This document shows positions 1 to 64,000 of a stretch of 64,000 bases of DNA, piece by piece. Origin of the DNA: Marinomonas colpomeniae (lineage in GTDB: Bacteria > Pseudomonadota > Gammaproteobacteria > Pseudomonadales > Marinomonadaceae); the NCBI RefSeq assembly GCF_014803385.1, contig NZ_JACYFC010000001.1, positions 516,136 to 580,135 of the forward strand, written 5' to 3'. Under the pieces are notes generated by a model. The model did no database searches. It had not been told where the DNA came from and saw only the letters and a list, made by a program, of their open reading frames with translations. The translations under genes were made by a program, and so were the position numbers. Numbering within the stretch: position 1 is the first letter of the stretch; the number at the start of each line of letters is the position of its first letter.

Positions 1-83
1 CAATGCCAGAGGTGCAACCAGAATATATTAATATAACTTCTATTCAAGGAGATGAGGCACCAGTAGAAGAGCGTTTACAGTAG
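1..83 (+). CDS. 3' end of an unidentified protein (partial)
   Basis: An open frame enters from the left edge and stops at TAG 81-83. Only about 26 residues are visible, hydrophilic and acidic, ending in EERLQ. This is too little to assign a family. The next gene starts about 170 bases later, and nothing shows that the two are co-transcribed. Either a genuine C-terminus or a chance open frame is possible. Confidence 0.4.
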   Translation, partial: MPEVQPEYINITSIQGDEAPVEERLQ

Positions 84-256
84 TGCATTAACTTGCTAAA
101 TGTACCATTAAAAAATGGCGATGAAATACTTATTAAGTTTTGACTCGTCATTTTTTGTCTTAATACAAAATATGGGGTCGTTACTTAGCCATTGTGTATT
201 TACTTTTCTTTTATGTACTGTATTTTCCTAACCTTATTTCGTTCTTTGGAGCTTTT

Positions 257-670
257 ATGTCGGTCTTATTCCATTACGCGTTTCATGTCACTTGTTTGGA
301 GAAAACGCGTGATTTTTATGTGGATATATTAGGTTGTATTGAAGGCCGGAGTACTGATAGTTGGGTGGATTTCGATTTTTATGGTCATCAGCTTTCTTTG
401 CATTTGGGAATACCATCACCAACGACAAATACAGGTCAAGTTGGAGAACATCTCGTGCCTATGCCTCACTTTGGGTTAATATTACCTTTGGGAGAATGGC
501 AGAAAGTTGCAAAACGTTTGGCGGATGCCAACGTATTTTTTGATCTTTCCCCAAGTGTCCGATTTGAAGGTTTAGCAGGAGAGCAGTGGACAATGTTCTT
601 TAAAGACCCAAGTGGTAATGCAATAGAGTTAAAAGGTTTTAGAGAGTTGGCTAGAGTATATGATAAATGA
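257..670 (+). CDS. VOC (glyoxalase / extradiol dioxygenase fold) family protein
   Basis: A protein of about 137 residues with the vicinal-oxygen-chelate pattern. It begins with a beta strand (FHYAFHVTCLEKTRDFY), has a central HLG segment, and ends in the typical FFKDPSGNAIELKGF strand. The fold binds a divalent metal and serves glyoxalases, dioxygenases and resistance proteins; the substrate cannot be read here. The ATG at 257 is chosen because GGAG lies five bases upstream. The frame stays open upstream to 194, but that would add an unlikely hydrophobic extension. The stop overlaps the start of the next gene as ATGA, so the two are probably translationally coupled. Confidence 0.8.
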   Translation: MSVLFHYAFHVTCLEKTRDFYVDILGCIEGRSTDSWVDFDFYGHQLSLHLGIPSPTTNTGQVGEHLVPMPHFGLILPLGEWQKVAKRLADANVFFDLSPSVRFEGLAGEQWTMFFKDPSGNAIELKGFRELARVYDK

Positions 671-1602
671 TTCCTTTTATTAGTCGTATTAGCGCTGAAG
701 AGCAAACCATTTGGCTAGAAATCTTATCTCCAATGATGAATGATGAGGTCATTATCCCTTTTTCTGACTTAACCGAAGATGAAAAATTACAGTGTGATGT
801 TGCAATTGTTGCGAACCCAGATCCTGAGGATTTACGCGCTCTCCCTAACCTGAAGTGGGTTCAAAGTTTATGGGCTGGTGTTGAAAAAATGATGCAAGAG
901 CTGTCTTCACCTTCGTTTTCTGTAGTTCGTTTAGCGACACCGGATTTGTCTAATACCATGTCTGAAGCCGTATTAGCTTGGACACTTTTTCTACATCGTG
1001 ATATGCATATTTATGCAAAACAACAATCCCATAAAGTATGGCGGCAACATTCTATGGTGGTCGCTAAAGATCGTCGGATAGGTGTGCTTGGATTAGGTGC
1101 ATTAGGAAAAGCCAGTGCTCAACGTCTGGTTGATAATGGCTTCTCTGTTTCTGGTTGGAGTCGTAATGAGAAGCATATAGACAATATCGAGTGTTTTTAT
1201 GGAGAGGACGGTTTAGCCTGTTTATTGCAAAAAAGTGACATACTAATTTGTCTTTTGCCTTTGACAAATGAAACAAATAATTTATTAAATGAGCAGACAT
1301 TATCATATTTACCAGTTGGAGCCAGTATTATTAATTTTGCCCGTGGTCCTATTGTTGATGATGCTGCTTTGTTAATGAAACTTGAAGAAAGGCATTTATC
1401 TCATGCTATTCTAGATGTTTTTATGCAGGAACCCTTACCTGAAAGTCACCCTTATTGGGTAAATGAAAATGTAACGGTATTGCCTCATATTTCAGCACCA
1501 ACTAACCCTTATAGTACCAGTAATATTGTTGTTGAAAATATCAATTATTATCGAAAAACAGGGATTATTCCACCTGCTGTAGACTCTACTCAGGGTTATT
1601 GA
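667..1602 (+). CDS. ghrA: D-2-hydroxyacid dehydrogenase, glyoxylate/hydroxypyruvate reductase A type
   Basis: 311 residues, the usual length for GhrA, an NAD(P)H-dependent cytosolic reductase of glyoxylate and hydroxypyruvate. The nucleotide-binding motif GVLGLGALGKA lies near residue 140. The catalytic arginine is in NFARGPIVDD, and the acid and histidine are in the DVFMQEPLP and LPHISAPT segments. The early LKWVQSLWAGVE stretch is typical of the GhrA branch. It overlaps the VOC gene by four bases (ATGA) and is followed 57 bases later by a CHMI-type isomerase, so the three form a likely operon. Exact substrate preference is inferred from family only. Confidence 0.85.
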   Translation: MIPFISRISAEEQTIWLEILSPMMNDEVIIPFSDLTEDEKLQCDVAIVANPDPEDLRALPNLKWVQSLWAGVEKMMQELSSPSFSVVRLATPDLSNTMSEAVLAWTLFLHRDMHIYAKQQSHKVWRQHSMVVAKDRRIGVLGLGALGKASAQRLVDNGFSVSGWSRNEKHIDNIECFYGEDGLACLLQKSDILICLLPLTNETNNLLNEQTLSYLPVGASIINFARGPIVDDAALLMKLEERHLSHAILDVFMQEPLPESHPYWVNENVTVLPHISAPTNPYSTSNIVVENINYYRKTGIIPPAVDSTQGY

Positions 1603-1659
1603 TTTTCAATTCAATTGATGAAATTTCATTCATGATAAATTTAGTAAATGGAGTCTGAT

Positions 1660-2010
1660 ATGCCACATTGTATACTTGAATACAGCCAAAATTTAGAGCA
1701 AGAAGTACCGCCTGTAGACATGCTAGAAGCAATTAAAGAGGCCTGCATTACTTCTAATCTTTTTTCTGTAGAAGACATTAAACTACGCAGCGTTCCTTAT
1801 AAAAGTTTTATGACTGCAGGCCAAGAGGATGCTTTCATACATGTAATGCTTAGAGTTTTATCTGGGCGTACTCCAGAGCAAAAAAAGCATCTGTCCCATT
1901 TGATATTAGATGCTTTAATTAAGTTCTCACTGAAGGATGTTAGTTTTTCGGTAGAAGTGTGTGATATGGATCGTGACACTTATGCTAAAAAGGTTGTCCT
2001 TTCTCAATAA
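1660..2010 (+). CDS. 5-carboxymethyl-2-hydroxymuconate isomerase (CHMI) family tautomerase
   Basis: About 116 residues. It begins MPHCILEYSQN, so after methionine removal the N-terminus is the proline that acts as general base in the tautomerase superfamily. Length and start match HpaF/CHMI, which isomerises an intermediate of homoprotocatechuate breakdown. The ATG at 1660 is chosen because GGAG lies six bases upstream; an ATG at 1648 would bury the essential proline. No other homoprotocatechuate genes are nearby, so the true substrate may be another beta-keto acid. It is the third gene of the VOC-GhrA group. Confidence 0.8.
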   Translation: MPHCILEYSQNLEQEVPPVDMLEAIKEACITSNLFSVEDIKLRSVPYKSFMTAGQEDAFIHVMLRVLSGRTPEQKKHLSHLILDALIKFSLKDVSFSVEVCDMDRDTYAKKVVLSQ

Positions 2011-2074
2011 TAAGTATTTTGGCTGTTATTAAAGTCAGGATTAGGAATACGTTTTACCAAAAGGGTTATAAATA

Positions 2075-3094
2075 ATGAAAGCCATTGTGTACTCAATGAT
2101 GCTTCTTATCTTAACAGGTTTTTTTCCTAATATAGTTCTGGCCGAAGAAGTAGCAAATGAGCCTGAATTAGTAGTAGAAAATCCAGTTAACTGGGACGAA
2201 GAAAACTTAGAAAGTGATAGTGAAGAAGGCGAAGATCTTTCATTTTCGCCAGCTGAACCAGAAGTTCCGGAGTCTATTTCAAAGCGAGCTCTAAAAGCAA
2301 ATGGACTGCTCCAACAAAGAAGAAATAGAGAAGCAGATACGGTTAATAACCCATTTGTATTAACACCCCATAAGCCGAATTATTTTTTACCTTTCGCTTA
2401 TACCTCAAATCCTAATGATCGAGCCTTTTTAGGTAGTAGTGATTCTGAGACTTTGGACAGTGTTGAGTTTAAGTTCCAACTGAGTATTAAGTTTCCCGTT
2501 GCCTATGAGATAGTAGGACGCAATACCAGTTTATGGTTTGCTTATACACAACAGTCCTATTGGCAGGCTTACAATAGCGATATTTCAGCTCCTTTTAGAG
2601 ATACTAACTATGAACCTGAAGTCTTTATTGTAACCAAACCAAAACATAGTTTTTTAGGCATGAAGGCAGATTATGTTTCTTATGGATTTGCTCATCAATC
2701 TAATGGTCAATCGGAAGATTTATCCCGTTCGTGGAACCGATTTTATGTGGATTTCTTGTTTGAAAAAGGTAATACGGCATTCTCGTTTAAGCCTTGGTAT
2801 CGTATTCCAGAAAACTCAAGTGAAGATGACAACCCTAATATCGAAGATTATTATGGGTATGGTGAGTTTAGTTTAATACATATTATTGACGATTATAGTT
2901 TTGATGTTATGTTTCGAAATAATCTGAAGTCATCAGGTAATAGAGGCGCTGTACAGTTAGGGTTTAACTTCCCTTTGTGGGGGAAGACACGAGGGTATAT
3001 TCAATATTTTAATGGTTATGGCCAATCATTATTGGATTATGATCACCAAACACAATCCCTTGGTGTGGGCGTTATGTTGACAAATTGGTTGTGA
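2075..3094 (+). CDS. pldA: Outer-membrane phospholipase A (OMPLA)
   Basis: 339 residues with a signal peptide (about 1-23, ending VLA), an acidic linker to about residue 75, and a beta-barrel domain. The PldA active-site block is clear: His207 and Ser209 in GFAHQSNGQS, then Asn221 in SWNR, matching the Ser-His-Asn triad of OMPLA. The enzyme hydrolyses phospholipids that reach the outer leaflet and helps keep outer-membrane asymmetry. The protein is about 50 residues longer than the E. coli enzyme because of the acidic linker. It is transcribed alone: 60 bases separate it from the gene before, and a terminator follows. Confidence 0.93.
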   Translation: MKAIVYSMMLLILTGFFPNIVLAEEVANEPELVVENPVNWDEENLESDSEEGEDLSFSPAEPEVPESISKRALKANGLLQQRRNREADTVNNPFVLTPHKPNYFLPFAYTSNPNDRAFLGSSDSETLDSVEFKFQLSIKFPVAYEIVGRNTSLWFAYTQQSYWQAYNSDISAPFRDTNYEPEVFIVTKPKHSFLGMKADYVSYGFAHQSNGQSEDLSRSWNRFYVDFLFEKGNTAFSFKPWYRIPENSSEDDNPNIEDYYGYGEFSLIHIIDDYSFDVMFRNNLKSSGNRGAVQLGFNFPLWGKTRGYIQYFNGYGQSLLDYDHQTQSLGVGVMLTNWL

Positions 3095-3190
3095 TTTTTT
3101 AGTAGGTGTGAAAAATATCCATTAGGAATATGGAAAGACGCTTATATGTATTTGCGTTCTTTAAGAATATTTCATTAAAAGACATAAGAA

Positions 3191-3216
3191 ATGCCTCGTA
3201 ATTACGAGGCATTTTT
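3191..3216 (+). terminator. Rho-independent terminator after pldA
   Basis: The stem atgcctcg / cgaggcat around a TAATTA loop is followed by five T. It isolates pldA from the Pho-box operon downstream. Confidence 0.8.
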
Positions 3217-3227
3217 GTATATCCCGT

Positions 3228-3267
3228 CTGTCATCAAGCTGTCACTGAAATGCTATGTAACTGACAT
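3228..3267 (+). promoter_or_regulatory. Pho box (PhoB site) and promoter of the PAP2-glycosyltransferase operon
   Basis: CTGTCAT at 3228-3234, a four-base spacer, and CTGTCAC at 3239-3245 form an almost perfect 18-bp Pho box (two 7-bp direct repeats with an 11-bp period). A third related repeat, CTGACAT at 3261-3267, lies on the same 11-bp phase. A -10-like TATGTA starts at 3254, eight bases after the box. PhoB sites normally replace the -35 in this position. The sites are seen directly; control by PhoB is inferred. Confidence 0.75.
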
Positions 3268-3312
3268 TTTTGTCGTCTATGTTAAAGGGATGACAAACAT
3301 AGAGGTAATAGC

Positions 3313-3828
3313 ATGAACATACTTCAGAATATCCATGCATTTGATGTCCAGACTTTCTATTGGTGTATGGCTCGTAAGCACAGAGCTAAATTAACCCGTA
3401 TGGGTCGAGCTATTTCGTTCTCTGCTGATGGGCCTTTGTATGCAGTTGTCGCTCTCTTGGCTTGGACTGCTGGTTATGACACTTTAGTGCTGATTTTAGC
3501 TTTTGGTCTATTACTGGAACGTTGCGTATATTTTGTTTTGAAGCGAGGTTTCAAACGAAACCGCCCCGCAGATGAGCTAGATGACTTTTGTAGCTTTATT
3601 ATTCCTTCAGATCAATTTTCTTTTCCATCTGGTCATACTTCGGGCGCATTCTTTATCGCTTTTTGTTTGAGTGAGTGGTTTCCTAGCTTAAATGTAATGT
3701 TCTACTTCTGGGCCGTTAATGTAGGTTTATCGCGTATTTTTCTTGGTGTCCATTTTCCTACAGATACGATTATTGGCGCTCTGTTAGGGAGTGCTTGTGC
3801 CGCCTTAATGATTGGAGTTTTAGTATGA
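3313..3828 (+). CDS. PAP2-superfamily membrane phosphatase
   Basis: 171 residues with several membrane helices and the three PAP2 signature blocks: the KRGFKRNRP region, PSGHTSG, and SRIFLGVHFPTD with its catalytic histidine. Enzymes of this type dephosphorylate phosphatidic acid, phosphatidylglycerophosphate or undecaprenyl pyrophosphate at the membrane. GAGG precedes the ATG by eight bases. The stop overlaps the start of the glycosyltransferase gene (ATGA), so the two are translationally coupled. A Pho box stands in front. In that setting dephosphorylation of a phospholipid to diacylglycerol is the most attractive role, but the sequence alone does not choose the substrate. Confidence 0.9.
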   Translation: MNILQNIHAFDVQTFYWCMARKHRAKLTRMGRAISFSADGPLYAVVALLAWTAGYDTLVLILAFGLLLERCVYFVLKRGFKRNRPADELDDFCSFIIPSDQFSFPSGHTSGAFFIAFCLSEWFPSLNVMFYFWAVNVGLSRIFLGVHFPTDTIIGALLGSACAALMIGVLV

Positions 3829-4916
3829 AGATACTGTATGGCGTTCAAGGGACTGGAAATGGACATATAACACGAGCTAGGGCCATGGCCGTTGAGATGA
3901 AATTAGCTGGAATAAAAGTTGACTTTGTTTTTTCTGGACGTCCTCCGGAAGACTATTTTGATATGTCGGTGTTTGGTGATTATCGTACTTTTAGAGGCCT
4001 TAGTTTTGTCGCGCGTAATGGTAAATTAAATTTTTTTGCGACTGTTCTAAGCGTCTCAATTCTCAAGCTCTGTCGAGATATTAGATCATTAGATACTCGA
4101 GGCTATGATCTGGTTATTACTGATTTCGAGCCTATTGTTGCATGGGCGGCAAAATCTCAAGGTGTTCTATGCATTGGGTTTGGACATCAATATGCGTTTA
4201 AGCATGATATTCCGCGTTATAAAAAAAATCTTGTTGCTCAATGGGTAATGTCAAATTTTGCTCCATCTACTATTCAGCTTGGCGCTCACTGGCATCATTT
4301 TGGTTATCCTATTTTACCTCCGTTAATTCATGCTGAAGAAATACAGAATATGCCTAATACAGAGCAGGTATTGGTGTATTTACCTTTTGAAAATAGTGAT
4401 GTTGTTTTAGATTTGCTTGAAGAAGTGCCGAGTTACCACTTTCGCTTACATTGTAAAGACATTGATCCAGGTGTTTATGGCAATGTAGAAGTATTTCCTT
4501 TTAGCCGAGATCAGTTCCAACAGAATTTGAACGAATGTGAGTCCGTGCTTTGTAATGCAGGATTTGAATTGAATTCAGAGGCGTTACAGCTTGGACGTCG
4601 TATATTGGTAAAGCCTCTTAAAGGTCAAATAGAACAGCATTCTAATGCTATTGCTTTAGAGCGACTAGGAATTGCGAAAACGACGGCAGTACTGAATTCA
4701 AAAATCATTCAAGAATGGCTAGAGACGAGTCGAGTGGTTCAGGTTAATTATCCCAATGTGGCTCGCGCTGTAGTGGCTTGGTTACAAGTTGGAAACAATA
4801 TGAGTTTATCTGATTTATGTGTATCTTTGTGGCAGCAGACACCTAATGTATCTGGTATCGATTTTACGTATCCTCATAAAAAAAGAAAAATATCCTCAAA
4901 GCCTGTCACTATTTGA
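3825..4916 (+). CDS. MurG-like (GT-B) glycosyltransferase, MJ1255/VC2487 family
   Basis: About 363 residues starting MKILYGVQGTGNGHITRA, the glycine-rich N-terminal loop of GT-B enzymes such as MurG and diacylglycerol glycosyltransferases. The C-terminal half carries a donor-binding region around CNAGFELNSEALQLGRR. The sequence resembles the MJ1255/VC2487 glycosyltransferase family, whose acceptor is not firmly known. The ATG at 3825 overlaps the PAP2 stop. Coupling to a PAP2 phosphatase behind a Pho box suggests that the acceptor is the diacylglycerol released by PAP2, making a phosphorus-free glycolipid (inference). The C-terminus is strongly basic (KKRKISSK), consistent with membrane association. 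Confidence 0.85.
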   Translation: MKILYGVQGTGNGHITRARAMAVEMKLAGIKVDFVFSGRPPEDYFDMSVFGDYRTFRGLSFVARNGKLNFFATVLSVSILKLCRDIRSLDTRGYDLVITDFEPIVAWAAKSQGVLCIGFGHQYAFKHDIPRYKKNLVAQWVMSNFAPSTIQLGAHWHHFGYPILPPLIHAEEIQNMPNTEQVLVYLPFENSDVVLDLLEEVPSYHFRLHCKDIDPGVYGNVEVFPFSRDQFQQNLNECESVLCNAGFELNSEALQLGRRILVKPLKGQIEQHSNAIALERLGIAKTTAVLNSKIIQEWLETSRVVQVNYPNVARAVVAWLQVGNNMSLSDLCVSLWQQTPNVSGIDFTYPHKKRKISSKPVTI

Positions 4917-4951
4917 TGTTGTCGTAATTTTCTATCTTAGAATGTAAATAT

Positions 4952-4988
4952 AAATGCCGCGGCCATAAATCATAGCCGTGGCATTTTT
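4952..4988. terminator. Bidirectional terminator between convergent genes
   Basis: Twelve-base arms (aaatgccgcggc and gccgtggcattt, one mismatch) flank an 11-base loop, with T-rich tails on both strands. It serves the glycosyltransferase gene and the yghX-like gene. Confidence 0.75.
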
Positions 4989-5005
4989 ATTTAGTCTTAT
5001 TTCTT

Positions 5006-5926
5006 TTACGTGTTTAAGTTTTGCTTAAAGAAACTAATTGTACGTTCCCACGCAAGTTCTGCGTTGTCTTCTTGATAACGTGCAGTTGAGTCATTATGGA
5101 ATCCATGATTTGCAGTAGGATAGATATACGCTGTGTAATCTACTTTATTTGCTTTTAGTTCTTTCTCATATCCGACCCAAGTTGCGTTCACTCGTTTATC
5201 TAGTTCCGCAAGATGAATTTGCAGTGGTGCCTTAATCTTATCAATGTTTGATTTTGCCGGTGTACCGTAATAAGGCGCACCTGCATTGATAGTGTCTGGC
5301 ATGTTGGCTGCCAGATGATTCGTTAAGAAACCTCCAAAGCAAAATCCAACCATGCCGACTTTACCAGTGGCTAATGAATGGCTTTTAAGTAGAGTCGCTG
5401 CATCCATGAAATCACCGACAATTTTACTGCCGTCCATGGATTTTTGCATAGCACGACCCTCATCATCGTTACCTGGGTAGCCACCTAAAGGAAACAGTGC
5501 ATCAGGTGCGAAAGCAATAAATCCAGCTTTTGCTAAACGACGCGCAACGTCTTCAATGTATGGATTAAGACCACGGTTTTCATGAGCAACAAGAACTGCT
5601 GGCGCTTTATTACTTGAGTCTACATTTTTTGGAATAACCAAATAACCACGGCCTTTTCCATGACCGTTAGGTGTATCAAATTCTACATAGCTTGCAGTAA
5701 TATCTGGGTCATTAAAAGATACTTGTTCTGCTAATGCATAATTTGGGGTGAGGGCTCCAGCGACAACAGAGAGCGTTAGTCCTGCAACACTTAATGCGCC
5801 AAGGCGAGACAGAAAAGTACGTCGATCAATGTCACCATGAGCGTACTCGTCATACCAATCAAATGCTTCTTGAGGGATGTCTTTTGCGGATAAAGCTAAG
5901 GTCGTTTTTTCTGTTTTTAAGCTCAC
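5006..5926 (-). CDS. yghX: Tat-exported dienelactone-hydrolase family protein (YghX type)
   Basis: 306 residues from a GTG at 5926, which has AAGGAG five bases upstream; an in-frame ATG at 5971 lacks a comparable site. A twin-arginine signal (DRRTFL, residues 34-39, then a hydrophobic stretch ending ALA) precedes an alpha/beta hydrolase domain. The nucleophile elbow is GFCFGG, so the nucleophile is cysteine as in dienelactone hydrolases. An acid follows in AELDKR and a histidine in NHGFHND. VAHENRGLNPYIEDVARR is a near-exact match to E. coli YghX as I remember it. The substrate is unknown. It lies alone, convergent with the glycosyltransferase gene. Confidence 0.85.
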   Translation of the reverse strand: MSLKTEKTTLALSAKDIPQEAFDWYDEYAHGDIDRRTFLSRLGALSVAGLTLSVVAGALTPNYALAEQVSFNDPDITASYVEFDTPNGHGKGRGYLVIPKNVDSSNKAPAVLVAHENRGLNPYIEDVARRLAKAGFIAFAPDALFPLGGYPGNDDEGRAMQKSMDGSKIVGDFMDAATLLKSHSLATGKVGMVGFCFGGFLTNHLAANMPDTINAGAPYYGTPAKSNIDKIKAPLQIHLAELDKRVNATWVGYEKELKANKVDYTAYIYPTANHGFHNDSTARYQEDNAELAWERTISFFKQNLNT

Positions 5927-6214
5927 TTTAACTCCTTTTTTACTTCGTCTATTTTTAGGTTGGTAAATCAAAAAGTTTCAGAATCAAATATGTTAGAGTT
6001 TTTTTTTCTAAATTGGTTCAATAAATAGATATATACAAAATACGGCTTCAGGTGTGGTTAAGCAAGTTTATAGGAATGACAAATTTTAATCGAAAAACGG
6101 GATGAATTTAGGTTTTTTTGTCTTACCATATAAATCTCGCCTTTGAAGGATTATTATGTGCGAGTTTTAAATAATCATGTCATGTGACAAGGTCAAGAAA
6201 CTTAGGATAAATTT

Positions 6215-6898
6215 ATGAATGCTGATGTAATGCAGCCAAGCAATGTAACTAGCCTTGTCTTGTCTGATGCTGCGATTAAAGTACGTGATACCCTTATCAA
6301 AAGTGGTTTAGAAACTCCGATGATTGATAACGGTTTAACAAGCGAAGAAAAATATCAACGTATTAAGGCTGCATTTGAAGATGTAGTGACAACATTGGGA
6401 TTGGATTTAGCCGACGATAGTTTGGCGGAAACACCACATCGCATTGCAAAAATGTACGTTAAAGAAATTTTTTCTGGTTTAGATTACGCACACTTTCCTA
6501 AAATCACCGTAATCGAAAATAAGATGAAAGTGGATGAAATGGTTAAGGTAAGTGATATTAGTTTCACAAGTACATGTGAACATCATTTCGTCACTATTGA
6601 TGGATTGGCTAAAGTGGCTTACTTACCCAAAACCAAAATTATTGGTTTGTCGAAAATAAATCGAATAGTACGTTTTTTTGCTCAACGTCCACAGGTACAA
6701 GAGCGTCTTACTCAGCAGATTTTAGTCACGCTACAAGCCTTGTTAGAAACAGATAACGTCGCGGTTAGCATTAGTGCTGTACATTATTGTGTGAAAGCAC
6801 GAGGTGTTATGGATGCGAGTTCTTCGACTCAAACGACAGCATTAGGTGGTTTGTTTAAAAGTAGCGATAAAACACGTTTTGAGTTTCTTGCTAAGTAA
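6215..6898 (+). CDS. folE: GTP cyclohydrolase I
   Basis: 227 residues. It makes dihydroneopterin triphosphate from GTP, the first step of folate and pterin synthesis, as a cytosolic toroidal decamer. The zinc ligands appear as STCEHH and as the cysteine in [21 protein letters not shown] and [12 protein letters not shown] are standard FolE blocks. The N-terminus is about 30 residues longer than the core. The gene is followed by an unrelated small membrane protein gene 82 bases later. A palindrome-like TGTCATGTGACA lies about 26 bases before the start, but I cannot assign a regulator to it. Confidence 0.96.
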
Positions 6899-6980
6899 TA
6901 CAGTGTTAGTAATACAACGCTTAGTGAAGCGGTATAATTTATTGAATACTATGACGGTTTGAACCGAAAGGCCTTTTACA

Positions 6981-7253
6981 ATGACAGATAAAAATACATC
7001 ATGGTTCCCAGCAAAAGAAAATGGTTGGGGCTGGGGTAGACCGACTGCATGGCAAGGTTGGTTTGTACAAATGTTTTATTTATTTGCGGTTGGCTTTATT
7101 AGTTATTGGGTAGATCCAAAAGTAGAACTACTAAAATGGGCTTTACTTGTCTCTGTTAGCACTTTGATTCTACTTGCTATTTATTACATTAAAGGCGAAT
7201 CGCCTAACTGGAAGTGGAAGCCGATTGAAAAAAGTAAAAAGCGATTTAAGTAA
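6981..7253 (+). CDS. Small tryptophan-rich membrane protein of unknown function
   Basis: 90 residues with two predicted membrane helices (about 28-42 and 50-68) and a very tryptophan-rich N-terminus around NGWGWGRPTAWQGW. The C-terminus is basic (EKSKKRFK) and probably cytoplasmic. AAGG stands upstream of the ATG. I recognise the pattern from hypothetical proteins of marine gammaproteobacteria but know no function. A 9-bp perfect hairpin (7242-7263) covers the stop codon. Confidence 0.7.
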   Translation: MTDKNTSWFPAKENGWGWGRPTAWQGWFVQMFYLFAVGFISYWVDPKVELLKWALLVSVSTLILLAIYYIKGESPNWKWKPIEKSKKRFK

Positions 7254-7335
7254 GCTTAAATCGTAAGTAGATTTAAAGATTTCATTTACAGGAAAGATGC
7301 GTTGAAATACGGAAATCTTTAATAAGGATGTCTTT

Positions 7336-8535
7336 ATGCGCACATCGGGCCTGTTATTGTTTGTTGCCTATTTAGGTTTTATTAGTTTGGGTTTACCAGA
7401 TGCAGCACATGGTATTAATTGGCCATTTGTCCGTACTGAATTTGGTGCTCCAATTGGATGGCTAGGTCTAGTCATTCTCTGCAGCGGTATTGGCTATCTA
7501 ATCTCGAGTTTTTCTGTTGGTTACTTGTTGTCTCGCCTAGGTGTTGGGCGGCTTTTAGTATTGAGCAGCTTTCTTGTCAGCCTGGGTTTATTGGGTTTTT
7601 ACTGCAGCTCCAGTTTTATTGTTTTTGTTCTGTTTGCAATTTTGATTGGCATGGGGTCTGGTGCGATTGATGCTGGATTGAATGCTTACGCAGCGGAACA
7701 TTTTTCTACTCGGCATATGAATTGGCTCCACGCCGCCTTTGGTGTTGGGGCAACAACAGGCCCTATCATTATTACAACAGTGTTGGTGAATTTTTCACAA
7801 AACTGGCGCTTAGGTTATGCTGTTCTCGCCGTTATTTTATTCACAATCACCGTGATATTTATTTTTAGCCGTAACTTGTGGGAAAGTGACAAGCACCTTC
7901 CTCAACAAGCAGAAAATACAACAGATGAGACTCAAACTCGTTCCGCTTATTTACCCGAAAAAGTCACCCAGCTTCAGGCGTTAAAACACCCTGTTATCCA
8001 ATATCAAATTGTATTTTTCTTTTTATACACAGGTGTCGAATTCGGCATCGGGCAGTGGGCTTTTACTGTGATGACGGAATCACGAGGTATCTCATTAGCG
8101 AGTGCTGGAACTTGGGTTGCTATTTATTGGGGCTCTTTGGCATTTGGTCGAGCCGTTTTTGGCTTTCTAGTAGAGCGTTTTTCAGTTGATCTGTTATTAC
8201 GTTTTTGTTTGATTGGTGTTGTTATTGGAGTGGTGCTTTTTAATATTAATATCACTCCCTATACAAGCTATCTCGGTTTAGTGTTAGTCGGTTTCTGTGC
8301 CGCTCCGATTTTCCCCAGCATGATTTCTCAGACACTTATTCGGGTTGGAAAATCGTATTCTACTCACGCCATTGGCTTTCAGGTCAGTGCTGCTGTGATG
8401 GGTGGTATGACGTTACCTGTGATAAGTGGTCTAGTAGGCGAACAGTTTGGTCTACATTGGTTGAGCGTCACCTTTTTAGTTTATGCATTGGGGTTGCTTG
8501 TTCTCTTCCATTTTATTTCAAAGCGAACGGTGTAG
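7336..8535 (+). CDS. MFS transporter (FucP-like / sugar-permease type)
   Basis: 399 residues with about twelve membrane helices and a hydrophilic central loop (about residues 185-220) that divides the two six-helix halves. The start FVAYLGFISLGLPDAAHGINWPF and the GMGSGAIDAGLNAYAA block are typical of the fucose-permease-like branch of the major facilitator superfamily. The substrate is unknown. AAGGATG stands a few bases before the ATG. No enzyme genes nearby hint at a pathway. Confidence 0.85.
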   Translation: MRTSGLLLFVAYLGFISLGLPDAAHGINWPFVRTEFGAPIGWLGLVILCSGIGYLISSFSVGYLLSRLGVGRLLVLSSFLVSLGLLGFYCSSSFIVFVLFAILIGMGSGAIDAGLNAYAAEHFSTRHMNWLHAAFGVGATTGPIIITTVLVNFSQNWRLGYAVLAVILFTITVIFIFSRNLWESDKHLPQQAENTTDETQTRSAYLPEKVTQLQALKHPVIQYQIVFFFLYTGVEFGIGQWAFTVMTESRGISLASAGTWVAIYWGSLAFGRAVFGFLVERFSVDLLLRFCLIGVVIGVVLFNINITPYTSYLGLVLVGFCAAPIFPSMISQTLIRVGKSYSTHAIGFQVSAAVMGGMTLPVISGLVGEQFGLHWLSVTFLVYALGLLVLFHFISKRTV

Positions 8536-8663
8536 CCTATTTTAAGATATTTTTTGAGGGCATATAGAAAGATATAACACTTTTCATCTATCTTTCATAA
8601 CCTCTTTAAAGTGAAATTAGCATCAGAGGTAGGATAGAAAATATGTTATTTTAGGGCCTTATT

Positions 8664-8699
8664 AAAATCAGGATGATAAATAGTCTAGTCTGATTTTTT
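8664..8699 (+). terminator. Possible terminator between two MFS genes
   Basis: Arms aaaatcag / ctgatttt with a long loop, followed by a T run. It is weak because of the 18-base loop. Confidence 0.4.
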
Positions 8700-8724
8700 G
8701 GCTAGCTGATATCAAGGATTTACA

Positions 8725-9942
8725 TTGATTACTCCTGACAATTATATTTCTCTTCCTGAACGCCTTTCTCGCGGATTATTACTTTTTTGCTTAGCTGCTG
8801 TAGGCATTGGGCAGTCTTTTATTTTTACCTCTTTACCACCAATTGGCCGTGAAATTGGTCTTGCTGATGTTCGTATAAGTACTTTAATTACTGCAGGTGC
8901 TGCGACGTTTGTTGTAGCTGCTTTCTTCTGGGGCGGTATTATCAATCGAATTGGTCGTATCCGTTCAGTCATTATCGGTATGAGCTGTTATGCAGTCACT
9001 ATTGGTCTGACTGGTGTGGTATTACACGGAGCCTTAGCTCGTGATTTATCTGCGGAACAAACTTACTATTTAGTATTCGTATTGCGTATGGTTTTTGCAC
9101 TTGGGATTGCAGGCATTTTACCTTCAGTTCAAACTTTTTTGATTGCTCATACTGATATTAAGCACCGTAGTGCAACGATTGCAAAAATAGGTGCTTCTTT
9201 CAGTATTGGTATGATTTTAGGACCTGCGTGTGCGTCGTTGTTGAGTGGCTTAGGTTTAACCGCTCCATTTTACATTATTGCTTTTCTAGCAGGCTGTGCA
9301 GCTATATTAGTCATGTTCTTTGTGAAGGATAAAAAACACGTGCGCCAACTTGAGAAACCGCCAGCTATTAATTGGTTTAAAGAACCTGTTATGCCATTTT
9401 TAGGTATGTCGACCCTAGTGATTTTATCTATTACGGGTGTTCAACAGATTATGGCGTTTCTGATTCAAGACAGGTTCCATTTGGATGTGTCTGAAGCAAC
9501 GAAACAGGTAGGTTATGCCATGATGACCATGTCTTGCTTTAGTATTTTAGTACAAATGATATTAGTACCTAGATTTCAATTGGGAGTGATTACTCTAATT
9601 GTTGCAGGTACGAGTATTGGTGTGTCGGCACAGCTTGCCTTTATGTTCTTAGACTCTTATGTCGGCGTACTATTTGCTATGGGGCTGTTTGGGACTGGGG
9701 TAGGGTTTTTGTTTCCAGGAATTGTAACCGCGCAAACTCTGCTTGTAAAAGACGATCAACAAAGTCGTTTGGCGAGTATGAACGCTTCTATGCAAGGATT
9801 AGGCGCTGCGCTAGGGCCTGTCACTTTGGCATCCTTGTATCAAATAGGGCAGTTAGTACCATTCCTTGCTTTGATGTCTGGGCTACTGTTTATATTAGCC
9901 ATCTTTAGTTATTGTAAATCTAAACTAGGTTATACATTTTAA
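8725..9942 (+). CDS. MFS transporter (drug/metabolite efflux type)
   Basis: 405 residues with twelve hydrophobic segments. The FFWGGIINRIGRIRSVIIG block is the MFS motif A between helices 2 and 3, and SFSIGMILGPACASLL resembles the motif C of antiporters, suggesting proton-driven efflux. The start is a TTG at 8725, with AAGGA six bases upstream; no ATG fits near the first helix. It is separated from the preceding MFS gene by 189 bases and is probably an independent unit. The substrate is unknown. Confidence 0.85.
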   Translation: MITPDNYISLPERLSRGLLLFCLAAVGIGQSFIFTSLPPIGREIGLADVRISTLITAGAATFVVAAFFWGGIINRIGRIRSVIIGMSCYAVTIGLTGVVLHGALARDLSAEQTYYLVFVLRMVFALGIAGILPSVQTFLIAHTDIKHRSATIAKIGASFSIGMILGPACASLLSGLGLTAPFYIIAFLAGCAAILVMFFVKDKKHVRQLEKPPAINWFKEPVMPFLGMSTLVILSITGVQQIMAFLIQDRFHLDVSEATKQVGYAMMTMSCFSILVQMILVPRFQLGVITLIVAGTSIGVSAQLAFMFLDSYVGVLFAMGLFGTGVGFLFPGIVTAQTLLVKDDQQSRLASMNASMQGLGAALGPVTLASLYQIGQLVPFLALMSGLLFILAIFSYCKSKLGYTF

Positions 9943-9968
9943 CATCCTTTTTCTTTGAGGCTCGGTGT

Positions 9969-10892
9969 CTAATTAACCTTGTGAATTTGAGTTACTTGGC
10001 GTGGTGAAACACCAAAATGCTGGTGGAAACGCCGACTGAAGTGACTCAAACTCTGATAGCCTAATTCATAACTCACTTCAGTAACCGAACGTTTCTCTTG
10101 TAAGCGTTGATACGCTCGATTCATCCTGCGCTGATGTTGATATTCTAATGGCGTGCAAGCGAGCTGGCGTTTGAAGCTTTCATAAAATCGGCTGCGACTC
10201 ATGCAAGCCATTTTTGCTAATAGGTTGACATCCAGAGGTGTTGAAAGGTTTTGTTCTATCCAATAAATGACGCATGTAAGGCCACTTGCATCAGGAGAGC
10301 TTTGAGTAAACCGTAATAATGCATCTCTACCGTGGTGTCTCAGTATGCGAGTTACTAATTCACTGACTCCAAAATCTACCAATAGATCTCGATCTGGGTC
10401 ATTTTGCACAAAGTCACTGGTTAAGCGATCTAGCACCTGTTGTGTAGCTTGAGTATGGATGGTGTGTAAATGTTGGTTTGGGTCGATGACTGCATCATAA
10501 GGCAATGATTTGAACATGACATCATTCATGCGATCACAGATTTGTGCCACTCTTTCTTTTGATATGGCTATGGTGAGGCAGGTTGTTGGCTGTTCCCATC
10601 TAGCTTCTGGGAAATCAATGAAGACTTCTTCTTCTGGCGCTAATATGAAGGACTCATGAGGAAGAAATGGTACATGGCCATTGTGTTGGGTATGCATGAC
10701 TTTCGCGCCAGTTACCATGCCACAATAGAGTAGCGAATCGGCTTTTAAGCTGACTTTTTGAGCCTGTTCATAAGTATCATAAATACTTAGCTCAGAATGA
10801 GGCCCTGCAAAACACACACGGTTCTCAACTAATTGAGTGGGTGAGCGTTTCTGCTGAAGTCGAGTTTTTTCTGTAGATAAAGAACGGTTCAT
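9969..10892 (-). CDS. AraC-family transcriptional regulator beside an aldehyde dehydrogenase
   Basis: About 307 residues from the ATG at 10892, which has AGAGG seven bases upstream; the frame stays open to 10973. The N-terminal two thirds look like the AraC_N effector domain. The C-terminus has the double helix-turn-helix: LDVNLLAKMACMSRSRFYESF, then VTEVSYELGYQSLSHFSRRF, ending GVSPRQV. It is divergent from the aldehyde dehydrogenase gene and very probably its regulator; two 8-bp direct repeats 21 bp apart lie between them. The inducer is unknown and could be an aldehyde or alcohol. Confidence 0.87.
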   Translation of the reverse strand: MNRSLSTEKTRLQQKRSPTQLVENRVCFAGPHSELSIYDTYEQAQKVSLKADSLLYCGMVTGAKVMHTQHNGHVPFLPHESFILAPEEEVFIDFPEARWEQPTTCLTIAISKERVAQICDRMNDVMFKSLPYDAVIDPNQHLHTIHTQATQQVLDRLTSDFVQNDPDRDLLVDFGVSELVTRILRHHGRDALLRFTQSSPDASGLTCVIYWIEQNLSTPLDVNLLAKMACMSRSRFYESFKRQLACTPLEYQHQRRMNRAYQRLQEKRSVTEVSYELGYQSLSHFSRRFHQHFGVSPRQVTQIHKVN

Positions 10893-11001
10893 TAACACAC
10901 CTCTTTTATATTTATAGTTGGCGTGGATCATTTTTCTTTTCTCCATCATCACTCTTGCTTGTCTTTTGGTCAATACAAAAACACAAGAGAAATGGATCAG
11001 T

Positions 11002-11030
11002 AGACAAGTATCGTGGACTGACAGACAAGT
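11002..11030 (+). promoter_or_regulatory. Direct-repeat operator candidate for the AraC-type regulator
   Basis: AGACAAGT occurs at 11002-11009 and again at 11023-11030, exactly 21 bp apart (two helical turns), in the divergent region before the aldehyde dehydrogenase. AraC-family proteins typically bind half-sites with this spacing. The repeats are visible; the binding is inferred. Confidence 0.5.
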
Positions 11031-11120
11031 TTTCTTTGCAGATTGTTTCTAGAGTGGAGGTTCAGGTAAATACCTTGCTGAATTCGACGAATAAAAACAA
11101 TAAAAGTGGAGAAAATAACT

Positions 11121-12638
11121 ATGATTTATGCCAAACCTGGTACCCCTGGTAGCCTTATTACCTTTCAAACTGAGTATGGGAATTTCATTGGTGGCGAATG
11201 GGTTGCGCCTGTTAAAGGCCAGTATTTTGATAAAACCAGCTCAGTAGATGGCGAAGTGTTTTGCCGTATTCCTCGTTCTACTGAAGAAGATATCGACCTT
11301 GCTCTCGATGCGGCTCATGCGGCGCGTGTTGCTTGGGGAAAAACCTCTGTGGCGAATCGTTCTGGCATTTTATTAAAAATAGCAGATCGAATTGATCAAC
11401 ATTTAGAAGCCCTTGCTGTTGCAGAGACTTGGGATAATGGTAAAGCGATACGTGAAACATTGAATGCCGATATTCCTTTAGCGGCCGATCATTTCCGTTA
11501 TTTTGCAGGTTGCTTACGCTCACAAGAAGGCAGTGCCGCGGAAATTGATGAACACACAGTTGCGTATCATTTCCATGAGCCGCTAGGCGTTGTAGGCCAA
11601 ATTATTCCTTGGAATTTTCCTATCCTAATGGCAGCGTGGAAACTTGCTCCAGCACTTGCTGCGGGTAACTGCGTGGTTCTAAAGCCTGCTGAGCAAACAC
11701 CAGTGTCGATTCTTGAGTTGGTTAAAGTCATTCAAGATTTATTGCCACCGGGTGTATTAAACATCGTTAATGGTTTCGGCAAAGAAGCGGGTCAAGCGTT
11801 GGCGTCGAGTACGCGTATAGCTAAGATTGCTTTCACTGGCTCTACACCAGTGGGACAGGGCGTTTTAAAATGCGCAGCAGAAAATCTCATCCCTTCTACG
11901 GTTGAACTAGGTGGAAAGTCACCAAATATATATTTTGCTGACATCATGCAGCAAGAAGAATCCTTTATCAGTAAATGCGTTGAAGGGCTTGTATTGGCCT
12001 TTTTTAACCAAGGCGAAGTCTGTACTTGCCCCTCTCGTGTTTTAATCCAAGAAGACATTTACGATGAATTTATGGCGTTAGTGATTGAGCGTACTAAAAC
12101 CATCAAACGTGGTAATCCACTGGATACAGAAACTCAAGTCGGTGCTCAGGCTTCTAAAGAGCAGTTTGATAAAATACTGAAATATATCGATATCGGTAAA
12201 AAAGAAGGTGCGGAACTTTTGATTGGTGGTGGTATTGCGCCTGTTGATGGTTTCAATAAAGGTTATTACGTACAACCGACCTTGTTCAAAGGGTCAAATG
12301 AAATGCGCATTTTCCAAGAAGAGATTTTTGGCCCTGTTGTTAGTGTCACGACGTTTAAAGACGAAGCCGAAGCGCTTGCGATTGCCAATGACAGTGAATT
12401 TGGTCTAGGTGCTGGTGTGTGGACACGAGACACCAACCTTGCTTATCGCATGGGACGAAACCTAGAAGCAGGTCGAGTATGGATGAACTGTTATCACATG
12501 TATCCAGCGCATGCTGCCTTTGGTGGTTACAAAAAATCAGGTATTGGTCGTGAAACTCATAAAGTAGCGTTAGAACATTATCAACAAACCAAGAATATGC
12601 TGGTTAGCTATGATATCAATCCGATGGGGTTCTTCTAA
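11121..12638 (+). CDS. exaC: NAD(P)-dependent aldehyde dehydrogenase (ExaC/AldB type)
   Basis: About 505 residues, the full length of a class-3-fold aldehyde dehydrogenase that oxidises acetaldehyde and related aldehydes. Visible motifs are [19 protein letters not shown] (cofactor site), VELGGKSPN (general base Glu) and [13 protein letters not shown] with the catalytic Cys301. The double-cysteine CTC pattern is characteristic of the ExaC/AldB branch. The ATG at 11121 follows GTGGAGA; a GTG at 11106 would only add five residues. A strong terminator follows. It is divergent from an AraC-type regulator, as in alcohol-oxidation loci. Confidence 0.93.
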
Positions 12639-12690
12639 TTTAGAGTGAATTTTTGAATTTTATTCCGTCCTAGAAAAAAATGAGGGTTTT

Positions 12691-12725
12691 AAAGCCAAGA
12701 GGTAAATGTCTCTTGGCTTTTTTTG
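12691..12725 (+). terminator. Terminator after the aldehyde dehydrogenase gene
   Basis: Stem aaagccaaga / tcttggcttt with a 10-base loop and a T tract. Confidence 0.85.
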
Positions 12726-12921
12726 TTGTTGTTTTACCAAGTCTAAAAATAGTCTTACAACGCCATAATTTTGTCTATTTTCGAACAAATACTGAGATAT
12801 TTATAATTAACCTGTTTCTTATTGGAAACTTAGTATCATAAGTGATAATTTCGGAGGCATTATTTTATGAATGTATTTTAAGTGCCGTATTGGACTAAAC
12901 CAATAGGCAGAGGGTATTGGT

Positions 12922-14304
12922 ATGGCAATTAGTTTATTCGACCTTTTTAAAGTGGGCATTGGCCCCTCTAGCTCTCATACGGTTGGTCCAATGGTTGCAG
13001 CCAATCAATTTGCCCATCAATTACAAGAACGCAACCTGTTCGCCAGTGTGGCTCGCCTAAAAATAGACTTATACGGCTCTCTTGGTGCAACAGGAAAAGG
13101 ACATGGTACAGGTACCGCTGTTTTGATGGGCCTTGAAGGTGAATTACCGGAATTTATTGATCCTAGTTTAGTGAATGACCGGATTGAAAAAATTGAAAAG
13201 ACATCACAACTGAGTTTGTTGTCTCAGCAGGTAGTTAATATATCTGTTGCTACAGATCTTATTTATCACCGAGTTGATCGTCTTGATTTCCATGCTAATG
13301 GTATGGTGCTAGTGGCTTTTGATGGGGATGGTAAAGCAATCCACAGCGCGACATTTTATTCGGTTGGTGGTGGTTTTATTGTTGCAGAAGATGAGCAAGG
13401 TAAGGTTGTTTTAGTAGAAGATACAACAGAGCTTCCTTATGTTTTTCATAGCGCCGAGACTCTTATTAAGCTTTGCCGGGAAGAAGACAAAAGTATTGCT
13501 CAAATCATTATGGAAAACGAGAAAACCTGGAGAACAGAAGAAGAAATTAAACAGGGAATTCTTTCCATTTGGTCAGTGATGAAATCATGTGTTCAACAAG
13601 GGATTAAGAATGAAGGCATTTTACCTGGTGGATTAAAAGTAAAACGCCGAGCTTCCAGTCTACATAAAGACCTAATCAGCAAAACTCGAATGGATATGAT
13701 TACGCCTTCTTTAGGGGCTATGGATTGGGTGAATCTTTATGCGTTAGCGGTAAATGAAGAAAATGCTGCTGGTGGCAGAGTAGTGACGGCCCCAACCAAT
13801 GGCGCTGCAGGTATTATTCCTGCTGTTCTACATTATTACTGGGATTTCTGTCCTCGCTCTAGTGAAGAGGGTGTCATTGAATTCTTTCTAACTGCTGCGG
13901 CCATTGGTTTTCTTTTTAAAGAAAATGCCTCTATTTCAGGGGCTGAAGTGGGTTGCCAGGGTGAAGTCGGCTCAGCTTGTGCTATGGCCGCAGCAGGGTT
14001 GGCCGCAGCGACTGGTGGCTCTCCAGAACAAATAGAGAATGCAGCCGAAATTGGTATGGAACATAATTTGGGTTTAACTTGTGATCCTATTGGTGGTTTA
14101 GTTCAAGTTCCCTGTATTGAGCGTAACGCTATGGGGTCGATGAAAGCTATTAATTCAGCATCAATGGCACTCAGGGGTGATGGAACTCATTATGTTTCAT
14201 TGGATAAAGTTATTCGTACAATGCGTGATACAGGTAGAGACATGAACGATAAATACAAAGAAACCTCTCGTGGCGGACTGGCGGTAAATGTTATTGAGTG
14301 TTGA
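12922..14304 (+). CDS. sdaA: L-serine ammonia-lyase (iron-sulfur type)
   Basis: 460 residues, single-chain form with the beta domain first ([14 protein letters not shown] at the N-terminus) and the catalytic alpha domain after. Cysteines that hold the 4Fe-4S cluster are seen in [11 protein letters not shown] and in [14 protein letters not shown]. It converts L-serine to pyruvate and ammonia in the cytosol. The gene stands alone between terminators. The predicted protein is intact and of standard length. Confidence 0.96.
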
Positions 14305-14617
14305 TTATTTAGCTCTAAAAACAGAAATCATTACCTGTAATAAAAGTGTCATGTTTCTGTAGTATATTTGCAACAAGTGCCTTTTGAAGGCACTTTTTTT
14401 TGTCTATATTTTTGGTTTGTCATTCAAAAAGGTTAGGGGTTTTTATCTAGATAAACCCAGTGTAGAATGGCGCCGAATTCATATTTTACAGAAATATGAC
14501 GGAACGAATTAAGTGCCAAATTGATTTGGGATACAATAATTAGGTAGATCATTGTTTCATAACATTATTTATAAACAATGGTTTAGCATAGATTAATTTA
14601 TAGAAAGAAGAGCCCAT
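14305..14617. other. Intergenic region sdaA - PiT transporter
   Basis: It holds the sdaA terminator. At 14550-14580 an 8-bp inverted repeat (cattgttt / aaacaatg) lies just before the transporter gene and may be an operator or leader hairpin. No Pho box was found here. No coding frame is supported. Confidence 0.6.
14374..14401 (+). terminator. Terminator after sdaA
   Basis: Stem aagtgcctt / aaggcactt with a short loop and eight T. Confidence 0.85.
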
Positions 14618-16192
14618 ATGGATCTTACAAATACCCCGAAAGAAGAATCCACTTTATTAGGTGGTCATGAGTTTATACGTGTACTTATTGCCTTAGCATT
14701 TGTATTGGCCGCTGGTTTTTATGCCTCTGTTAATGGACTTGGAGCTTCAAACTTATCAATTTTAGCCATTGCCGCTGCTATTGGGGCTTATATGGCTGTC
14801 AATATTGGTGCCAATGATGTTGCTAATAATGTTGGCCCAGCCGTAGGCTCTAAAGCCTTGAGTATGACTGGAGCGATTTTAATTGCTGCTATATTTGAAG
14901 CCGCTGGTGCATTAATTGCTGGTGGTTCAGTTGTAGGAACGATTAAAAATGGCATTATTAACCCTAATTCTATTGGTGATTCTGCTACTTTCATTTGGGT
15001 AATGATGGCGGCTTTATTAGCCGGTGCTATCTGGTTGAATTTAGCTACGTATCTTGGTGCGCCAGTTTCTACAACACACTCTATTGTAGGTGGCGTATTA
15101 GGTGCCGGTATTGCTGCTGGTGGTTGGGATATTGCAAATTGGGATAAATTGATAGCGATCGTTGCAAGTTGGGTTATTTCACCTGTTTTAGGTGGTGTGA
15201 TTGCGGCTTTCTTTCTAATGTACATCAAGCGTTCAATTACCTATAAAAGCGATATGATTGAAGCGGCGAAGAAAGTTGTGCCTATTTTAGTTGGACTAAT
15301 GGTTTGGGCATTTTCTACTTACCTTATTCTTAAAGGCTTGAAGAAAGTTTGGAAGTTGGATTTTGTAACCGCTGGGATGTTTGCTTTTGCTATTGCTTTG
15401 ACAGTTTATTTTATTGTCCGTCCTATAGTTGATAAAGCAGCTTCGGCATTGAAAAATGATAAGGATGCAGTCAATAGCTTGTTTACTATTCCTCTTATTG
15501 TTTCTGCTGCGTTATTAAGTTTTGCTCATGGTGCAAATGATGTAGCCAATGCGATAGGGCCTTTAGCTGCTATTAACGATGCTTTAATGACTGGGACTGT
15601 ATCTGGTAAAGCATCTATTCCTATCTGGATTATGCTTATCGGTGGTGCAGGTATTGCTGTTGGTCTTGCGTTGTTTGGGCCTAAACTGATTAAAACAGTC
15701 GGTTCTGAAATCACTGAATTAGATAAGACACGAGCATTTTGTGTCGCTATGGCCGCCGCGATCACAGTTATTGTTGCTTCTCAGCTTGGTTTGCCAGTAA
15801 GTTCTACTCATATTGCAGTAGGCGGTATCTTTGGTGTTGGCTTCTTACGTGAATATTTGAAGCAGTCTTATGAGAAAAAATTGACTGCGCTTATCTCTCA
15901 TTCTGAATCCACAGGCCTTGATGGCATGCAGATTCAAGACTTTGTTAAGCGTTTTAAAGTGGCCGATGTTGACGAAAAACGTGCAATTCTTAAAGAGCTG
16001 AAAGCGTCTCAATCTTCTTCACCTATTTCGTCTTCGGAACGAAAAGGCTTGAAAAAAGCGACTAAAAAAGAGTTAGTGAAACGCTCTGCTTTATTGCGTA
16101 TTGCGGCTGCATGGGTGATTACTGTACCTGCTTCTGCTTTACTATCAGCAATGATTTTTTACATGCTACTTGGTTTTTCTGTCGCTCGTTAA
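14618..16192 (+). CDS. pit: Inorganic phosphate transporter, PiT family
   Basis: 524 residues with about eleven membrane helices. Both halves carry the PiT signature: GANDVANNVGPAVGSKALS near residue 65 and HGANDVANAIGPL near residue 305. The paired PVSTTHS and PVSSTHI motifs are also present. This is a low-affinity, ion-coupled phosphate uptake system of the inner membrane. A basic cytoplasmic segment (about 425-495) precedes the last helix. The gene stands alone, with a good terminator. Unlike the PAP2 operon it has no Pho box, which fits constitutive PiT expression. Confidence 0.93.
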   Translation: MDLTNTPKEESTLLGGHEFIRVLIALAFVLAAGFYASVNGLGASNLSILAIAAAIGAYMAVNIGANDVANNVGPAVGSKALSMTGAILIAAIFEAAGALIAGGSVVGTIKNGIINPNSIGDSATFIWVMMAALLAGAIWLNLATYLGAPVSTTHSIVGGVLGAGIAAGGWDIANWDKLIAIVASWVISPVLGGVIAAFFLMYIKRSITYKSDMIEAAKKVVPILVGLMVWAFSTYLILKGLKKVWKLDFVTAGMFAFAIALTVYFIVRPIVDKAASALKNDKDAVNSLFTIPLIVSAALLSFAHGANDVANAIGPLAAINDALMTGTVSGKASIPIWIMLIGGAGIAVGLALFGPKLIKTVGSEITELDKTRAFCVAMAAAITVIVASQLGLPVSSTHIAVGGIFGVGFLREYLKQSYEKKLTALISHSESTGLDGMQIQDFVKRFKVADVDEKRAILKELKASQSSSPISSSERKGLKKATKKELVKRSALLRIAAAWVITVPASALLSAMIFYMLLGFSVAR

Positions 16193-16215
16193 GCTAATAG
16201 TTTTAAAAAATGAAT

Positions 16216-16244
16216 AGAAAAAGACCAGCTTTCTGGTCTTTTTC
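16216..16244 (+). terminator. Terminator after the PiT gene
   Basis: Stem agaaaaagaccag / ctggtctttttct with a T tail. Confidence 0.85.
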
Positions 16245-16414
16245 TATTTCAGTTTTTAGGACTATGTTATATAAATAGTTTGAGTTGTATGTTGTTCTAA
16301 TAATATAGCTGCGAATATCAAATGCAGTAAATGGCTGTATACTATTGTATTATCTTTTAAAAGCTAAACTGAATCGCTCAGTTTTAAATATAACTAGGGT
16401 AAATTGCGTATCTA

Positions 16415-17197
16415 ATGACTGCTGTAACCATTACTGTACTTTTGCTTGTTATAGGTGGATTCATCACCTTTGCGATTGTGTTGCAGCTTAAAGAGCAAGC
16501 ACGATTAGCAAGGCTACGCAAAATTTCTACGTTTAATAATAAACTACGTCAAGTACGTCGGTATCTCGATGAAATGCCTCCTCAGTATCAACCTAAAGAT
16601 ATGCGATTATGGTTGTTTTCCTTGATGATTTCTTTATACGACCAACTATCAGAATTACAGCCTGACCCGACAATTACTCGTAGGCGTAATCATTTAGCAG
16701 AAGAAATGGCTGAGTTTCAAAAAAGTAAGCAAAAAAGACGTGCGAAACCAATGAATGATGAAGTCCTTATTCTTGAAGTAAAACGCTTATTTGAATCTTT
16801 CAAATTATTCTTAATTTCATCCCAACGTGAAAAGTTACTCGATTCGGATATTGTTCATCGTTATAGTAAATTGCTTGATTTTTTTCATTATAAAATTAAT
16901 GCTGATTACCATGGGTATCTCGCTCGTAAAGCATTTTTGAGTGGTTTATTGGATACGGCTATTGAGATGTATAAAGAAGCTATTTCTCAACTGACACCGA
17001 TCAAAGATACGCCTGAAGCTCAACCGGTTATTGTTAAATACAAAGACTTACTTAAAGAAATTGAAGATGACTTAGCTTTGCAAAAAGCAGAAGAGGAGAG
17101 CGATAAACTCGCCAATACAGAAGAGGAAGAAGGGTTAGATGACGAATGGAGTAAGTTTATTGAAGATTCTTCTTTCAAAGAGAAAAAACGCTTCTAA
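16415..17197 (+). CDS. Membrane-anchored cytoplasmic protein of unknown function
   Basis: 260 residues. One hydrophobic helix (about 5-23) anchors a long, highly charged, mostly helical cytoplasmic part. Residues 95-115 are basic and the C-terminus is very acidic (EEEEGLDDEW) before a basic tail. The segment around residues 150-205, with alternating helices, could form TPR-like hairpins. I do not recognise the family. It stands in a short gap between the PiT gene and a LysE exporter, with no sign of tight coupling to either. The function is open; a scaffold role is only a guess. Confidence 0.7.
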   Translation: MTAVTITVLLLVIGGFITFAIVLQLKEQARLARLRKISTFNNKLRQVRRYLDEMPPQYQPKDMRLWLFSLMISLYDQLSELQPDPTITRRRNHLAEEMAEFQKSKQKRRAKPMNDEVLILEVKRLFESFKLFLISSQREKLLDSDIVHRYSKLLDFFHYKINADYHGYLARKAFLSGLLDTAIEMYKEAISQLTPIKDTPEAQPVIVKYKDLLKEIEDDLALQKAEEESDKLANTEEEEGLDDEWSKFIEDSSFKEKKRF

Positions 17198-17268
17198 CCA
17201 AGATATGCTTTTTTCGTATGGTATTTCTATTTCTTAATTCCCTATTTTATTTTTGATAAGGATTTCTT

Positions 17269-17886
17269 GTGAATCTGGCCTTACTTTCTGCCTTTATACC
17301 TACTTTCTTTTTTGTTTCGATTACACCTGGTATGTGTATGACATTAGCCATGACATTAGGAATGACTATTGGTGTGAAGCGAGCTCTCTGGATGATGTTA
17401 GGAGAGCTTGTTGGTGTTGCAATGGTGGCGACATTATCGGCCATTGGCGTTGCAGCTTTGTTACTAAATTATCCTAGTGTATTTATGGTTTTAAAATACC
17501 TAGGAGGTGCTTATCTTGCGTTTATTGGTATTCAAATGTGGCTATCTAAGGGAAAAATGGCGATTAAAACAGATGAAAGTGGTAAGCCAGCTTCTCAAAT
17601 TGATTTAATTTCTCAAGGCTTCATAACGGCAATTGCAAACCCTAAAGGCTGGGCTTTTTTTGTTGCCTTATTACCTCCTTTTCTTGATGCAGAGAATCCT
17701 TTAGCTGCTCAACTGGTTGTATTGATTTCAATTATCCTTACGTTAGAATTTACCTGTTTAGTTATTTATGCCACAGGTGGTAAGACACTCAAGTCCCTTC
17801 TTATGAAAAGTGGTAATGTTCGCATTATGAATCGTATTGCTGGTTCTCTGATGATAGGCGTTGGATTCTGGTTGGCAATTGGTTAG
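17269..17886 (+). CDS. LysE/RhtB-family exporter
   Basis: 205 residues with about six membrane helices. The N-terminal SITPGMCMTLAMTLGMTIGVKRAL block is the LysE/RhtB signature, and KYLGGAYLAFIGIQMWLS is the second conserved region. The family exports amino acids and related metabolites by proton exchange. GTG at 17269 is the start, with AAGGA six bases upstream. It converges on topB with only 29 bases between the stop codons and no obvious terminator. The exported substrate is unknown. Confidence 0.88.
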   Translation: MNLALLSAFIPTFFFVSITPGMCMTLAMTLGMTIGVKRALWMMLGELVGVAMVATLSAIGVAALLLNYPSVFMVLKYLGGAYLAFIGIQMWLSKGKMAIKTDESGKPASQIDLISQGFITAIANPKGWAFFVALLPPFLDAENPLAAQLVVLISIILTLEFTCLVIYATGGKTLKSLLMKSGNVRIMNRIAGSLMIGVGFWLAIG

Positions 17887-17915
17887 CGGATAGCAAGGGC
17901 CCATGAAGAGGTGTT

Positions 17916-19883
17916 TTATTTGGTCGTATTTTTTCTTAATGCTGTTTTTCTTGGTGCTTTCTTTTTCCCGCTAGATCGTTTTGGATAAGTTTTTTTACTT
18001 GGTTCTGGCAAGTGTTGTAATGCAGTAGAAGAGATATTTTTTGATGTTTCTAATAACTGAATAAGATTACCTTCTAAGTCCATCATAAAATTCTGATAAC
18101 TGCTGTTACCAAGACTCATAGCATTCAATGTGGATTCCCATTGGGCAGTCATATCTGGTGTTACTAATTGACTAGGTAAACAATCAACAAAGGCTCTTCC
18201 TGTTACGCTAGCATGAATCTGTTTCCCTTCTCGAATTAAAAAACCACGCCTAAATAGCAGCTCAATAATACTCGCTCTGGTGGCATCCGTTCCTAATCCA
18301 TCTGTATCTTTCAAAATTGCTTTAATGTCTTTGTTAGTAACAAAGCGACTTATGCCTGTCATGGCAGCTAAAAGTGTCGCATCGGTAAAAGCAGCTGGTG
18401 CTGAGGTTGTTTTATCGTGAATAATGCCTTGATGACACCACACTGAATCACCTATTTTTAATTTTGGTAACTCACTTTGTTCTTCTTCATTATTTGATTT
18501 TTCTTTACTTGTATTTTTTTTATTGGGAAGGAGAGACTGCCAACCAAGGGAAACGGGTGTATTTCCCTTTGCTTCAAATTGCCCTCCCGCGATATCAAGC
18601 TTGATATAAGAAGCGAGAAAATCGTAATCAGAGTAGAACTGCATTAAATATTGACGAGCGATAAGCCCAAAAACCTGAGATTCCATTTTACCAAGAGAGG
18701 CGGCTTTATACGCTTGAGTGGTTGGTATGATCGCATGGTGAGCGGTTACTTGTTTGTCATTCCATGCTTTACTTAGTATTGATGTGTTTGCATTTTCAGC
18801 CCCTTTGATAAGTTCTGGGGTACTTTTACTCAAAGCATTAATAATACTGCTGGCATCTTTGTGTTGAAGTCGAGGTAAATAACGGCAATCTGACCTAGGA
18901 TAAGTGATCATCTGATGGCGTTCGTATAGTGTTTGGCAAGTATCTAATACTTGCTGGGCAGACATTGAGAAAGCTCTTGCCGCATCAATCTGTAGGCTAG
19001 ATAAATTATAAGGTAAGGGCGGTGCTTGTTTTTTTTGTTTGTAATTTGCTTCGATAATTTTCGCTGTTTTCTGAGTAATTCTATTTGCAACATTAATCGC
19101 AAGTGCCCGATTGAGTATTCGTTTTTCTTCATCCATATGGGGTTTACAGGCATCACTTGGAATCCACTTAGCCTGAAATTTTGTAGCATCTTCCGTTTCT
19201 AATTGCGCCCAAACTTGAAAGTAATCCTTTGGTGTGAATTGTTCTCGTTCTTTATCTCTGGCTGCGACTAGTCCTAATACCGGTGTTTGTACTCGGCCAA
19301 TTGAAAGAACCCCTTGATAGCCAGCTTGACGACCTCTAATGGTATAAGCACGAGTAAGGTTTAAACCAAATAACCAGTCAGCTCGTGCTCTAGCTAAAGC
19401 AGAGCGTGAAAGAGCAGCGAAGTCGCTGTTTGGTTGTAAGTGATTTAAAGCTTTTTTTACCGCCGCAGGAGTTAAGTCATTAATTAATAAGCGTTGTGTT
19501 GTTTTCAGTTTTCCAGACGCTGTCTTAACATAATGTAGTACTTCGTCTACTAATAACTGACCTTCTCTATCTGGGTCTCCAGCATGGACAAGGTGTGTGG
19601 CTTTTTTGATGAGTTTCTTTAAGATGCTAAGCTGTTTTTTTGTATTGGTTTTTTCTTGCCATTGCCAGTCCGTTGGAATAATTGGTAAGTGATCAAAGTT
19701 CCATGATTTAAATGCAGGATTATATTGATGAGGTTCAGCTTGTTCTAATAAATGCCCGATACACCAGCTAACACAATCGCCATTAGGTAGCCAAATGCAG
19801 CCGTCTTCCTTTCTTTGGGGGGAAGGAAGGGCGGCAGCAATGGCGCGAGCAAGACTGGGTTTTTCTGCAATATAAAGAATCAT
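17916..19883 (-). CDS. topB: DNA topoisomerase III
   Basis: 655 residues. A type IA topoisomerase with an N-terminal TOPRIM (EKPSLARAIAAAL, HAGDPDREGQ) and the active-site tyrosine in MITYPRSDCRYL. LSIGRVQTPVLGLV is a standard motif. The enzyme decatenates DNA during replication and recombination. The C-terminus is a lysine-rich tail without zinc-finger cysteines, as in chromosomal TopB. Nothing suggests a plasmid or integrative element around it, although many TopB homologues sit on such elements. Confidence 0.96.
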   Translation of the reverse strand: MILYIAEKPSLARAIAAALPSPQRKEDGCIWLPNGDCVSWCIGHLLEQAEPHQYNPAFKSWNFDHLPIIPTDWQWQEKTNTKKQLSILKKLIKKATHLVHAGDPDREGQLLVDEVLHYVKTASGKLKTTQRLLINDLTPAAVKKALNHLQPNSDFAALSRSALARARADWLFGLNLTRAYTIRGRQAGYQGVLSIGRVQTPVLGLVAARDKEREQFTPKDYFQVWAQLETEDATKFQAKWIPSDACKPHMDEEKRILNRALAINVANRITQKTAKIIEANYKQKKQAPPLPYNLSSLQIDAARAFSMSAQQVLDTCQTLYERHQMITYPRSDCRYLPRLQHKDASSIINALSKSTPELIKGAENANTSILSKAWNDKQVTAHHAIIPTTQAYKAASLGKMESQVFGLIARQYLMQFYSDYDFLASYIKLDIAGGQFEAKGNTPVSLGWQSLLPNKKNTSKEKSNNEEEQSELPKLKIGDSVWCHQGIIHDKTTSAPAAFTDATLLAAMTGISRFVTNKDIKAILKDTDGLGTDATRASIIELLFRRGFLIREGKQIHASVTGRAFVDCLPSQLVTPDMTAQWESTLNAMSLGNSSYQNFMMDLEGNLIQLLETSKNISSTALQHLPEPSKKTYPKRSSGKKKAPRKTALRKNTTK

Positions 19884-19970
19884 AGATACACTTTACTGGT
19901 TATATATACAGTAATTGTATATAACAAAAGTATATGTGGCTAGAGTCTTATGGTATTCGTAGAATGAGAC

Positions 19971-20446
19971 TTACTTTATCGGTACGACGAGAACAGGCAC
20001 ACGGCTATTATGTATCACACGGTTGGCAGTAGAGCCTATAATCATTTGTCCTAATCTGCTGTGAGTTCGACTATTCATTACTATTAGGTCCGCATTTTTT
20101 TCTTCTGCGACACTCTGGATTAAATCAGTTGGAAAACCATTTGTAATAAGTGTTTCAGGTGGTGTTTCTAAAGTAGAGAGTTCTTCAGCGTGTTTTTCCA
20201 TTAGTTCAGACAAAACTTTATCCATGCGAGCTCGAACTTCTTTTTTAGCGTCCTTATTCATAGACGCCAAAACCTCGTTTGTTATATAAGTGCTGATCAT
20301 ACTAGAGGCTTGAGTGGCTCAATCGCATGCATAAGTATAACTTTGGCTTGGTGAGTGTTAGCTAAATTTAAGACAAGTTCAAGGGCTGCTTGAGTTTGGC
20401 TTTCTAGATCGCAGGCATAAAGAATAGTTTTGATTTTAGGTAACAT
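19971..20446 (-). pseudogene. Universal stress protein gene split by a frameshift
   Basis: From the ATG at 20446 (AGGA seven bases upstream) a frame of 49 codons reads MLPKIKTILYACDLESQ and so on to HAIEPLKPLV, then TGA at 20299-20297. That is the first alpha/beta unit of a UspA domain. The second frame starts with an ATG at 20300 that overlaps this stop as ATGA. It reads MISTYITNEVLASMN to the ATP-binding end GSTANRVIHNSRVPVLVVPIK (109 residues). Together they make one ordinary single-domain UspA of about 157 residues, needing one extra base near 20300. It may be a true frameshift, a sequencing error, or two coupled cistrons that re-form the domain. Confidence 0.75.
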
Positions 20447-20485
20447 GGCAAGATCCTCTTTTTATGTACCTACAGTTTAGTCTTC

Positions 20486-20707
20486 TTAACTTTTCCTTTG
20501 CTGATCTATATCAGTGATTGTTGAGCTTATTACATGAGCTGAACTGGATACACTATTTAGATGTGATCGATCCGTATGGTTGGCGAATAAGAAGCAACTG
20601 ATAGTCGATAGGAAAATAAAGCTAATGAACAGTACCCCCCAATAATCAGGACTTTTTTTACTGTTATTTGTATTTATTGTTGGTGAAATAAATTTTTTTG
20701 TTTTCAT
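20486..20707 (-). CDS. Small single-pass membrane protein behind a Fur-like palindrome
   Basis: 73 residues from the ATG at 20707, which has AAGGA seven bases upstream. A polar, basic N-terminus, one hydrophobic helix (about 28-46, WGVLFISFIFLSTISCFLF), then a serine-rich polar tail. No family is recognised. A large inverted repeat resembling a Fur box lies about 30 bases before the start, hinting at iron control. It is too short to be sure that it is coding, but the start signals are good. Confidence 0.5.
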   Translation of the reverse strand: MKTKKFISPTINTNNSKKSPDYWGVLFISFIFLSTISCFLFANHTDRSHLNSVSSSAHVISSTITDIDQQRKS

Positions 20708-20733
20708 GATGAGTTCCTTCATTCAATTAACAT

Positions 20734-20760
20734 TATAAATGATAATGGATATCATTTATA
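20734..20760. promoter_or_regulatory. Fur-box-like perfect palindrome
   Basis: Two 11-bp perfect arms (tataaatgata and tatcatttata) around ATGGA. The core GATAATGGATATCATTT matches 13 of 19 positions of the classical Fur consensus. It stands between the divergent small-membrane-protein gene and fklB, nearer the former. Confidence 0.55.
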
Positions 20761-20884
20761 AAATCTATCGGTTTAATAAATAAAATTTGATTAAGAAGAT
20801 TTGGGGTGCTGAATATCCCATGAGATTCTTGCTATGTTACAATTCATCTTCAATTTTATATGTAATGAATAAGTGAGTGTAAAC

Positions 20885-21505
20885 ATGTCAGAACTGTCGT
20901 TCGACTCTAATGAAGCAAAAATCGCATACGGCATAGGCCGTCAAATTGGTGATCAGCTACGTGGTAGTGATCTTGGGGAATTATCTCTAGCGCATCTTTT
21001 TGCAGCGATTGAAGATTCTTTAAATGAAGCAGAAATGCGTGTTCCTGGTGAAGAGCTAGAAGCGGCTTTCGCTGAGCTACAAGCTAAAATGGAAGAAAAA
21101 ACTCGTGAAGCTTCAGAAGGCACAGTAAAAGCTGGTGAAGACTTTCTTGCTGAAAATAAAGCAAAAGCGGGTATTCAGGTTACTGAAAGTGGTTTGCAAT
21201 ACGAAGTACTTGAAGAAGGTACTGGTGCAGTACCAACCGGTGATGCAACCGTTCGTGTTCATTACGAAGGTCGCCTAATTGATGGTCAAGTATTTGACAG
21301 TTCAATTGCTCGAGGCGAGCCAATTGAATTTCCTCTAACTGGCGTTATTGCTGGTTGGACTGAAGGTCTTCAGTTGATGAAAGAGGGTGCAAAATACCGC
21401 CTAACAATTCCTGCTGAATTGGCTTACGGTGCGAGTGGTGCTGGCGCTGCGATTCCTCCTTTCGCTGTTTTACAGTTTGATGTCGAGTTAATCGCTATCG
21501 TTTAA
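20885..21505 (+). CDS. fklB: FKBP-type peptidyl-prolyl isomerase
   Basis: 206 residues. An N-terminal dimerisation part (FDSNEAKIAYGIGRQIGDQL), a helical linker, then the FKBP domain from about residue 105. Active-site blocks are VRVHYEGRLIDGQVFDSS, FPLTGVIAGWTEGL and AYGASGAGAAIPPFAVLQFDVEL. The length and N-terminus match FklB of E. coli. There is no signal peptide, so it is cytosolic. The ATG at 20885 is preferred; an in-frame GTG at 20873 would add four residues. A strong terminator follows. Confidence 0.94.
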   Translation: MSELSFDSNEAKIAYGIGRQIGDQLRGSDLGELSLAHLFAAIEDSLNEAEMRVPGEELEAAFAELQAKMEEKTREASEGTVKAGEDFLAENKAKAGIQVTESGLQYEVLEEGTGAVPTGDATVRVHYEGRLIDGQVFDSSIARGEPIEFPLTGVIAGWTEGLQLMKEGAKYRLTIPAELAYGASGAGAAIPPFAVLQFDVELIAIV

Positions 21506-21570
21506 TGACGATGTTTATAATGAGTCATTTTATATCTATTAATAAAGTGACTGTATTGTAAAAGCAAAAA

Positions 21571-21608
21571 AGCGAGGTTTCCTTTAATTGGGACCTCGCT
21601 TTTTTTAT
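21571..21608. terminator. Bidirectional terminator fklB / GNAT
   Basis: Stem agcgaggt / acctcgct flanked by A and T runs, between convergent genes. Confidence 0.85.
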
Positions 21609-21635
21609 GAGTAAAGTTACTCATTGTAAGAGATA

Positions 21636-22052
21636 CTAAATATCTCTTTCCATACGGATGTGCATTTTTCCTGATTCTAGAAATACTTTACCGTCGGAAT
21701 GAAAGTTTTGTTTTTCATAAAAAGTTTGTACATCAATTTGAGCATTTAAAAAAACTTTTCGAATTCCCATTTCACGAGCGACTTTGACGGCTCTATTCAA
21801 TAACATTACTCCGTAGCCTTGATGACGGTAAGCGGGTAATACTGCTAAACGTCCCAATTGACCTTCTTCGGTCAATCGACATGTTCCTGTAGGAACAGCT
21901 GTAGTGCCAAAAGAAACAAAGTGAACTGCCTCTTCATCACGCTCATCCCATTCGTCCTTTGCATCTATGCCTTGCTCAATAATGAAGACTTGTCTGCGAA
22001 CAAAGGTGAGTTGGTCTTTACTGCTGTTCCAGTCTGATGTTAGTACCTTCAT
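21636..22052 (-). CDS. GNAT-family N-acetyltransferase
   Basis: 138 residues. A GNAT fold with the acetyl-CoA loop LGRLAVLPAYRHQGYGVMLLNRAVKVA and a typical end FYEKQNF. The N-terminal FVRRQVFIIEQGIDAKDEWDERDEEAVH block is the form found in ElaA/YjcF-like members. The substrate is unknown. It follows roxA by nine bases on the same strand, so the two are probably co-transcribed. Confidence 0.87.
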   Translation of the reverse strand: MKVLTSDWNSSKDQLTFVRRQVFIIEQGIDAKDEWDERDEEAVHFVSFGTTAVPTGTCRLTEEGQLGRLAVLPAYRHQGYGVMLLNRAVKVAREMGIRKVFLNAQIDVQTFYEKQNFHSDGKVFLESGKMHIRMERDI

Positions 22053-22061
22053 TTTTTTCCT

Positions 22062-23270
22062 CTATCCTTCTTGTGTGCTGACTTCAGAAACTAAGAGCTC
22101 AATAAGGCCTTGTTGACGAATAAAAAATCGTACAAGAGGCTCTAAATCACTGTTTTGGCTTAAATCTAATCCAGAGAAGTCAAATTCAATTTGATCGGTA
22201 ATTGCCTGAACAAAATCGGCTAATTCTGAACTTATATCTAAACGTTCGCCGTTACAGAAAACGCTTATATTGTTTTTATTAGTGGATAGGTAGTAGCAAA
22301 TTCGAGCATCACCAGGACGAATAAATGTTTGTCCTTTTATCGCATTTTGAAAAGCATCTTCTAGTTCTTTTGCATTCAAAGGTACAAGGTACTCAGGATA
22401 TTTGCTTTCACTCATCGTCTCACCTAGCCAATGAGCTAATAGATCTGGCTGGCCAATTAAGCGCATCAGTTGGGCTTGTAGGTAAGTAATGTCGTCTGAG
22501 TGAATCTCAGCACTGTTTTTACGTTTACCTGTTTCTGGTGCAGCAAAGCGATCTTTTGCATTAATTTCTTCACAGAATTTATCGCGAATACCTGTTAATG
22601 CGTCTTGCATGCTAGGCGCTCTAAAGCCAACGGAATAAGTCATGCATTCGCTATCCATTGCCCGTCCGTTATGAGCAAAATTAGGTGGTAGGTATAAAAT
22701 ATCACCAGATTCCAGTTCCCAGTCCATGTCAGAATTTACTGGGAAATTGTCCAAAATATGCAAAGGTATGTTTGGAATAGACGAATCTGAATATTCGTCA
22801 GGTGACAGTACTTGCCAGCGGCGCTTGCCTGCAACTTGGATTAAGAAAACGTCGTATTGGTCATAGTGTGGGCCAACACTACCGCCTTCGGTTGCGTAGC
22901 TGATCATCACGTCATCTAATCGCCAGCTTGGTAAGAATTGAAATTGTTCTTTTAGAGTCTGAACTTCAGGAACCCAATGGTCAACAGCCTGGACTAATAG
23001 TGTCCATTCTTTTTCTGGTAAAGATGCAAACGTGTCTTCATCAAAAGGGCCTTGAAAGGTTTCCCAAGGTGTCTTGCCATTTTCAATAACAATTCGAGAT
23101 TCAACCTCTTCTTCCATTGCCATGCCTGCAAGTTCATCGGCTTCCAATGGCACTTCAAAATCTATCATACCAGCACGAATAAGGAGTGGCTTTTTTTGCC
23201 AATATTCATCCAAAAATGTTTGTGCTGTCATTCCTCCTAGAATGGTTAACGGCGTATTTAGGTCTGTCAT
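22062..23270 (-). CDS. roxA: Ribosomal protein uL16 arginine hydroxylase (YcfD/RoxA)
   Basis: About 402 residues. A JmjC-type cupin 2-oxoglutarate/Fe(II) oxygenase. Iron ligands fit His135 and Asp137 (GPHYDQYDVF) and His200 (LPPNFAHNGRA). The enzyme hydroxylates an arginine of ribosomal protein L16. The ATG at 23270 (MTDLNTPL) is chosen: the in-frame extension upstream to 23348 would translate the purB terminator. It follows purB on the minus strand, and in E. coli ycfD also lies close to purB. Confidence 0.92.
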   Translation of the reverse strand: MTDLNTPLTILGGMTAQTFLDEYWQKKPLLIRAGMIDFEVPLEADELAGMAMEEEVESRIVIENGKTPWETFQGPFDEDTFASLPEKEWTLLVQAVDHWVPEVQTLKEQFQFLPSWRLDDVMISYATEGGSVGPHYDQYDVFLIQVAGKRRWQVLSPDEYSDSSIPNIPLHILDNFPVNSDMDWELESGDILYLPPNFAHNGRAMDSECMTYSVGFRAPSMQDALTGIRDKFCEEINAKDRFAAPETGKRKNSAEIHSDDITYLQAQLMRLIGQPDLLAHWLGETMSESKYPEYLVPLNAKELEDAFQNAIKGQTFIRPGDARICYYLSTNKNNISVFCNGERLDISSELADFVQAITDQIEFDFSGLDLSQNSDLEPLVRFFIRQQGLIELLVSEVSTQEG

Positions 23271-23316
23271 AGATTTCTCGTGAAAATTATAAAGAGTCAG
23301 TTTGGAATGCAAAGAC

Positions 23317-23346
23317 AAAAAAGAGCCGATAAATCGACTCTTTTTC
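23317..23346 (-). terminator. Terminator between purB and roxA
   Basis: On the minus strand, stem gagtcgattt-type arms (aagagccgat / atcgactctt) followed by a T run. It may only attenuate reading into roxA. Confidence 0.7.
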
Positions 23347-23366
23347 ATTGCTTAGAAACGTAGAGC

Positions 23367-24776
<1,410 letters not shown>

Positions 24777-25010
24777 CTATTATAGGCAAAAGAGGTGGTT
24801 ACTGCTATGACAGTCTGAGAATTTGAGTCTGTTCGACGAAGTTTATTTTGTCATTTTTTGACGTTTTTATTGATATGAATCAATTTCTAAAGAAGACTCG
24901 GTATCTTTTTGTAAATACCCACAGTTTTATTTCTTACTGGATTGTATTATGCGGCAATGTGTAATTATTAAATGTCTCTCAATTAGTGTTTTTTAGGAAA
25001 AGTATTTCGT

Positions 25011-26612
25011 ATGAAAATTAGTCGCATCATAAACTTGGCAATTGTTATTGTACTTATCGCGTTGTCTACACTGTATTTTATTACGCAAAGTAGCTTAAAG
25101 CGTAATGAAGAATTAATTCGCCATGAAGTTGTTTTATCAGACGCTGTTTCAGCAATAAAAGACGCTCGATATTATGTTGTTCAAGTACAACAATTTTTGA
25201 CTGATATGGGGGCAACACGAGGCGATGATGCTTTGCCAGAAGCCGACGAAAGTTTAGAAGGAGCGGTGAACAGCCTCAACGAATTGTCTCAAATTCTACC
25301 AGAATACAATAAAAAAGTTGATGGCTTAAAGTTGCAACTTAAAAAAGTATATGATTCAGGTCGGGTGATGGCAACCGCATATATTAATGAAGGAACAGAA
25401 GCTGGTAATAATCTAATGAAAGGCCCTGGCGGTTTGGATGATGAGTCGACTTTGTTGGCTGATTCACTGGAAAAAATTGCGAATGAATTATCTGAAAGTC
25501 TTAATAGCAGTGCAAGTGTCTCTATTGAAGCGATCCAAGATGCTGAGTTTTTATCTTTGATCAGTAGCTTAATATCTGGTGTTGTGATTGTTGGTGTTAT
25601 TGTTATTTTACGTCGTCGTATTTTACCTAGTCTCCATTTACTCGAGGCTTCCCTTCATAATATTTCTGTAGGTGAGCGTGATTTGACTGTTCGCCTTGAT
25701 GAAAAAGGTAAAGATGAGCTTTCCTCTGTCGCCTCTAGCTTTAATGTTTTCATTAAAGGTATTCAAGAGCTTATGATCAGCCAAAAAGGTCAATCAATAC
25801 AGTTGTCTGTTGCTGGTGAACAGATGATTATAGCATCACATAAAACACGTACGGGTATGGCCAGCTTACAGCAAGAAACTTCTGGCATTGCTAATGTTGT
25901 TGCTGATATGCAAACTACCGTTCGCCATGTTGCCGATAGTGCCGATGCAGCGGCGAAAGCGGCAAAAGAATCTGATGATATTGCAAAGGATGTTGAAGCG
26001 GTTGTACAAACAAGTGTGGCCTCTATTGAAGAGTTGGCAAAAGGTGTTGAAAAGGCATCTAACGTTCTGTTAGCACTTGAAAAGGATACGTCAGACGTTG
26101 GTAGTATTCTTGATGTGATTCGAGGCATTGCTGATCAAACTAATTTGCTTGCATTAAATGCAGCAATTGAAGCGGCAAGAGCTGGTGAGCAGGGTCGCGG
26201 TTTTGCGGTCGTTGCAGATGAAGTAAGAACACTTGCACAGAGAACTCAAGAATCCACAGAGCAAATTCAGCACATGATTACCCAGTTACAAACAGGTTCT
26301 CATGATGCGGTTCAAGTGATGGAAGTGAGTAAGCAGCAAGCAGAACAAAGTGTTACTCAGTCCAAGCAAGCAAGAGAAGCATTGCATAAGATTACCTCTT
26401 CTATGGGGAATATTTCTGCTATGGCGATTGAGATAGCCTCATCAATGGAGCAACAATCTGCGGCATCAGAAAATATTGATGCACGTATTCGCTCTATCCG
26501 AGATGAAGCGGAATTAACAAGCGATAATGCTGAGCAATCAAATTCAGCAGCTGAACAAGTACTGACTCAATCAAATGCTTTGTCTGGTTTAATATCTAGT
26601 TTTAAAGTTTAG
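25011..26612 (+). CDS. Methyl-accepting chemotaxis protein
   Basis: 533 residues. TM1 is about residues 7-26 and TM2 about 178-198. Between them is a helical periplasmic sensor of about 150 residues (four-helix-bundle type). A HAMP domain (about 199-255) leads into the signalling helices. The highly conserved hairpin tip [20 protein letters not shown] lies near residue 375. The ligand is unknown. It is a single gene with its own terminator. The organism is therefore motile by a Che-controlled system (inference). Confidence 0.94.
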
Positions 26613-26654
26613 AAAGCAAGGCGAAGCAAAGAGAGTATGCTTCGCCTTGCTTTT
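26613..26654 (+). terminator. Terminator after the chemoreceptor gene
   Basis: Stem aaagcaaggcgaagca / tgcttcgccttgctttt with a short loop, starting right after the stop codon. Confidence 0.8.
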
Positions 26655-26706
26655 ACTCATGATTATTTTAATTAAGAGATAAGAAATAAACGACTTCTAT
26701 AAAACG

Positions 26707-26744
26707 AAAAAGCCCGAGCAACAATAATGTTGCTCGGGCTTTTT
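26707..26744. terminator. Terminator of icd (bidirectional in form)
   Basis: Long stem aaaaagcccgagcaaca / tgttgctcgggcttttt. It lies 26 bases past the icd stop on the minus strand. Confidence 0.85.
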
Positions 26745-26770
26745 ATTTGGCTTTTCTATGCTTTAGTAAA

Positions 26771-28990
26771 TTAAAGAGTTGCCAATGCTTGGTTGAAAGT
26801 AGCACTTGGACGCATTACTTTTTCTACCGCATCAAGGTCAATATTATAGTAACCAGATAGATTAGCAGGCTTGCCTTGGACTGCTGCAAGTTCAGCAACG
26901 ATAGTGTCTTCTTTCGCCGCGAGTACTTTAGCCAATGGCGCAAACTTAGCCGCTAATTCAGCGTTTTCTGTTTGTGCTGCCAATTCTTGAGACCAGTACA
27001 TTGCTAGGTAGAAATGGCTACCACGGTTATCTAGTTCGCCTGCTTTACGAGAAGGAGATTTGTTGGTATCTAGAAGTTTACCTGTTGCTTTATCTAGGCA
27101 CTTAGCAAGAATTTTTGCTTTCTCGTTGTTGTGCTTAATGCCAAGTTCTTCAAAAGAAACGGCCACAGCCAAGAACTCACCAAGAGAATCCCAACGAAGG
27201 TGGTTTTCTTCCATTAGCTGTTGAACGTGCTTAGGAGCAGAACCGCCAGCGCCAGTTTCATACATGCCACCGCCTTCTAGCATTGGTACGATAGATAGCA
27301 TTTTTGCAGAAGTACCTAGCTCCAAGATTGGGAATAAGTCAGTTAGGTAATCACGAAGAATGTTACCTGTTACTGAAATAGTATCTTCGCCACGAATGAT
27401 GCGTTCCATAGAGAAACGGATCGCTTCGTTGTAAGTCATAAGTCGAATGTCTAGGCCGCTAGTGTCATGATCTTTTAGGTAAGTTGTTACTTTTTTGCGA
27501 AGCTCATTATCATGTGCGCGTTCTTCTTCTAGCCAGAATATAGCTGGAGTGTCAGATTGACGAGCACGAGTAACACCTAGTTTTACCCAGTCGCGAATTG
27601 GAGCATCTTTTGTTTGGCATGCGCGCCAGATATCGCCTTTTTCTACAGCGTGCTGCATTAGAACGTTACCTTGAGCATCTAGGATGCGCATAGTACCCGC
27701 TTCAGCGATTTCAAATGTTTTGTCATGAGAACCGTATTCTTCTGCTTTTTGCGCCATCAAACCAACGTTTGGAACCGTACCCATTGTTACTGGATCAAAA
27801 GCGCCATTGGTTTTACAGAAGTTGATTGTTTCTTGGTAAATACGTGCATAAGTGCTATCTGGGATAACGGCTTTAGCGTCATGTGCTTTACCATCACGGC
27901 CCCACATTTTACCAGAGCCACGTATCATTGCAGGCATAGAGGCATCAACTATGACGTCACTTGGTACGTGTAGGTTAGTAATGCCTTTGTCTGAGTCAAC
28001 CATCGCCAATTCTGGGCGAGTGTTATAAACGTCTTCAATGGCTTGTTTGATTTCTGCTTGTTTTGCTTCTGGAAGCGTTTTGATTTTATCGTATACGCTG
28101 CCTAAACCGTTGTTTGGGTTAACACCGATTTCTTTAAACAACTCTCCATATTTCGCAAATACGTCTTTGTAAAAAACCGTTACTGCATGGCCAAATACGA
28201 TTGGGTGAGAGACTTTCATCATGGTTGCTTTTAAGTGCACAGACCACATGATGTTGTCTTCTTTCGCTTCTTGTAGCGTCGCTTCGAAGAATGCACGAAG
28301 TTTAGCGCAGCTGATGTTCATGCTGTCTAAGATTTCGCCTTTTAAAAGAGGAAGGGATTTTTTCAATTCAACGGAACCGTCTTTTTTAACAAATTCAATA
28401 TTAACGGTTTGAGCTGCGCCCATAGTGACAGACTGCTCTGAAGAGTAGAAGTCGCCATCACGCATGTAGTCGGCGTGTGAAACAGAGGTCTTTTTCCATT
28501 TACCCATTGAATGTGGGTTTTTACGAGCGAAGCCTTTTACTGCAGCAGGTGCGCGACGGTCAGAGTTACCTTGACGTAGAACAGGGTTTACTGCACTACC
28601 CAATACTTTAGAGTAGCGGGCTAAAATGTCTTTTTCAGCGTCAGTTTGTGCATTCTCTGGGTAGTCAGGAAGATCGTAGCCTTGAGCTTTAAGTTCTTTG
28701 ATTACCGCATTTAATTGTGGCAAAGACGCACTAATGTTAGGCAGTTTTACAATGTTTGCTTCAGGAGAAGCGGTTAGATCGCCTAAGAATTTTAAGCCAT
28801 CTTCAGCTTGTTGGTTAGCAGGTAGAAGGTCAGAAAAAGAAGAAATAACACGGCTGGCAAGAGATATATCGGTCAGTTTTAGTTCGATATCCGCTTCTTT
28901 TGCGAAAGCGCCAAAAATAGGAAGTAAAGATGACGTCGCTAGTGCAGGTGCTTCATCGGTCAACGTGTAGTAAATGGTTTGTTTTGACAT
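26771..28990 (-). CDS. icd: Isocitrate dehydrogenase, NADP-dependent, monomeric type
   Basis: 739 residues, the size of monomeric IDH (IDH-II), not of the dimeric enzyme of about 415 residues. Blocks such as [50 protein letters not shown] and [18 protein letters not shown] are characteristic. It oxidises isocitrate to 2-oxoglutarate in the TCA cycle. It stands next to the cspD-clpSA and hflD-mnmA groups, as in Pseudomonas. Its own promoter must lie in the 307 bases toward hflD. Confidence 0.96.
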
Positions 28991-29267
28991 GTAATTCCCC
29001 TTACGTTTTAGACTATTTATAATTAGCCTATTGAATCTAAGATTACTCTTAGTCGTTGTTTCCTATTTAAGCCTCTGTTTTCTATTTAAATAGACTAGAC
29101 AGAAAACTGTTGAACAGGTTAAAAATATTGAACAATATACTACCTAAAAAAGCCAGATAGAGATATCGGCTCCGAGATATACTGAAAATTGATTTGAGTT
29201 ATTCTCGTGTGATTTGTTGTTATGGTTCTTGTTTATTTTGATTTGAAAATCACCTTCTGATAAGTAA
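28991..29267. other. icd upstream region
   Basis: AT-rich region with no credible coding frame. It should contain the icd promoter, since icd is transcribed leftwards from here. I could not settle on a single -35/-10 pair. Confidence 0.5.
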
Positions 29268-29289
29268 TAAAAAAGGCCGTAAGGCCTTT
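29268..29289 (-). terminator. Terminator of hflD
   Basis: Short stem aaaggcc / ggccttt with a four-base loop and a T run on the minus strand, nine bases past the hflD stop. Confidence 0.7.
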
Positions 29290-29297
29290 CACTTCAA

Positions 29298-29927
29298 TTA
29301 ATCTCGTGATTCTAATGCTGCCAATAGTGCTTTGCGTTTAAAAATCAAATGCCAGCGTTTACCGCCTAGTTGTCGCCATAACATCGCCGCGCGAATACCT
29401 GACATGAGAATAGCTCGAACTTGATTGGCAATTTGTGGCTGCTGTAAAAAACGACTGTCACCACGGACTTGAATGCGAAACGGTAAAGTACTCAATGTAT
29501 CTTGGTACATACCAGAAATAGAGGCGATCATATTTTCATGTAGAACGCTGTCGTAATGAGCCTTTTTTTGCTCGATCTGAGCTATTTTTGGACCAATGCT
29601 AGACAGCATTTCTGGTGTTTTGGATAGCTTGTTTTCAAGGTGAACTAGGCTAAGTGCATATCTTAGTGTATCTGGATTTACACTGTTTCTGTCTTTACCT
29701 AGCGCTTTTTTTGCGATGTCTCTTCCAGCTGATAGGTTGCTTTGATAGTCCCACTGCCCACCGTATATATCGACAGTAGAATTTGCGTTCACCATTAATA
29801 TGCTATCTATCATAGGTTGTAGGTTGACGTTATCTACTTTCCCTGTTTTTGATAAAATAGACACTAGCTCTGCTGCTTGAAAGATAGCGGATAGGGCTAT
29901 GGCTTGTTCTTTTTCTCTACTACTCAC
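29298..29927 (-). CDS. hflD: High frequency lysogenization protein HflD
   Basis: 209 residues, all-helical. SREKEQAIALSAIFQAAELV at the N-terminus, and VRAILMSGIRAAMLWRQLGGKRWHLIFKRK at the C-terminus, match HflD/YcfC. In E. coli it is a peripheral membrane protein that binds the lambda CII activator; the native role is unclear. It follows mnmA by 62 bases on the same strand, the order kept in many gammaproteobacteria. Confidence 0.93.
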   Translation of the reverse strand: MSSREKEQAIALSAIFQAAELVSILSKTGKVDNVNLQPMIDSILMVNANSTVDIYGGQWDYQSNLSAGRDIAKKALGKDRNSVNPDTLRYALSLVHLENKLSKTPEMLSSIGPKIAQIEQKKAHYDSVLHENMIASISGMYQDTLSTLPFRIQVRGDSRFLQQPQIANQVRAILMSGIRAAMLWRQLGGKRWHLIFKRKALLAALESRD

Positions 29928-29989
29928 GTTATAGGCTCTCTAATGTCTGTCTTTAATTTTCTATTGGTAGAAAAAATGTATGGCTAAAA

Positions 29990-31111
29990 CTATTTGTTAA
30001 AAGCAATATTGATAATGCCGCCGCCCAGACAAACATCGTCAACATAAAAAACAACCGACTGACCTGGTGTGATGGCTCGTTGAGGCTCAACAAAAGACAC
30101 TTCAACTCGTCCGTCTTCTAATTCATAAATGGTACAATCTTGATCTGGTTGGCGGTAGCGGCACTTGGCTTTGCAAGTAAGCGGGAGTGAAGGCTTCTCA
30201 CGGGCCACCCAATCAAAGTTATCTGCTATCAAATGAGTTTTAAATAATGACTCGTGTTGCCCGCCTTGTGTAACAACTAATACATTCCGTGTTAGGTCTT
30301 TTTCAACAACATACCAAGGTTCATCTGGATATTTCGCTAAACCACCAATACCTAAACCTTGGCGTTGACCAATCGTATGGTACATTAAGCCATGATGACG
30401 AGCGATTTTGTCACCATCAAGGGTTTCAATATCACCTGGTTGTGCTGGTAAATACTGTTCTAAGAAATCTTTGAAGCGCCTCTCGCCAATAAAGCAAATA
30501 CCTGTGCTGTCTTTTTTGTTGTGAGTAATTAGACCGAACTCTTCTGCGAGGCGACGAACTTCTGGTTTTTCTAGTTCGCCCACAGGAAAGAGAGTTTGAG
30601 CTAGTTCGTCTTTACCAACAGCATATAAAAAGTAGCTTTGATCCTTGTTACCATCTAATCCTCTTAAAAGAAGCGGTTCACCGTCTTTTTCACCACGACG
30701 CACGTAATGACCTGTTGCAATATAGTCTGCGCTAAGCGCTAAGGCATATTCTAAGAAGGCTTTGAATTTGATTTCTTTATTACACAGAATATCTGGATTT
30801 GGTGTTCTACCCGCTTTGTATTCTTCTAGAAAATGTTCAAATACATTGTCCCAGTATTCTGAAGCGAAATTAGCTGTGTGAAGTGTAATGCCCAACTTGT
30901 CTGAAACTGCTTGGGCGTCAGCAAGGTCATCTTTGGCTGTGCAATATTCTGTGCCGTCATCTTCGTCCCAGTTCTTCATGAACAAACCTTCGACCTGATA
31001 ACCCTGCTGCATCAGAATGAGAGCCGACACAGACGAATCAACGCCACCTGACATTCCAACGATGACTTTTTTTGTGCTATTTGCATTGTTTGCAGCAGTA
31101 CTTTCTTTCAT
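29990..31111 (-). CDS. mnmA: tRNA-specific 2-thiouridylase
   Basis: 373 residues. ATP-pyrophosphatase motif GMSGGVDSS (19-27), catalytic Cys110 ([11 protein letters not shown]) and Cys206 ([12 protein letters not shown]). It installs the 2-thio group at U34 of tRNA-Lys, tRNA-Glu and tRNA-Gln, taking sulfur from the TusBCDE relay; the tus genes are also in this window. Start: an ATG after a short N-terminal tail before the core. It is co-oriented with nudJ upstream and hflD downstream. Confidence 0.96.
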
Positions 31112-31199
31112 GACCGATAGTTACTCATAAGGCAGTTTTTTAAACAGATTGTTAAAACGAAGAGGCGAGGCCTCAGGTAAACTTAATTGCTTTTATTAT

Positions 31200-31249
31200 A
31201 TCACTTTCTCTTTATCGATAGGGTGAACTATCGATAAAGAGAAAGTGAT
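31200..31249. repeat. Perfect 22-bp inverted repeat at the end of nudJ
   Basis: Arms 31200-31221 and 31228-31249 are perfectly complementary (22 bp) around GGTGAA. The repeat covers the last codons and stop of nudJ (stop 31212-31214) and ends about 90 bases before mnmA starts. No T run follows, so it is not a classical terminator. Confidence 0.85.
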
Positions 31250-31709
31250 CAGATATAAAGGATAAAGGTATAATGGGGTTGCGAAATGAATCTTCAATGC
31301 AGGCTTTGATTAATGGGCTACGATGAGGCAAGGTGGAAATTTCATCATAGGTCAGCCAGTGGCTTGATGCTATATCAGAATCAAGCTCTCGATTTACTTC
31401 TTTTATTGGCTCGCATAAAAAACAAAGTCGATGGTAGGTGTCTGCACCTTTGAAAGGAGTAAAGCCGTACATTCCAAGTAAGCCAATCGGTTTTACAAGC
31501 CAAGCAGACTCTTCTAGAGTTTCTCGGATGACGGCTTCAATAGCGCTTTCGTTATTTTCTATGTGTCCTGCTGGTTGGTTTAGGACGAGTTGACCGTCTT
31601 GCCACTCTTTTACCATCAGGTATTGTGTTTCCTTGAAATTCGGGTCGTCTTTTTTCACCAGAGCCGCGACGGTTAGATGAGGCAGTCTTTCTCTTTTTTT
31701 GCTCTTCAA
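31212..31709 (-). CDS. nudJ: Nudix hydrolase (NudJ-like)
   Basis: 165 residues. The Nudix box GHIENNESAIEAVIRETLEESA (about 48-69) carries the metal-binding REXXEE. NudJ of E. coli is a thiamine/nucleotide pyrophosphatase, and the order rluE-nudJ-mnmA-hflD is the same there. The start is a TTG at 31709 with GAGG about nine bases upstream. The first 158 bases overlap the end of rluE in another frame. The conserved domain begins at about residue 11, so the overlap is real coding on the nudJ side. Confidence 0.87.
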   Translation of the reverse strand: MKSKKRERLPHLTVAALVKKDDPNFKETQYLMVKEWQDGQLVLNQPAGHIENNESAIEAVIRETLEESAWLVKPIGLLGMYGFTPFKGADTYHRLCFLCEPIKEVNRELDSDIASSHWLTYDEISTLPHRSPLIKACIEDSFRNPIIPLSFISDHFLFIDSSPYR

Positions 31710-32280
31710 AACTCATTACCTCTTTTGATAAATCATCGGTTGGCTCAATATGATTCCAGTGACCCACTGGCGTATGGTCTAGGGTGTATGGACCAATAGC
31801 GTAACGTATTAATCTTAGAGTTGGAAAGCCAACCGCCGCTGTCATGCGGCGTACTTGGCGGTTCTTTCCTTCACGAATCTGCAGTGATATCCAACTAGTT
31901 GGAATGTTCTCTCTGTGTCTTACCGCTGGTACTCTTTCCCAAATATCTGGTGTGTTCAGCTTTTCTGCTTGAGCAGGTTTAGTTAATCCGTCTTTTAGTG
32001 CTACGCCTTTTCTGAGTTGTGCTAGGGCATTCTCTGTGATGTTGCCTTCTACCTGAACCCAGTAAGTTTTTGGTAGCTTAAAATCAGGTGAAGCAATGAC
32101 GTGTTGTAATGCGCCTTGGTTCGTTAAAAGCAATAAACCTTCTGAGTCAAAATCAAGTCGTCCTGCAGGGTAGAATTCTGGTGCTTCAATGTAATCGGCA
32201 AGGGTGCTTTTTTCTCCTTCTGCAGAGAATTGGCATAGAACTCGAAAAGGCTTATTAAATAAAATCAAATTGGAAGACAT
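31552..32280 (-). CDS. rluE: 23S rRNA pseudouridine synthase E with a basic C-terminal tail
   Basis: 242 residues. Catalytic aspartate in YPAGRLDFDSEGLLLLTNQG, then ENIPTSWISLQIREGKNRQVRRM and GFPTLRLIRYAIGPYTLD, as in RluE, which makes pseudouridine 2457 of 23S rRNA. The conserved domain ends near residue 178. The following 60 or so residues are lysine/arginine-rich, and about 50 of them are read from DNA that also encodes nudJ. In the neighbouring frame a TAA TGA pair lies exactly where nudJ begins, so the tail may come from an old frameshift. Confidence 0.9.
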   Translation of the reverse strand: MSSNLILFNKPFRVLCQFSAEGEKSTLADYIEAPEFYPAGRLDFDSEGLLLLTNQGALQHVIASPDFKLPKTYWVQVEGNITENALAQLRKGVALKDGLTKPAQAEKLNTPDIWERVPAVRHRENIPTSWISLQIREGKNRQVRRMTAAVGFPTLRLIRYAIGPYTLDHTPVGHWNHIEPTDDLSKEVMSFEEQKKRKTASSNRRGSGEKRRPEFQGNTIPDGKRVARRSTRPKPTSRTHRK

Positions 32281-32342
32281 ATGCTCTATGTGTGATTGGC
32301 TTATGTAGAGAGTATGGAGTGATATTTATTTTCATAAGAAAC

Positions 32343-32371
32343 ATCTTACTCCTCGTAATGAAGAGTAAGAT
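32343..32371 (-). terminator. Possible terminator of cspD
   Basis: Nine-bp arms atcttactc / gagtaagat with an 11-base loop, about 50 bases past the cspD stop. The T run is poor. Confidence 0.35.
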
Positions 32372-32423
32372 AGCAAAGTTGCTCTTAGATAGCGATGTGG
32401 CCTGTGCTGATAAGCTTAATCAA

Positions 32424-32699
32424 CTATGCAGTTTGACGGTTTTTATTTTCATCGTTAGGCGTGGTCTTTTGTGATTGTGCTTCTGGTTGCTCACAAAGAA
32501 TAGGGTTAATATTTATTGCGTGTAGTCCTCTTTCGCCAGGTTCAGTATTAAATGTAACTGTCTGGCCTGCTTTCAGTGTTTTATAGCCTTCAATATTGAT
32601 TGCTGAGTAATGGATGAATAAATCTTCACCGAAATCTTCTGACACAATAAAGCCATAGCCTTTTGCATTATTAAACCACTTCACTGAACCTTGATGCAT
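32424..32699 (-). CDS. cspD: Cold-shock-domain protein (CspD position)
   Basis: 91 residues. An OB-fold cold-shock domain with both RNA-binding motifs: KGYGFI and LFIHYS. The domain ends at about residue 66; the polar tail (PEAQSQKTTPNDENKNRQ) is longer than in CspA and fits CspD-type proteins. It is divergent from clpS-clpA, the conserved position of cspD in gammaproteobacteria, where it inhibits replication in stationary phase in E. coli. Confidence 0.88.
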   Translation of the reverse strand: MHQGSVKWFNNAKGYGFIVSEDFGEDLFIHYSAINIEGYKTLKAGQTVTFNTEPGERGLHAININPILCEQPEAQSQKTTPNDENKNRQTA

Positions 32700-33053
32700 G
32701 AGTCACTCCTTATTCACTCTAATCGTTGTAAACATCGACTTTCAATTTTCCGTGTTATCAAATATGAGCCATGATATGAATACGGTTTTTTTTAAATATA
32801 GGTTTAATTCCTCAGCTTACTAAATAGCTGCAAGTTGTTTTTTATCAATCAGTGCTAGAATTTATTCATTAAATCTAAGACCAAAGATTGATTGCATAAA
32901 TAATGCCCTAATAATGAGAGTAGAAGTCCTTTTTCAATTTGTAAAATTCAAAGGGCAATGAATGGTATATATAGTTAAGAAATATGAAAAATTAAGTGGT
33001 AGTGCGCCGAATTAGGCAAATTACGTAAAAAATTGTAGCCTCAGAGGCATGGG
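32700..33053. other. Divergent promoter region cspD / clpS
   Basis: AT-rich, with no credible coding frame. It must hold the promoters of cspD (leftward) and clpSA (rightward). No clear operator was seen. Confidence 0.5.
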
Positions 33054-33401
33054 ATGATTGTAAACCATAAAATTAGACTAGTATCAGAAGATGAGCAGCA
33101 TGGGAACGTTAATATAGCTATTGCTCCAGAAGAGGTAGAGCTGCAACCGCCTTCAATGTATCAAGTAGTATTGTTTAATGATGACTTTACGCCGATGGAT
33201 TTTGTTGTGTTTGTTTTGCAGAGGTTTTTCTCTATGGATGGGGAGAAGGCGAATCAAGTGATGTTGGAAGTACATCAAAAAGGAAAAGGTGTTTGTGGTA
33301 TTTATCCTTTTGATATTGCAGAGACGAAAGTGGCAATGGTACAACAGTTCGTAGAGCAAAATGAGCACCCTTTAATGTGTGACCTACAAAAGGTCGACTG
33401 A
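33054..33401 (+). CDS. clpS: ATP-dependent Clp protease adaptor ClpS
   Basis: 115 residues. After a variable N-terminus comes the core [24 protein letters not shown], which contains the N-degron pocket residues (NDDFTPM). The rest of the fold ends [12 protein letters not shown]. ClpS binds N-terminal Leu, Phe, Trp or Tyr and hands substrates to ClpA. It is followed by clpA after 20 bases in one operon. The Aat transferase that creates such N-termini is encoded 3 kb downstream. Confidence 0.96.
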
Positions 33402-33421
33402 TTCAGAGTGAGGGAATAGCA

Positions 33422-35677
33422 ATGTTAGATAAAGAACTAGAGCAAACCCTGAATACAGCGTTTAAAGCGGCGCGTGACAAACGCCATGAATTCATGACAG
33501 TAGAGCATTTGTTGTTGGCTCTCATTGAAAATCCTGCTGCATTAAGTGTTTTAAAAGCATGTAGTGTTAATTTAGATGTATTAAGTAAGGAGCTTGAGGA
33601 GTTTGTTAATAGTACAACGCCTTTAATTCCTGTGGATGATGAAGAGCGAGAAGTTCAACCAACACTAGGCTTTCAGCGTGTACTACAACGAGCTGTTTTT
33701 CATGTGCAGTCATCTGGTAAGCGTGAAGTTACTGGTGCAAATGTATTGGTGGCTATTTTCAGTGAGCAAGAAAGCCAGACTGTTTACTTATTAAAGCGGC
33801 ACGGTGTTGCACGTATTGATGTGGTTAATTTTGTTGCTCATGGCATATCTAAGTCAGGTGAATCTTCTTCGCAAGAGGCAGAGCAAGACGAAGAGTCGGA
33901 TGACTCCACAGTTGTGCCATTACAGAAGTTCACGACCAACCTTAATGAAGAGGCGAAAGCTGGAAGAATTGACAAGTTAATTGGTCGAGAATACGAAGTC
34001 GAGCGTGTGATACAGACGCTTTCACGTCGTCGTAAAAACAATCCGTTATTAGTGGGTGAATCTGGAGTTGGTAAAACGGCTATTGCAGAAGGCTTAGCTA
34101 AACGTATCGTTGATGGACAAGTGCCTGATGTGATCGCTGATGGTGTTGTTTATTCTTTAGATTTAGGCGCCTTATTAGCAGGTACTAAATATCGTGGTGA
34201 TTTTGAGAAACGACTTAAGCAATTGTTGGGTGAGTTGAAAAAGCTACCTCATGCAATTTTGTTTATTGACGAAATTCATACCATTATCGGTGCTGGTGCA
34301 GCGTCAGGTGGCGTTATGGATGCGTCAAATTTATTGAAACCGGTGCTTAGTTCTGGTGGTTTGCGCTGTATTGGCTCAACAACCTTTCAAGAGTTTCGAG
34401 GTGTGTTTGAAAAAGATCATGCTTTGGCTCGTCGTTTCCAAAAAATTGATGTTAATGAACCTAGTGTTGATGATACTTACCAAATTTTAAAAGGCATTAT
34501 TGGCTCATTTGAAGAGCATCATAAAATCAAATACGAAGAATCTGCGCTATTGGCAGCTTCTGAATTAGCGCAGCGCTACGTAACAGATCGTCATATGCCA
34601 GATAAAGCTATTGATGTCGTTGACGAGGCTGGTGCATATCAGCGTTTGCAGCCCGAAGAAACGCGTAAATCTGTTATTACGGTGACAGAAATTGAAGATA
34701 TTGTTTCTAAAATTGCTAGAGTGCCAGTGAAGGCTGTCAATTCTGACGATAGGAAAGTGCTGTCAAATCTAGAGCGAAATCTAAAAATGGTGGTGTTTGG
34801 TCAAGATAATGCAATCGACTCTTTGTCAGCGGCGATTAAATTGTCTCGCGCTGGCTTAAAAGCAGAGCAAAAACCAATAGGTTCTTTCTTGATGGCGGGA
34901 CCAACAGGTGTTGGTAAAACCGAAATTACGAAGCAACTAGCGAAGCAATTAGGACTAGAGTTAATTCGTTTTGATATGTCCGAATACATGGAGCGCCATG
35001 CGGTATCTCGCCTGATTGGTGCGCCACCAGGTTATGTAGGATTCGATCAAGGTGGATTGCTTACTGAGGCCGTGACTAAAAATCCACACAGTGTGGTCTT
35101 GCTTGATGAAATTGAAAAGGCACACCCTGAAGTCTTTAACTTGCTTTTGCAGGTAATGGATCATGGTACTTTGACAGATAATAATGGTCGCAAAGCGGAT
35201 TTTCGTAATGTCATTTTAGTCATGACGTCAAACGCAGGCGCAGAAGATTTAGCTCGTCGTTCGATTGGTTTCTCAAGCCAGGACAATTCGACTGATGGTA
35301 TAGAGGCAATTAATCGTACTTTCACGCCAGAGTTTAGAAACCGACTTGATGCCGTTATTCAGTTTCAGCAGCTTGATGAACGCATTATTTTTAATGTAGT
35401 TGATAAGTTTTTGGTTGAATTACAGGTTCAGTTGGACCCTAAAGGTGTGATGCTAGAAGTGTCTGATACTGCGAGGGGGTGGTTGGCAAATAAAGGTTAT
35501 GATCGTCAAATGGGTGCTCGCCCAATGGCTCGTGTTATTCAGGAATATTTGAAAAAGCCTTTGGCGGATCAGATTCTTTTTGGCGGCTTACATGATGGTG
35601 GTCATGTAAAAGTATCATTAGATGAGAAAAGTGATGAACTTAAGTTTGAAGTAATAAAGGAAGCGGTTGTTCACTAG
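33422..35677 (+). CDS. clpA: ATP-dependent Clp protease ATP-binding subunit ClpA
   Basis: 751 residues. N-domain (1 to about 145, repeated Clp_N), linker, AAA-1 with Walker A GESGVGKT at 212-219 and Walker [14 protein letters not shown], and AAA-2 with Walker A GPTGVGKT at 493-500. It lacks the coiled-coil middle domain of ClpB. It unfolds substrates for ClpP, and ClpS directs it to N-degrons. It is second in the clpSA operon, with a strong terminator after it. Confidence 0.97.
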
Positions 35678-35692
35678 TTTTCAAGCAGACAT

Positions 35693-35722
35693 AAAAAAAC
35701 CGGACTATGCCCGGTTTTTTTA
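35693..35722. terminator. Terminator between clpA and infA
   Basis: Stem aaaaaaaccgg / ccggttttttt with a seven-base loop, symmetrical and so able to serve both convergent genes. Confidence 0.85.
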
Positions 35723-35769
35723 TGTCTATTATACCTGTTTGCTATTTAAGTGTTTTTTAAACGCTTAAA

Positions 35770-35988
35770 TTAACGGGCACGATAAACAATACGACCTTTC
35801 GAAAGGTCATAAGGTGTTAGTTCTACTTTTACTTTATCGCCAGTTAAAATACGGATGTAGTTTTTACGCATTTTTCCAGAGATATGAGCAATTACAACGT
35901 GTCCGTTTTCTAATTCAACACGGAACATGGTGTTAGGCAGCGTATCAATGATAGTGCCCTCCATTTCTAAACCTTCTTCTTTTGCCAC
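35770..35988 (-). CDS. infA: Translation initiation factor IF-1
   Basis: 72 residues, the exact standard length, one S1-like OB fold ([21 protein letters not shown], then [19 protein letters not shown]). It binds the ribosomal A site at initiation. It lies between clpA and aat, as in E. coli and Pseudomonas. The upstream region is 224 bases long and probably holds its promoters. Confidence 0.97.
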
Positions 35989-36212
35989 AATATGTGTCCT
36001 ATGGTGTTAACTAATTATTTAGTAGACGCCGACCATGCATTATTCGAAGGTCTACAGACAAAGGGAAAAAATGTTTCTCTTTTGTCAATTGAACGCCAAA
36101 TTTTCAACTTAAATGTAAATTTAGCGACGTCTGAATTTTGATCGAGCATATTTTGCCTAAAAATACGACGTAAGGCAAACTTAGTTGTGTTTTTATCTAA
36201 GCTATTTTTATG

Positions 36213-36956
36213 CTAAATAGGTTGGTTTTGAGCTTTTTTACCAATACTTATTAGTGCTTTGTTTGTATCTGGGGTAGGAATTAACTGTTCTAGTTTTTTA
36301 CAGAATTCTTTCCTATCTATAATAGTAGCTCCTAAAGACAGTAGATGGTCTGATTCTACTTGGCAGTCTATGAGTTTTATTCCGCAGCTTTCAGCGATGC
36401 TGCAAAATACTTTTAAGGCTATTTTAGATGCGTTAGGCGCTAATGAAAACATAGACTCTCCGAAGAACATGTTACCCATTGCGACACCGTAAAAACCGCC
36501 AGCTAGCTGTCCATCTTTCCATATTTCGATGGAGTGGGCATAACCTAACTTATTTAATTCTGTGTATGCACTTTTTATGTCGTCCGATATCCATGTGCCT
36601 TCCTTATCTGCTCGTAAGGCTGAGCAATGAGCAATAACGGCTTCAAACTTCTTGTTGATGGAAAAAGTCCATACGTTTTTTTTAATGGATTTTTTAAGTG
36701 ATGTTGATAAATGGAAGTGTTTGGGGTGAATAACGCACCTTTGTTCAGGATGCCACCATAAAATTGGATCGGGATCGCTAAACCAAGGGAAAAAGCCTTT
36801 GCTGTATAAATGTATTAACCGTGTGGAGGATAGGTCTCCACCAACAGCAGATAAGCCTTCAGGGTCTTGTAGTGTGTCGTCTGGGTTTGGTGTGTCATAA
36901 GGTGATTCTGAAAGTAGTATAAGTCTTGGTTCATTGCTTTTGGTGCTATCAGTCAT
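36213..36956 (-). CDS. aat: Leucyl/phenylalanyl-tRNA--protein transferase
   Basis: 247 residues. Family blocks are GLSAVGGDLSSTRLIHLYSKGFFPWFSD, WWHPEQRCVI, and GGFYGVAMGNMFFGESMFS. It adds Leu or Phe from tRNA to proteins with basic N-termini, creating N-degrons for ClpS-ClpAP. In Pseudomonas an arginyl/leucyl transferase gene (bpt/ate) lies between infA and aat. Here the 220 bases between them hold no gene, so only the Aat branch is seen. Confidence 0.95.
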   Translation of the reverse strand: MTDSTKSNEPRLILLSESPYDTPNPDDTLQDPEGLSAVGGDLSSTRLIHLYSKGFFPWFSDPDPILWWHPEQRCVIHPKHFHLSTSLKKSIKKNVWTFSINKKFEAVIAHCSALRADKEGTWISDDIKSAYTELNKLGYAHSIEIWKDGQLAGGFYGVAMGNMFFGESMFSLAPNASKIALKVFCSIAESCGIKLIDCQVESDHLLSLGATIIDRKEFCKKLEQLIPTPDTNKALISIGKKAQNQPI

Positions 36957-37491
36957 ATGTCATTTACTTTTTCAATAATTTCATTTTTCAATTGTAATTT
37001 TTTTAAGCATAAAAGGCGATCTAGAGGCTTATTGTTTGTTATAAAGTAGATAGTAAGTGTGTGGTGTTTACTTTTTTTGATGTTTAGGGTATAGGTCCTA
37101 AAAAAACTAAGAAACTTACAATTAATTGACGCAATGATGTGATTAATTATATATTATATGCATAATAAAGTGTAAGTGAGTGTGTGTTTTTACTTGGTTT
37201 GAATCTTTTTGATGGAAAAATGATCAAAAATGTAAAAAAAAAGTTAAAAAGTGCAAACGAACACTTGACCAGTAGGTGAGAGTTTAGGTTTAATTGAGTT
37301 AGTCCTAAACTGTGCTTTGTAAATACGATGTTAGGAACTACAGGATGCTTTACTTTTTTGATGTTTGTCATGAAAGTGAAACTGATTAGTTTTAAGATAT
37401 GGAAATCGTTAATTACAGCGTTTTCTAGTTAGATAAGCTAAATCGAATGGGTCTACAAGGCCATATTATATAATTTAAAGGGGAATTTTGA
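36957..37491. other. Long AT-rich upstream region of the porin-like gene
   Basis: 535 bases with no coding signal that I trust. A sigma-70-like promoter, TTGACC at 37265 and TTTAAT at 37289 (18-base spacer), points to the porin gene and would leave a leader of about 190 bases. Inside it, agtttagg / cctaaact (37281-37311) could form a hairpin. Confidence 0.45.
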
Positions 37492-38358
37492 ATGAAAGCG
37501 ATTAAACTTGCTTCTATCTTCGCGGTATCTGCTGTTGCGGCTGCTGTATCTACAACAACTCTAGCTGCTGAGCCTGTTTTTAAAGGTACTGCTGGTCTTG
37601 AGTACAAAGCATTCGCTGACGATGCTGGTACAGATGCTGCAAACTCACAAGGTGAAGTTAACATCATCGGTGATACTGGTCTTGTTTATTTCGATCTAGA
37701 CATGGAAGGTGCTACAACTTCTTCTGATGGCGGCTTTGACTTAGACGAAATCTACGTTAAAACTGGCGCTGTTATGTTTGGTGATTTTGACGGTTCTCTT
37801 GCAGATGCTGCAGCATTTAGTGCTGGCGTTGAAGAAGATAACGATGATGCTAAAGAAGATCTAGGTGATGATCTAGCGATTCGTTACGCTGTATCTGATT
37901 CACTAACAATTGCTGCTGAAATTGCAGAGGGTGACAGTACTGGTACTGCATCTTTCGCTTTTGAAACTCAAGTAGATATCGCTACTATTGGTGTATCTGG
38001 TGCTTACAAATTCACTAGTGACATTGATAACGTAATCTTAACTTTAGGTGTTAGCGTTCCTGTAGGCGATATGCTTTCTGTTTCTGCTTTCTACCAAGGT
38101 GGTTCACTTGCTGATGCTGATGTTAGTAACATTGGTTTAGGTCTAGATCTTGCTATTACAGAAGAGTTTACTGCTGCACTACAGCATTACTCTCAAGAAG
38201 GTGAGTCTGCTGTAGGTACTGATTACGCAGATCAAGGTGTTACTGAAGCAACTCTTAATTACCAGCCAGGTGATATTCGTTACTACTTCTCTTACGTAGA
38301 TTACGAAGCTGATGCAACTGCAGATTACTCTGTAGTTGGTGCTGAAGCTTCTTTCTAA
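37492..38358 (+). CDS. Porin-like outer-membrane beta-barrel protein
   Basis: 288 residues. Signal peptide about 1-25 (ending TTLA), then alternating strands, many Asp/Gly/Ala residues in loops, and a C-terminal phenylalanine (VVGAEASF), the usual assembly signal of outer-membrane barrels. Aromatic-rich terminal strands (DIRYYFSYVDYEA) also fit. It resembles small Gram-negative porins in architecture; the solute is unknown. The coding is unusually uniform in codon use, suggesting high expression (inference). A long leader precedes it and a strong terminator follows. Confidence 0.85.
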   Translation: MKAIKLASIFAVSAVAAAVSTTTLAAEPVFKGTAGLEYKAFADDAGTDAANSQGEVNIIGDTGLVYFDLDMEGATTSSDGGFDLDEIYVKTGAVMFGDFDGSLADAAAFSAGVEEDNDDAKEDLGDDLAIRYAVSDSLTIAAEIAEGDSTGTASFAFETQVDIATIGVSGAYKFTSDIDNVILTLGVSVPVGDMLSVSAFYQGGSLADADVSNIGLGLDLAITEEFTAALQHYSQEGESAVGTDYADQGVTEATLNYQPGDIRYYFSYVDYEADATADYSVVGAEASF

Positions 38359-38408
38359 GACTTTTCTTTATAGACTTTTGTCTTAAAAGATTTTCTTAGC
38401 GTAAAGCG

Positions 38409-38438
38409 AAAGCCAGCCCTTTGGGCTGGCTTTTTTTA
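38409..38438 (+). terminator. Terminator after the porin-like gene
   Basis: Stem aaagccagccc / gggctggcttt with a T tract of seven. Confidence 0.9.
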
Positions 38439-38517
38439 TGGTAAGATGGGCAAACTTGTGACTCCGTGTTTTGGAGCATGTATTTGTCTTGATTAGCATA
38501 AAATAGGAAGACGCGTT

Positions 38518-41202
38518 TTGTCAGAAAATATGAGTGAGTCGGTACGATCACCAATTTGGGATATGTTCGCAAAGCAAGCTGCGTTCATTACAGCTTTGTT
38601 AGTTTTATTCTTCTTTGCTTTAGCTACCTATAGCTACAGTCCCGAAGATGCTGGTTGGTTTTATTCTGGCAATGGCAGCGTTGTTCAAAACTCTATGGGC
38701 CCAATAGGGGCTACTATTGCCGATCTAATATCTGGTTTTTTCGGTTCACTATTCTATTCACTACCTCCTTTATTCTTTTGGGTTGCTATTATCTTATGGT
38801 GTAACCCTCATTCACTGTTACCACTTAATAATGCCTTGCTTTGTACTATTGGTAGTATCTTGTATTTATCTTTTGGCTCTGTCTTATGTTTTTTACACAC
38901 GGTTGGTGAGCCCTCTCTTCAATATGGTACTGGCGGTATATTAGGCGATGGCTTAGGGCGTTTGCTTTATGGTTTCATTGGATATGATGGCGCCACGTTA
39001 GTGAGTCTAGCTTTAGTCGTTTTATCTTTTACATTATTGTCTCAACTGCATTGGTTGAGTCTAATGGATAGATTGGGTGAAATGGCTTTTAACCTTGTGA
39101 TGTATATTCGCCAGAAATGGTCAAATCACCGTGAAGAGAAAAAAAATAAAGAAAGTACAGCTATTGATAGTGTAAATGATGAAGTTGAAGAGTCTGAAGA
39201 GCCTGCGATTGTTCGTAAAAGAAGGAATGCGCAAAAAGAAGAAGTTACTGTTGAAGATTTGTCTGTAGATGAGTCTGCATTAGATGAGCTGTCAAAAATT
39301 AAAAAAACTCGATTTGGGCTGACCTCAATTTTTTCTAAGTCTCATAACGTTTCTGCAGATGAGGAGGTTAAGATTCATGAAGAGCCTAGCTTTTCTGATC
39401 TAGACTCCCTTTCTATCGATGATGGTGATATGAGTTTTGATGATACGCTTTATATAGAGGAGTCATTTGATACAGAAAATACAAATACCTCATCATCTTT
39501 TGCTACTAATGACAGTAAGGTCAAGGAAAATGATAGTAAAGGGCTCCGGACTTCTGGGGTATCAAAAGCGCAAGCGGATGCTATGTTGTTCCAAGAAGAA
39601 AAAGCTGAAATAACACCAACAGCCCATAAGCCTGCATTTCGTACTCTATCAGAAGCGAAACAATTAGATTCTTTGGGTGGGCCTTCTGCAAATGAAGAGG
39701 GTATTAAGTCTGAACAAAAAGCTTATTCATTACCTGATCGCAGTGTCTTAACTAAGCCTAAACCTAAGCAAGGTGGGTATTCAGAGAATGAGTTGCTGGA
39801 ATTATCTGAACTTTTAGAATTGCGCCTACAAGATTTTGGTGTGAAGGCGGAAGTTGTCGAAGTAAACCCTGGGCCTGTTATCACTCGCTTTGAGATACAG
39901 CCAGCGCCTGGAGTAAAAGTTTCTAGAATTACGAATTTGGCAAAAGATCTCGCACGTTCTTTAAGTGTGATGAGTGTGCGAGTGGTTGAAGTTATTGCAG
40001 GGAAATCAACCATAGGTATCGAGATTCCGAATCAAGTTCGTGACACTGTTTCTTTTTCTGAGGTCATTAATTGTGATATGTATGATCGAGCGTCATCTCC
40101 ACTTACATTGTCTCTTGGTCATGATATTTCTGGTGAGCCGGTGGTTGTTGATTTGGCAAAAATGCCTCACGTTCTTGTGGCCGGTACAACAGGCTCAGGT
40201 AAATCTGTTGGTGTGAATGCCATGATCTTAAGTATGTTGCTGAAGTCAACGCCAGACGAAGTTCGTATGATCATGGTTGACCCAAAGATGCTTGAGCTGT
40301 CTATTTACGAAGGCATCCCCCATCTTTTAACGCCTGTTATTACTGATATGAAAGATGCAGCGAATGGTTTGCGTTGGTCGGTTGATGAAATGGAGCGTCG
40401 CTATAAATTAATGTCAAAACTGGGCGTGCGTAACATCGCAGGCTACAACAAAAAAGTTCGTGATGCTATGGATGCTGGTTCACCAATTGAAGACCCATTA
40501 TGGCAACCAGAAATGGCGATGTTCTCTGAAGACGGTGTTGCGCGTACAGTTCCGCATTTAGAGCCTTTGCCTTATATCGTTATTATCGTGGATGAATTTG
40601 CAGACATGATGATGATTGTTGGCAAAAAAGTTGAAGAATTGATTGCTCGGATTGCACAAAAGGCGAGAGCGGCCGGTATACATTTGATTCTGGCCACACA
40701 GCGACCTTCTGTTGACGTAATTACGGGCCTAATTAAGGCTAATATACCAACGCGAATGGCATTTCAGGTTTCTTCAAAAATTGATTCTCGTACAATTTTG
40801 GATCAAGGTGGCGCAGATCAGCTTTTAGGTATGGGTGACATGCTGTATTTACCTGCGGGCTTGCCAACGCCAATTCGGGTGCATGGGGCTTTTGTTTCTG
40901 ATGAAGAAGTGCATGCGGTTGTAGAGGAGTGGAAAAAAAGAGGTGAGCCTGCGTATATTAACGATGTTGTTGTGAACCCTGAAGACTTGATGTCCAATGA
41001 TAATAGTGAAGACAAAGACGCTCTTTATGATGAAGCTGTGAAAATTGTGTTAGAAACGCGTAAAGCTTCTATCTCATCTGTTCAACGACGTTTAAAAATA
41101 GGCTACAACAGAGCGGCGAATTTGGTCGAATCAATGGAATCGGCAGGCTTAGTTGGTCCAATGGGAACTAATGGGCAGCGCGAGATTTTAATTCCTGAGT
41201 GA
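38518..41202 (+). CDS. ftsK: DNA translocase FtsK
   Basis: 894 residues, at the larger end for the family. Four membrane helices in about the first 190 residues, an acidic low-complexity linker, then the motor with Walker A GTTGSGKS at 556-563 and Walker [15 protein letters not shown]-terminal gamma winged-helix follows (about residues 830-894) and would read KOPS. It coordinates chromosome segregation and division at the septum. The start is TTG at 38518 with AGGAAG seven bases upstream; ATG at 38530 is the alternative. Confidence 0.96.
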
Positions 41203-41283
41203 TTTTTTACAGTTTTTTAAGCAGCTACTTTTATGCTGATTATTAGAAAATGCTTTCTTGGGGCAGTTATATGGAGAAGTGCT

Positions 41284-41913
41284 TTGATAAATAAATTAAT
41301 CACAATGTGTGTCGTAACCGTTTTATTTTCTTTTCAAGCCGCTATAGCGCAAGAAAATGACAATGTTGTTCGTTCAGTTGAAAACTTGTTAGAGGTAAAT
41401 CGGAATATTGAAGGTGAGTTTCGACAGGTTACTTATGATGAAAAGGGTAAAGAGTTACAAGTCAGTCAAGGTGTATTTCTTTTAGCAAAACCTAATCAAT
41501 TTGTTTGGGATAGTGTTACACCTTTTGCTCAGCGTATCGTTTCAGATGGTAAAACTATTACAGTATGGGATGTGGATTTAGAGCAAGCAACGCAAAAAGC
41601 GGTATCTGATTCGATATCAAGTTCTCCTGCAGCCTTGCTTGGTCAACCTGCTTCAGAAGTGTTGCCTAACTATAAAGTAGAGTCATTGGGTGGTGGTCAA
41701 TTTAGCTTGTCACCTAAAGAAGGCCAAGATTTATTTCAGACGTTAACCTTGTCATTCGAAAATAAAGTAATCAGCACTATGACTATTTTAGACGCACTAG
41801 GGCAAACAACTGTTATTGAGTTTAAAAATGTTGAAACCCATAAGGGTGTGGCTAAAGAGAATTTCTCTTTAGATTTACCTGATAATGTAGACGTCATTGT
41901 AGAAGGTCGGTAA
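41284..41913 (+). CDS. lolA: Outer-membrane lipoprotein carrier protein LolA
   Basis: About 209 residues from TTG at 41284, with GGAG seven bases upstream. This gives a normal signal peptide ending QAAIA; an in-frame ATG at 41233 would add 17 residues. The periplasmic carrier domain shows [41 protein letters not shown] and [12 protein letters not shown]. It shuttles lipoproteins from LolCDE to LolB. It overlaps rarA by one base (TAATG), an arrangement known in Pseudomonas. Confidence 0.94.
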
Positions 41914-43271
41914 TGAAAGATCTTTTCTCGGATGTGCCGACAGAGGCTTATAAGCCTCTTGCTGCCAGAATGCGACCTGCATCTTTGGATGATTATATCG
42001 GGCAAGCGCATTTAGTCGGTCCGGGAAAACCACTACGAAGAATGGTTGAAACAGGGAATTGCCATTCCTTTATTTTATGGGGGCCGCCAGGAGTTGGCAA
42101 AACGACCTTTGCTCAATTACTGTCACATGCTTTAGATGCGCAATTTATTGAGATATCCGCAGTGATGTCTGGCGTAAAAGAAATTCGTGCTGCCGTAGAT
42201 CAAGCAAAACAACTGCGTATGATGAATGGAACGCAAACAGTCTTGTTTGTTGACGAAGTGCATCGGTTTAATAAATCCCAGCAAGACGCATTTTTACCCT
42301 TTATTGAAGATGGCACTTTTTTGTTTATTGGTGCCACCACAGAAAATCCTGCTTTTGAATTGAATTCTGCGTTGCTATCAAGAGCGCGTGTTTATCGGTT
42401 AAAAACACCATCAACAGAAGATGTTGAGGCTGTTTTGATTCGAGCTATTGAAGACCGTGAAAAAGGAATAGGAAGCGGTGGGTTTCAGATATCGGAGTAT
42501 TTTGTTTCTGTGTTAGCGCAAGCCGCAGATGGCGATATTCGACGTGGCTTGAATTTTTTAGAAATATTATCTGATCTTGTGGAGCCCGAAAGCGAGGTGA
42601 CGCAAGAACAGTTAGAAGATGTATTAGGTGGAAGTGTCCGTCGTTTTGATCGTAAAGGTGATGTTTTTTACGATCAGATATCTGCTTTTCACAAGTCGGT
42701 CCGAGGCTCTTCTCCGGATGGTGCCTTGTATTGGATGGCGCGTATGTTAGATGGTGGTTGCGACCCTTTGTATATTGCACGGCGTTTGTTGGCGATTGCG
42801 TCAGAAGATATAGGAAATGCAGACCCAAGAGCATTACAGGTAGGTTTAAATGCGTGGGATGTGTTTGAGCGTGTTGGCCCAGGTGAAGGAAATCGAGCAA
42901 TAGCACAAGCTGCAGTTTATATGGCGAGTGCGCCTAAAAGCAATGCGGTTTATCAGGCGTTTAATCAAGTTATGTCTGATGTTGCTGATCAGCCAAGTTA
43001 TGAGGTGCCAAACCACTTACGTAATGCTCCAACATCATTGGCTAAAAGTATGGGGCATGGTGATGAATATCGTTACGCTCATAATGAAGAGCATGCTTAT
43101 GCCGCTGGCGAGAACTATTTGCCAGAAGAGCTTGCTGAGATGCGTTATTATCAACCGACAGATCGTGGGTTGGAGAAAAAAATCACTGATAAGTTAGCGT
43201 GGTTATCTGGGCTGGATGATCAGAGTGATCGTAAGCGTTATGAGTTCATGTCACGAGAAAAAGACCTATGA
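41913..43271 (+). CDS. rarA: Replication-associated recombination protein RarA (MgsA)
   Basis: 452 residues. AAA+ ATPase with Walker A GPPGVGKT (57-64) and [16 protein letters not shown]. The C-terminal tetramerisation part includes [23 protein letters not shown]. It acts at stalled forks and ssDNA ends. It starts one base inside the lolA stop and ends in an ATGA overlap with crcB, so lolA-rarA-crcB are tightly coupled. Confidence 0.95.
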
Positions 43272-43639
43272 TGTATTTTATGATCGCGATTGGCGGAGCC
43301 TTCGGTGCGTTAAGCCGATATGGTATGACAAGATGGATTAACAGTTATTGGCAGCATCATTTTCCACTTGCAACCATGCTAATTAATGTAGTCGGTTGTG
43401 TGTTAATGGGCGTTGCGTTTGTGGTAATAAGTGAGCGAATGCCGTTACTTGAACCCTATCGTCCTTTGATAATGGTGGGTTTTTTAGGTGCATTTACAAC
43501 ATTTTCGACTTTTTCGTTAGAAATTGTCTCGCTTATTAACATGCAGGCTTGGCTAAGTGCGATAAGCTATTTATTATTGAGTTGTATTTTAGGTATTGTT
43601 GGCCTTGCCATAGGCATGGCCATAGCTAGATTTTTCTAA
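43268..43639 (+). CDS. crcB: Fluoride channel CrcB (Fluc)
   Basis: 123 residues, four membrane helices. Family motifs are [28 protein letters not shown] and [15 protein letters not shown]. It forms a dual-topology dimeric fluoride channel. Unlike riboswitch-controlled copies, it is inside an operon between rarA and serS, with no room for its own riboswitch. Confidence 0.93.
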
Positions 43640-43655
43640 TTCATTTTTTGATTGA

Positions 43656-45005
<1,350 letters not shown>

Positions 45006-45020
45006 TTTACAGGACTAATA

Positions 45021-45046
45021 AAAAAGCCTCGTAGGAGGCTTTTTTT
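45021..45046 (+). terminator. Terminator after serS
   Basis: Stem aaaaagcctc / gaggctttttt with a four-base loop. cobA starts only 15 bases later, so reading may be partial. Confidence 0.75.
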
Positions 45047-45061
45047 GTATGAGAGCAAATT

Positions 45062-45805
45062 ATGACGGGCAAGGTCTATTTGATTGGTGCGGGTCCAGGG
45101 GATCCAGAATTATTAACGTTAAAAGCTTATCGCTTATTAAAAATGGCGGATGTGGTTTTATATGATCGATTGGTTGGTAAAGAAATTATCGATCTGATTC
45201 CTGAAACAGCAGAAAAAATGTACGTAGGTAAGGCTAAATCACTTCATAGCCTTCCGCAAAACGAAATTAACAGCTTGCTGGCTCGTAAGGCTAAAGAAGG
45301 TAATATGGTAGTTCGTCTTAAAGGCGGCGACCCTTTTATCTTCGGCCGAGGCGGTGAAGAGCTAGAAGAGTTAATTGAAGAAAATGTGGCATTCGAAGTT
45401 GTGCCGGGTGTAACTGCTGCCGCTGGTTGTGCTGCGTATGCAGGAATTCCTTTAACGCATCGTGATTATGCTCAATCAGTGCGATTTTTAACTGGGCATT
45501 TAAAAGATGGGACAACTGATCTTCCGTGGGAAGAATTGGTTCATCCAGCTCAAACTTTAGTTATCTATATGGGCTTAACAGGCTTAAAGGAGATAAGTCA
45601 GTCTCTGATGAAGTTTGGTATGAAGCCATCTATGCCTGTCGCCATTGTCGAAAAAGGCACCACTAAAGAGCAGCGTGTTTTCACATCGACAATTGAACAT
45701 GCCTATGATGTTTCGATAAAAAATGAAGCGAAATCACCGGCTTTATTAATTATTGGTGAAGTCGTAACCTTACAGGAAAAACTAGAATGGTATGGGAAGT
45801 ACTAA
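45062..45805 (+). CDS. cobA: Uroporphyrinogen-III C-methyltransferase
   Basis: 247 residues, only the methyltransferase module of Cys[35 protein letters not shown] and [22 protein letters not shown] are the family blocks. It makes precorrin-2 from uroporphyrinogen III, on the route to siroheme or cobalamin. The dehydrogenase/ferrochelatase module of CysG is absent here and must be elsewhere. It follows serS, the same neighbour as in Pseudomonas. Confidence 0.95.
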
Positions 45806-45830
45806 TTCGTAATTTCCATAAATAGAAAAT

Positions 45831-45871
45831 AAAAAAGCGGAGTTCATTAAGTTAAAGCTCCGTTTTTTTAT
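45831..45871. terminator. Terminator between cobA and tusE
   Basis: Arms aaaaaagcggag / ctccgtttttt (one slip) with a loop of about 14 bases, between convergent genes. Confidence 0.6.
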
Positions 45872-45894
45872 TGATTAGATAGTAATCAAATCTA

Positions 45895-46215
45895 TTACAA
45901 GCAGTTGGCGGGTTTTGGTAAACCTGCAATTTTCGCGGCTAACTTTGGTGGACTGCCAGGAAAAAGTGTCATTAAGTAAATGCTTCTGCCTTTCTCTGAA
46001 CCAAGTGCTTTGCTAACAGTTTTTACTAAAGGTCGCATGGCAGGAGATACTTCGTATTCATTGTAGAAGTTGCGGAGTAAATGAATGATTTCCCAATGAG
46101 CATCGGTAAGTTCTAGATTGAGCTCTCTAGCTAATTGATTGGCTAGTTCAGGTGTCCAATCTTGTAAATTCAGTAAATAGCCTTCTTCGTCTAAAATTGG
46201 CGTCTTATTTTCCAT
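45895..46215 (-). CDS. tusE: Sulfur relay protein TusE (DsrC family)
   Basis: 106 residues. DsrC/TusE fold: DEEGYLLNLQDWTPELANQLA, then FYNEYEVSPAMRPLVKTV. The penultimate Cys105 (PKPANCL) carries the persulfide to MnmA. It is last in a tusDCBE unit on the minus strand. There is a single C-terminal Cys, so the TusE type, not the dissimilatory DsrC. Confidence 0.93.
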   Translation of the reverse strand: MENKTPILDEEGYLLNLQDWTPELANQLARELNLELTDAHWEIIHLLRNFYNEYEVSPAMRPLVKTVSKALGSEKGRSIYLMTLFPGSPPKLAAKIAGLPKPANCL

Positions 46216-46240
46216 AAATGCAGTCTCGTCTTTCTAGTCG

Positions 46241-46528
46241 TTACCAGCTTATATTTGCTTGGGCGGAAAAAGTGAGTTCTACCCATTCTTCGTCAGAAAG
46301 TGATATTCCTATTTTAGGTGTTAATCCATAAGCTTTTACATCACTTTGTAAATAGAAGATTTCGATATTTTTTTTATCTATAAGTATTTTAAATGAATTA
46401 CTATGTTGGGTCGTTCGTAAAATACCTTCTTCAATAAGTAATATTTGGTCGCCTGTTTGAAGGCTGTTTTGCCATGTTTCTTCAAGGTCGACAGTGTAAG
46501 CAAGCTGGTTTATTTGATGAAGTGTCAT
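46241..46528 (-). CDS. tusB: Sulfur relay protein TusB (DsrH)
   Basis: 95 residues from ATG at 46528, two bases after the tusC stop; an in-frame extension to 46609 would overlap tusC. MTLHQINQLAY start, then GDQILLIEEGILR, typical DsrH fold. It forms the TusBCD hexamer that passes sulfur to TusE. It is the least conserved of the set. Confidence 0.85.
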   Translation of the reverse strand: MTLHQINQLAYTVDLEETWQNSLQTGDQILLIEEGILRTTQHSNSFKILIDKKNIEIFYLQSDVKAYGLTPKIGISLSDEEWVELTFSAQANISW

Positions 46529-46530
46529 AA

Positions 46531-46878
46531 TTAGAACCGAAAAACCTGTTGGTAATTTGAAAACATCTGATTCCACTCTGTTTCGTTGAGCGCTTGAGTT
46601 CCTTGCCATGTGTGTTCCGTATTGGAATTTAGGTGGGACTCTTGGATAAAGATATTTTCAATATCGTAAAATTCTAAACCTTCTAGTAATTTATGAAGAT
46701 TTTTCCCTTGTTCTACTTCGGGGCTTTGATTAGTTCCTAAAATAGACAGCGCTGCGCCAGATAAACAAAGATCAACAGCTTGTTCAAAAGTCGCCAAAAC
46801 CAAAGCAAGGTCCAAACCTTCTTTACAAGATAGACTTGAATAGGGGCTACTGTTTAGGTGAATTAAAGTGTTCTTCAT
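46531..46878 (-). CDS. tusC: Sulfur relay protein TusC (DsrF)
   Basis: 115 residues of the DsrE/F fold: LNSSPYSSLSCKEGLDLALVLATFEQAVDLCLSGAALSILG is the TusC core. It is encoded between tusD and tusB with two- to four-base gaps, one transcription unit. Confidence 0.9.
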   Translation of the reverse strand: MKNTLIHLNSSPYSSLSCKEGLDLALVLATFEQAVDLCLSGAALSILGTNQSPEVEQGKNLHKLLEGLEFYDIENIFIQESHLNSNTEHTWQGTQALNETEWNQMFSNYQQVFRF

Positions 46879-46882
46879 TTGT

Positions 46883-47275
46883 TTACCTAAACTGAATGAT
46901 TTTATTTGTGGTGTTCATGAGTTCAACCAAAGTGCCTAACCCTTCAAGTTGGAATTGCTCAGCTAAGGAATGTTGATTTAATTCGTATCGACGACTTTCG
47001 TCCTCACTAATAATTCCGCGACGCACGGCTGCTGCAATACACAAATACAATGATATATCGTATTTTTTGGCAATGTTCTGCCACGCTTTTGTTAGGTGTA
47101 TTTCATCTCTAGGTGGTTGGTTTAATTTATTACCAATCAATACGGCGTCTTCATAAAAAAACACACCTTTAATACAGTCAGGATATCTTTTTAAGGCTGC
47201 TTGCATAAAGCGAAGAGCAGTGTGGCAAGCTTTACTTTGATACGGTGAGCCTGTGATTAGCAGGGTGTATTGCAT
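46883..47275 (-). CDS. tusD: Sulfur relay protein TusD (DsrE)
   Basis: About 130 residues from the ATG at 47275 (MQYTLLITGSPY), the family start; another ATG is eight codons upstream at 47299. The active cysteine lies in LYLCIAAAVRRG, matching the conserved CxAAAxRRG of TusD, which takes sulfur from TusA. It is first in tusDCBE. MnmA, the final acceptor, is encoded 16 kb to the left. Confidence 0.92.
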   Translation of the reverse strand: MQYTLLITGSPYQSKACHTALRFMQAALKRYPDCIKGVFFYEDAVLIGNKLNQPPRDEIHLTKAWQNIAKKYDISLYLCIAAAVRRGIISEDESRRYELNQHSLAEQFQLEGLGTLVELMNTTNKIIQFR

Positions 47276-47331
47276 TAAAAAACAACCTTTATAAAGCAAA
47301 TGAAATTAGCAGATTAATAAAGTTTACACAT

Positions 47332-47362
47332 AAAAAAGGCCGCAGTCTGCGGCCTTTTTTAT
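47332..47362. terminator. Terminator between the yccA-like gene and tusD
   Basis: Stem aaaaaaggccgca / tgcggcctttttt with a two- to four-base loop, almost fully symmetrical. Confidence 0.85.
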
Positions 47363-47404
47363 TTTGCGTTTGTTCTCCTTCTATACTTTCGTTAGAAAGA
47401 AGTA

Positions 47405-48070
47405 CTAGTCATCACTATTTGCCATGCCAAGCAAAGATAAGATGCTAAGGAACATGTTGTATAGAGAAACATACAAGTTCACAGTCGCAACAATGTAGTT
47501 TGTTTCACCACCACGTACGATTTGGTTTGTTTGCAGCAAAATAATAGCGGCAGAAAACAAGGCAAAACCCGCAGAGATGAAGATTTGAAGCGCTGGCATT
47601 TGTACAAAGAAGCCTGCGATAACAGCAAATAATAGGACAAAGAAACCTACTGTGATGAAGCCGTTAAGGAAGCTGAAATCTCTTTTTGAAATAAGCGCAT
47701 AAGCAGATAATGCTAAGAATGACAGGCCGGTAATGCCTAGCGCTGACATAATCAAACTTCCACCACCAGGCAGAGTTAAGTACATGCTTAAAATAGGGCC
47801 AAGAGTTAGTCCCATAAAACCAGTCAAAGCAAATACAAACAAAATGCCAAGTGAGCTATTTTTAAATTTGTGAGTTAAGAATAATAAACCATAAAAACCC
47901 ACGAGAGTAATGATCAACCCTGGATGTGGTAGATTCATTGTTACGCTTAAACCAGCTGTAAATGCACTGAATAACAATGTTAGAGACAAAAGTCCATAAG
48001 TGTTACGAAGCGTTTTATTTGCCGCTTGTGACGATGATGAAGGTGCCGATAAGGCTTCCGTATAACGCAT
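47405..48070 (-). CDS. yccA: Bax inhibitor-1 family membrane protein (YccA-like)
   Basis: 221 residues with seven hydrophobic segments after a short serine-rich N-terminus. The end LYVSLYNMFLSILSLLGMANSDD is typical of BI-1/YccA, where the aspartates near the C-terminus belong to the family pattern. YccA interacts with the FtsH protease in E. coli. It lies next to the tus genes, as in Pseudomonas and E. coli. Confidence 0.93.
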   Translation of the reverse strand: MRYTEALSAPSSSSQAANKTLRNTYGLLSLTLLFSAFTAGLSVTMNLPHPGLIITLVGFYGLLFLTHKFKNSSLGILFVFALTGFMGLTLGPILSMYLTLPGGGSLIMSALGITGLSFLALSAYALISKRDFSFLNGFITVGFFVLLFAVIAGFFVQMPALQIFISAGFALFSAAIILLQTNQIVRGGETNYIVATVNLYVSLYNMFLSILSLLGMANSDD

Positions 48071-48487
48071 GATTATTATTCCTCTAAGGTTTATAACTGT
48101 CTACTAAGACGTAATATGCGGTTGAAAGTTCCAAAGTTCAAGTTAGATTGTTTATCTAATGAGATAAAGATAGAAGAAAACTGCAAAATATAGAGGAAAA
48201 TTAAAAATAATTAAGCTTAATTGGCATTTTTTGCTTTTTATTGAGTTTAAAATCACTCTTATTTAGAGGGGCGTTGTTTAAATAAAGATAATGTTTAGGA
48301 TACTTATACCTATGGCCCCTTAGTTCTATTAAGGAATTTTTTTCTCCACCGTGTTCAGGAAAAATGAAAAATAGCCCTCTAATATTTGATATCTGCCTTT
48401 TTCAGTGCCATATGGTTTGTGAAGGTTATCGTGCTTATAGTGATAGCTTTTGGTAAACTATTGTACTAAATATGCGAAGCGAGATTT
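48071..48487. other. Divergent region yccA-like / dopC-like
   Basis: 417 AT-rich bases with no coding frame that I trust. It holds the promoters of both flanking genes. No DnaA boxes or phage attachment features were noticed. Confidence 0.5.
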
Positions 48488-49300
48488 ATGTTGGATAACG
48501 ACTACTCATTACCGATATCATTTTCTATGGCGGCCCAAATTGGGTTAGAGGAAACGGTGCTGCTGACTTTTTTAAAGCAGCAGGCTTACCTCGCTAACGC
48601 CCATGTTTTACGAGTTGAAATAAGTCGGTTAAGCGTCCAACTGCCTTTTTGGACTATGCCTATGTTGATGCGATTGTTGGCAAACTTACAGATTAGTCAA
48701 CTACTAAGTTTTCAACGCAAAGACGAAATATTAGACATTCAATTGGTGTCATCAAATAAGACGACACAAATAGCGCGAACACAAGAGACAGCATTAGCAC
48801 CTCAAGATGATGCGTTGATGAGTAAGATGGATAGATTGCATAAAGCATCTAGAGAAAAGCCAGAAGAATTTACTCCTCAGCCTAAAAGTTACCCAGCGAA
48901 GCAGGCTGTAAGGCAATATGATGCGCCTTTCTCTCCACCTGTAGCGAATGATCGTCGTGGCGTAACGGATTTTGATTTGTACCTTGAGCAAAAAGAACGC
49001 TCTCGTCAACCTGATCAATGGCAGCCAGAAGAAGCAACATTAGAGCAAATTACGCAAGCCGGTATCGCTCGTGATTTTGCCTTGTCTTTACAGCCTGAAT
49101 TTTTACTAAGAATTAAAGAGCAGCGTAAAAATGTCAGAACATGGAATAGCGAATTTTTTAAATACGTAAAACGTCAGTGGCAATACAAACAATCGGATCG
49201 GTCTTCATATGAAGGAACCTCAGGCAGTACAAAATTTAATAAAACCTCTCGAGAACAGGTTAGCGATGCCCTCACAAACATCCACGACACAGACTGGTGA
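48488..49300 (+). CDS. dopC: DnaT/lambda-O-like replication initiation protein (DopC-like)
   Basis: 270 residues. The N-terminal 90 residues look like a compact helical/winged-helix unit. A proline- and glutamine-rich linker (about 120-160) follows. Residues about 178-232 match the DnaT C-terminal ssDNA-binding pattern: WQPEEATLEQITQAGIARDFA, EFLLRIKEQRKNVRTWNSEFFKYV. The next gene overlaps it and looks like lambda P. I recall a published proposal that domesticated lambda O/P derivatives, named DopC and DopE, replace DciA or DnaC in some gammaproteobacteria; the pair fits that. The assignment is from motif pattern and context only. Confidence 0.75.
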   Translation: MLDNDYSLPISFSMAAQIGLEETVLLTFLKQQAYLANAHVLRVEISRLSVQLPFWTMPMLMRLLANLQISQLLSFQRKDEILDIQLVSSNKTTQIARTQETALAPQDDALMSKMDRLHKASREKPEEFTPQPKSYPAKQAVRQYDAPFSPPVANDRRGVTDFDLYLEQKERSRQPDQWQPEEATLEQITQAGIARDFALSLQPEFLLRIKEQRKNVRTWNSEFFKYVKRQWQYKQSDRSSYEGTSGSTKFNKTSREQVSDALTNIHDTDW

Positions 49301-50048
49301 GTCTGGAGCCTATGGTACAGGCTCTTTTAATGCCGGAAATACAAGTCGTGAATCTGGTCCAACTGAGGCAGAGCAGCAAACACGCGTTCTAGTGAATATG
49401 TTGTTTGCTCGTTTTAAGGCGATTTATACTCATAAATTTGCCTCTGCTTACAGTAATCCTGACGAAGTGAAGTTGGCGAAACGTGAGTGGGCAATTGCTT
49501 TGAAAGGATTTCAAGAGCCATTGTTAGCTTACGCGGTAGAGCGGACGAAAGAAGTGTACGCATGGCCGCCGACCATCTCTGAGTTTTTAAAACTAATTAG
49601 TACAGCGTATAAAGCATATGGTTTGGCTGATCCACGTTCAGCGTACTTAGAAGCCTGCTCTTGTCGAGTTGATCCGCTTACTTATAAGTGGAGTCATCCT
49701 GCTGTTTTTTTTGCTGGTTCAAAAGCTGGCTGGTATAAATTAAAGTCTGAAGAAGAGCGTGTATCCTGGACTTTATTTGAGCAAGCATACATCGCAATAG
49801 TTGATCGAGTGATCGCTGGTGAGCGTCTAGTCATTCCCAAAATAATAATGATTGAAGATAAGCTCACACTAGGTGTTCCAGATCTAACGAGTAAAATAGC
49901 TAAAGAATTGTCAATAGAAGAAGAAGAAGTTGCGGCTTTACTCTATTACACGCAAAAAACTCATGGATCTGGAGTGCGTAAGCGTTACAGAGAAATTAGC
50001 CAGAAAAAACTTTTAGAGATGGGTTATAAAGATAAACTTCCTGAATAG
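49266..50048 (+). CDS. dopE: Lambda-P-like helicase loader (DopE-like)
   Basis: About 260 residues from ATG at 49266; the frame is also open from 49209. An unstructured N-terminus precedes a lambda-P-like core: RVLVNMLFARFKAIYTHKFAS, EVKLAKREWAIALKGF, the WPPTISEFLKL segment (lambda P has FLPSPGQFVAW), and YKWSHPAVFFAGSKAGWYKL. Lambda P binds DnaB and delivers it to the origin. The gene overlaps dopC by 35 to 92 bases, so they are coupled. No phage genes lie nearby, arguing for domestication. Confidence 0.72.
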   Translation: MPSQTSTTQTGESGAYGTGSFNAGNTSRESGPTEAEQQTRVLVNMLFARFKAIYTHKFASAYSNPDEVKLAKREWAIALKGFQEPLLAYAVERTKEVYAWPPTISEFLKLISTAYKAYGLADPRSAYLEACSCRVDPLTYKWSHPAVFFAGSKAGWYKLKSEEERVSWTLFEQAYIAIVDRVIAGERLVIPKIIMIEDKLTLGVPDLTSKIAKELSIEEEEVAALLYYTQKTHGSGVRKRYREISQKKLLEMGYKDKLPE

Positions 50049-50168
50049 TGAATCTATTTGATTTGTGTCATGCGACACGTTTTATCCTAGCAAGGATGCT
50101 ATCGATGTAAATTTTATCTGCACACGGTGAAAGTTACATAAGATATTGAAACGTTTGGTAAGGTGATT

Positions 50169-50810
50169 ATGTTGAAAGTATTAATTGTTGATGATCATGA
50201 TGTGGTTAGTCAAGGAATTAGCCGTGTACTACAAGACGTGACTGGTGTAGACGTGGTTGGTGTTGTGCATAATGGAGAGGAAGCAATTATTCAGGCTAAA
50301 TTATTGCTGCCGGATATTATTCTTATGGATGTACATATGCCTGGAATTGGTGGTTTAGGTGCCACCAAAGAAATAAAGCGTATTCTTCCTAAAATAAAGA
50401 TCATTGCTTTGTCCGCATTAGACGATAACCTCTATCCAGTAAAATTATTAGAAGCGGGCGCGTCTGGGTATTTAACCAAAGGAACAAACACGTCTGAACT
50501 GTTAGAGGCTATTGAAGTGGTTTCTAAGGGCGAGCATTATATTTCTAAAAGCGTTGCTCAAAAAATGGCGTTATCTAAATTCTCAATTGACGGAGATGGC
50601 TCGCCATTAGGACAACTATCAGACAGAGAGCTACAGGTTGCTCAAATGATTGTAGATTGTAAAAAATCTAATGAAATTGCCGAGCACTTAAATGTGAGTC
50701 CTAAAACCGTAAGTACTTACCGTACACGTATTTTCACCAAATTAAGCATAGAAAGTGATGTGGAGCTAATCCATATGGCGGTACGTTATAATGTGCTTGG
50801 TATGGGCTAG
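50169..50810 (+). CDS. gacA: Response regulator GacA/UvrY
   Basis: 213 residues. Receiver domain with phosphoacceptor Asp54 (IILMDVHMPGIGG), then a LuxR-type helix-turn-helix (LSDRELQVAQMIVDCKKSNEIAEHLNVSPKTVSTYRTRIFTKL). It activates small regulatory RNAs that sequester CsrA/RsmA. AAGG stands five bases before the ATG at 50169. It is followed 17 bases later by uvrC, the classical uvrY-uvrC order, then pgsA. The cognate sensor GacS is not in this window. Confidence 0.95.
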   Translation: MLKVLIVDDHDVVSQGISRVLQDVTGVDVVGVVHNGEEAIIQAKLLLPDIILMDVHMPGIGGLGATKEIKRILPKIKIIALSALDDNLYPVKLLEAGASGYLTKGTNTSELLEAIEVVSKGEHYISKSVAQKMALSKFSIDGDGSPLGQLSDRELQVAQMIVDCKKSNEIAEHLNVSPKTVSTYRTRIFTKLSIESDVELIHMAVRYNVLGMG

Positions 50811-50827
50811 GCGAAAATGAGGTTTGT

Positions 50828-52651
50828 TTGAGCCATTCTGAATTTGATCCTAAGCATTTTGTTAGTAATTTAACCACTCGGCCAGGCGTTTATCGCATGT
50901 ATGGCACAAAGGGTGAATTATTGTATGTCGGAAAAGCCAAGAATCTAAAAAATCGTGTGGCAAGTTACTTTCGAGTGACAGGACTCACCACGAAAACAAT
51001 GGCATTAGTTGGTCGTATTCACACGATTGAAATTGCTGTTACCAAAAGTGAAACAGAAGCTTTGCTGCTTGAGCAAACACTCATTAAGCAACACCGTCCG
51101 CCCTACAATATTCTCCTACGAGACGATAAATCCTACCCGTATATTTTATTATCGAACCATAAGCATCCAGCTTTGTTATTTCGTCGAGGCGATAAAACAG
51201 ATAAAGGTACTTTGTATGGTCCTTTTCCAAGTGGTGGTGCAGTAAAAGAAAGCCTGAATACTATGCAGAAGGTATTTAAAGTGCGCCAGTGTGAAGATTC
51301 GACATACTCGAACCGGTCACGTCCTTGCTTACAATATCAAATCAAGCGTTGTTCAGGGCCTTGTGTTGGCTTAATTAGCGATGAAGAGTACGAATTAGAC
51401 GTGCGCCATGCACGCATGTTCTTACAGGGTAAAGACCAAGAACTAACCTCTGAAATCACAACACAAATGACCTCTGCTGCTGCCGACATGGAATTTGAAC
51501 GTGCTGCCGAACTGCGTGATCAAGTGATCCAGCTAAAACACATTCAAGAGCAACAGCACGTTTACGGACAAACGGGTGATGCAGATGTTATAGCTTCAAT
51601 TATTCAGCCCGGTGGTTTGTGTGTTCATGTGATGATGGTGCGCAAAGGCAAAGTTGTTGGCAGTAAAAGTCATTACCCAAAAATGCCAATAGAGATAACA
51701 GAGGGCGAGTTGCTTTCGTCTTTTATCGCACAGTTTTATCTCGGTGGTATACAAGAATTACCTAAAAATCTGATTGTCAGTCATGAGCTAGAAGATGGGC
51801 AGGCGTTAATAGAAGGTATTTTTGAAACCACACAAAAGAAAATTGAAGTGTTCAGCAATGTTAGAGGACAGCGTGCTAGATGGCTCGACCTCGCCAAGCT
51901 AAATGCAGAGCAGGGATTGCAAGCTCGTTTATCAGATAAACGAAACCACTTTAGTCGTGTGACGGCATTGCAAAAATTATTAGGTTTCTCTGAACCACCA
52001 AGTCACATGGAATGTTTTGATATTAGTCATTCTAGTGGTGAAGCAACCGTCGCGTCCTGTGTTGTATTTGGGCCGGATGGGCCAGATAAAAAACGCTACC
52101 GTTCTTTCAATATAGAAGGTGTCGAGCCTGGTGATGACTACGGTGCAATGAAGCAAGCTTTAACTCGTCGTTATAAACGTGTAAAAAGCGGCGAGCTAGA
52201 TGCGCCTGATGTACTGTTGATAGATGGCGGTAAAGGTCAATTAACTCAGGCTGAATATGTATTAAAAGAGCTTGGCCTAGTTGATATTTTTTTATTGGGC
52301 GTAGCAAAAGGTGATACGCGCAAACCAGGATTAGAAACACTTTATATCGGGTCTAAAGAAGATGAGGTGGTTTTGCCGCCAGATTCGTCAGCATTACATT
52401 TGATTCAGCATATTCGTGATGAGGCTCACAGATTTGCTATAAAAACTCACCGCCGTAGAAGAGATAAGAAGCGTCGTCATTCAATATTGGAAGAGATACC
52501 AGGAATAGGTCCAAATCGTCGTAAAGAGCTTTTAACCGCCTTTGGTGGTTATCAGGAATTATTATCCGCCAGTCAGGATGACATTTCAAAAGTAAAAGGA
52601 ATTGGTATTAAAAAGGCAGAAGAAATTTATCTTTACCTTCATAAAAGTTAA
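50828..52651 (+). CDS. uvrC: Excinuclease ABC subunit C
   Basis: 607 residues. N-terminal GIY-YIG nuclease (GVYRMYGTKGELLYVGKAKNLKNRV), a UvrB-binding UVR segment near residue 210, an RNase-H-like nuclease with LLIDGGKGQL, and C-terminal helix-hairpin-helix pairs. It makes both incisions in nucleotide excision repair. TTG at 50828 is the start, with GAGG five bases upstream. Confidence 0.97.
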   Translation: MSHSEFDPKHFVSNLTTRPGVYRMYGTKGELLYVGKAKNLKNRVASYFRVTGLTTKTMALVGRIHTIEIAVTKSETEALLLEQTLIKQHRPPYNILLRDDKSYPYILLSNHKHPALLFRRGDKTDKGTLYGPFPSGGAVKESLNTMQKVFKVRQCEDSTYSNRSRPCLQYQIKRCSGPCVGLISDEEYELDVRHARMFLQGKDQELTSEITTQMTSAAADMEFERAAELRDQVIQLKHIQEQQHVYGQTGDADVIASIIQPGGLCVHVMMVRKGKVVGSKSHYPKMPIEITEGELLSSFIAQFYLGGIQELPKNLIVSHELEDGQALIEGIFETTQKKIEVFSNVRGQRARWLDLAKLNAEQGLQARLSDKRNHFSRVTALQKLLGFSEPPSHMECFDISHSSGEATVASCVVFGPDGPDKKRYRSFNIEGVEPGDDYGAMKQALTRRYKRVKSGELDAPDVLLIDGGKGQLTQAEYVLKELGLVDIFLLGVAKGDTRKPGLETLYIGSKEDEVVLPPDSSALHLIQHIRDEAHRFAIKTHRRRRDKKRRHSILEEIPGIGPNRRKELLTAFGGYQELLSASQDDISKVKGIGIKKAEEIYLYLHKS

Positions 52652-52695
52652 GCTGGGTTATAGAGATAGAATATAGCCTAAGAATTAGGAATAAA

Positions 52696-53256
52696 ATGAA
52701 CATACCAAATATATTGACCTCAGTACGTATCTTTATGATACCGATCTTAGTGGGGATCTATTACTTGCCATGGGAAGGACGTTATTATACTTGTGCGATT
52801 ATTTTTGCACTTGCTGCGATAACCGATTGGCTAGATGGTTTTTTGGCTAGAAAGCTTGATCAAACTACACCATTTGGTGCCTTTTTTGACCCTGTTGCCG
52901 ATAAGCTAATGGTATCGATTGCCTTGGTAATGCTGGTGGCAAGTTATGCGAATCCATTATTAACCATAGCGAGTGCCATTATTGTTGGTCGAGAGATCGT
53001 GATTTCCGCATTACGTGAGTGGATGGCTGAAATGGGTAAGCGCGCAAGCGTGGCTGTTTCATATATTGGTAAGTTGAAAACGAGCATGCAAATGTTGGCT
53101 ATCTTTATTTTGCTTGGTAGTCGTCCTGAAACGACTTCTGCTCATGTTGGGGAGGCTGTTTTAATCGCCGCTGCTGCGTTAACGCTCTGGTCAATGTATG
53201 TTTATTTAAAAGCGGCTTGGCCTGAGTTAAAAACGAAAGAGTCGAACGAAAAGTAA
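52696..53256 (+). CDS. pgsA: CDP-diacylglycerol--glycerol-3-phosphate 3-phosphatidyltransferase
   Basis: 186 residues, four to five membrane helices. The CDP-alcohol phosphatidyltransferase motif DWLDGFLARKLDQTTPFGAFFDPVADK contains all invariant residues. It makes phosphatidylglycerophosphate for phosphatidylglycerol and cardiolipin. It follows uvrC and precedes the tRNA operon, as in E. coli. Confidence 0.96.
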   Translation: MNIPNILTSVRIFMIPILVGIYYLPWEGRYYTCAIIFALAAITDWLDGFLARKLDQTTPFGAFFDPVADKLMVSIALVMLVASYANPLLTIASAIIVGREIVISALREWMAEMGKRASVAVSYIGKLKTSMQMLAIFILLGSRPETTSAHVGEAVLIAAAALTLWSMYVYLKAAWPELKTKESNEK

Positions 53257-53305
53257 ACAGAAATAAAAAAAGTCCTTAAGTTAGCTATTTATTTGAAGAT
53301 TCCTC

Positions 53306-53333
53306 TTGACGTGAAAGCTCAAATACATAGAAT
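53306..53333 (+). promoter_or_regulatory. Sigma-70 promoter of the tRNA-Gly-Cys-Leu operon
   Basis: TTGACG at 53306-53311, a 16-base spacer, and TAGAAT at 53328-53333, about 20 bases before the first tRNA. Confidence 0.65.
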
Positions 53334-53352
53334 AGGCACCGTCTTTTGAGAC

Positions 53353-53427
53353 GCGGGAATAGCTCAGTGGTAGAGCACAACCTTGCCAAGGTTGGGGTCG
53401 CGAGTTCGAGCCTCGTTTCCCGCTCCA
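53353..53427 (+). tRNA. glyW: tRNA-Gly (GCC)
   Basis: 75 bases with encoded CCA. The acceptor GCGGGAA pairs with TTCCCGC, the D-arm and T-arm (TTCGAG) are regular, and the anticodon loop TTGCCAA gives GCC. First of three tRNAs downstream of pgsA, as in E. coli glyW-cysT-leuZ. Confidence 0.95.
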
Positions 53428-53452
53428 ATAGATGAAAAGAATTCTGATTAGA

Positions 53453-53526
53453 GGCCGGATGGCAGAGTGGTCATGCAGCGGACTGCAACTCCGTTAACGC
53501 CGGTTCGATTCCGACTCCGGCCTCCA
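53453..53526 (+). tRNA. cysT: tRNA-Cys (GCA)
   Basis: 74 bases with encoded CCA. Acceptor GGCCGGA / TCCGGCC, anticodon loop CTGCAAC (GCA), T-loop TTCGATT. Confidence 0.95.
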
Positions 53527-53538
53527 AAAATCAGATAT

Positions 53539-53624
53539 GCCCGGGTGGTGAAATTGGTAGACACACAAGACTTAAAATCTTGCGCTTAATAGGCGTACCG
53601 GTTCGATTCCGGTCCCGGGCACCA
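53539..53624 (+). tRNA. leuZ: tRNA-Leu (TAA)
   Basis: 86 bases with a long variable arm and encoded CCA. Acceptor GCCCGGG / CCCGGGC, anticodon stem caaga / tcttg with loop CTTAAAA (TAA). Last of the three. Confidence 0.95.
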
Positions 53625-53642
53625 TTTATGGTGCCTTTTTTT
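53618..53642 (+). terminator. Terminator of the tRNA operon
   Basis: ggcacca / tggtgcc with a TTTA loop and a T tract. The left arm uses the 3' end of tRNA-Leu. Confidence 0.75.
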
Positions 53643-53988
53643 ATGCCTGCACTTTCTTATCTTGCTTAATCCCTCTGAATATATACTCTCAAGCGTTTTC
53701 TTAGCGTTACTTCAAATTGTAAGCTTTTCCTTTTATATACTGTCTGTTCTGAAACTCAGCACCGTATCTCTACTGTAAAATGTTTAAATGCGCCACCTGG
53801 CAAATAAAGGGGTTGTCATTTGATATTTTTATTCTGATAGACTTAAATTTCGTAGTTTTATAGTTAAAAAATTGGAATTAATTATAAAAAAACTTTCAGA
53901 TAGCTTTAAATCTTACCGCTTTGGTTCATATTTTATTTATAATAGGGTGTCGATTTTTTATTTAACCTTAACGGACTAAGAGTTTTTA
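53643..53988. other. Region upstream of the response-regulator gene
   Basis: 346 AT-rich bases after the tRNA terminator. No coding frame is supported. It probably holds the promoter for the two-component pair. No operator was recognised. Confidence 0.5.
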
Positions 53989-54627
53989 ATGAAAATACTG
54001 AGTTTGGATGATCACCCTATATTTAGCCAAGGCTTAAAAGCCTCCTTATCTGCTCACTCGCCAGATTTTGATGTGACTTCTGCTTTTAATAGTAAACAAG
54101 CGCTAGAGTACCTACAGCAAGATACTGAGTTTGATTTGCTAATATTGGATTTATCTATGCCTGATATGGATGGAATCGCATTCATGAAGTCTCTGATCTA
54201 CAGAAATATTGATCTACCTATCGTTATCATGTCAGCAAAAGAAGATTTGATTACCTTATCTGAGTGTTTTGGATTAGGAGCGTTGGGGTTTCTGCCAAAA
54301 ACATGGTCGGTCGATCAACTTAGTGCAGCATTAACTAAAATAGCGAACGGCGAAATAGTTGTACCTGAAAATATAGCCAATTCTTTGGCTGTCATGTCAA
54401 AAAATTCCTTTAAGAACACTCAAACCTCTCTTAGTGAGCGACAGCTAGAAATACTGAAAATGGTTCAGGCTGGACTGAGTAATGCAGGTATTGCAGTTGT
54501 TCTTTATATTAGTGAGACAACAGTTAAGACACATTTACAAAAGATATTTAAAATTTTAGGTGCAAAAAATAGAATCGACAGTGTGCGTAAAGCTGAAAGT
54601 TTAAAAATATTGCCTATTCTTAAATGA
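53989..54627 (+). CDS. LuxR-family response regulator
   Basis: 212 residues. Receiver with phosphoacceptor Asp54 (LLILDLSMPDMDG) and a conserved lysine in GFLPKTWS. A C-terminal LuxR helix-turn-helix follows (LSERQLEILKMVQAGLSNAGIAVVLYISETTVKTHLQKIFKIL). It is followed 63 bases later by a hybrid kinase gene, so they form a likely signalling pair. The target genes are unknown. Confidence 0.92.
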   Translation: MKILSLDDHPIFSQGLKASLSAHSPDFDVTSAFNSKQALEYLQQDTEFDLLILDLSMPDMDGIAFMKSLIYRNIDLPIVIMSAKEDLITLSECFGLGALGFLPKTWSVDQLSAALTKIANGEIVVPENIANSLAVMSKNSFKNTQTSLSERQLEILKMVQAGLSNAGIAVVLYISETTVKTHLQKIFKILGAKNRIDSVRKAESLKILPILK

Positions 54628-54690
54628 AATTATTCAACGTAAGTTCTTTCTTAGCTCTGATAAATGATTATTTTCTAAAGGTGTTTTATT

Positions 54691-56433
54691 TTGATTGAAT
54701 CAATATTGAATGCTAAAAATAATGAAGTTCTTATTGAAAAAGAACGTTTTACCTTATATATGGGGGAAATGTTACGAGTCTGTATTGGGTCTATATTTAT
54801 AGGTCTTCCTCTTTTTTCTTTTATTTTTTTACCTCAGGCCTATCGATACTCTTTCAGCGTTTGGTTTGCTTTTGATATCGTTTTATTGCTGAGCGTGTTT
54901 TTCACCTTTTACGGGTTTTATAAGCATAACGGTAGATTTACTGATTCTATGTGGAAAAAAATCAGTGATATTCCTATTCTGATTTTTAGCTTTTATATCG
55001 CATCTGCTCCTTGGTTATGGCTTCAAACAGAAGTGGATATTTATTTTTATACCATGTTTATTATGGTTATTTCATTAACGGGGACAATTACACATTCTAT
55101 CTCTTATTATTTTTCGAGGCAGGCGTTATTTTCTACTCTGCCTATATTATCGTTACTAATAAAATTTTATACGATGGAAAGCCATAATCATTTTGAAATT
55201 TACATTGTGGTTCTTTTGGTTTTGGCTGGATTGATCGCATTTTCCCATCGTATTAATAAGTCTCTGACAAACGCTATTGTTTTGAAAATTGAACATCTTC
55301 AGGCACGGGCTAATGCTGAGCGTGTTAATGCAGAAAAATCTCAATTTATCGCGGCTGCAAGCCATGATATTCGACAGCCGCTTCAAGCAATTAATCTCTT
55401 AGTTGATACCCTAAAATCAAGAAATACGAATTCCAAGGATGGTATTCTGTTCGAACGTTTGGAAAGTAGTGTTGATAGTATGTCTGAGTTGCTTAATAGC
55501 CTGCTTGATGTGTCTAAGCTAGATGCACAGGTCATTATTCCTCAGCCGAAACATCTTTGTTTAACTGAGTTATTACTGAAATTACAGGGAGAGCTAGAGC
55601 CATTGGCGAAGGCCAAAGGCCTGAATCTGAGGGTTGAAGCGGAAAATATTACGGCGGTGGCGGATGTCATTTTACTAGAGCAAGTATTAAATAATTTACT
55701 GTCAAACGCTATACGTTATACCGAACATGGTGGCATCATATTATCTGCTAAGAAAGAGTCAGAAAAAATAACAATAAGTGTAAGAGATACAGGGATAGGT
55801 GTGAATATCCTTGATCAAGAAGCTATATTTCTTGAATTTCGTCAGTTGCATAATCAAGAGCGTGATAAAAGCAAAGGCTTAGGGTTAGGGTTGTCGATTG
55901 TTAAGCGACTGTGTGCATTGCAAAATTGGCCCTTGTCTCTTGATTCTGAATTAGGTATTGGCAGTTGTTTTAGCTTCACAATACCGCAAGGAGATAGTGA
56001 ATTAATCCAAGTGGTAGAAAAGGTAGATATTAACAAGAACTTAGTGGCTGTGGATGTGATTATTATAGACGATCATGAAGGTGTTCGTTTTAGCTTATCT
56101 AATATGTTGCGAAGTTGGGGTTGTAAAGTACGTACATTTGATTGTGCTGACAGAGCTTGTGAAGAACTGCGCTCGTTTCCAGAATGGCAGCCTAATTTAA
56201 TAATATCAGATTATCGTTTACGAGAAAATTTAACTGGTATTGAAGGGATTGCACAGATTAAGAAGGAATTAAAATCCGAGGCTGAATCTATTATTATTAG
56301 TGGCGATACGGCACCAGACATAATAAAGAAAATAGAAGAGAGCGGTTTGATTGTATTACATAAACCAATCAAACCGGCAAAACTTAGAGTCGTACTATCT
56401 AGAAAGATGAAAAGTATTATTGAAAATGATTAA
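54691..56433 (+). CDS. Hybrid sensor histidine kinase with C-terminal receiver
   Basis: 580 residues. Six or seven membrane helices occupy residues 30-190. A coiled segment, HisKA with His225 (AASHDIRQPLQAINLL) and an HATPase domain (NNLLSNAIRYT, DTGIG, GLGLGLSIVKRL) follow. The receiver (about 454-575) has Asp507 in ISDYRL. The membrane region, the FIAAASHDIRQP start and the added receiver resemble kinases that control quorum/redox or exopolysaccharide genes, but the signal is unknown. The start is TTG at 54691 with AAGG about nine bases upstream. Confidence 0.92.
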   Translation: MIESILNAKNNEVLIEKERFTLYMGEMLRVCIGSIFIGLPLFSFIFLPQAYRYSFSVWFAFDIVLLLSVFFTFYGFYKHNGRFTDSMWKKISDIPILIFSFYIASAPWLWLQTEVDIYFYTMFIMVISLTGTITHSISYYFSRQALFSTLPILSLLIKFYTMESHNHFEIYIVVLLVLAGLIAFSHRINKSLTNAIVLKIEHLQARANAERVNAEKSQFIAAASHDIRQPLQAINLLVDTLKSRNTNSKDGILFERLESSVDSMSELLNSLLDVSKLDAQVIIPQPKHLCLTELLLKLQGELEPLAKAKGLNLRVEAENITAVADVILLEQVLNNLLSNAIRYTEHGGIILSAKKESEKITISVRDTGIGVNILDQEAIFLEFRQLHNQERDKSKGLGLGLSIVKRLCALQNWPLSLDSELGIGSCFSFTIPQGDSELIQVVEKVDINKNLVAVDVIIIDDHEGVRFSLSNMLRSWGCKVRTFDCADRACEELRSFPEWQPNLIISDYRLRENLTGIEGIAQIKKELKSEAESIIISGDTAPDIIKKIEESGLIVLHKPIKPAKLRVVLSRKMKSIIEND

Positions 56434-56473
56434 AACCTTTCTAGATATTTTTTAATGCATAATAGCAGTGAAA

Positions 56474-57163
56474 TTACTTGTTAGCCCTTAAATATTCGAA
56501 GCCAAATAAGCTTTTTCCTGACTTATGGTTGTAATATTGGCAATACAGCTTTTCACCTTCTTTAGGTGCTAAAGTACTTGTATTAGCTGAAATACTCAGC
56601 ATTGTTTTGCCTTTTTTTGATAGTTTCTTTTTCCATAATCCACTACGCTGGCTGTTGCTTCCTTCTGCACATTCTTCAATGCCTTCAGAGTTTCCACAAT
56701 ACAGCATCATGGCCTTTCCACTTAATACATCGACGCTGTAAGGTATTTCTGTTTTGCCTTCAGTTTCATTGACTGCACCTGCACTAGGATTTGCCGACTT
56801 AATGCACTGCATAGACCAATCATTTGAGTTGCCTAGAGCTTTATATGCTTTTGTATCAACTTCCATGTAGGCTATTTGGTAAGGCTGAAGGGAAGGTAAG
56901 ATACAGCCATCGGTTAATTGACCTTTTTCCCTTTCTATAAGACCTGTACGTTTTTCTTTAGTAAAGCCTTTTTGGAATGTGTAAGACCTGTTATAGCCGA
57001 TGATAATATTTTCAGGTTTAACGTCAGTACAGGTTGTCATAGATGTTAGGCTTTTATCTGGCCCGCCAGCTAGACTTGGGGTTTGAGCTGAACTAGTAGC
57101 GACATTGAATACGCCGATTGATAATACTAACCCCATAGATATAGATATTTTAGATAATGTCAT
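56474..57163 (-). CDS. Secreted cysteine-containing protein of unknown function
   Basis: 229 residues with an N-terminal signal peptide (about 1-26, ending TSSAQ). The mature part has six or seven cysteines (CTDVK, DGCILP, MQCIKS, LYCGNS, ECAEG, LYCQYY), likely paired in the periplasm or outside. A basic middle (KKKLSKKGK) is noticeable. I do not recognise a family. It converges on the hybrid kinase gene. A link to the two-component pair is possible but not shown. Confidence 0.75.
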   Translation of the reverse strand: MTLSKISISMGLVLSIGVFNVATSSAQTPSLAGGPDKSLTSMTTCTDVKPENIIIGYNRSYTFQKGFTKEKRTGLIEREKGQLTDGCILPSLQPYQIAYMEVDTKAYKALGNSNDWSMQCIKSANPSAGAVNETEGKTEIPYSVDVLSGKAMMLYCGNSEGIEECAEGSNSQRSGLWKKKLSKKGKTMLSISANTSTLAPKEGEKLYCQYYNHKSGKSLFGFEYLRANK

Positions 57164-57278
57164 TGTTTCATTCCTTTGATTGCTGAATCATTACTTGGTG
57201 GACTATATAGGTCGGTAATTAAAACAGTAAAAAAACCATACTTTAGTATGAATATGAATGGCGTTAGAATGGTATTTA

Positions 57279-57305
57279 ATTCATCGACTGAATCAATCGA
57301 TGAAT
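57279..57305. promoter_or_regulatory. Operator-like inverted repeat before the thioesterase gene
   Basis: Perfect 9-bp arms attcatcga / tcgatgaat around a nine-base centre, 80 bases upstream of the yciA-like start. It has a typical size for a repressor site. Confidence 0.4.
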
Positions 57306-57385
57306 ATGTTGTTTAGCCTGTAATTGAGTAGAAGCAACTTCTGTATTGTTGCTCTAAGCTTTAAGTAATAATTGAGAGAGATACT

Positions 57386-57817
57386 ATGTCCGGATCAGAA
57401 GAAAAAGCGAAAGGGCGCCTTACTACTAGAACGGTCGCTATGCCGAGCGATACTAACCCAGCGGGCGATATTTTTGGTGGCTGGGTTGTGTCGCAAATGG
57501 ATATTGCCGCAGGTATTTGTGCGGGCCAGCGTGCTCAATCTCGTGTTGTCACTGTGGCGTTAGATGGGATGAGCTTCATTCGACCTGTGAAGGTTGGTGA
57601 TATCTTAGGTGTTTATACATGTGTAGAGTCGGTTGGTCGTACTTCAATGAATATATTGGTTGAGGCATGGGTTCGACGAGACCGTATTGGTCATCGAGAG
57701 AAAGTGACGGAAGGTATGTTTAAGTTTGTAGCGATTGATGAGGATGGCCGTTCTACTCCTATTCCACATGAAGATGATCTGCCAGATTATGTGAATAACG
57801 ATTTTCATGATCATTAG
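57386..57817 (+). CDS. yciA: Acyl-CoA thioesterase (YciA-like hotdog fold)
   Basis: 143 residues. Hotdog domain with MPSDTNPAGDIFGGWVVSQMD, which holds the catalytic aspartate, then VTVALDGMSFIRPVKVGD and MNILVEAWVRR. YciA hydrolyses a broad range of acyl-CoAs in the cytosol. Start ATG at 57386 follows GAGAG. It stands alone between divergent and co-oriented accessory genes. Confidence 0.93.
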   Translation: MSGSEEKAKGRLTTRTVAMPSDTNPAGDIFGGWVVSQMDIAAGICAGQRAQSRVVTVALDGMSFIRPVKVGDILGVYTCVESVGRTSMNILVEAWVRRDRIGHREKVTEGMFKFVAIDEDGRSTPIPHEDDLPDYVNNDFHDH

Positions 57818-57942
57818 GATTGATTGCCATTTTTGTATTTAAAAGGTCATATTTTATTTTCACATGGCTAAGGGTTGTTTGTTTTTTGATCTATTTTGAT
57901 GTCATACTGCAGAAACTATAATTTTTAAATGGAAGTTTGATA

Positions 57943-58377
57943 ATGAAATTAATTAAATATTTTTCTATTTTTTTTGTGCCTGCTGTTTTGTTTGGTTGTG
58001 CTTCTGGCTCTCACACTCTTACTGGCGACCCTCGTCCAGAAATTGAAGTAGATCAGGTATCGGTATTCACAGAAACGCCTACATTTGATTATGTCGTGGT
58101 TGGTGCTGTACGAGTATCGAGTGGTAATAGCTTCACTGAAGAGTCTCGGATTGAAAGTGCTACTGAAGAGTTGAAAGAGCAAGCTGCGAAGATTGGTGCA
58201 AATGGTGTGGTGTTGGACGACGTTACTCAGTTGTCTTTTCGTGGTTTAGGCTCTAATGTTGGTTTAGGTCTTAGTAGCAGAAGTGGCGTTGGTGCTTCTC
58301 TCGGTTCGAGCTTTTCATTTCCAACAACTGAGATGACTGGTACAGCTATTTATTATGAAGTAGAGATAATAGAATAA
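57943..58377 (+). CDS. Lipoprotein with a YbjQ/RcsF-like region
   Basis: 144 residues from ATG at 57943, with GGAAG seven bases upstream. A lipobox LFGC gives Cys19 as the lipidated residue. The segment VVVGAVRVSS to EQAAKIGANGVVLDDV is like the YbjQ/RcsF-type small alpha/beta fold. The end is glycine/serine-rich (GLGLSSRSGVGASLGSS). RcsF senses envelope stress in enterics, but I do not claim that role here. Confidence 0.75.
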   Translation: MKLIKYFSIFFVPAVLFGCASGSHTLTGDPRPEIEVDQVSVFTETPTFDYVVVGAVRVSSGNSFTEESRIESATEELKEQAAKIGANGVVLDDVTQLSFRGLGSNVGLGLSSRSGVGASLGSSFSFPTTEMTGTAIYYEVEIIE

Positions 58378-58450
58378 GCTTAATTATTTAGACAAATATT
58401 ACATAAGAGTATTTTTAGTAAGATTTTTATCTTTATTAGATGTGTAGATA

Positions 58451-58492
58451 ATGCAAACAAAAACAATAATTAAATATTGTCTTTGTTTGCAT
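58451..58492. repeat. Long inverted repeat between two convergent genes
   Basis: Seventeen-bp arms (58451-58467 and 58476-58492, one mismatch) around AATTAAAT. It lies between the lipoprotein stop and the end of the next minus-strand gene, so it may end both transcripts, but there is no strong T tract. Confidence 0.6.
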
Positions 58493-58501
58493 TGGTAGTT
58501 A

Positions 58502-59011
58502 TTACATTTTAGTTACATTCACTTTGAAGTCATTGTCACCAAGAGACTTGCTAATAGTATAAGTGACCGAAGTCGAGCGACTTTCTTTAGAGTCATTTTC
58601 AATTATTTCTATATTAGCGATACATTGTTGGAACCCAGTTCTGTTATCTGTGCTTAACGTTCCGATGTCGTTGATCTTATATGATAAGTTATCGGCTTTC
58701 TTTCCAAATTGCTTTGCAACTTTACTCTTTACCGTTTCTAGTACTGAGTCCTTTGTAGCAGAGTCGTTGCATGTAGGTACATCACTACCTGAAAAAGATA
58801 TAAGTACAATTAAAGTTAATAAAACACCTGCGCCTAAACGTACACCTAGTTCTTTTTTTCCTGATTTAGGTGAACCTTCAGGCTTTGGGGAAAATGCATG
58901 CTTTATTATTTCTTTCCATTCCCAGGAATCAGTTGTTTCAATTGTGCTGGTTTCAGCTGCACTTTTTTCAACTTCAGTAGTTTCTAAGTCGTTAGTATTT
59001 TTATCTTTCAT
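58502..59011 (-). CDS. Single-pass membrane protein of unknown function
   Basis: 169 residues. An acidic N-terminus (residues 1-30), one membrane helix (about 59-74), then a 95-residue outer domain with two cysteines (CNDSA and FQQCIANIEI) that could pair. The domain has a regular strand-helix-strand look, around SYKINDIGTLSTDNRTGF. GAGGGA lies just before the ATG. I do not recognise the family. Confidence 0.7.
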   Translation of the reverse strand: MKDKNTNDLETTEVEKSAAETSTIETTDSWEWKEIIKHAFSPKPEGSPKSGKKELGVRLGAGVLLTLIVLISFSGSDVPTCNDSATKDSVLETVKSKVAKQFGKKADNLSYKINDIGTLSTDNRTGFQQCIANIEIIENDSKESRSTSVTYTISKSLGDNDFKVNVTKM

Positions 59012-59432
59012 ATATCCCTCATGATATCCCGATTTAAAATTAAATTAGATGAATTACGGGACTACTTCATCTAACGTTGATTTTAGGTGCTATTGAGCTG
59101 TGCGATCCTTCTAGCTCAAACTATTCGACTAGCTAAAATTATAATTAAAATAAGAACTCAACTCTACTCTAATTTTAATTAATCATGCGTATTACTCAAA
59201 ATAATGAAATTGTTTTTTAATAGAGTTACTTCAGAAAATTAATAAATTGGCTATGTTTTTATTCATTCATCTGCTTCTAAAAAATATATAAGTTTAGACA
59301 AGTATTGTATTTAATTTGAAGTTTAATGAATGATGTTTTTTAGTTTTAAAGCTAAAATAGCGCTTTAAAACTAATGTATATACACGCTCAAAAAGTTCAG
59401 CCTGACCTAATAAAAATTAAAAGGAGTAAATC
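59012..59432. other. AT-rich region without a gene
   Basis: 421 very AT-rich bases. No coding frame is supported. The last 100 bases should hold the promoter of the EamA transporter gene. Nothing else was recognised. Confidence 0.5.
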
Positions 59433-60305
59433 ATGTGGATTATCTATGCCTTGCTATCCGCTCTATTTTTTGGAGCGCGTGGGGTAATGTATCAATGGAC
59501 ATCACAGAAAAATATCAATCGTAATTTAATGCTATTTGGTGTGTTTTTTGTGGGGTTTGTTATTAGTGCTGTTGCTATGTATGTATTAGATCAGCAATGG
59601 TATGGGTGGGCAGATGTCTGTGTTGGGTTGGCAATGGGCTTCGGTTCTTTCGCTGCGAATGCCTCTTTGCACAAAGGTTTTTCGGTAGGTAAAGCCTCAC
59701 TTATTAGTATTCTATCGGGTTTACCACCATTATTTGTTGTACTGTTGGCTTTTCTATTTTGGAACGAAACACTCACAACGCAACAATTAATAGGTTTTAT
59801 TATTATTTTTGTTGGGCTTTATACAATCCGTTATTCAAACGATATCTCTTTTCGTAATTTACAAGGCGCTCAATGGGGGTTACTTGCCGCACTGTGTTTT
59901 GCACTGAATGATCTACTGGGTAAACAATCGACTCGTCTTGATGCAGATATGTTCGCGACACTAACACTGATGTTTGGTTTTGGTAGTTTCTTATTTGCTC
60001 TTGGTTGGTTGAAAAGTTGTCAAGTAACCGAACAGGAGAATAGTAGTGCTGACCCTCGTTGGTCAGATCTAAAAACATTTTCTTGCGGGCTTCTTATTGG
60101 TCTAAGTAATGTGGCTGGAATGATGGCAATATTATCCGCTTTTGCAATCGGAGCTGCCGGATTGGTTTCTGCTGTAGCAGCAATGAATATTTTAATTATT
60201 TTATTATATTCGCGTGTATTTCTAAAAGAAGCCTTTAGTCGTCAGGAAATTTTAGGGTTAACAGCTGCACTGGTAGGTATTCTTATTTTACGCTTAAGTC
60301 AGTAA
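59433..60305 (+). CDS. EamA/DMT-family transporter
   Basis: 290 residues with ten hydrophobic segments in two five-helix EamA repeats (about 1-140 and 150-290). Both repeats end in the pattern of the family, for example FLFWNETLTTQQLIGFIIIFVGLYTIR and the final EAFSRQEILGLTAALVGILILRLS. AAGGAG stands seven to eight bases before the ATG. The substrate is unknown; relatives export amino acids or other metabolites. Confidence 0.88.
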   Translation: MWIIYALLSALFFGARGVMYQWTSQKNINRNLMLFGVFFVGFVISAVAMYVLDQQWYGWADVCVGLAMGFGSFAANASLHKGFSVGKASLISILSGLPPLFVVLLAFLFWNETLTTQQLIGFIIIFVGLYTIRYSNDISFRNLQGAQWGLLAALCFALNDLLGKQSTRLDADMFATLTLMFGFGSFLFALGWLKSCQVTEQENSSADPRWSDLKTFSCGLLIGLSNVAGMMAILSAFAIGAAGLVSAVAAMNILIILLYSRVFLKEAFSRQEILGLTAALVGILILRLSQ

Positions 60306-60392
60306 AGGCTTTTTGAAATATTGCATATTATGGGTATTCAATTCAATACTATGGTTCAAAGAGAATAGTCTCAAAAAAACTATCTCCCAAAA

Positions 60393-60428
60393 CCAACAAA
60401 GCCCTAACTAAAAATAGCTAGGGCTTCA
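60393..60428 (-). terminator. Terminator of tRNA-Leu(CAA)
   Basis: On the minus strand, stem aagcccta / tagggctt, followed by a T-rich stretch, just past the tRNA. Confidence 0.6.
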
Positions 60429-60434
60429 TCTAAA

Positions 60435-60519
60435 TGGTACCAGTAGGCGGACTCGAACCGCCACGCCCGAAGGCAACGGATTTTGAATCCGTCGTGTCTA
60501 CCAATTCCACCACACTGGC
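60435..60519 (-). tRNA. leuX: tRNA-Leu (CAA)
   Basis: 85 bases on the minus strand with encoded CCA and a long variable arm. Acceptor GCCAGTG / TACTGGT, anticodon stem acgga / tccgt with loop TTCAAAA (CAA). Confidence 0.93.
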
Positions 60520-60538
60520 CTTGAAAAAGGTGAAACGT

Positions 60539-60566
60539 ATTTTATGTTTTTTTGTATAAGAGTCAA
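60539..60566 (-). promoter_or_regulatory. Sigma-70 promoter of tRNA-Leu(CAA)
   Basis: On the minus strand TTGACT (60566-60561), a 16-base spacer, and TAAAAT (60544-60539). Confidence 0.65.
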
Positions 60567-60594
60567 TCGTTTAACATGAAATAAGTCTATTAAA

Positions 60595-61818
60595 TTAGTT
60601 AATTGACTTCATCACGTCTTCAGACCAAAGCATGGCTTCAAGAAAAGATCGATTTAGATCTGTTATTTCTTTTGAATTCATGGATTGCATGTTATCCCAG
60701 TTTTGTTCTTCGCAATTTAATGTATGTCTAAGATAAAAGCCTAATTCTCCTACGCAGTCGGTAATAGCTTCCAATACGCTTTTTTCTAGGGCTATTTGTT
60801 CTAATACGGTTTTCTTATCGATATTGAATATCGCGTCTATACCAGACATTAAACCCACCATAAAAGCAGATTCAGCTTGTGTCGATTTTTTATTTTGAGC
60901 TAATAGCTGGCAGCAGCGACCTCGTGTTAGAAGTACTTTGAACAACGAGTTGGGTTGGTTTGTTGATGAAGTTAGAGTGATTAATAGAGTCCATTTTTTT
61001 AATTGAATTAGACCTAAAAAGACAATGGCTTCTTTAATCGAGGTGACTTTTTTAGAGATGCCACATACTGGGCTGTTTAGAATTCGTAGCATTTGATAAG
61101 ACAGTTTTGGATTTCGTTCAACGAGGCCTGTAATCGCTTCAATACTGATGTCTTTGTTTTGAAGGGCGTTTAGGAGCTCGACAGCACTATGTGTAGCTGA
61201 GTCGATTTTTTTACCTTTAATGATTTCAGGTCGTTGTAAAAAATACCCTTGGAATAAGCTGAATCCCAGTTTCTTACAGAGCTCAAACATTTCTTCATTT
61301 TCGATTTTTTCAGCTAATAAAATTAAACCTTTTGCTTTTAAGTCGTCTATTTGCTCCTTGTATTGGTTTGGAGGAGTGGCTAGAACATCTACTTTAATAA
61401 TCGACACCCAAGGTAATAACGATTTGTAATTCTCATCAAATTGATAGTCATCCAAAGCAAAACGATAACCAGCAGAGCGCCATTTTTTAATTGATTCGAT
61501 AAAATCAGGCGTTATTTTTTGGTCTTCGAGTATCTCAATGAAAACGGTATTGGGGTCGATAGGAAAAAAAGCATCCGATTGCATAAGGTCGGTGGTGATG
61601 TTAACAAAAAAAGGCTTTTTTAATTCATCTTTCATTTTTGTGATGCCAATACACAAATTCACAAGAACTTGGCTTGTAGCTGCTTCACCATCAGATACGT
61701 TGGCATTTAAAGTGTCTTTCCCACGGAATAGCAGTTCATACCCAAAGATTTCTTTCGTCTTTTTGAGTATTGGTTGCTGAGCCATCATTAGGTCATCTAA
61801 AACCGTTGGAAATTCCAT
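60595..61818 (-). CDS. EAL-HDOD signalling protein
   Basis: 407 residues. An N-terminal EAL-like domain (about 1-205: AQQPILKKTKEIFGYELLFRG, FALDDYQFDENY, KVDVLA, LLAEKIEN) and a C-terminal HDOD domain. The active-site triplet is ELL rather than EAL, but the later LAEKIE is kept, so c-di-GMP hydrolysis is doubtful. Proteins of this YuxH/CdgJ type often act as regulators of motility. The ATG at 61818 is the start. It lies between two tRNA genes. Confidence 0.9.
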   Translation of the reverse strand: MEFPTVLDDLMMAQQPILKKTKEIFGYELLFRGKDTLNANVSDGEAATSQVLVNLCIGITKMKDELKKPFFVNITTDLMQSDAFFPIDPNTVFIEILEDQKITPDFIESIKKWRSAGYRFALDDYQFDENYKSLLPWVSIIKVDVLATPPNQYKEQIDDLKAKGLILLAEKIENEEMFELCKKLGFSLFQGYFLQRPEIIKGKKIDSATHSAVELLNALQNKDISIEAITGLVERNPKLSYQMLRILNSPVCGISKKVTSIKEAIVFLGLIQLKKWTLLITLTSSTNQPNSLFKVLLTRGRCCQLLAQNKKSTQAESAFMVGLMSGIDAIFNIDKKTVLEQIALEKSVLEAITDCVGELGFYLRHTLNCEEQNWDNMQSMNSKEITDLNRSFLEAMLWSEDVMKSIN

Positions 61819-61972
61819 TTTATACTTCTCTTAATCAAATTTATTTTTGTAACTCTAGAGTAATTCCATTGTTTATTATTCTTCTATCAAAATATATCGT
61901 TCGTTATTTATACAATCTAATATATTAGAGTTTCATACTTTTATATACTGTATTTTTCATAATCAAAAACAG

Positions 61973-62001
61973 TTGACACAAAAAGGCAGTCCTCATAAAA
62001 T
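61973..62001 (+). promoter_or_regulatory. Sigma-70 promoter of tRNA-Ala
   Basis: Consensus-like TTGACA (61973-61978), a 17-base spacer, and TAAAAT (61996-62001), 16 bases before the tRNA. Confidence 0.8.
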
Positions 62002-62017
62002 TCTTTGCAGCTTTTTT

Positions 62018-62093
62018 GGGGCCTTAGCTCAGCTGGGAGAGCGGTTCGCTGGCAGCGAACAGGTCAGCGGTTCGATCCCGCTAGGCTCCACCA
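62018..62093 (+). tRNA. tRNA-Ala (GGC)
   Basis: 76 bases with encoded CCA. Acceptor GGGGCCT / AGGCTCC, anticodon stem gttcg / cgaac with loop CTGGCAG (GGC), T-loop TTCGATC. Confidence 0.95.
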
Positions 62094-62228
62094 TTAAGCA
62101 ATCTGCATATAAAAATCTAAACCCATAAACAACTTAAATCCTTCCTTTTGTTTATGTCTCTTCAGGGTTACGCTAACCTTTCTGTATTCTATTTTTATTT
62201 CTTGTATTCACCATGACGGGACTTGTGC

Positions 62229-64000
62229 ATGTTTCAACTCTATACAGGTAATCGACTAGAGGATTTAGCCGTATTGCTTGCGAAAATTTTGGCAGTTTCA
62301 CCGCCAGAAAACCCTTTCGATGATGAACATATCTTGGTGCAAAACCCAGGGATGGCACAGTGGCTAAAAATGTTCGTCGCTCAGTCCCACTCTATTTCGG
62401 CAGGTCTGGCTTTTCCTCTGCCATCTACTTTTGTTTGGCATACCTTTGCTCAAGCTCTGGACGATATCCCATCGCAGAGTGAATTTAATAAACCCTTCCT
62501 CGTCTGGCGATTAATGAGGTTGTTGGACTCGCGTTTAAATGAACCAGAGTTTCAAGCGCTTCACTGGTACCTTGAGGAAGATGATACTCAAGTTCGACGC
62601 TTTCAATTGTGCAGCAGTATTGCTGACATTTATGACCAATATTTGGTGTATCGACCAGATTGGATCAAGGTCTGGGAAGCGGATAGCAAGCAAGATCAAG
62701 CCCTTAATACTTTATTTGAGCAACAGCCTTGGCAAGCGATCCTATGGCGTGATTTGGTAGCGGACATCAGTGAACGTGGAACCTCCTTGTATCATCGAGG
62801 GAACTTGATTGAAGCCTTGCAAGACGTGTCACAGTCCTCGACTCGACCAGAAGGAATTCCAGAGCGGATCTTTATTTTTGGTGTGTCGTCTTTGCCGCCA
62901 AATACATTGGACTCTTTACGTGTTTTAGCCGCGTCTGGTTGGATTGATATTCATCTTTTTCTACAAAACCCGTGCCGTTTTTATTGGGGTGATGTGGTGG
63001 ATAAACATTATTTGGGAAGAGAAATAAAACGGCAAACACTTAAACCGGGATTAAGTACAGAAACACTGCATCTGGATGCTAACCCTTTACTGGCAAGTTG
63101 GGGGCGATTGGGTAGAGACTATATTGCTCAGCTTCAGGAAATGGCAGATGACGAATTAGAAATCTTTGAAGGCTATCAAACAGCCGAGACTAATGGTCTG
63201 TTGCAATGGGTTCAGCAAGATGTGCTGACGTTAGAAAATCACGGAGCGGAAGAAGAAAGAAACGGCCTAATAACCAGTTCTGAGTATCGACATACTATTG
63301 ATGTTAAAGACCAAAGTATTCGCGTTCACCTTTGCCATAGTCCGCTGCGTGAAGTCGAAGTGTTGCATGATCAATTATTGGATATGTTTGAGCGAGATCC
63401 TAGCCTGACACCAAAAGACGTTATCGTTATGCTTCCTGATGTAAATGCGTACAGCCCATTCGTCAAAGCTGTTTTTGGAAGTAAAGGAAGTGAGCAGTCT
63501 AAAGATGGTAGTCAAAAGTACAGTAAAAAGAACATACCTTTTGCCTTGATTGATCAATCTGGTGGAATGGAAAATCCAATTGTTGATGCGTATTTGTATT
63601 TGCTTGGTTTGGGTGAAAGTCGATTTACCTTGTCAGAATTAATCAGTGTATTAGAAGTCCCAGCGGTATTGGCTCGCTTTGAATTAACACCGAATGAATT
63701 AGAGCGCATTCGCCAATGGTCGACAGAAGTCGGTATACGTTGGGGATTAGATGGTAAAACCGCTCAACAACATGATCTTCCAATGCAAGAATCTCATACT
63801 TGGCTAAATGGCGTACGACGTATGCTTTTGGGTTACGCCATGGGACACGATTATATTTGGGAAGGCACGTTAAGCTACGGAGATGTAGAAGGTTTGGAAG
63901 CTTCTGTCGCAGGAAAGTTGGCTGGATTTTTAGTCGAGATCAACGATGCTCAGTCTCGTTTAATGGAGTCTTTGACACCAAAAGAATGGGTGTCGACGTT
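62229..64000 (+). CDS. recC: Exodeoxyribonuclease V gamma subunit (5' part, cut by window edge)
   Basis: The frame opens at ATG 62229 (GGGA seven bases upstream) and stays open to the right edge, giving about 590 of roughly 1100 expected residues. MFQLYTGNRLEDLAVLLAKIL, HILVQNPGMAQWLKMFVAQ, GISAGLAFPLPSTFVWHTF-like text, and RIFIFGVSSLPPNTLDSLRVL match the N-terminal dead helicase domains of RecC. RecBCD resects double-strand ends and recognises Chi. recB and recD are expected just beyond the edge. Confidence 0.95.
   Translation, partial: MFQLYTGNRLEDLAVLLAKILAVSPPENPFDDEHILVQNPGMAQWLKMFVAQSHSISAGLAFPLPSTFVWHTFAQALDDIPSQSEFNKPFLVWRLMRLLDSRLNEPEFQALHWYLEEDDTQVRRFQLCSSIADIYDQYLVYRPDWIKVWEADSKQDQALNTLFEQQPWQAILWRDLVADISERGTSLYHRGNLIEALQDVSQSSTRPEGIPERIFIFGVSSLPPNTLDSLRVLAASGWIDIHLFLQNPCRFYWGDVVDKHYLGREIKRQTLKPGLSTETLHLDANPLLASWGRLGRDYIAQLQEMADDELEIFEGYQTAETNGLLQWVQQDVLTLENHGAEEERNGLITSSEYRHTIDVKDQSIRVHLCHSPLREVEVLHDQLLDMFERDPSLTPKDVIVMLPDVNAYSPFVKAVFGSKGSEQSKDGSQKYSKKNIPFALIDQSGGMENPIVDAYLYLLGLGESRFTLSELISVLEVPAVLARFELTPNELERIRQWSTEVGIRWGLDGKTAQQHDLPMQESHTWLNGVRRMLLGYAMGHDYIWEGTLSYGDVEGLEASVAGKLAGFLVEINDAQSRLMESLTPKEWVST

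Follow-up and report, generated by a model that had tools for sequence, protein, structure and literature searches.

A PhoB-type promoter in front of a PAP2 phosphatase–glycosyltransferase operon in Marinomonas colpomeniae: a probable role in lipid remodelling

Operon layout and promoter

The window, a stretch of 64,000 nucleotides located at G000:C1:516136-580135 in the genome of Marinomonas colpomeniae, contains a PAP2 phosphatase gene followed directly by a glycosyltransferase (GT) gene (Table 1). The assignment of the encoded proteins to the PAP2 and MJ1255/VC2487-type GT families, which had been proposed from the sequence, is supported by matches to PF01569, PF13528 and TIGR00661, the last scoring above the curated family cut-off. 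As also proposed, the stop codon of the PAP2 gene and the start codon of the GT gene are joined in an ATGA. The same overlap is found in 37 of 44 PAP2–GT loci, a count that includes the locus described here twice (L001 and L016).

Upstream of the operon lies pldA, a phospholipase gene (PF02253), and matches to pldA are found in the stretch upstream of the pair at 22 of 24 same-genus loci. A hairpin with a T-run, located between pldA and the operon promoter, is probably a (bidirectional) terminator dividing the two; a consensus terminator scan reported its minus-strand version only. The hairpin behind the GT gene is probably the terminator of the operon. No PhoB-type array was detected at the pldA promoter, where the best scores were 13/21 (p = 0.085) and 14/28 (p = 0.485). 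Membership of pldA in the operon was rejected on account of this result and of the intervening terminator, in agreement with the original prediction, which had placed the neighbouring outer-membrane phospholipase outside the unit. An anti-phage reading of the locus was also rejected, as there was no PADLOC match.

Table 1. Features of the PAP2–GT locus (window positions) and the plcP homologue of the same genome
Feature	Position	Strand	Support
Hairpin with T-run, between pldA and Pho box	3187-3216	.	fold -18 kcal/mol, z -6.42
Pho box, repeats 1 and 2 (CTGTCAT, CAAG, CTGTCAC)	3228-3245	+	sole perfect match in genome; kept in relatives
PhoB repeat 3, ATGCTAT, degenerate in this genome	3250-3256	+	alignment of same-genus promoters
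PhoB repeat 4, CTGACAT, on 11-bp phase	3261-3267	+	alignment of same-genus promoters
-10 element, TATGTT, 10 bp past last repeat	3278-3283	+	sequence; congeneric promoters
PAP2 gene, 171 aa	3313-3828	+	PF01569, 83.4 bits (cut-off 27.2)
ATGA, PAP2 stop and GT start	3825-3828		sequence
GT gene, 363 aa	3825-4916	+	PF13528; TIGR00661, 224.3 bits (cut-off 195.9)
Hairpin after GT gene, probable terminator	4945-4993	+	fold -23.5 kcal/mol, z -6.41
plcP homologue, metallophosphoesterase, 269 aa	G000:C8:603257-604063		conserved PhoB-type array upstream

The Pho box in front of the operon turned out stronger than the near-perfect match originally claimed. In a pattern scan, CTGTCATCAAGCTGTCAC agrees with the consensus at 14 of 14 specified positions, and a whole-genome scan with CTGTCATNNNNCTGTCAY returned this site as the one perfect match in the 3.7-Mb Marinomonas genome, together with two other sites carrying one mismatch. 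Allowing two mismatches gave 49 sites in the genome vs 44 for the backwards control, so that only the site without mismatch stands out. A regulon based on the two-mismatch scan was rejected for this lack of excess over the control.

Alignment of 24 same-genus promoters revealed that the box is the beginning of an array of four PhoB-type repeats with an 11-bp period, starting at 3228, 3239, 3250 and 3261. The repeat at 3261 had been described as the third. It is indeed on phase, but it is the fourth, preceded by a degenerate third repeat for which the Marinomonas consensus is TGCCAC (GCCAC is present in 10 of the 24 congeneric promoters). The -10 element is found at the distance foreseen, and TATGTT is present in 13 of the 24 congeneric promoters. 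It is not among the calls of a sigma-70 consensus scan, and the consensus promoter scan gave no enrichment (15 observed vs 17.3 expected). Promoters in which a Pho box replaces the -35 element are expected to lack a -35 match. None of 400 dinucleotide shuffles equalled the two-, three- or four-repeat score of the operon promoter.

The genome encodes the Pho regulon partners PhoB (348 bits, cut-off 296), PhoR, PstS, PstC and PhoU, all scoring above curated cut-offs, and weaker Pho-like sites are located upstream of phoB and pstS. A phoX gene with a Pho-like site is found about 7 kb from the operon.

To measure how far the array is conserved, the highest-scoring set of four consecutive half-sites (maximum 28) was taken from the 150 bp preceding the PAP2 gene at each of 61 loci. 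At a spacing of 11 bp, 51 of the 61 promoters reached at least 19/28, compared with 0 or 1 at spacings of 8, 9, 10, 12, 13 and 14 bp. The same threshold and spacing gave 0/61 for the stretch from -300 to -150 and 1/61 for the beginning of the coding sequence. Of 37 promoters outside Marinomonas, 28 scored at least 19/28 at 11 bp vs 0–1 at other spacings; the totals of 61 and 37 include genomes G156 and G159 twice (L068/L170 and L071/L172). Each of five further promoters also reached 19, in every case at 11 bp only. The Pho box is conserved in the PAP2–GT promoters of relatives, in a comparison from which L052 and L065–L067 (without a usable PAP2 start) and L001 were left out; a recognisable box is missing there from Marinomonas genome G021 and from M. 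balearica locus L060. The array before PAP2 is not convincing in G156 and G084, and is weak in G256 and Thalassocella. Taken as comparative sequence data, these observations are strong evidence for a PhoB-type promoter in front of the operon, and PhoB is thereby a likely activator of the operon in cells.

Distribution of the gene pair and its association with plcP

The GT is present in 27 of 38 relatives (24 of the 25 from the same genus, plus three more), and in all 27 a PAP2 gene is located just upstream of it. Among 276 genomes sampled from the class, six encode a GT at least about 40% identical to the one described here, each with PAP2, and none of the six more distant GTs among the 12 best GT loci checked has a PAP2 neighbour. 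A search of 397 genomes sampled from the phylum matched 39. Three of these matches were weak and left out, and among the 36 strong matches, of which three are Marinomonas, 35 have a same-strand PAP2 gene within 75 bp; the remaining one, G423, has a GT with no PAP2 gene beside it. A search for the pair and the Pho box in related genomes had been suggested with the original prediction, and both recur, in the 51/61 promoters and 35/36 phylum-sample genomes given above. Judged by gene order, the PAP2–GT operon and its wide distribution are well established. One Marinomonas genome, G022, has neither the GT nor plcP.

A search for plcP had likewise been suggested, and a homologue is present in this genome, on a different contig from the PAP2–GT operon. 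The encoded protein is 44–45% identical to three proteins from Sphingomonas, Pseudomonas aeruginosa and Roseomonas plasmids that are encoded directly upstream of Agt-type GTs, in the plcP-agt layout with a GT4-type transferase following, and only 23% identical to the LpxH of the same genome. It was assigned as PlcP by this kinship and by the gene layout of relatives. By way of comparison, the PlcP of P. aeruginosa is reported to be 46–47% identical to those of Sinorhizobium and Phaeobacter (PMC8528852).

Of the 27 GT-bearing relatives, all except G023 and G037 have full-length plcP (25 of 27). The plcP copy of G015 contains an in-frame TAG. Arrays scoring at least 19/28 are present in 18 of 23 plcP promoters from Marinomonas and in 17 of 24 from other genomes, vs 0–2 at other spacings. 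The plcP promoter of the present genome has a poor two-repeat box (10/14, p = 0.25), a three-repeat score with p = 0.005 and a four-repeat score reached by 0 of 400 shuffles, and its array is conserved. In the class sample, plcP (counted at a limit of 180 bits) occurs in five of the six genomes with the pair vs 72 of 270 others (Fisher p = 0.007, kinship ignored); without the present genome the figure is four of five (p = 0.02, kinship again ignored).

An Agt-like protein was not found at the seven PF00534 loci examined in this genome. In tblastn comparisons with Agt proteins, three of these loci gave partial matches of 22–32% identity and four gave none; as a control, PF00534 detected four of four Agt-like proteins tested. 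In this genome, the GT thus seems to fill the place of Agt. The original prediction that the pair replaces PlcP is not borne out here, and the notion of PAP2 instead of PlcP was rejected for this genome, since the genome has a plcP homologue at another locus, preceded by a conserved array of its own.

In several other genomes, the pair or its GT is found together with plcP. In G256, plcP is followed by PAP2–GT, and a cluster in G402 consists of genes for a GDPD, a metallophosphoesterase, PlcP, a patatin phospholipase, PAP2, the GT and a lipid kinase. The metallophosphoesterase match in G402 is just under the Pfam cut-off. A distant PF13528 GT (26% identical) is encoded 16 bp before plcP in G133, and in G069 an agt-like gene and plcP are followed, where the contig ends, by a PAP2-like match. 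Two Bacteroidetes contigs have a PlcP-family gene (about 35% identical) directly upstream of a TIGR00661-like GT, scoring under the family cut-off. It is mainly these rearranged partnerships of GT and plcP that place the GT in diacylglycerol glycosylation, and the predicted link to phosphate-starvation lipid remodelling is thereby supported by gene neighbourhoods in several lineages.

Genomes G156 and G251 have the PAP2–GT pair in addition to a plcP-agt cluster; their Agt proteins are 51–53% and 29–31% identical, respectively, to the plasmid Agts. The two systems can thus coexist, and the pair is not a simple substitute everywhere. Among 36 GT-bearing genomes from the phylum and class samples (33 from the phylum sample, none of them Marinomonas, and G084, G256 and G251 from the class sample), full-length plcP is present in 20 and not in 16; a G420 match spanning 48 residues was counted as absent. 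At the level of genome sequence, the array, the operon, its spread and its coexistence and clustering with plcP can be regarded as established.

In one Vibrio-like genus, g247, all nine genomes have the pair and all nine are without plcP. The four g247 loci examined have the same regulator gene after the GT, which in the one scanned encodes LeuO. In Vibrio-like relatives, PAP2 and GT in this order, preceded by PhoB-type repeats, are followed by a LeuO-family gene. The leuO gene of V. cholerae is VC2485, and two papers among the literature matches listed contain both names; this, the GT–LeuO order and the naming of the GT family after VC2487 suggest that g247 is probably Vibrio. The pair could here supply its own diacylglycerol without PlcP. 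The original idea of a pair working instead of PlcP fails in the present genome; in the Vibrio-like genus, the suggestion that another pair of enzymes serves this end may hold.

Properties of the two proteins and possible functions

The PAP2 catalytic motif is defined as K-x6-RP, PSGH and SR-x5-H-x3-D. All three parts are present in the PAP2 protein (K77, R84-P85, P105-H108, R141, H147 and D151), and the catalytic residues are invariant in 30 sequences. The nearest solved fold to the predicted model (pLDDT 91) is LpxE (Z 22.9, rmsd 1.7, 160 residues aligned), and PgpB from B. subtilis is also similar (Z 20.1, rmsd 2.0, 162 aligned). This is consistent with an LpxE/PgpB-type phosphatase, which would act on a membrane lipid phosphate.

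The predicted GT model (pLDDT 92) has a compact GT-B fold, similar to YojK (Z 23.1, rmsd 3.5, 307 aligned), UGT51 (Z 21.8, rmsd 3.5, 304 aligned) and MurG (Z 21.2, rmsd 3.7, 284 aligned). The fold is generic GT-B and does not name the acceptor. A single-sequence search of the PDB gave nothing convincing (best E 0.064), and a profile search found YojK and MurG, both weakly. MGD-type synthases are absent among the listed matches of the structure search, which excludes nothing. The acceptor and sugar of the GT, and the substrate of PAP2, are given below as presumptive assignments.

We consider it probable that the locus is a PhoB-controlled lipid-remodelling operon, in which the GT glycosylates diacylglycerol coming from PAP2 and, where present, from PlcP. 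When phosphate runs out, PhoB would bind the four-repeat array and both genes would be switched on. PAP2 would then dephosphorylate a membrane lipid phosphate, for which phosphatidic acid is the likeliest candidate, to diacylglycerol and Pi, and the GT-B enzyme would transfer a sugar onto the putative acceptor diacylglycerol at the cytoplasmic face, resulting in a phosphorus-free glycolipid. In Marinomonas, PlcP, encoded at a separate locus with a PhoB-type array of its own, would be a further source of diacylglycerol, and the GT would do what Agt does in classical PlcP-Agt systems. In the Vibrio-like genus, the pair would act without PlcP. The original interpretation is upheld with regard to the PhoB-type promoter, the coupled operon, the protein families and the link to lipid remodelling, and falls with regard to the replacement of PlcP in this genome.

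Some observations count against this reading. The GT occurs without full-length plcP in the 16 of 36 genomes mentioned above and without PAP2 in G423, and LpxE, the closest solved relative of the PAP2 protein, is a lipid A phosphatase. Also on this side are the generic fold of the GT, the coexistence of the pair with plcP-agt in G156 and G251, the promoters of G021, G156 and G084 that have no box or no convincing array, the lack of both GT and plcP in G022, and the poor two-repeat box of the plcP promoter in the present genome. An LpxE-type PAP2 might thus save or release LPS phosphate, with the GT modifying lipid A or a core precursor, and it fits this explanation that Aquifex LpxE is the best match of PAP2 in sequence as well as in structure. 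We nevertheless find remodelling of lipid A unlikely. LpxE-type enzymes act at the periplasmic face, whereas the GT, to judge from its compact GT-B model, would need a cytoplasmic acceptor. Furthermore, the genes found linked to the pair or its GT are plcP and those for a patatin-type phospholipase, a GDPD and a lipid kinase, and no LPS gene was recognised among the scanned neighbours in those clusters.

Slimmer still are the prospects of an undecaprenyl-phosphate route, in which PAP2 would serve the recycling of undecaprenyl pyrophosphate and the GT the synthesis of a low-phosphate polysaccharide. BacA/UppP undecaprenyl pyrophosphatase is also encoded in the genome (274 bits), so PAP2 need not carry this task, the operon has one GT and no flippase or polymerase, and the recurrent linkage of the pair or the GT to plcP points elsewhere. 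This weighs more than the MurG-like fold of the GT, the finding of this PAP2 gene as the only PF01569 gene in the genome, and matches of PAP2 to NCBIfam undecaprenyl-diphosphatase models that are weak and far below the cut-offs (45.5 and 36.2 bits against 250 and 229). PAP2 could also simply harvest phosphate from lipid or soluble phosphates, with an unrelated role for the GT; its sequence matches do include class A acid phosphatases, and phoX with its Pho-like site is close by. Such scavenging is equally hard to credit, as the coupling of PAP2 to the GT in 35/36 genomes and the ATGA overlap in 37/44 loci suggest one pathway.

Relation to known systems

Extending the diacylglycerol reading beyond Marinomonas, we see about even chances that MJ1255/VC2487 GTs are phosphate-starvation diacylglycerol GTs across much of the Gammaproteobacteria, including Vibrio-like bacteria, that the PAP2 route can run without PlcP, and that vibrios should make a PhoB-dependent glycolipid missed by the design of the ornithine-lipid studies. 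VC2487 of V. cholerae shares its family with the GT described here (TIGR00661, over the cut-off). Among the matches listed from the open-access literature, one paper was found to name VC2487; it reports a ChiS ChIP peak upstream, and assigns no function in the text available (PMC11856585).

At low phosphate, ornithine lipid has been reported to make up about 90% of the cell lipids of V. cholerae (PMC13157583). In the available text of that study, glycolipid is named in the reference list only, and the lipidome is described as based on phospholipid and ornithine-lipid databases only; the word glycolipid is absent from the available text of a second ornithine-lipid paper (PMC12186959). With databases limited to these two classes, the silence on glycolipid is weak evidence, and it counts, weakly, against an abundant glycolipid in V. 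cholerae. The OlsF remodelling described in these papers (PMC13157583, PMC12186959) resembles the proposed system in giving a phosphorus-free lipid at low phosphate and in having vc0489 in the Pho regulon. It differs in that the product is an aminolipid and OlsF a bifunctional acyltransferase.

If true, the proposed role would provide a function for a glycosyltransferase family carrying only locus names, and phosphate-starvation glycolipid synthesis in the Gammaproteobacteria would be more widespread than surveys relying on plcP and agt could show. A second phosphorus-free lipid class would be predicted in vibrios. Metagenomes from phosphorus-stressed marine waters would then have to be read differently, since plcP alone would miss 16 of the 36 GT-bearing genomes.

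Glycolipid remodelling as a process is known, and the PAP2–MJ1255/VC2487 enzyme pair appears to be new: judged by titles and abstract openings, none of the listed matches from the open-access literature is about this pair. The closest known counterpart is the PlcP-Agt system of Agrobacterium, SAR11 and Pseudomonas aeruginosa (PMC4796936, PMC8528852), with which it would share Pho-box control and the combination of a diacylglycerol-producing enzyme with a GT. In the plcP loci of types 3 and 5, glycosyltransferases are also reported after plcP (PMC4796936). Furthermore, this genome does have plcP itself, and the plcP promoter carries a PhoB-type array. The systems differ in that PAP2 and an MJ1255-family GT are found here, where PlcP-Agt has the PlcP metallophosphoesterase and a GT4 Agt, and in that plcP is located elsewhere or missing in genomes with the pair.

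LpxE and PgpB have fold, size and catalytic motifs in common with the PAP2 protein, which differs from them in being encoded downstream of a PhoB-type array and in sharing its operon with a GT. In plants and cyanobacteria, phosphatidic acid phosphatase provides diacylglycerol for glycolipid synthesis, and in plants this route is induced by phosphate starvation. The likeness to the proposed pathway is that dephosphorylation of phosphatidic acid feeds a diacylglycerol glycosyltransferase, whereas the regulators are unrelated.

Pho-like sites outside the pair

The alkaline phosphatase PhoX gene at locus L007 was recognised by a PF05787 match of 428 bits, and the three-repeat score of the Pho-like site before it was equalled in 0/400 dinucleotide shuffles. 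At the pst locus, a second and weaker Pho-like box lies ahead of pstS, in addition to the one listed in the table. The gene starting at 14618 in the window belongs to the Pit/sulfate permease family, its top NCBIfam match being a sulfate permease, under the cut-off, and is possibly another Pho-regulated transporter.

Features discussed in this part
Feature	Position	Context
Pho-like site CTGTAATAAAAGTGTCAT	window 14335-14352	~265 bp ahead of permease-family gene
Pho-like site TTGTCATTTTTATGTCAC	L007, G000:C1:512374	~3.8 kb left of window, ~150 bp ahead of PhoX gene
Pho-like box TTGTCATAAAATTGTCAC	L107:16653-16670, minus strand	between pstS and pstC
pldA (outer membrane phospholipase A)	window 2075-3094	upstream of the pair
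GDPD - metallophosphoesterase - plcP - patatin - PAP2 - GT - YegS/DAGK lipid kinase	L219:1656-9214 (G402)	

Gene neighbourhoods of the glycosyltransferase

Among 24 same-genus loci, 22 have a pldA match ahead of the PAP2 and glycosyltransferase genes, despite the terminator that separates it from them in the window. The glycosyltransferase (GT) is present, and a PAP2 match absent from the stretch examined, in both Zophobihabitans entericus (L065) and the G423 locus L224. In G402, another GT-bearing genome, the sequence ahead of the GDPD gene likewise reached a PhoB-repeat score of 19/28, with no shuffle control, and the gene row that begins there is apparently a phospholipid-recycling island.
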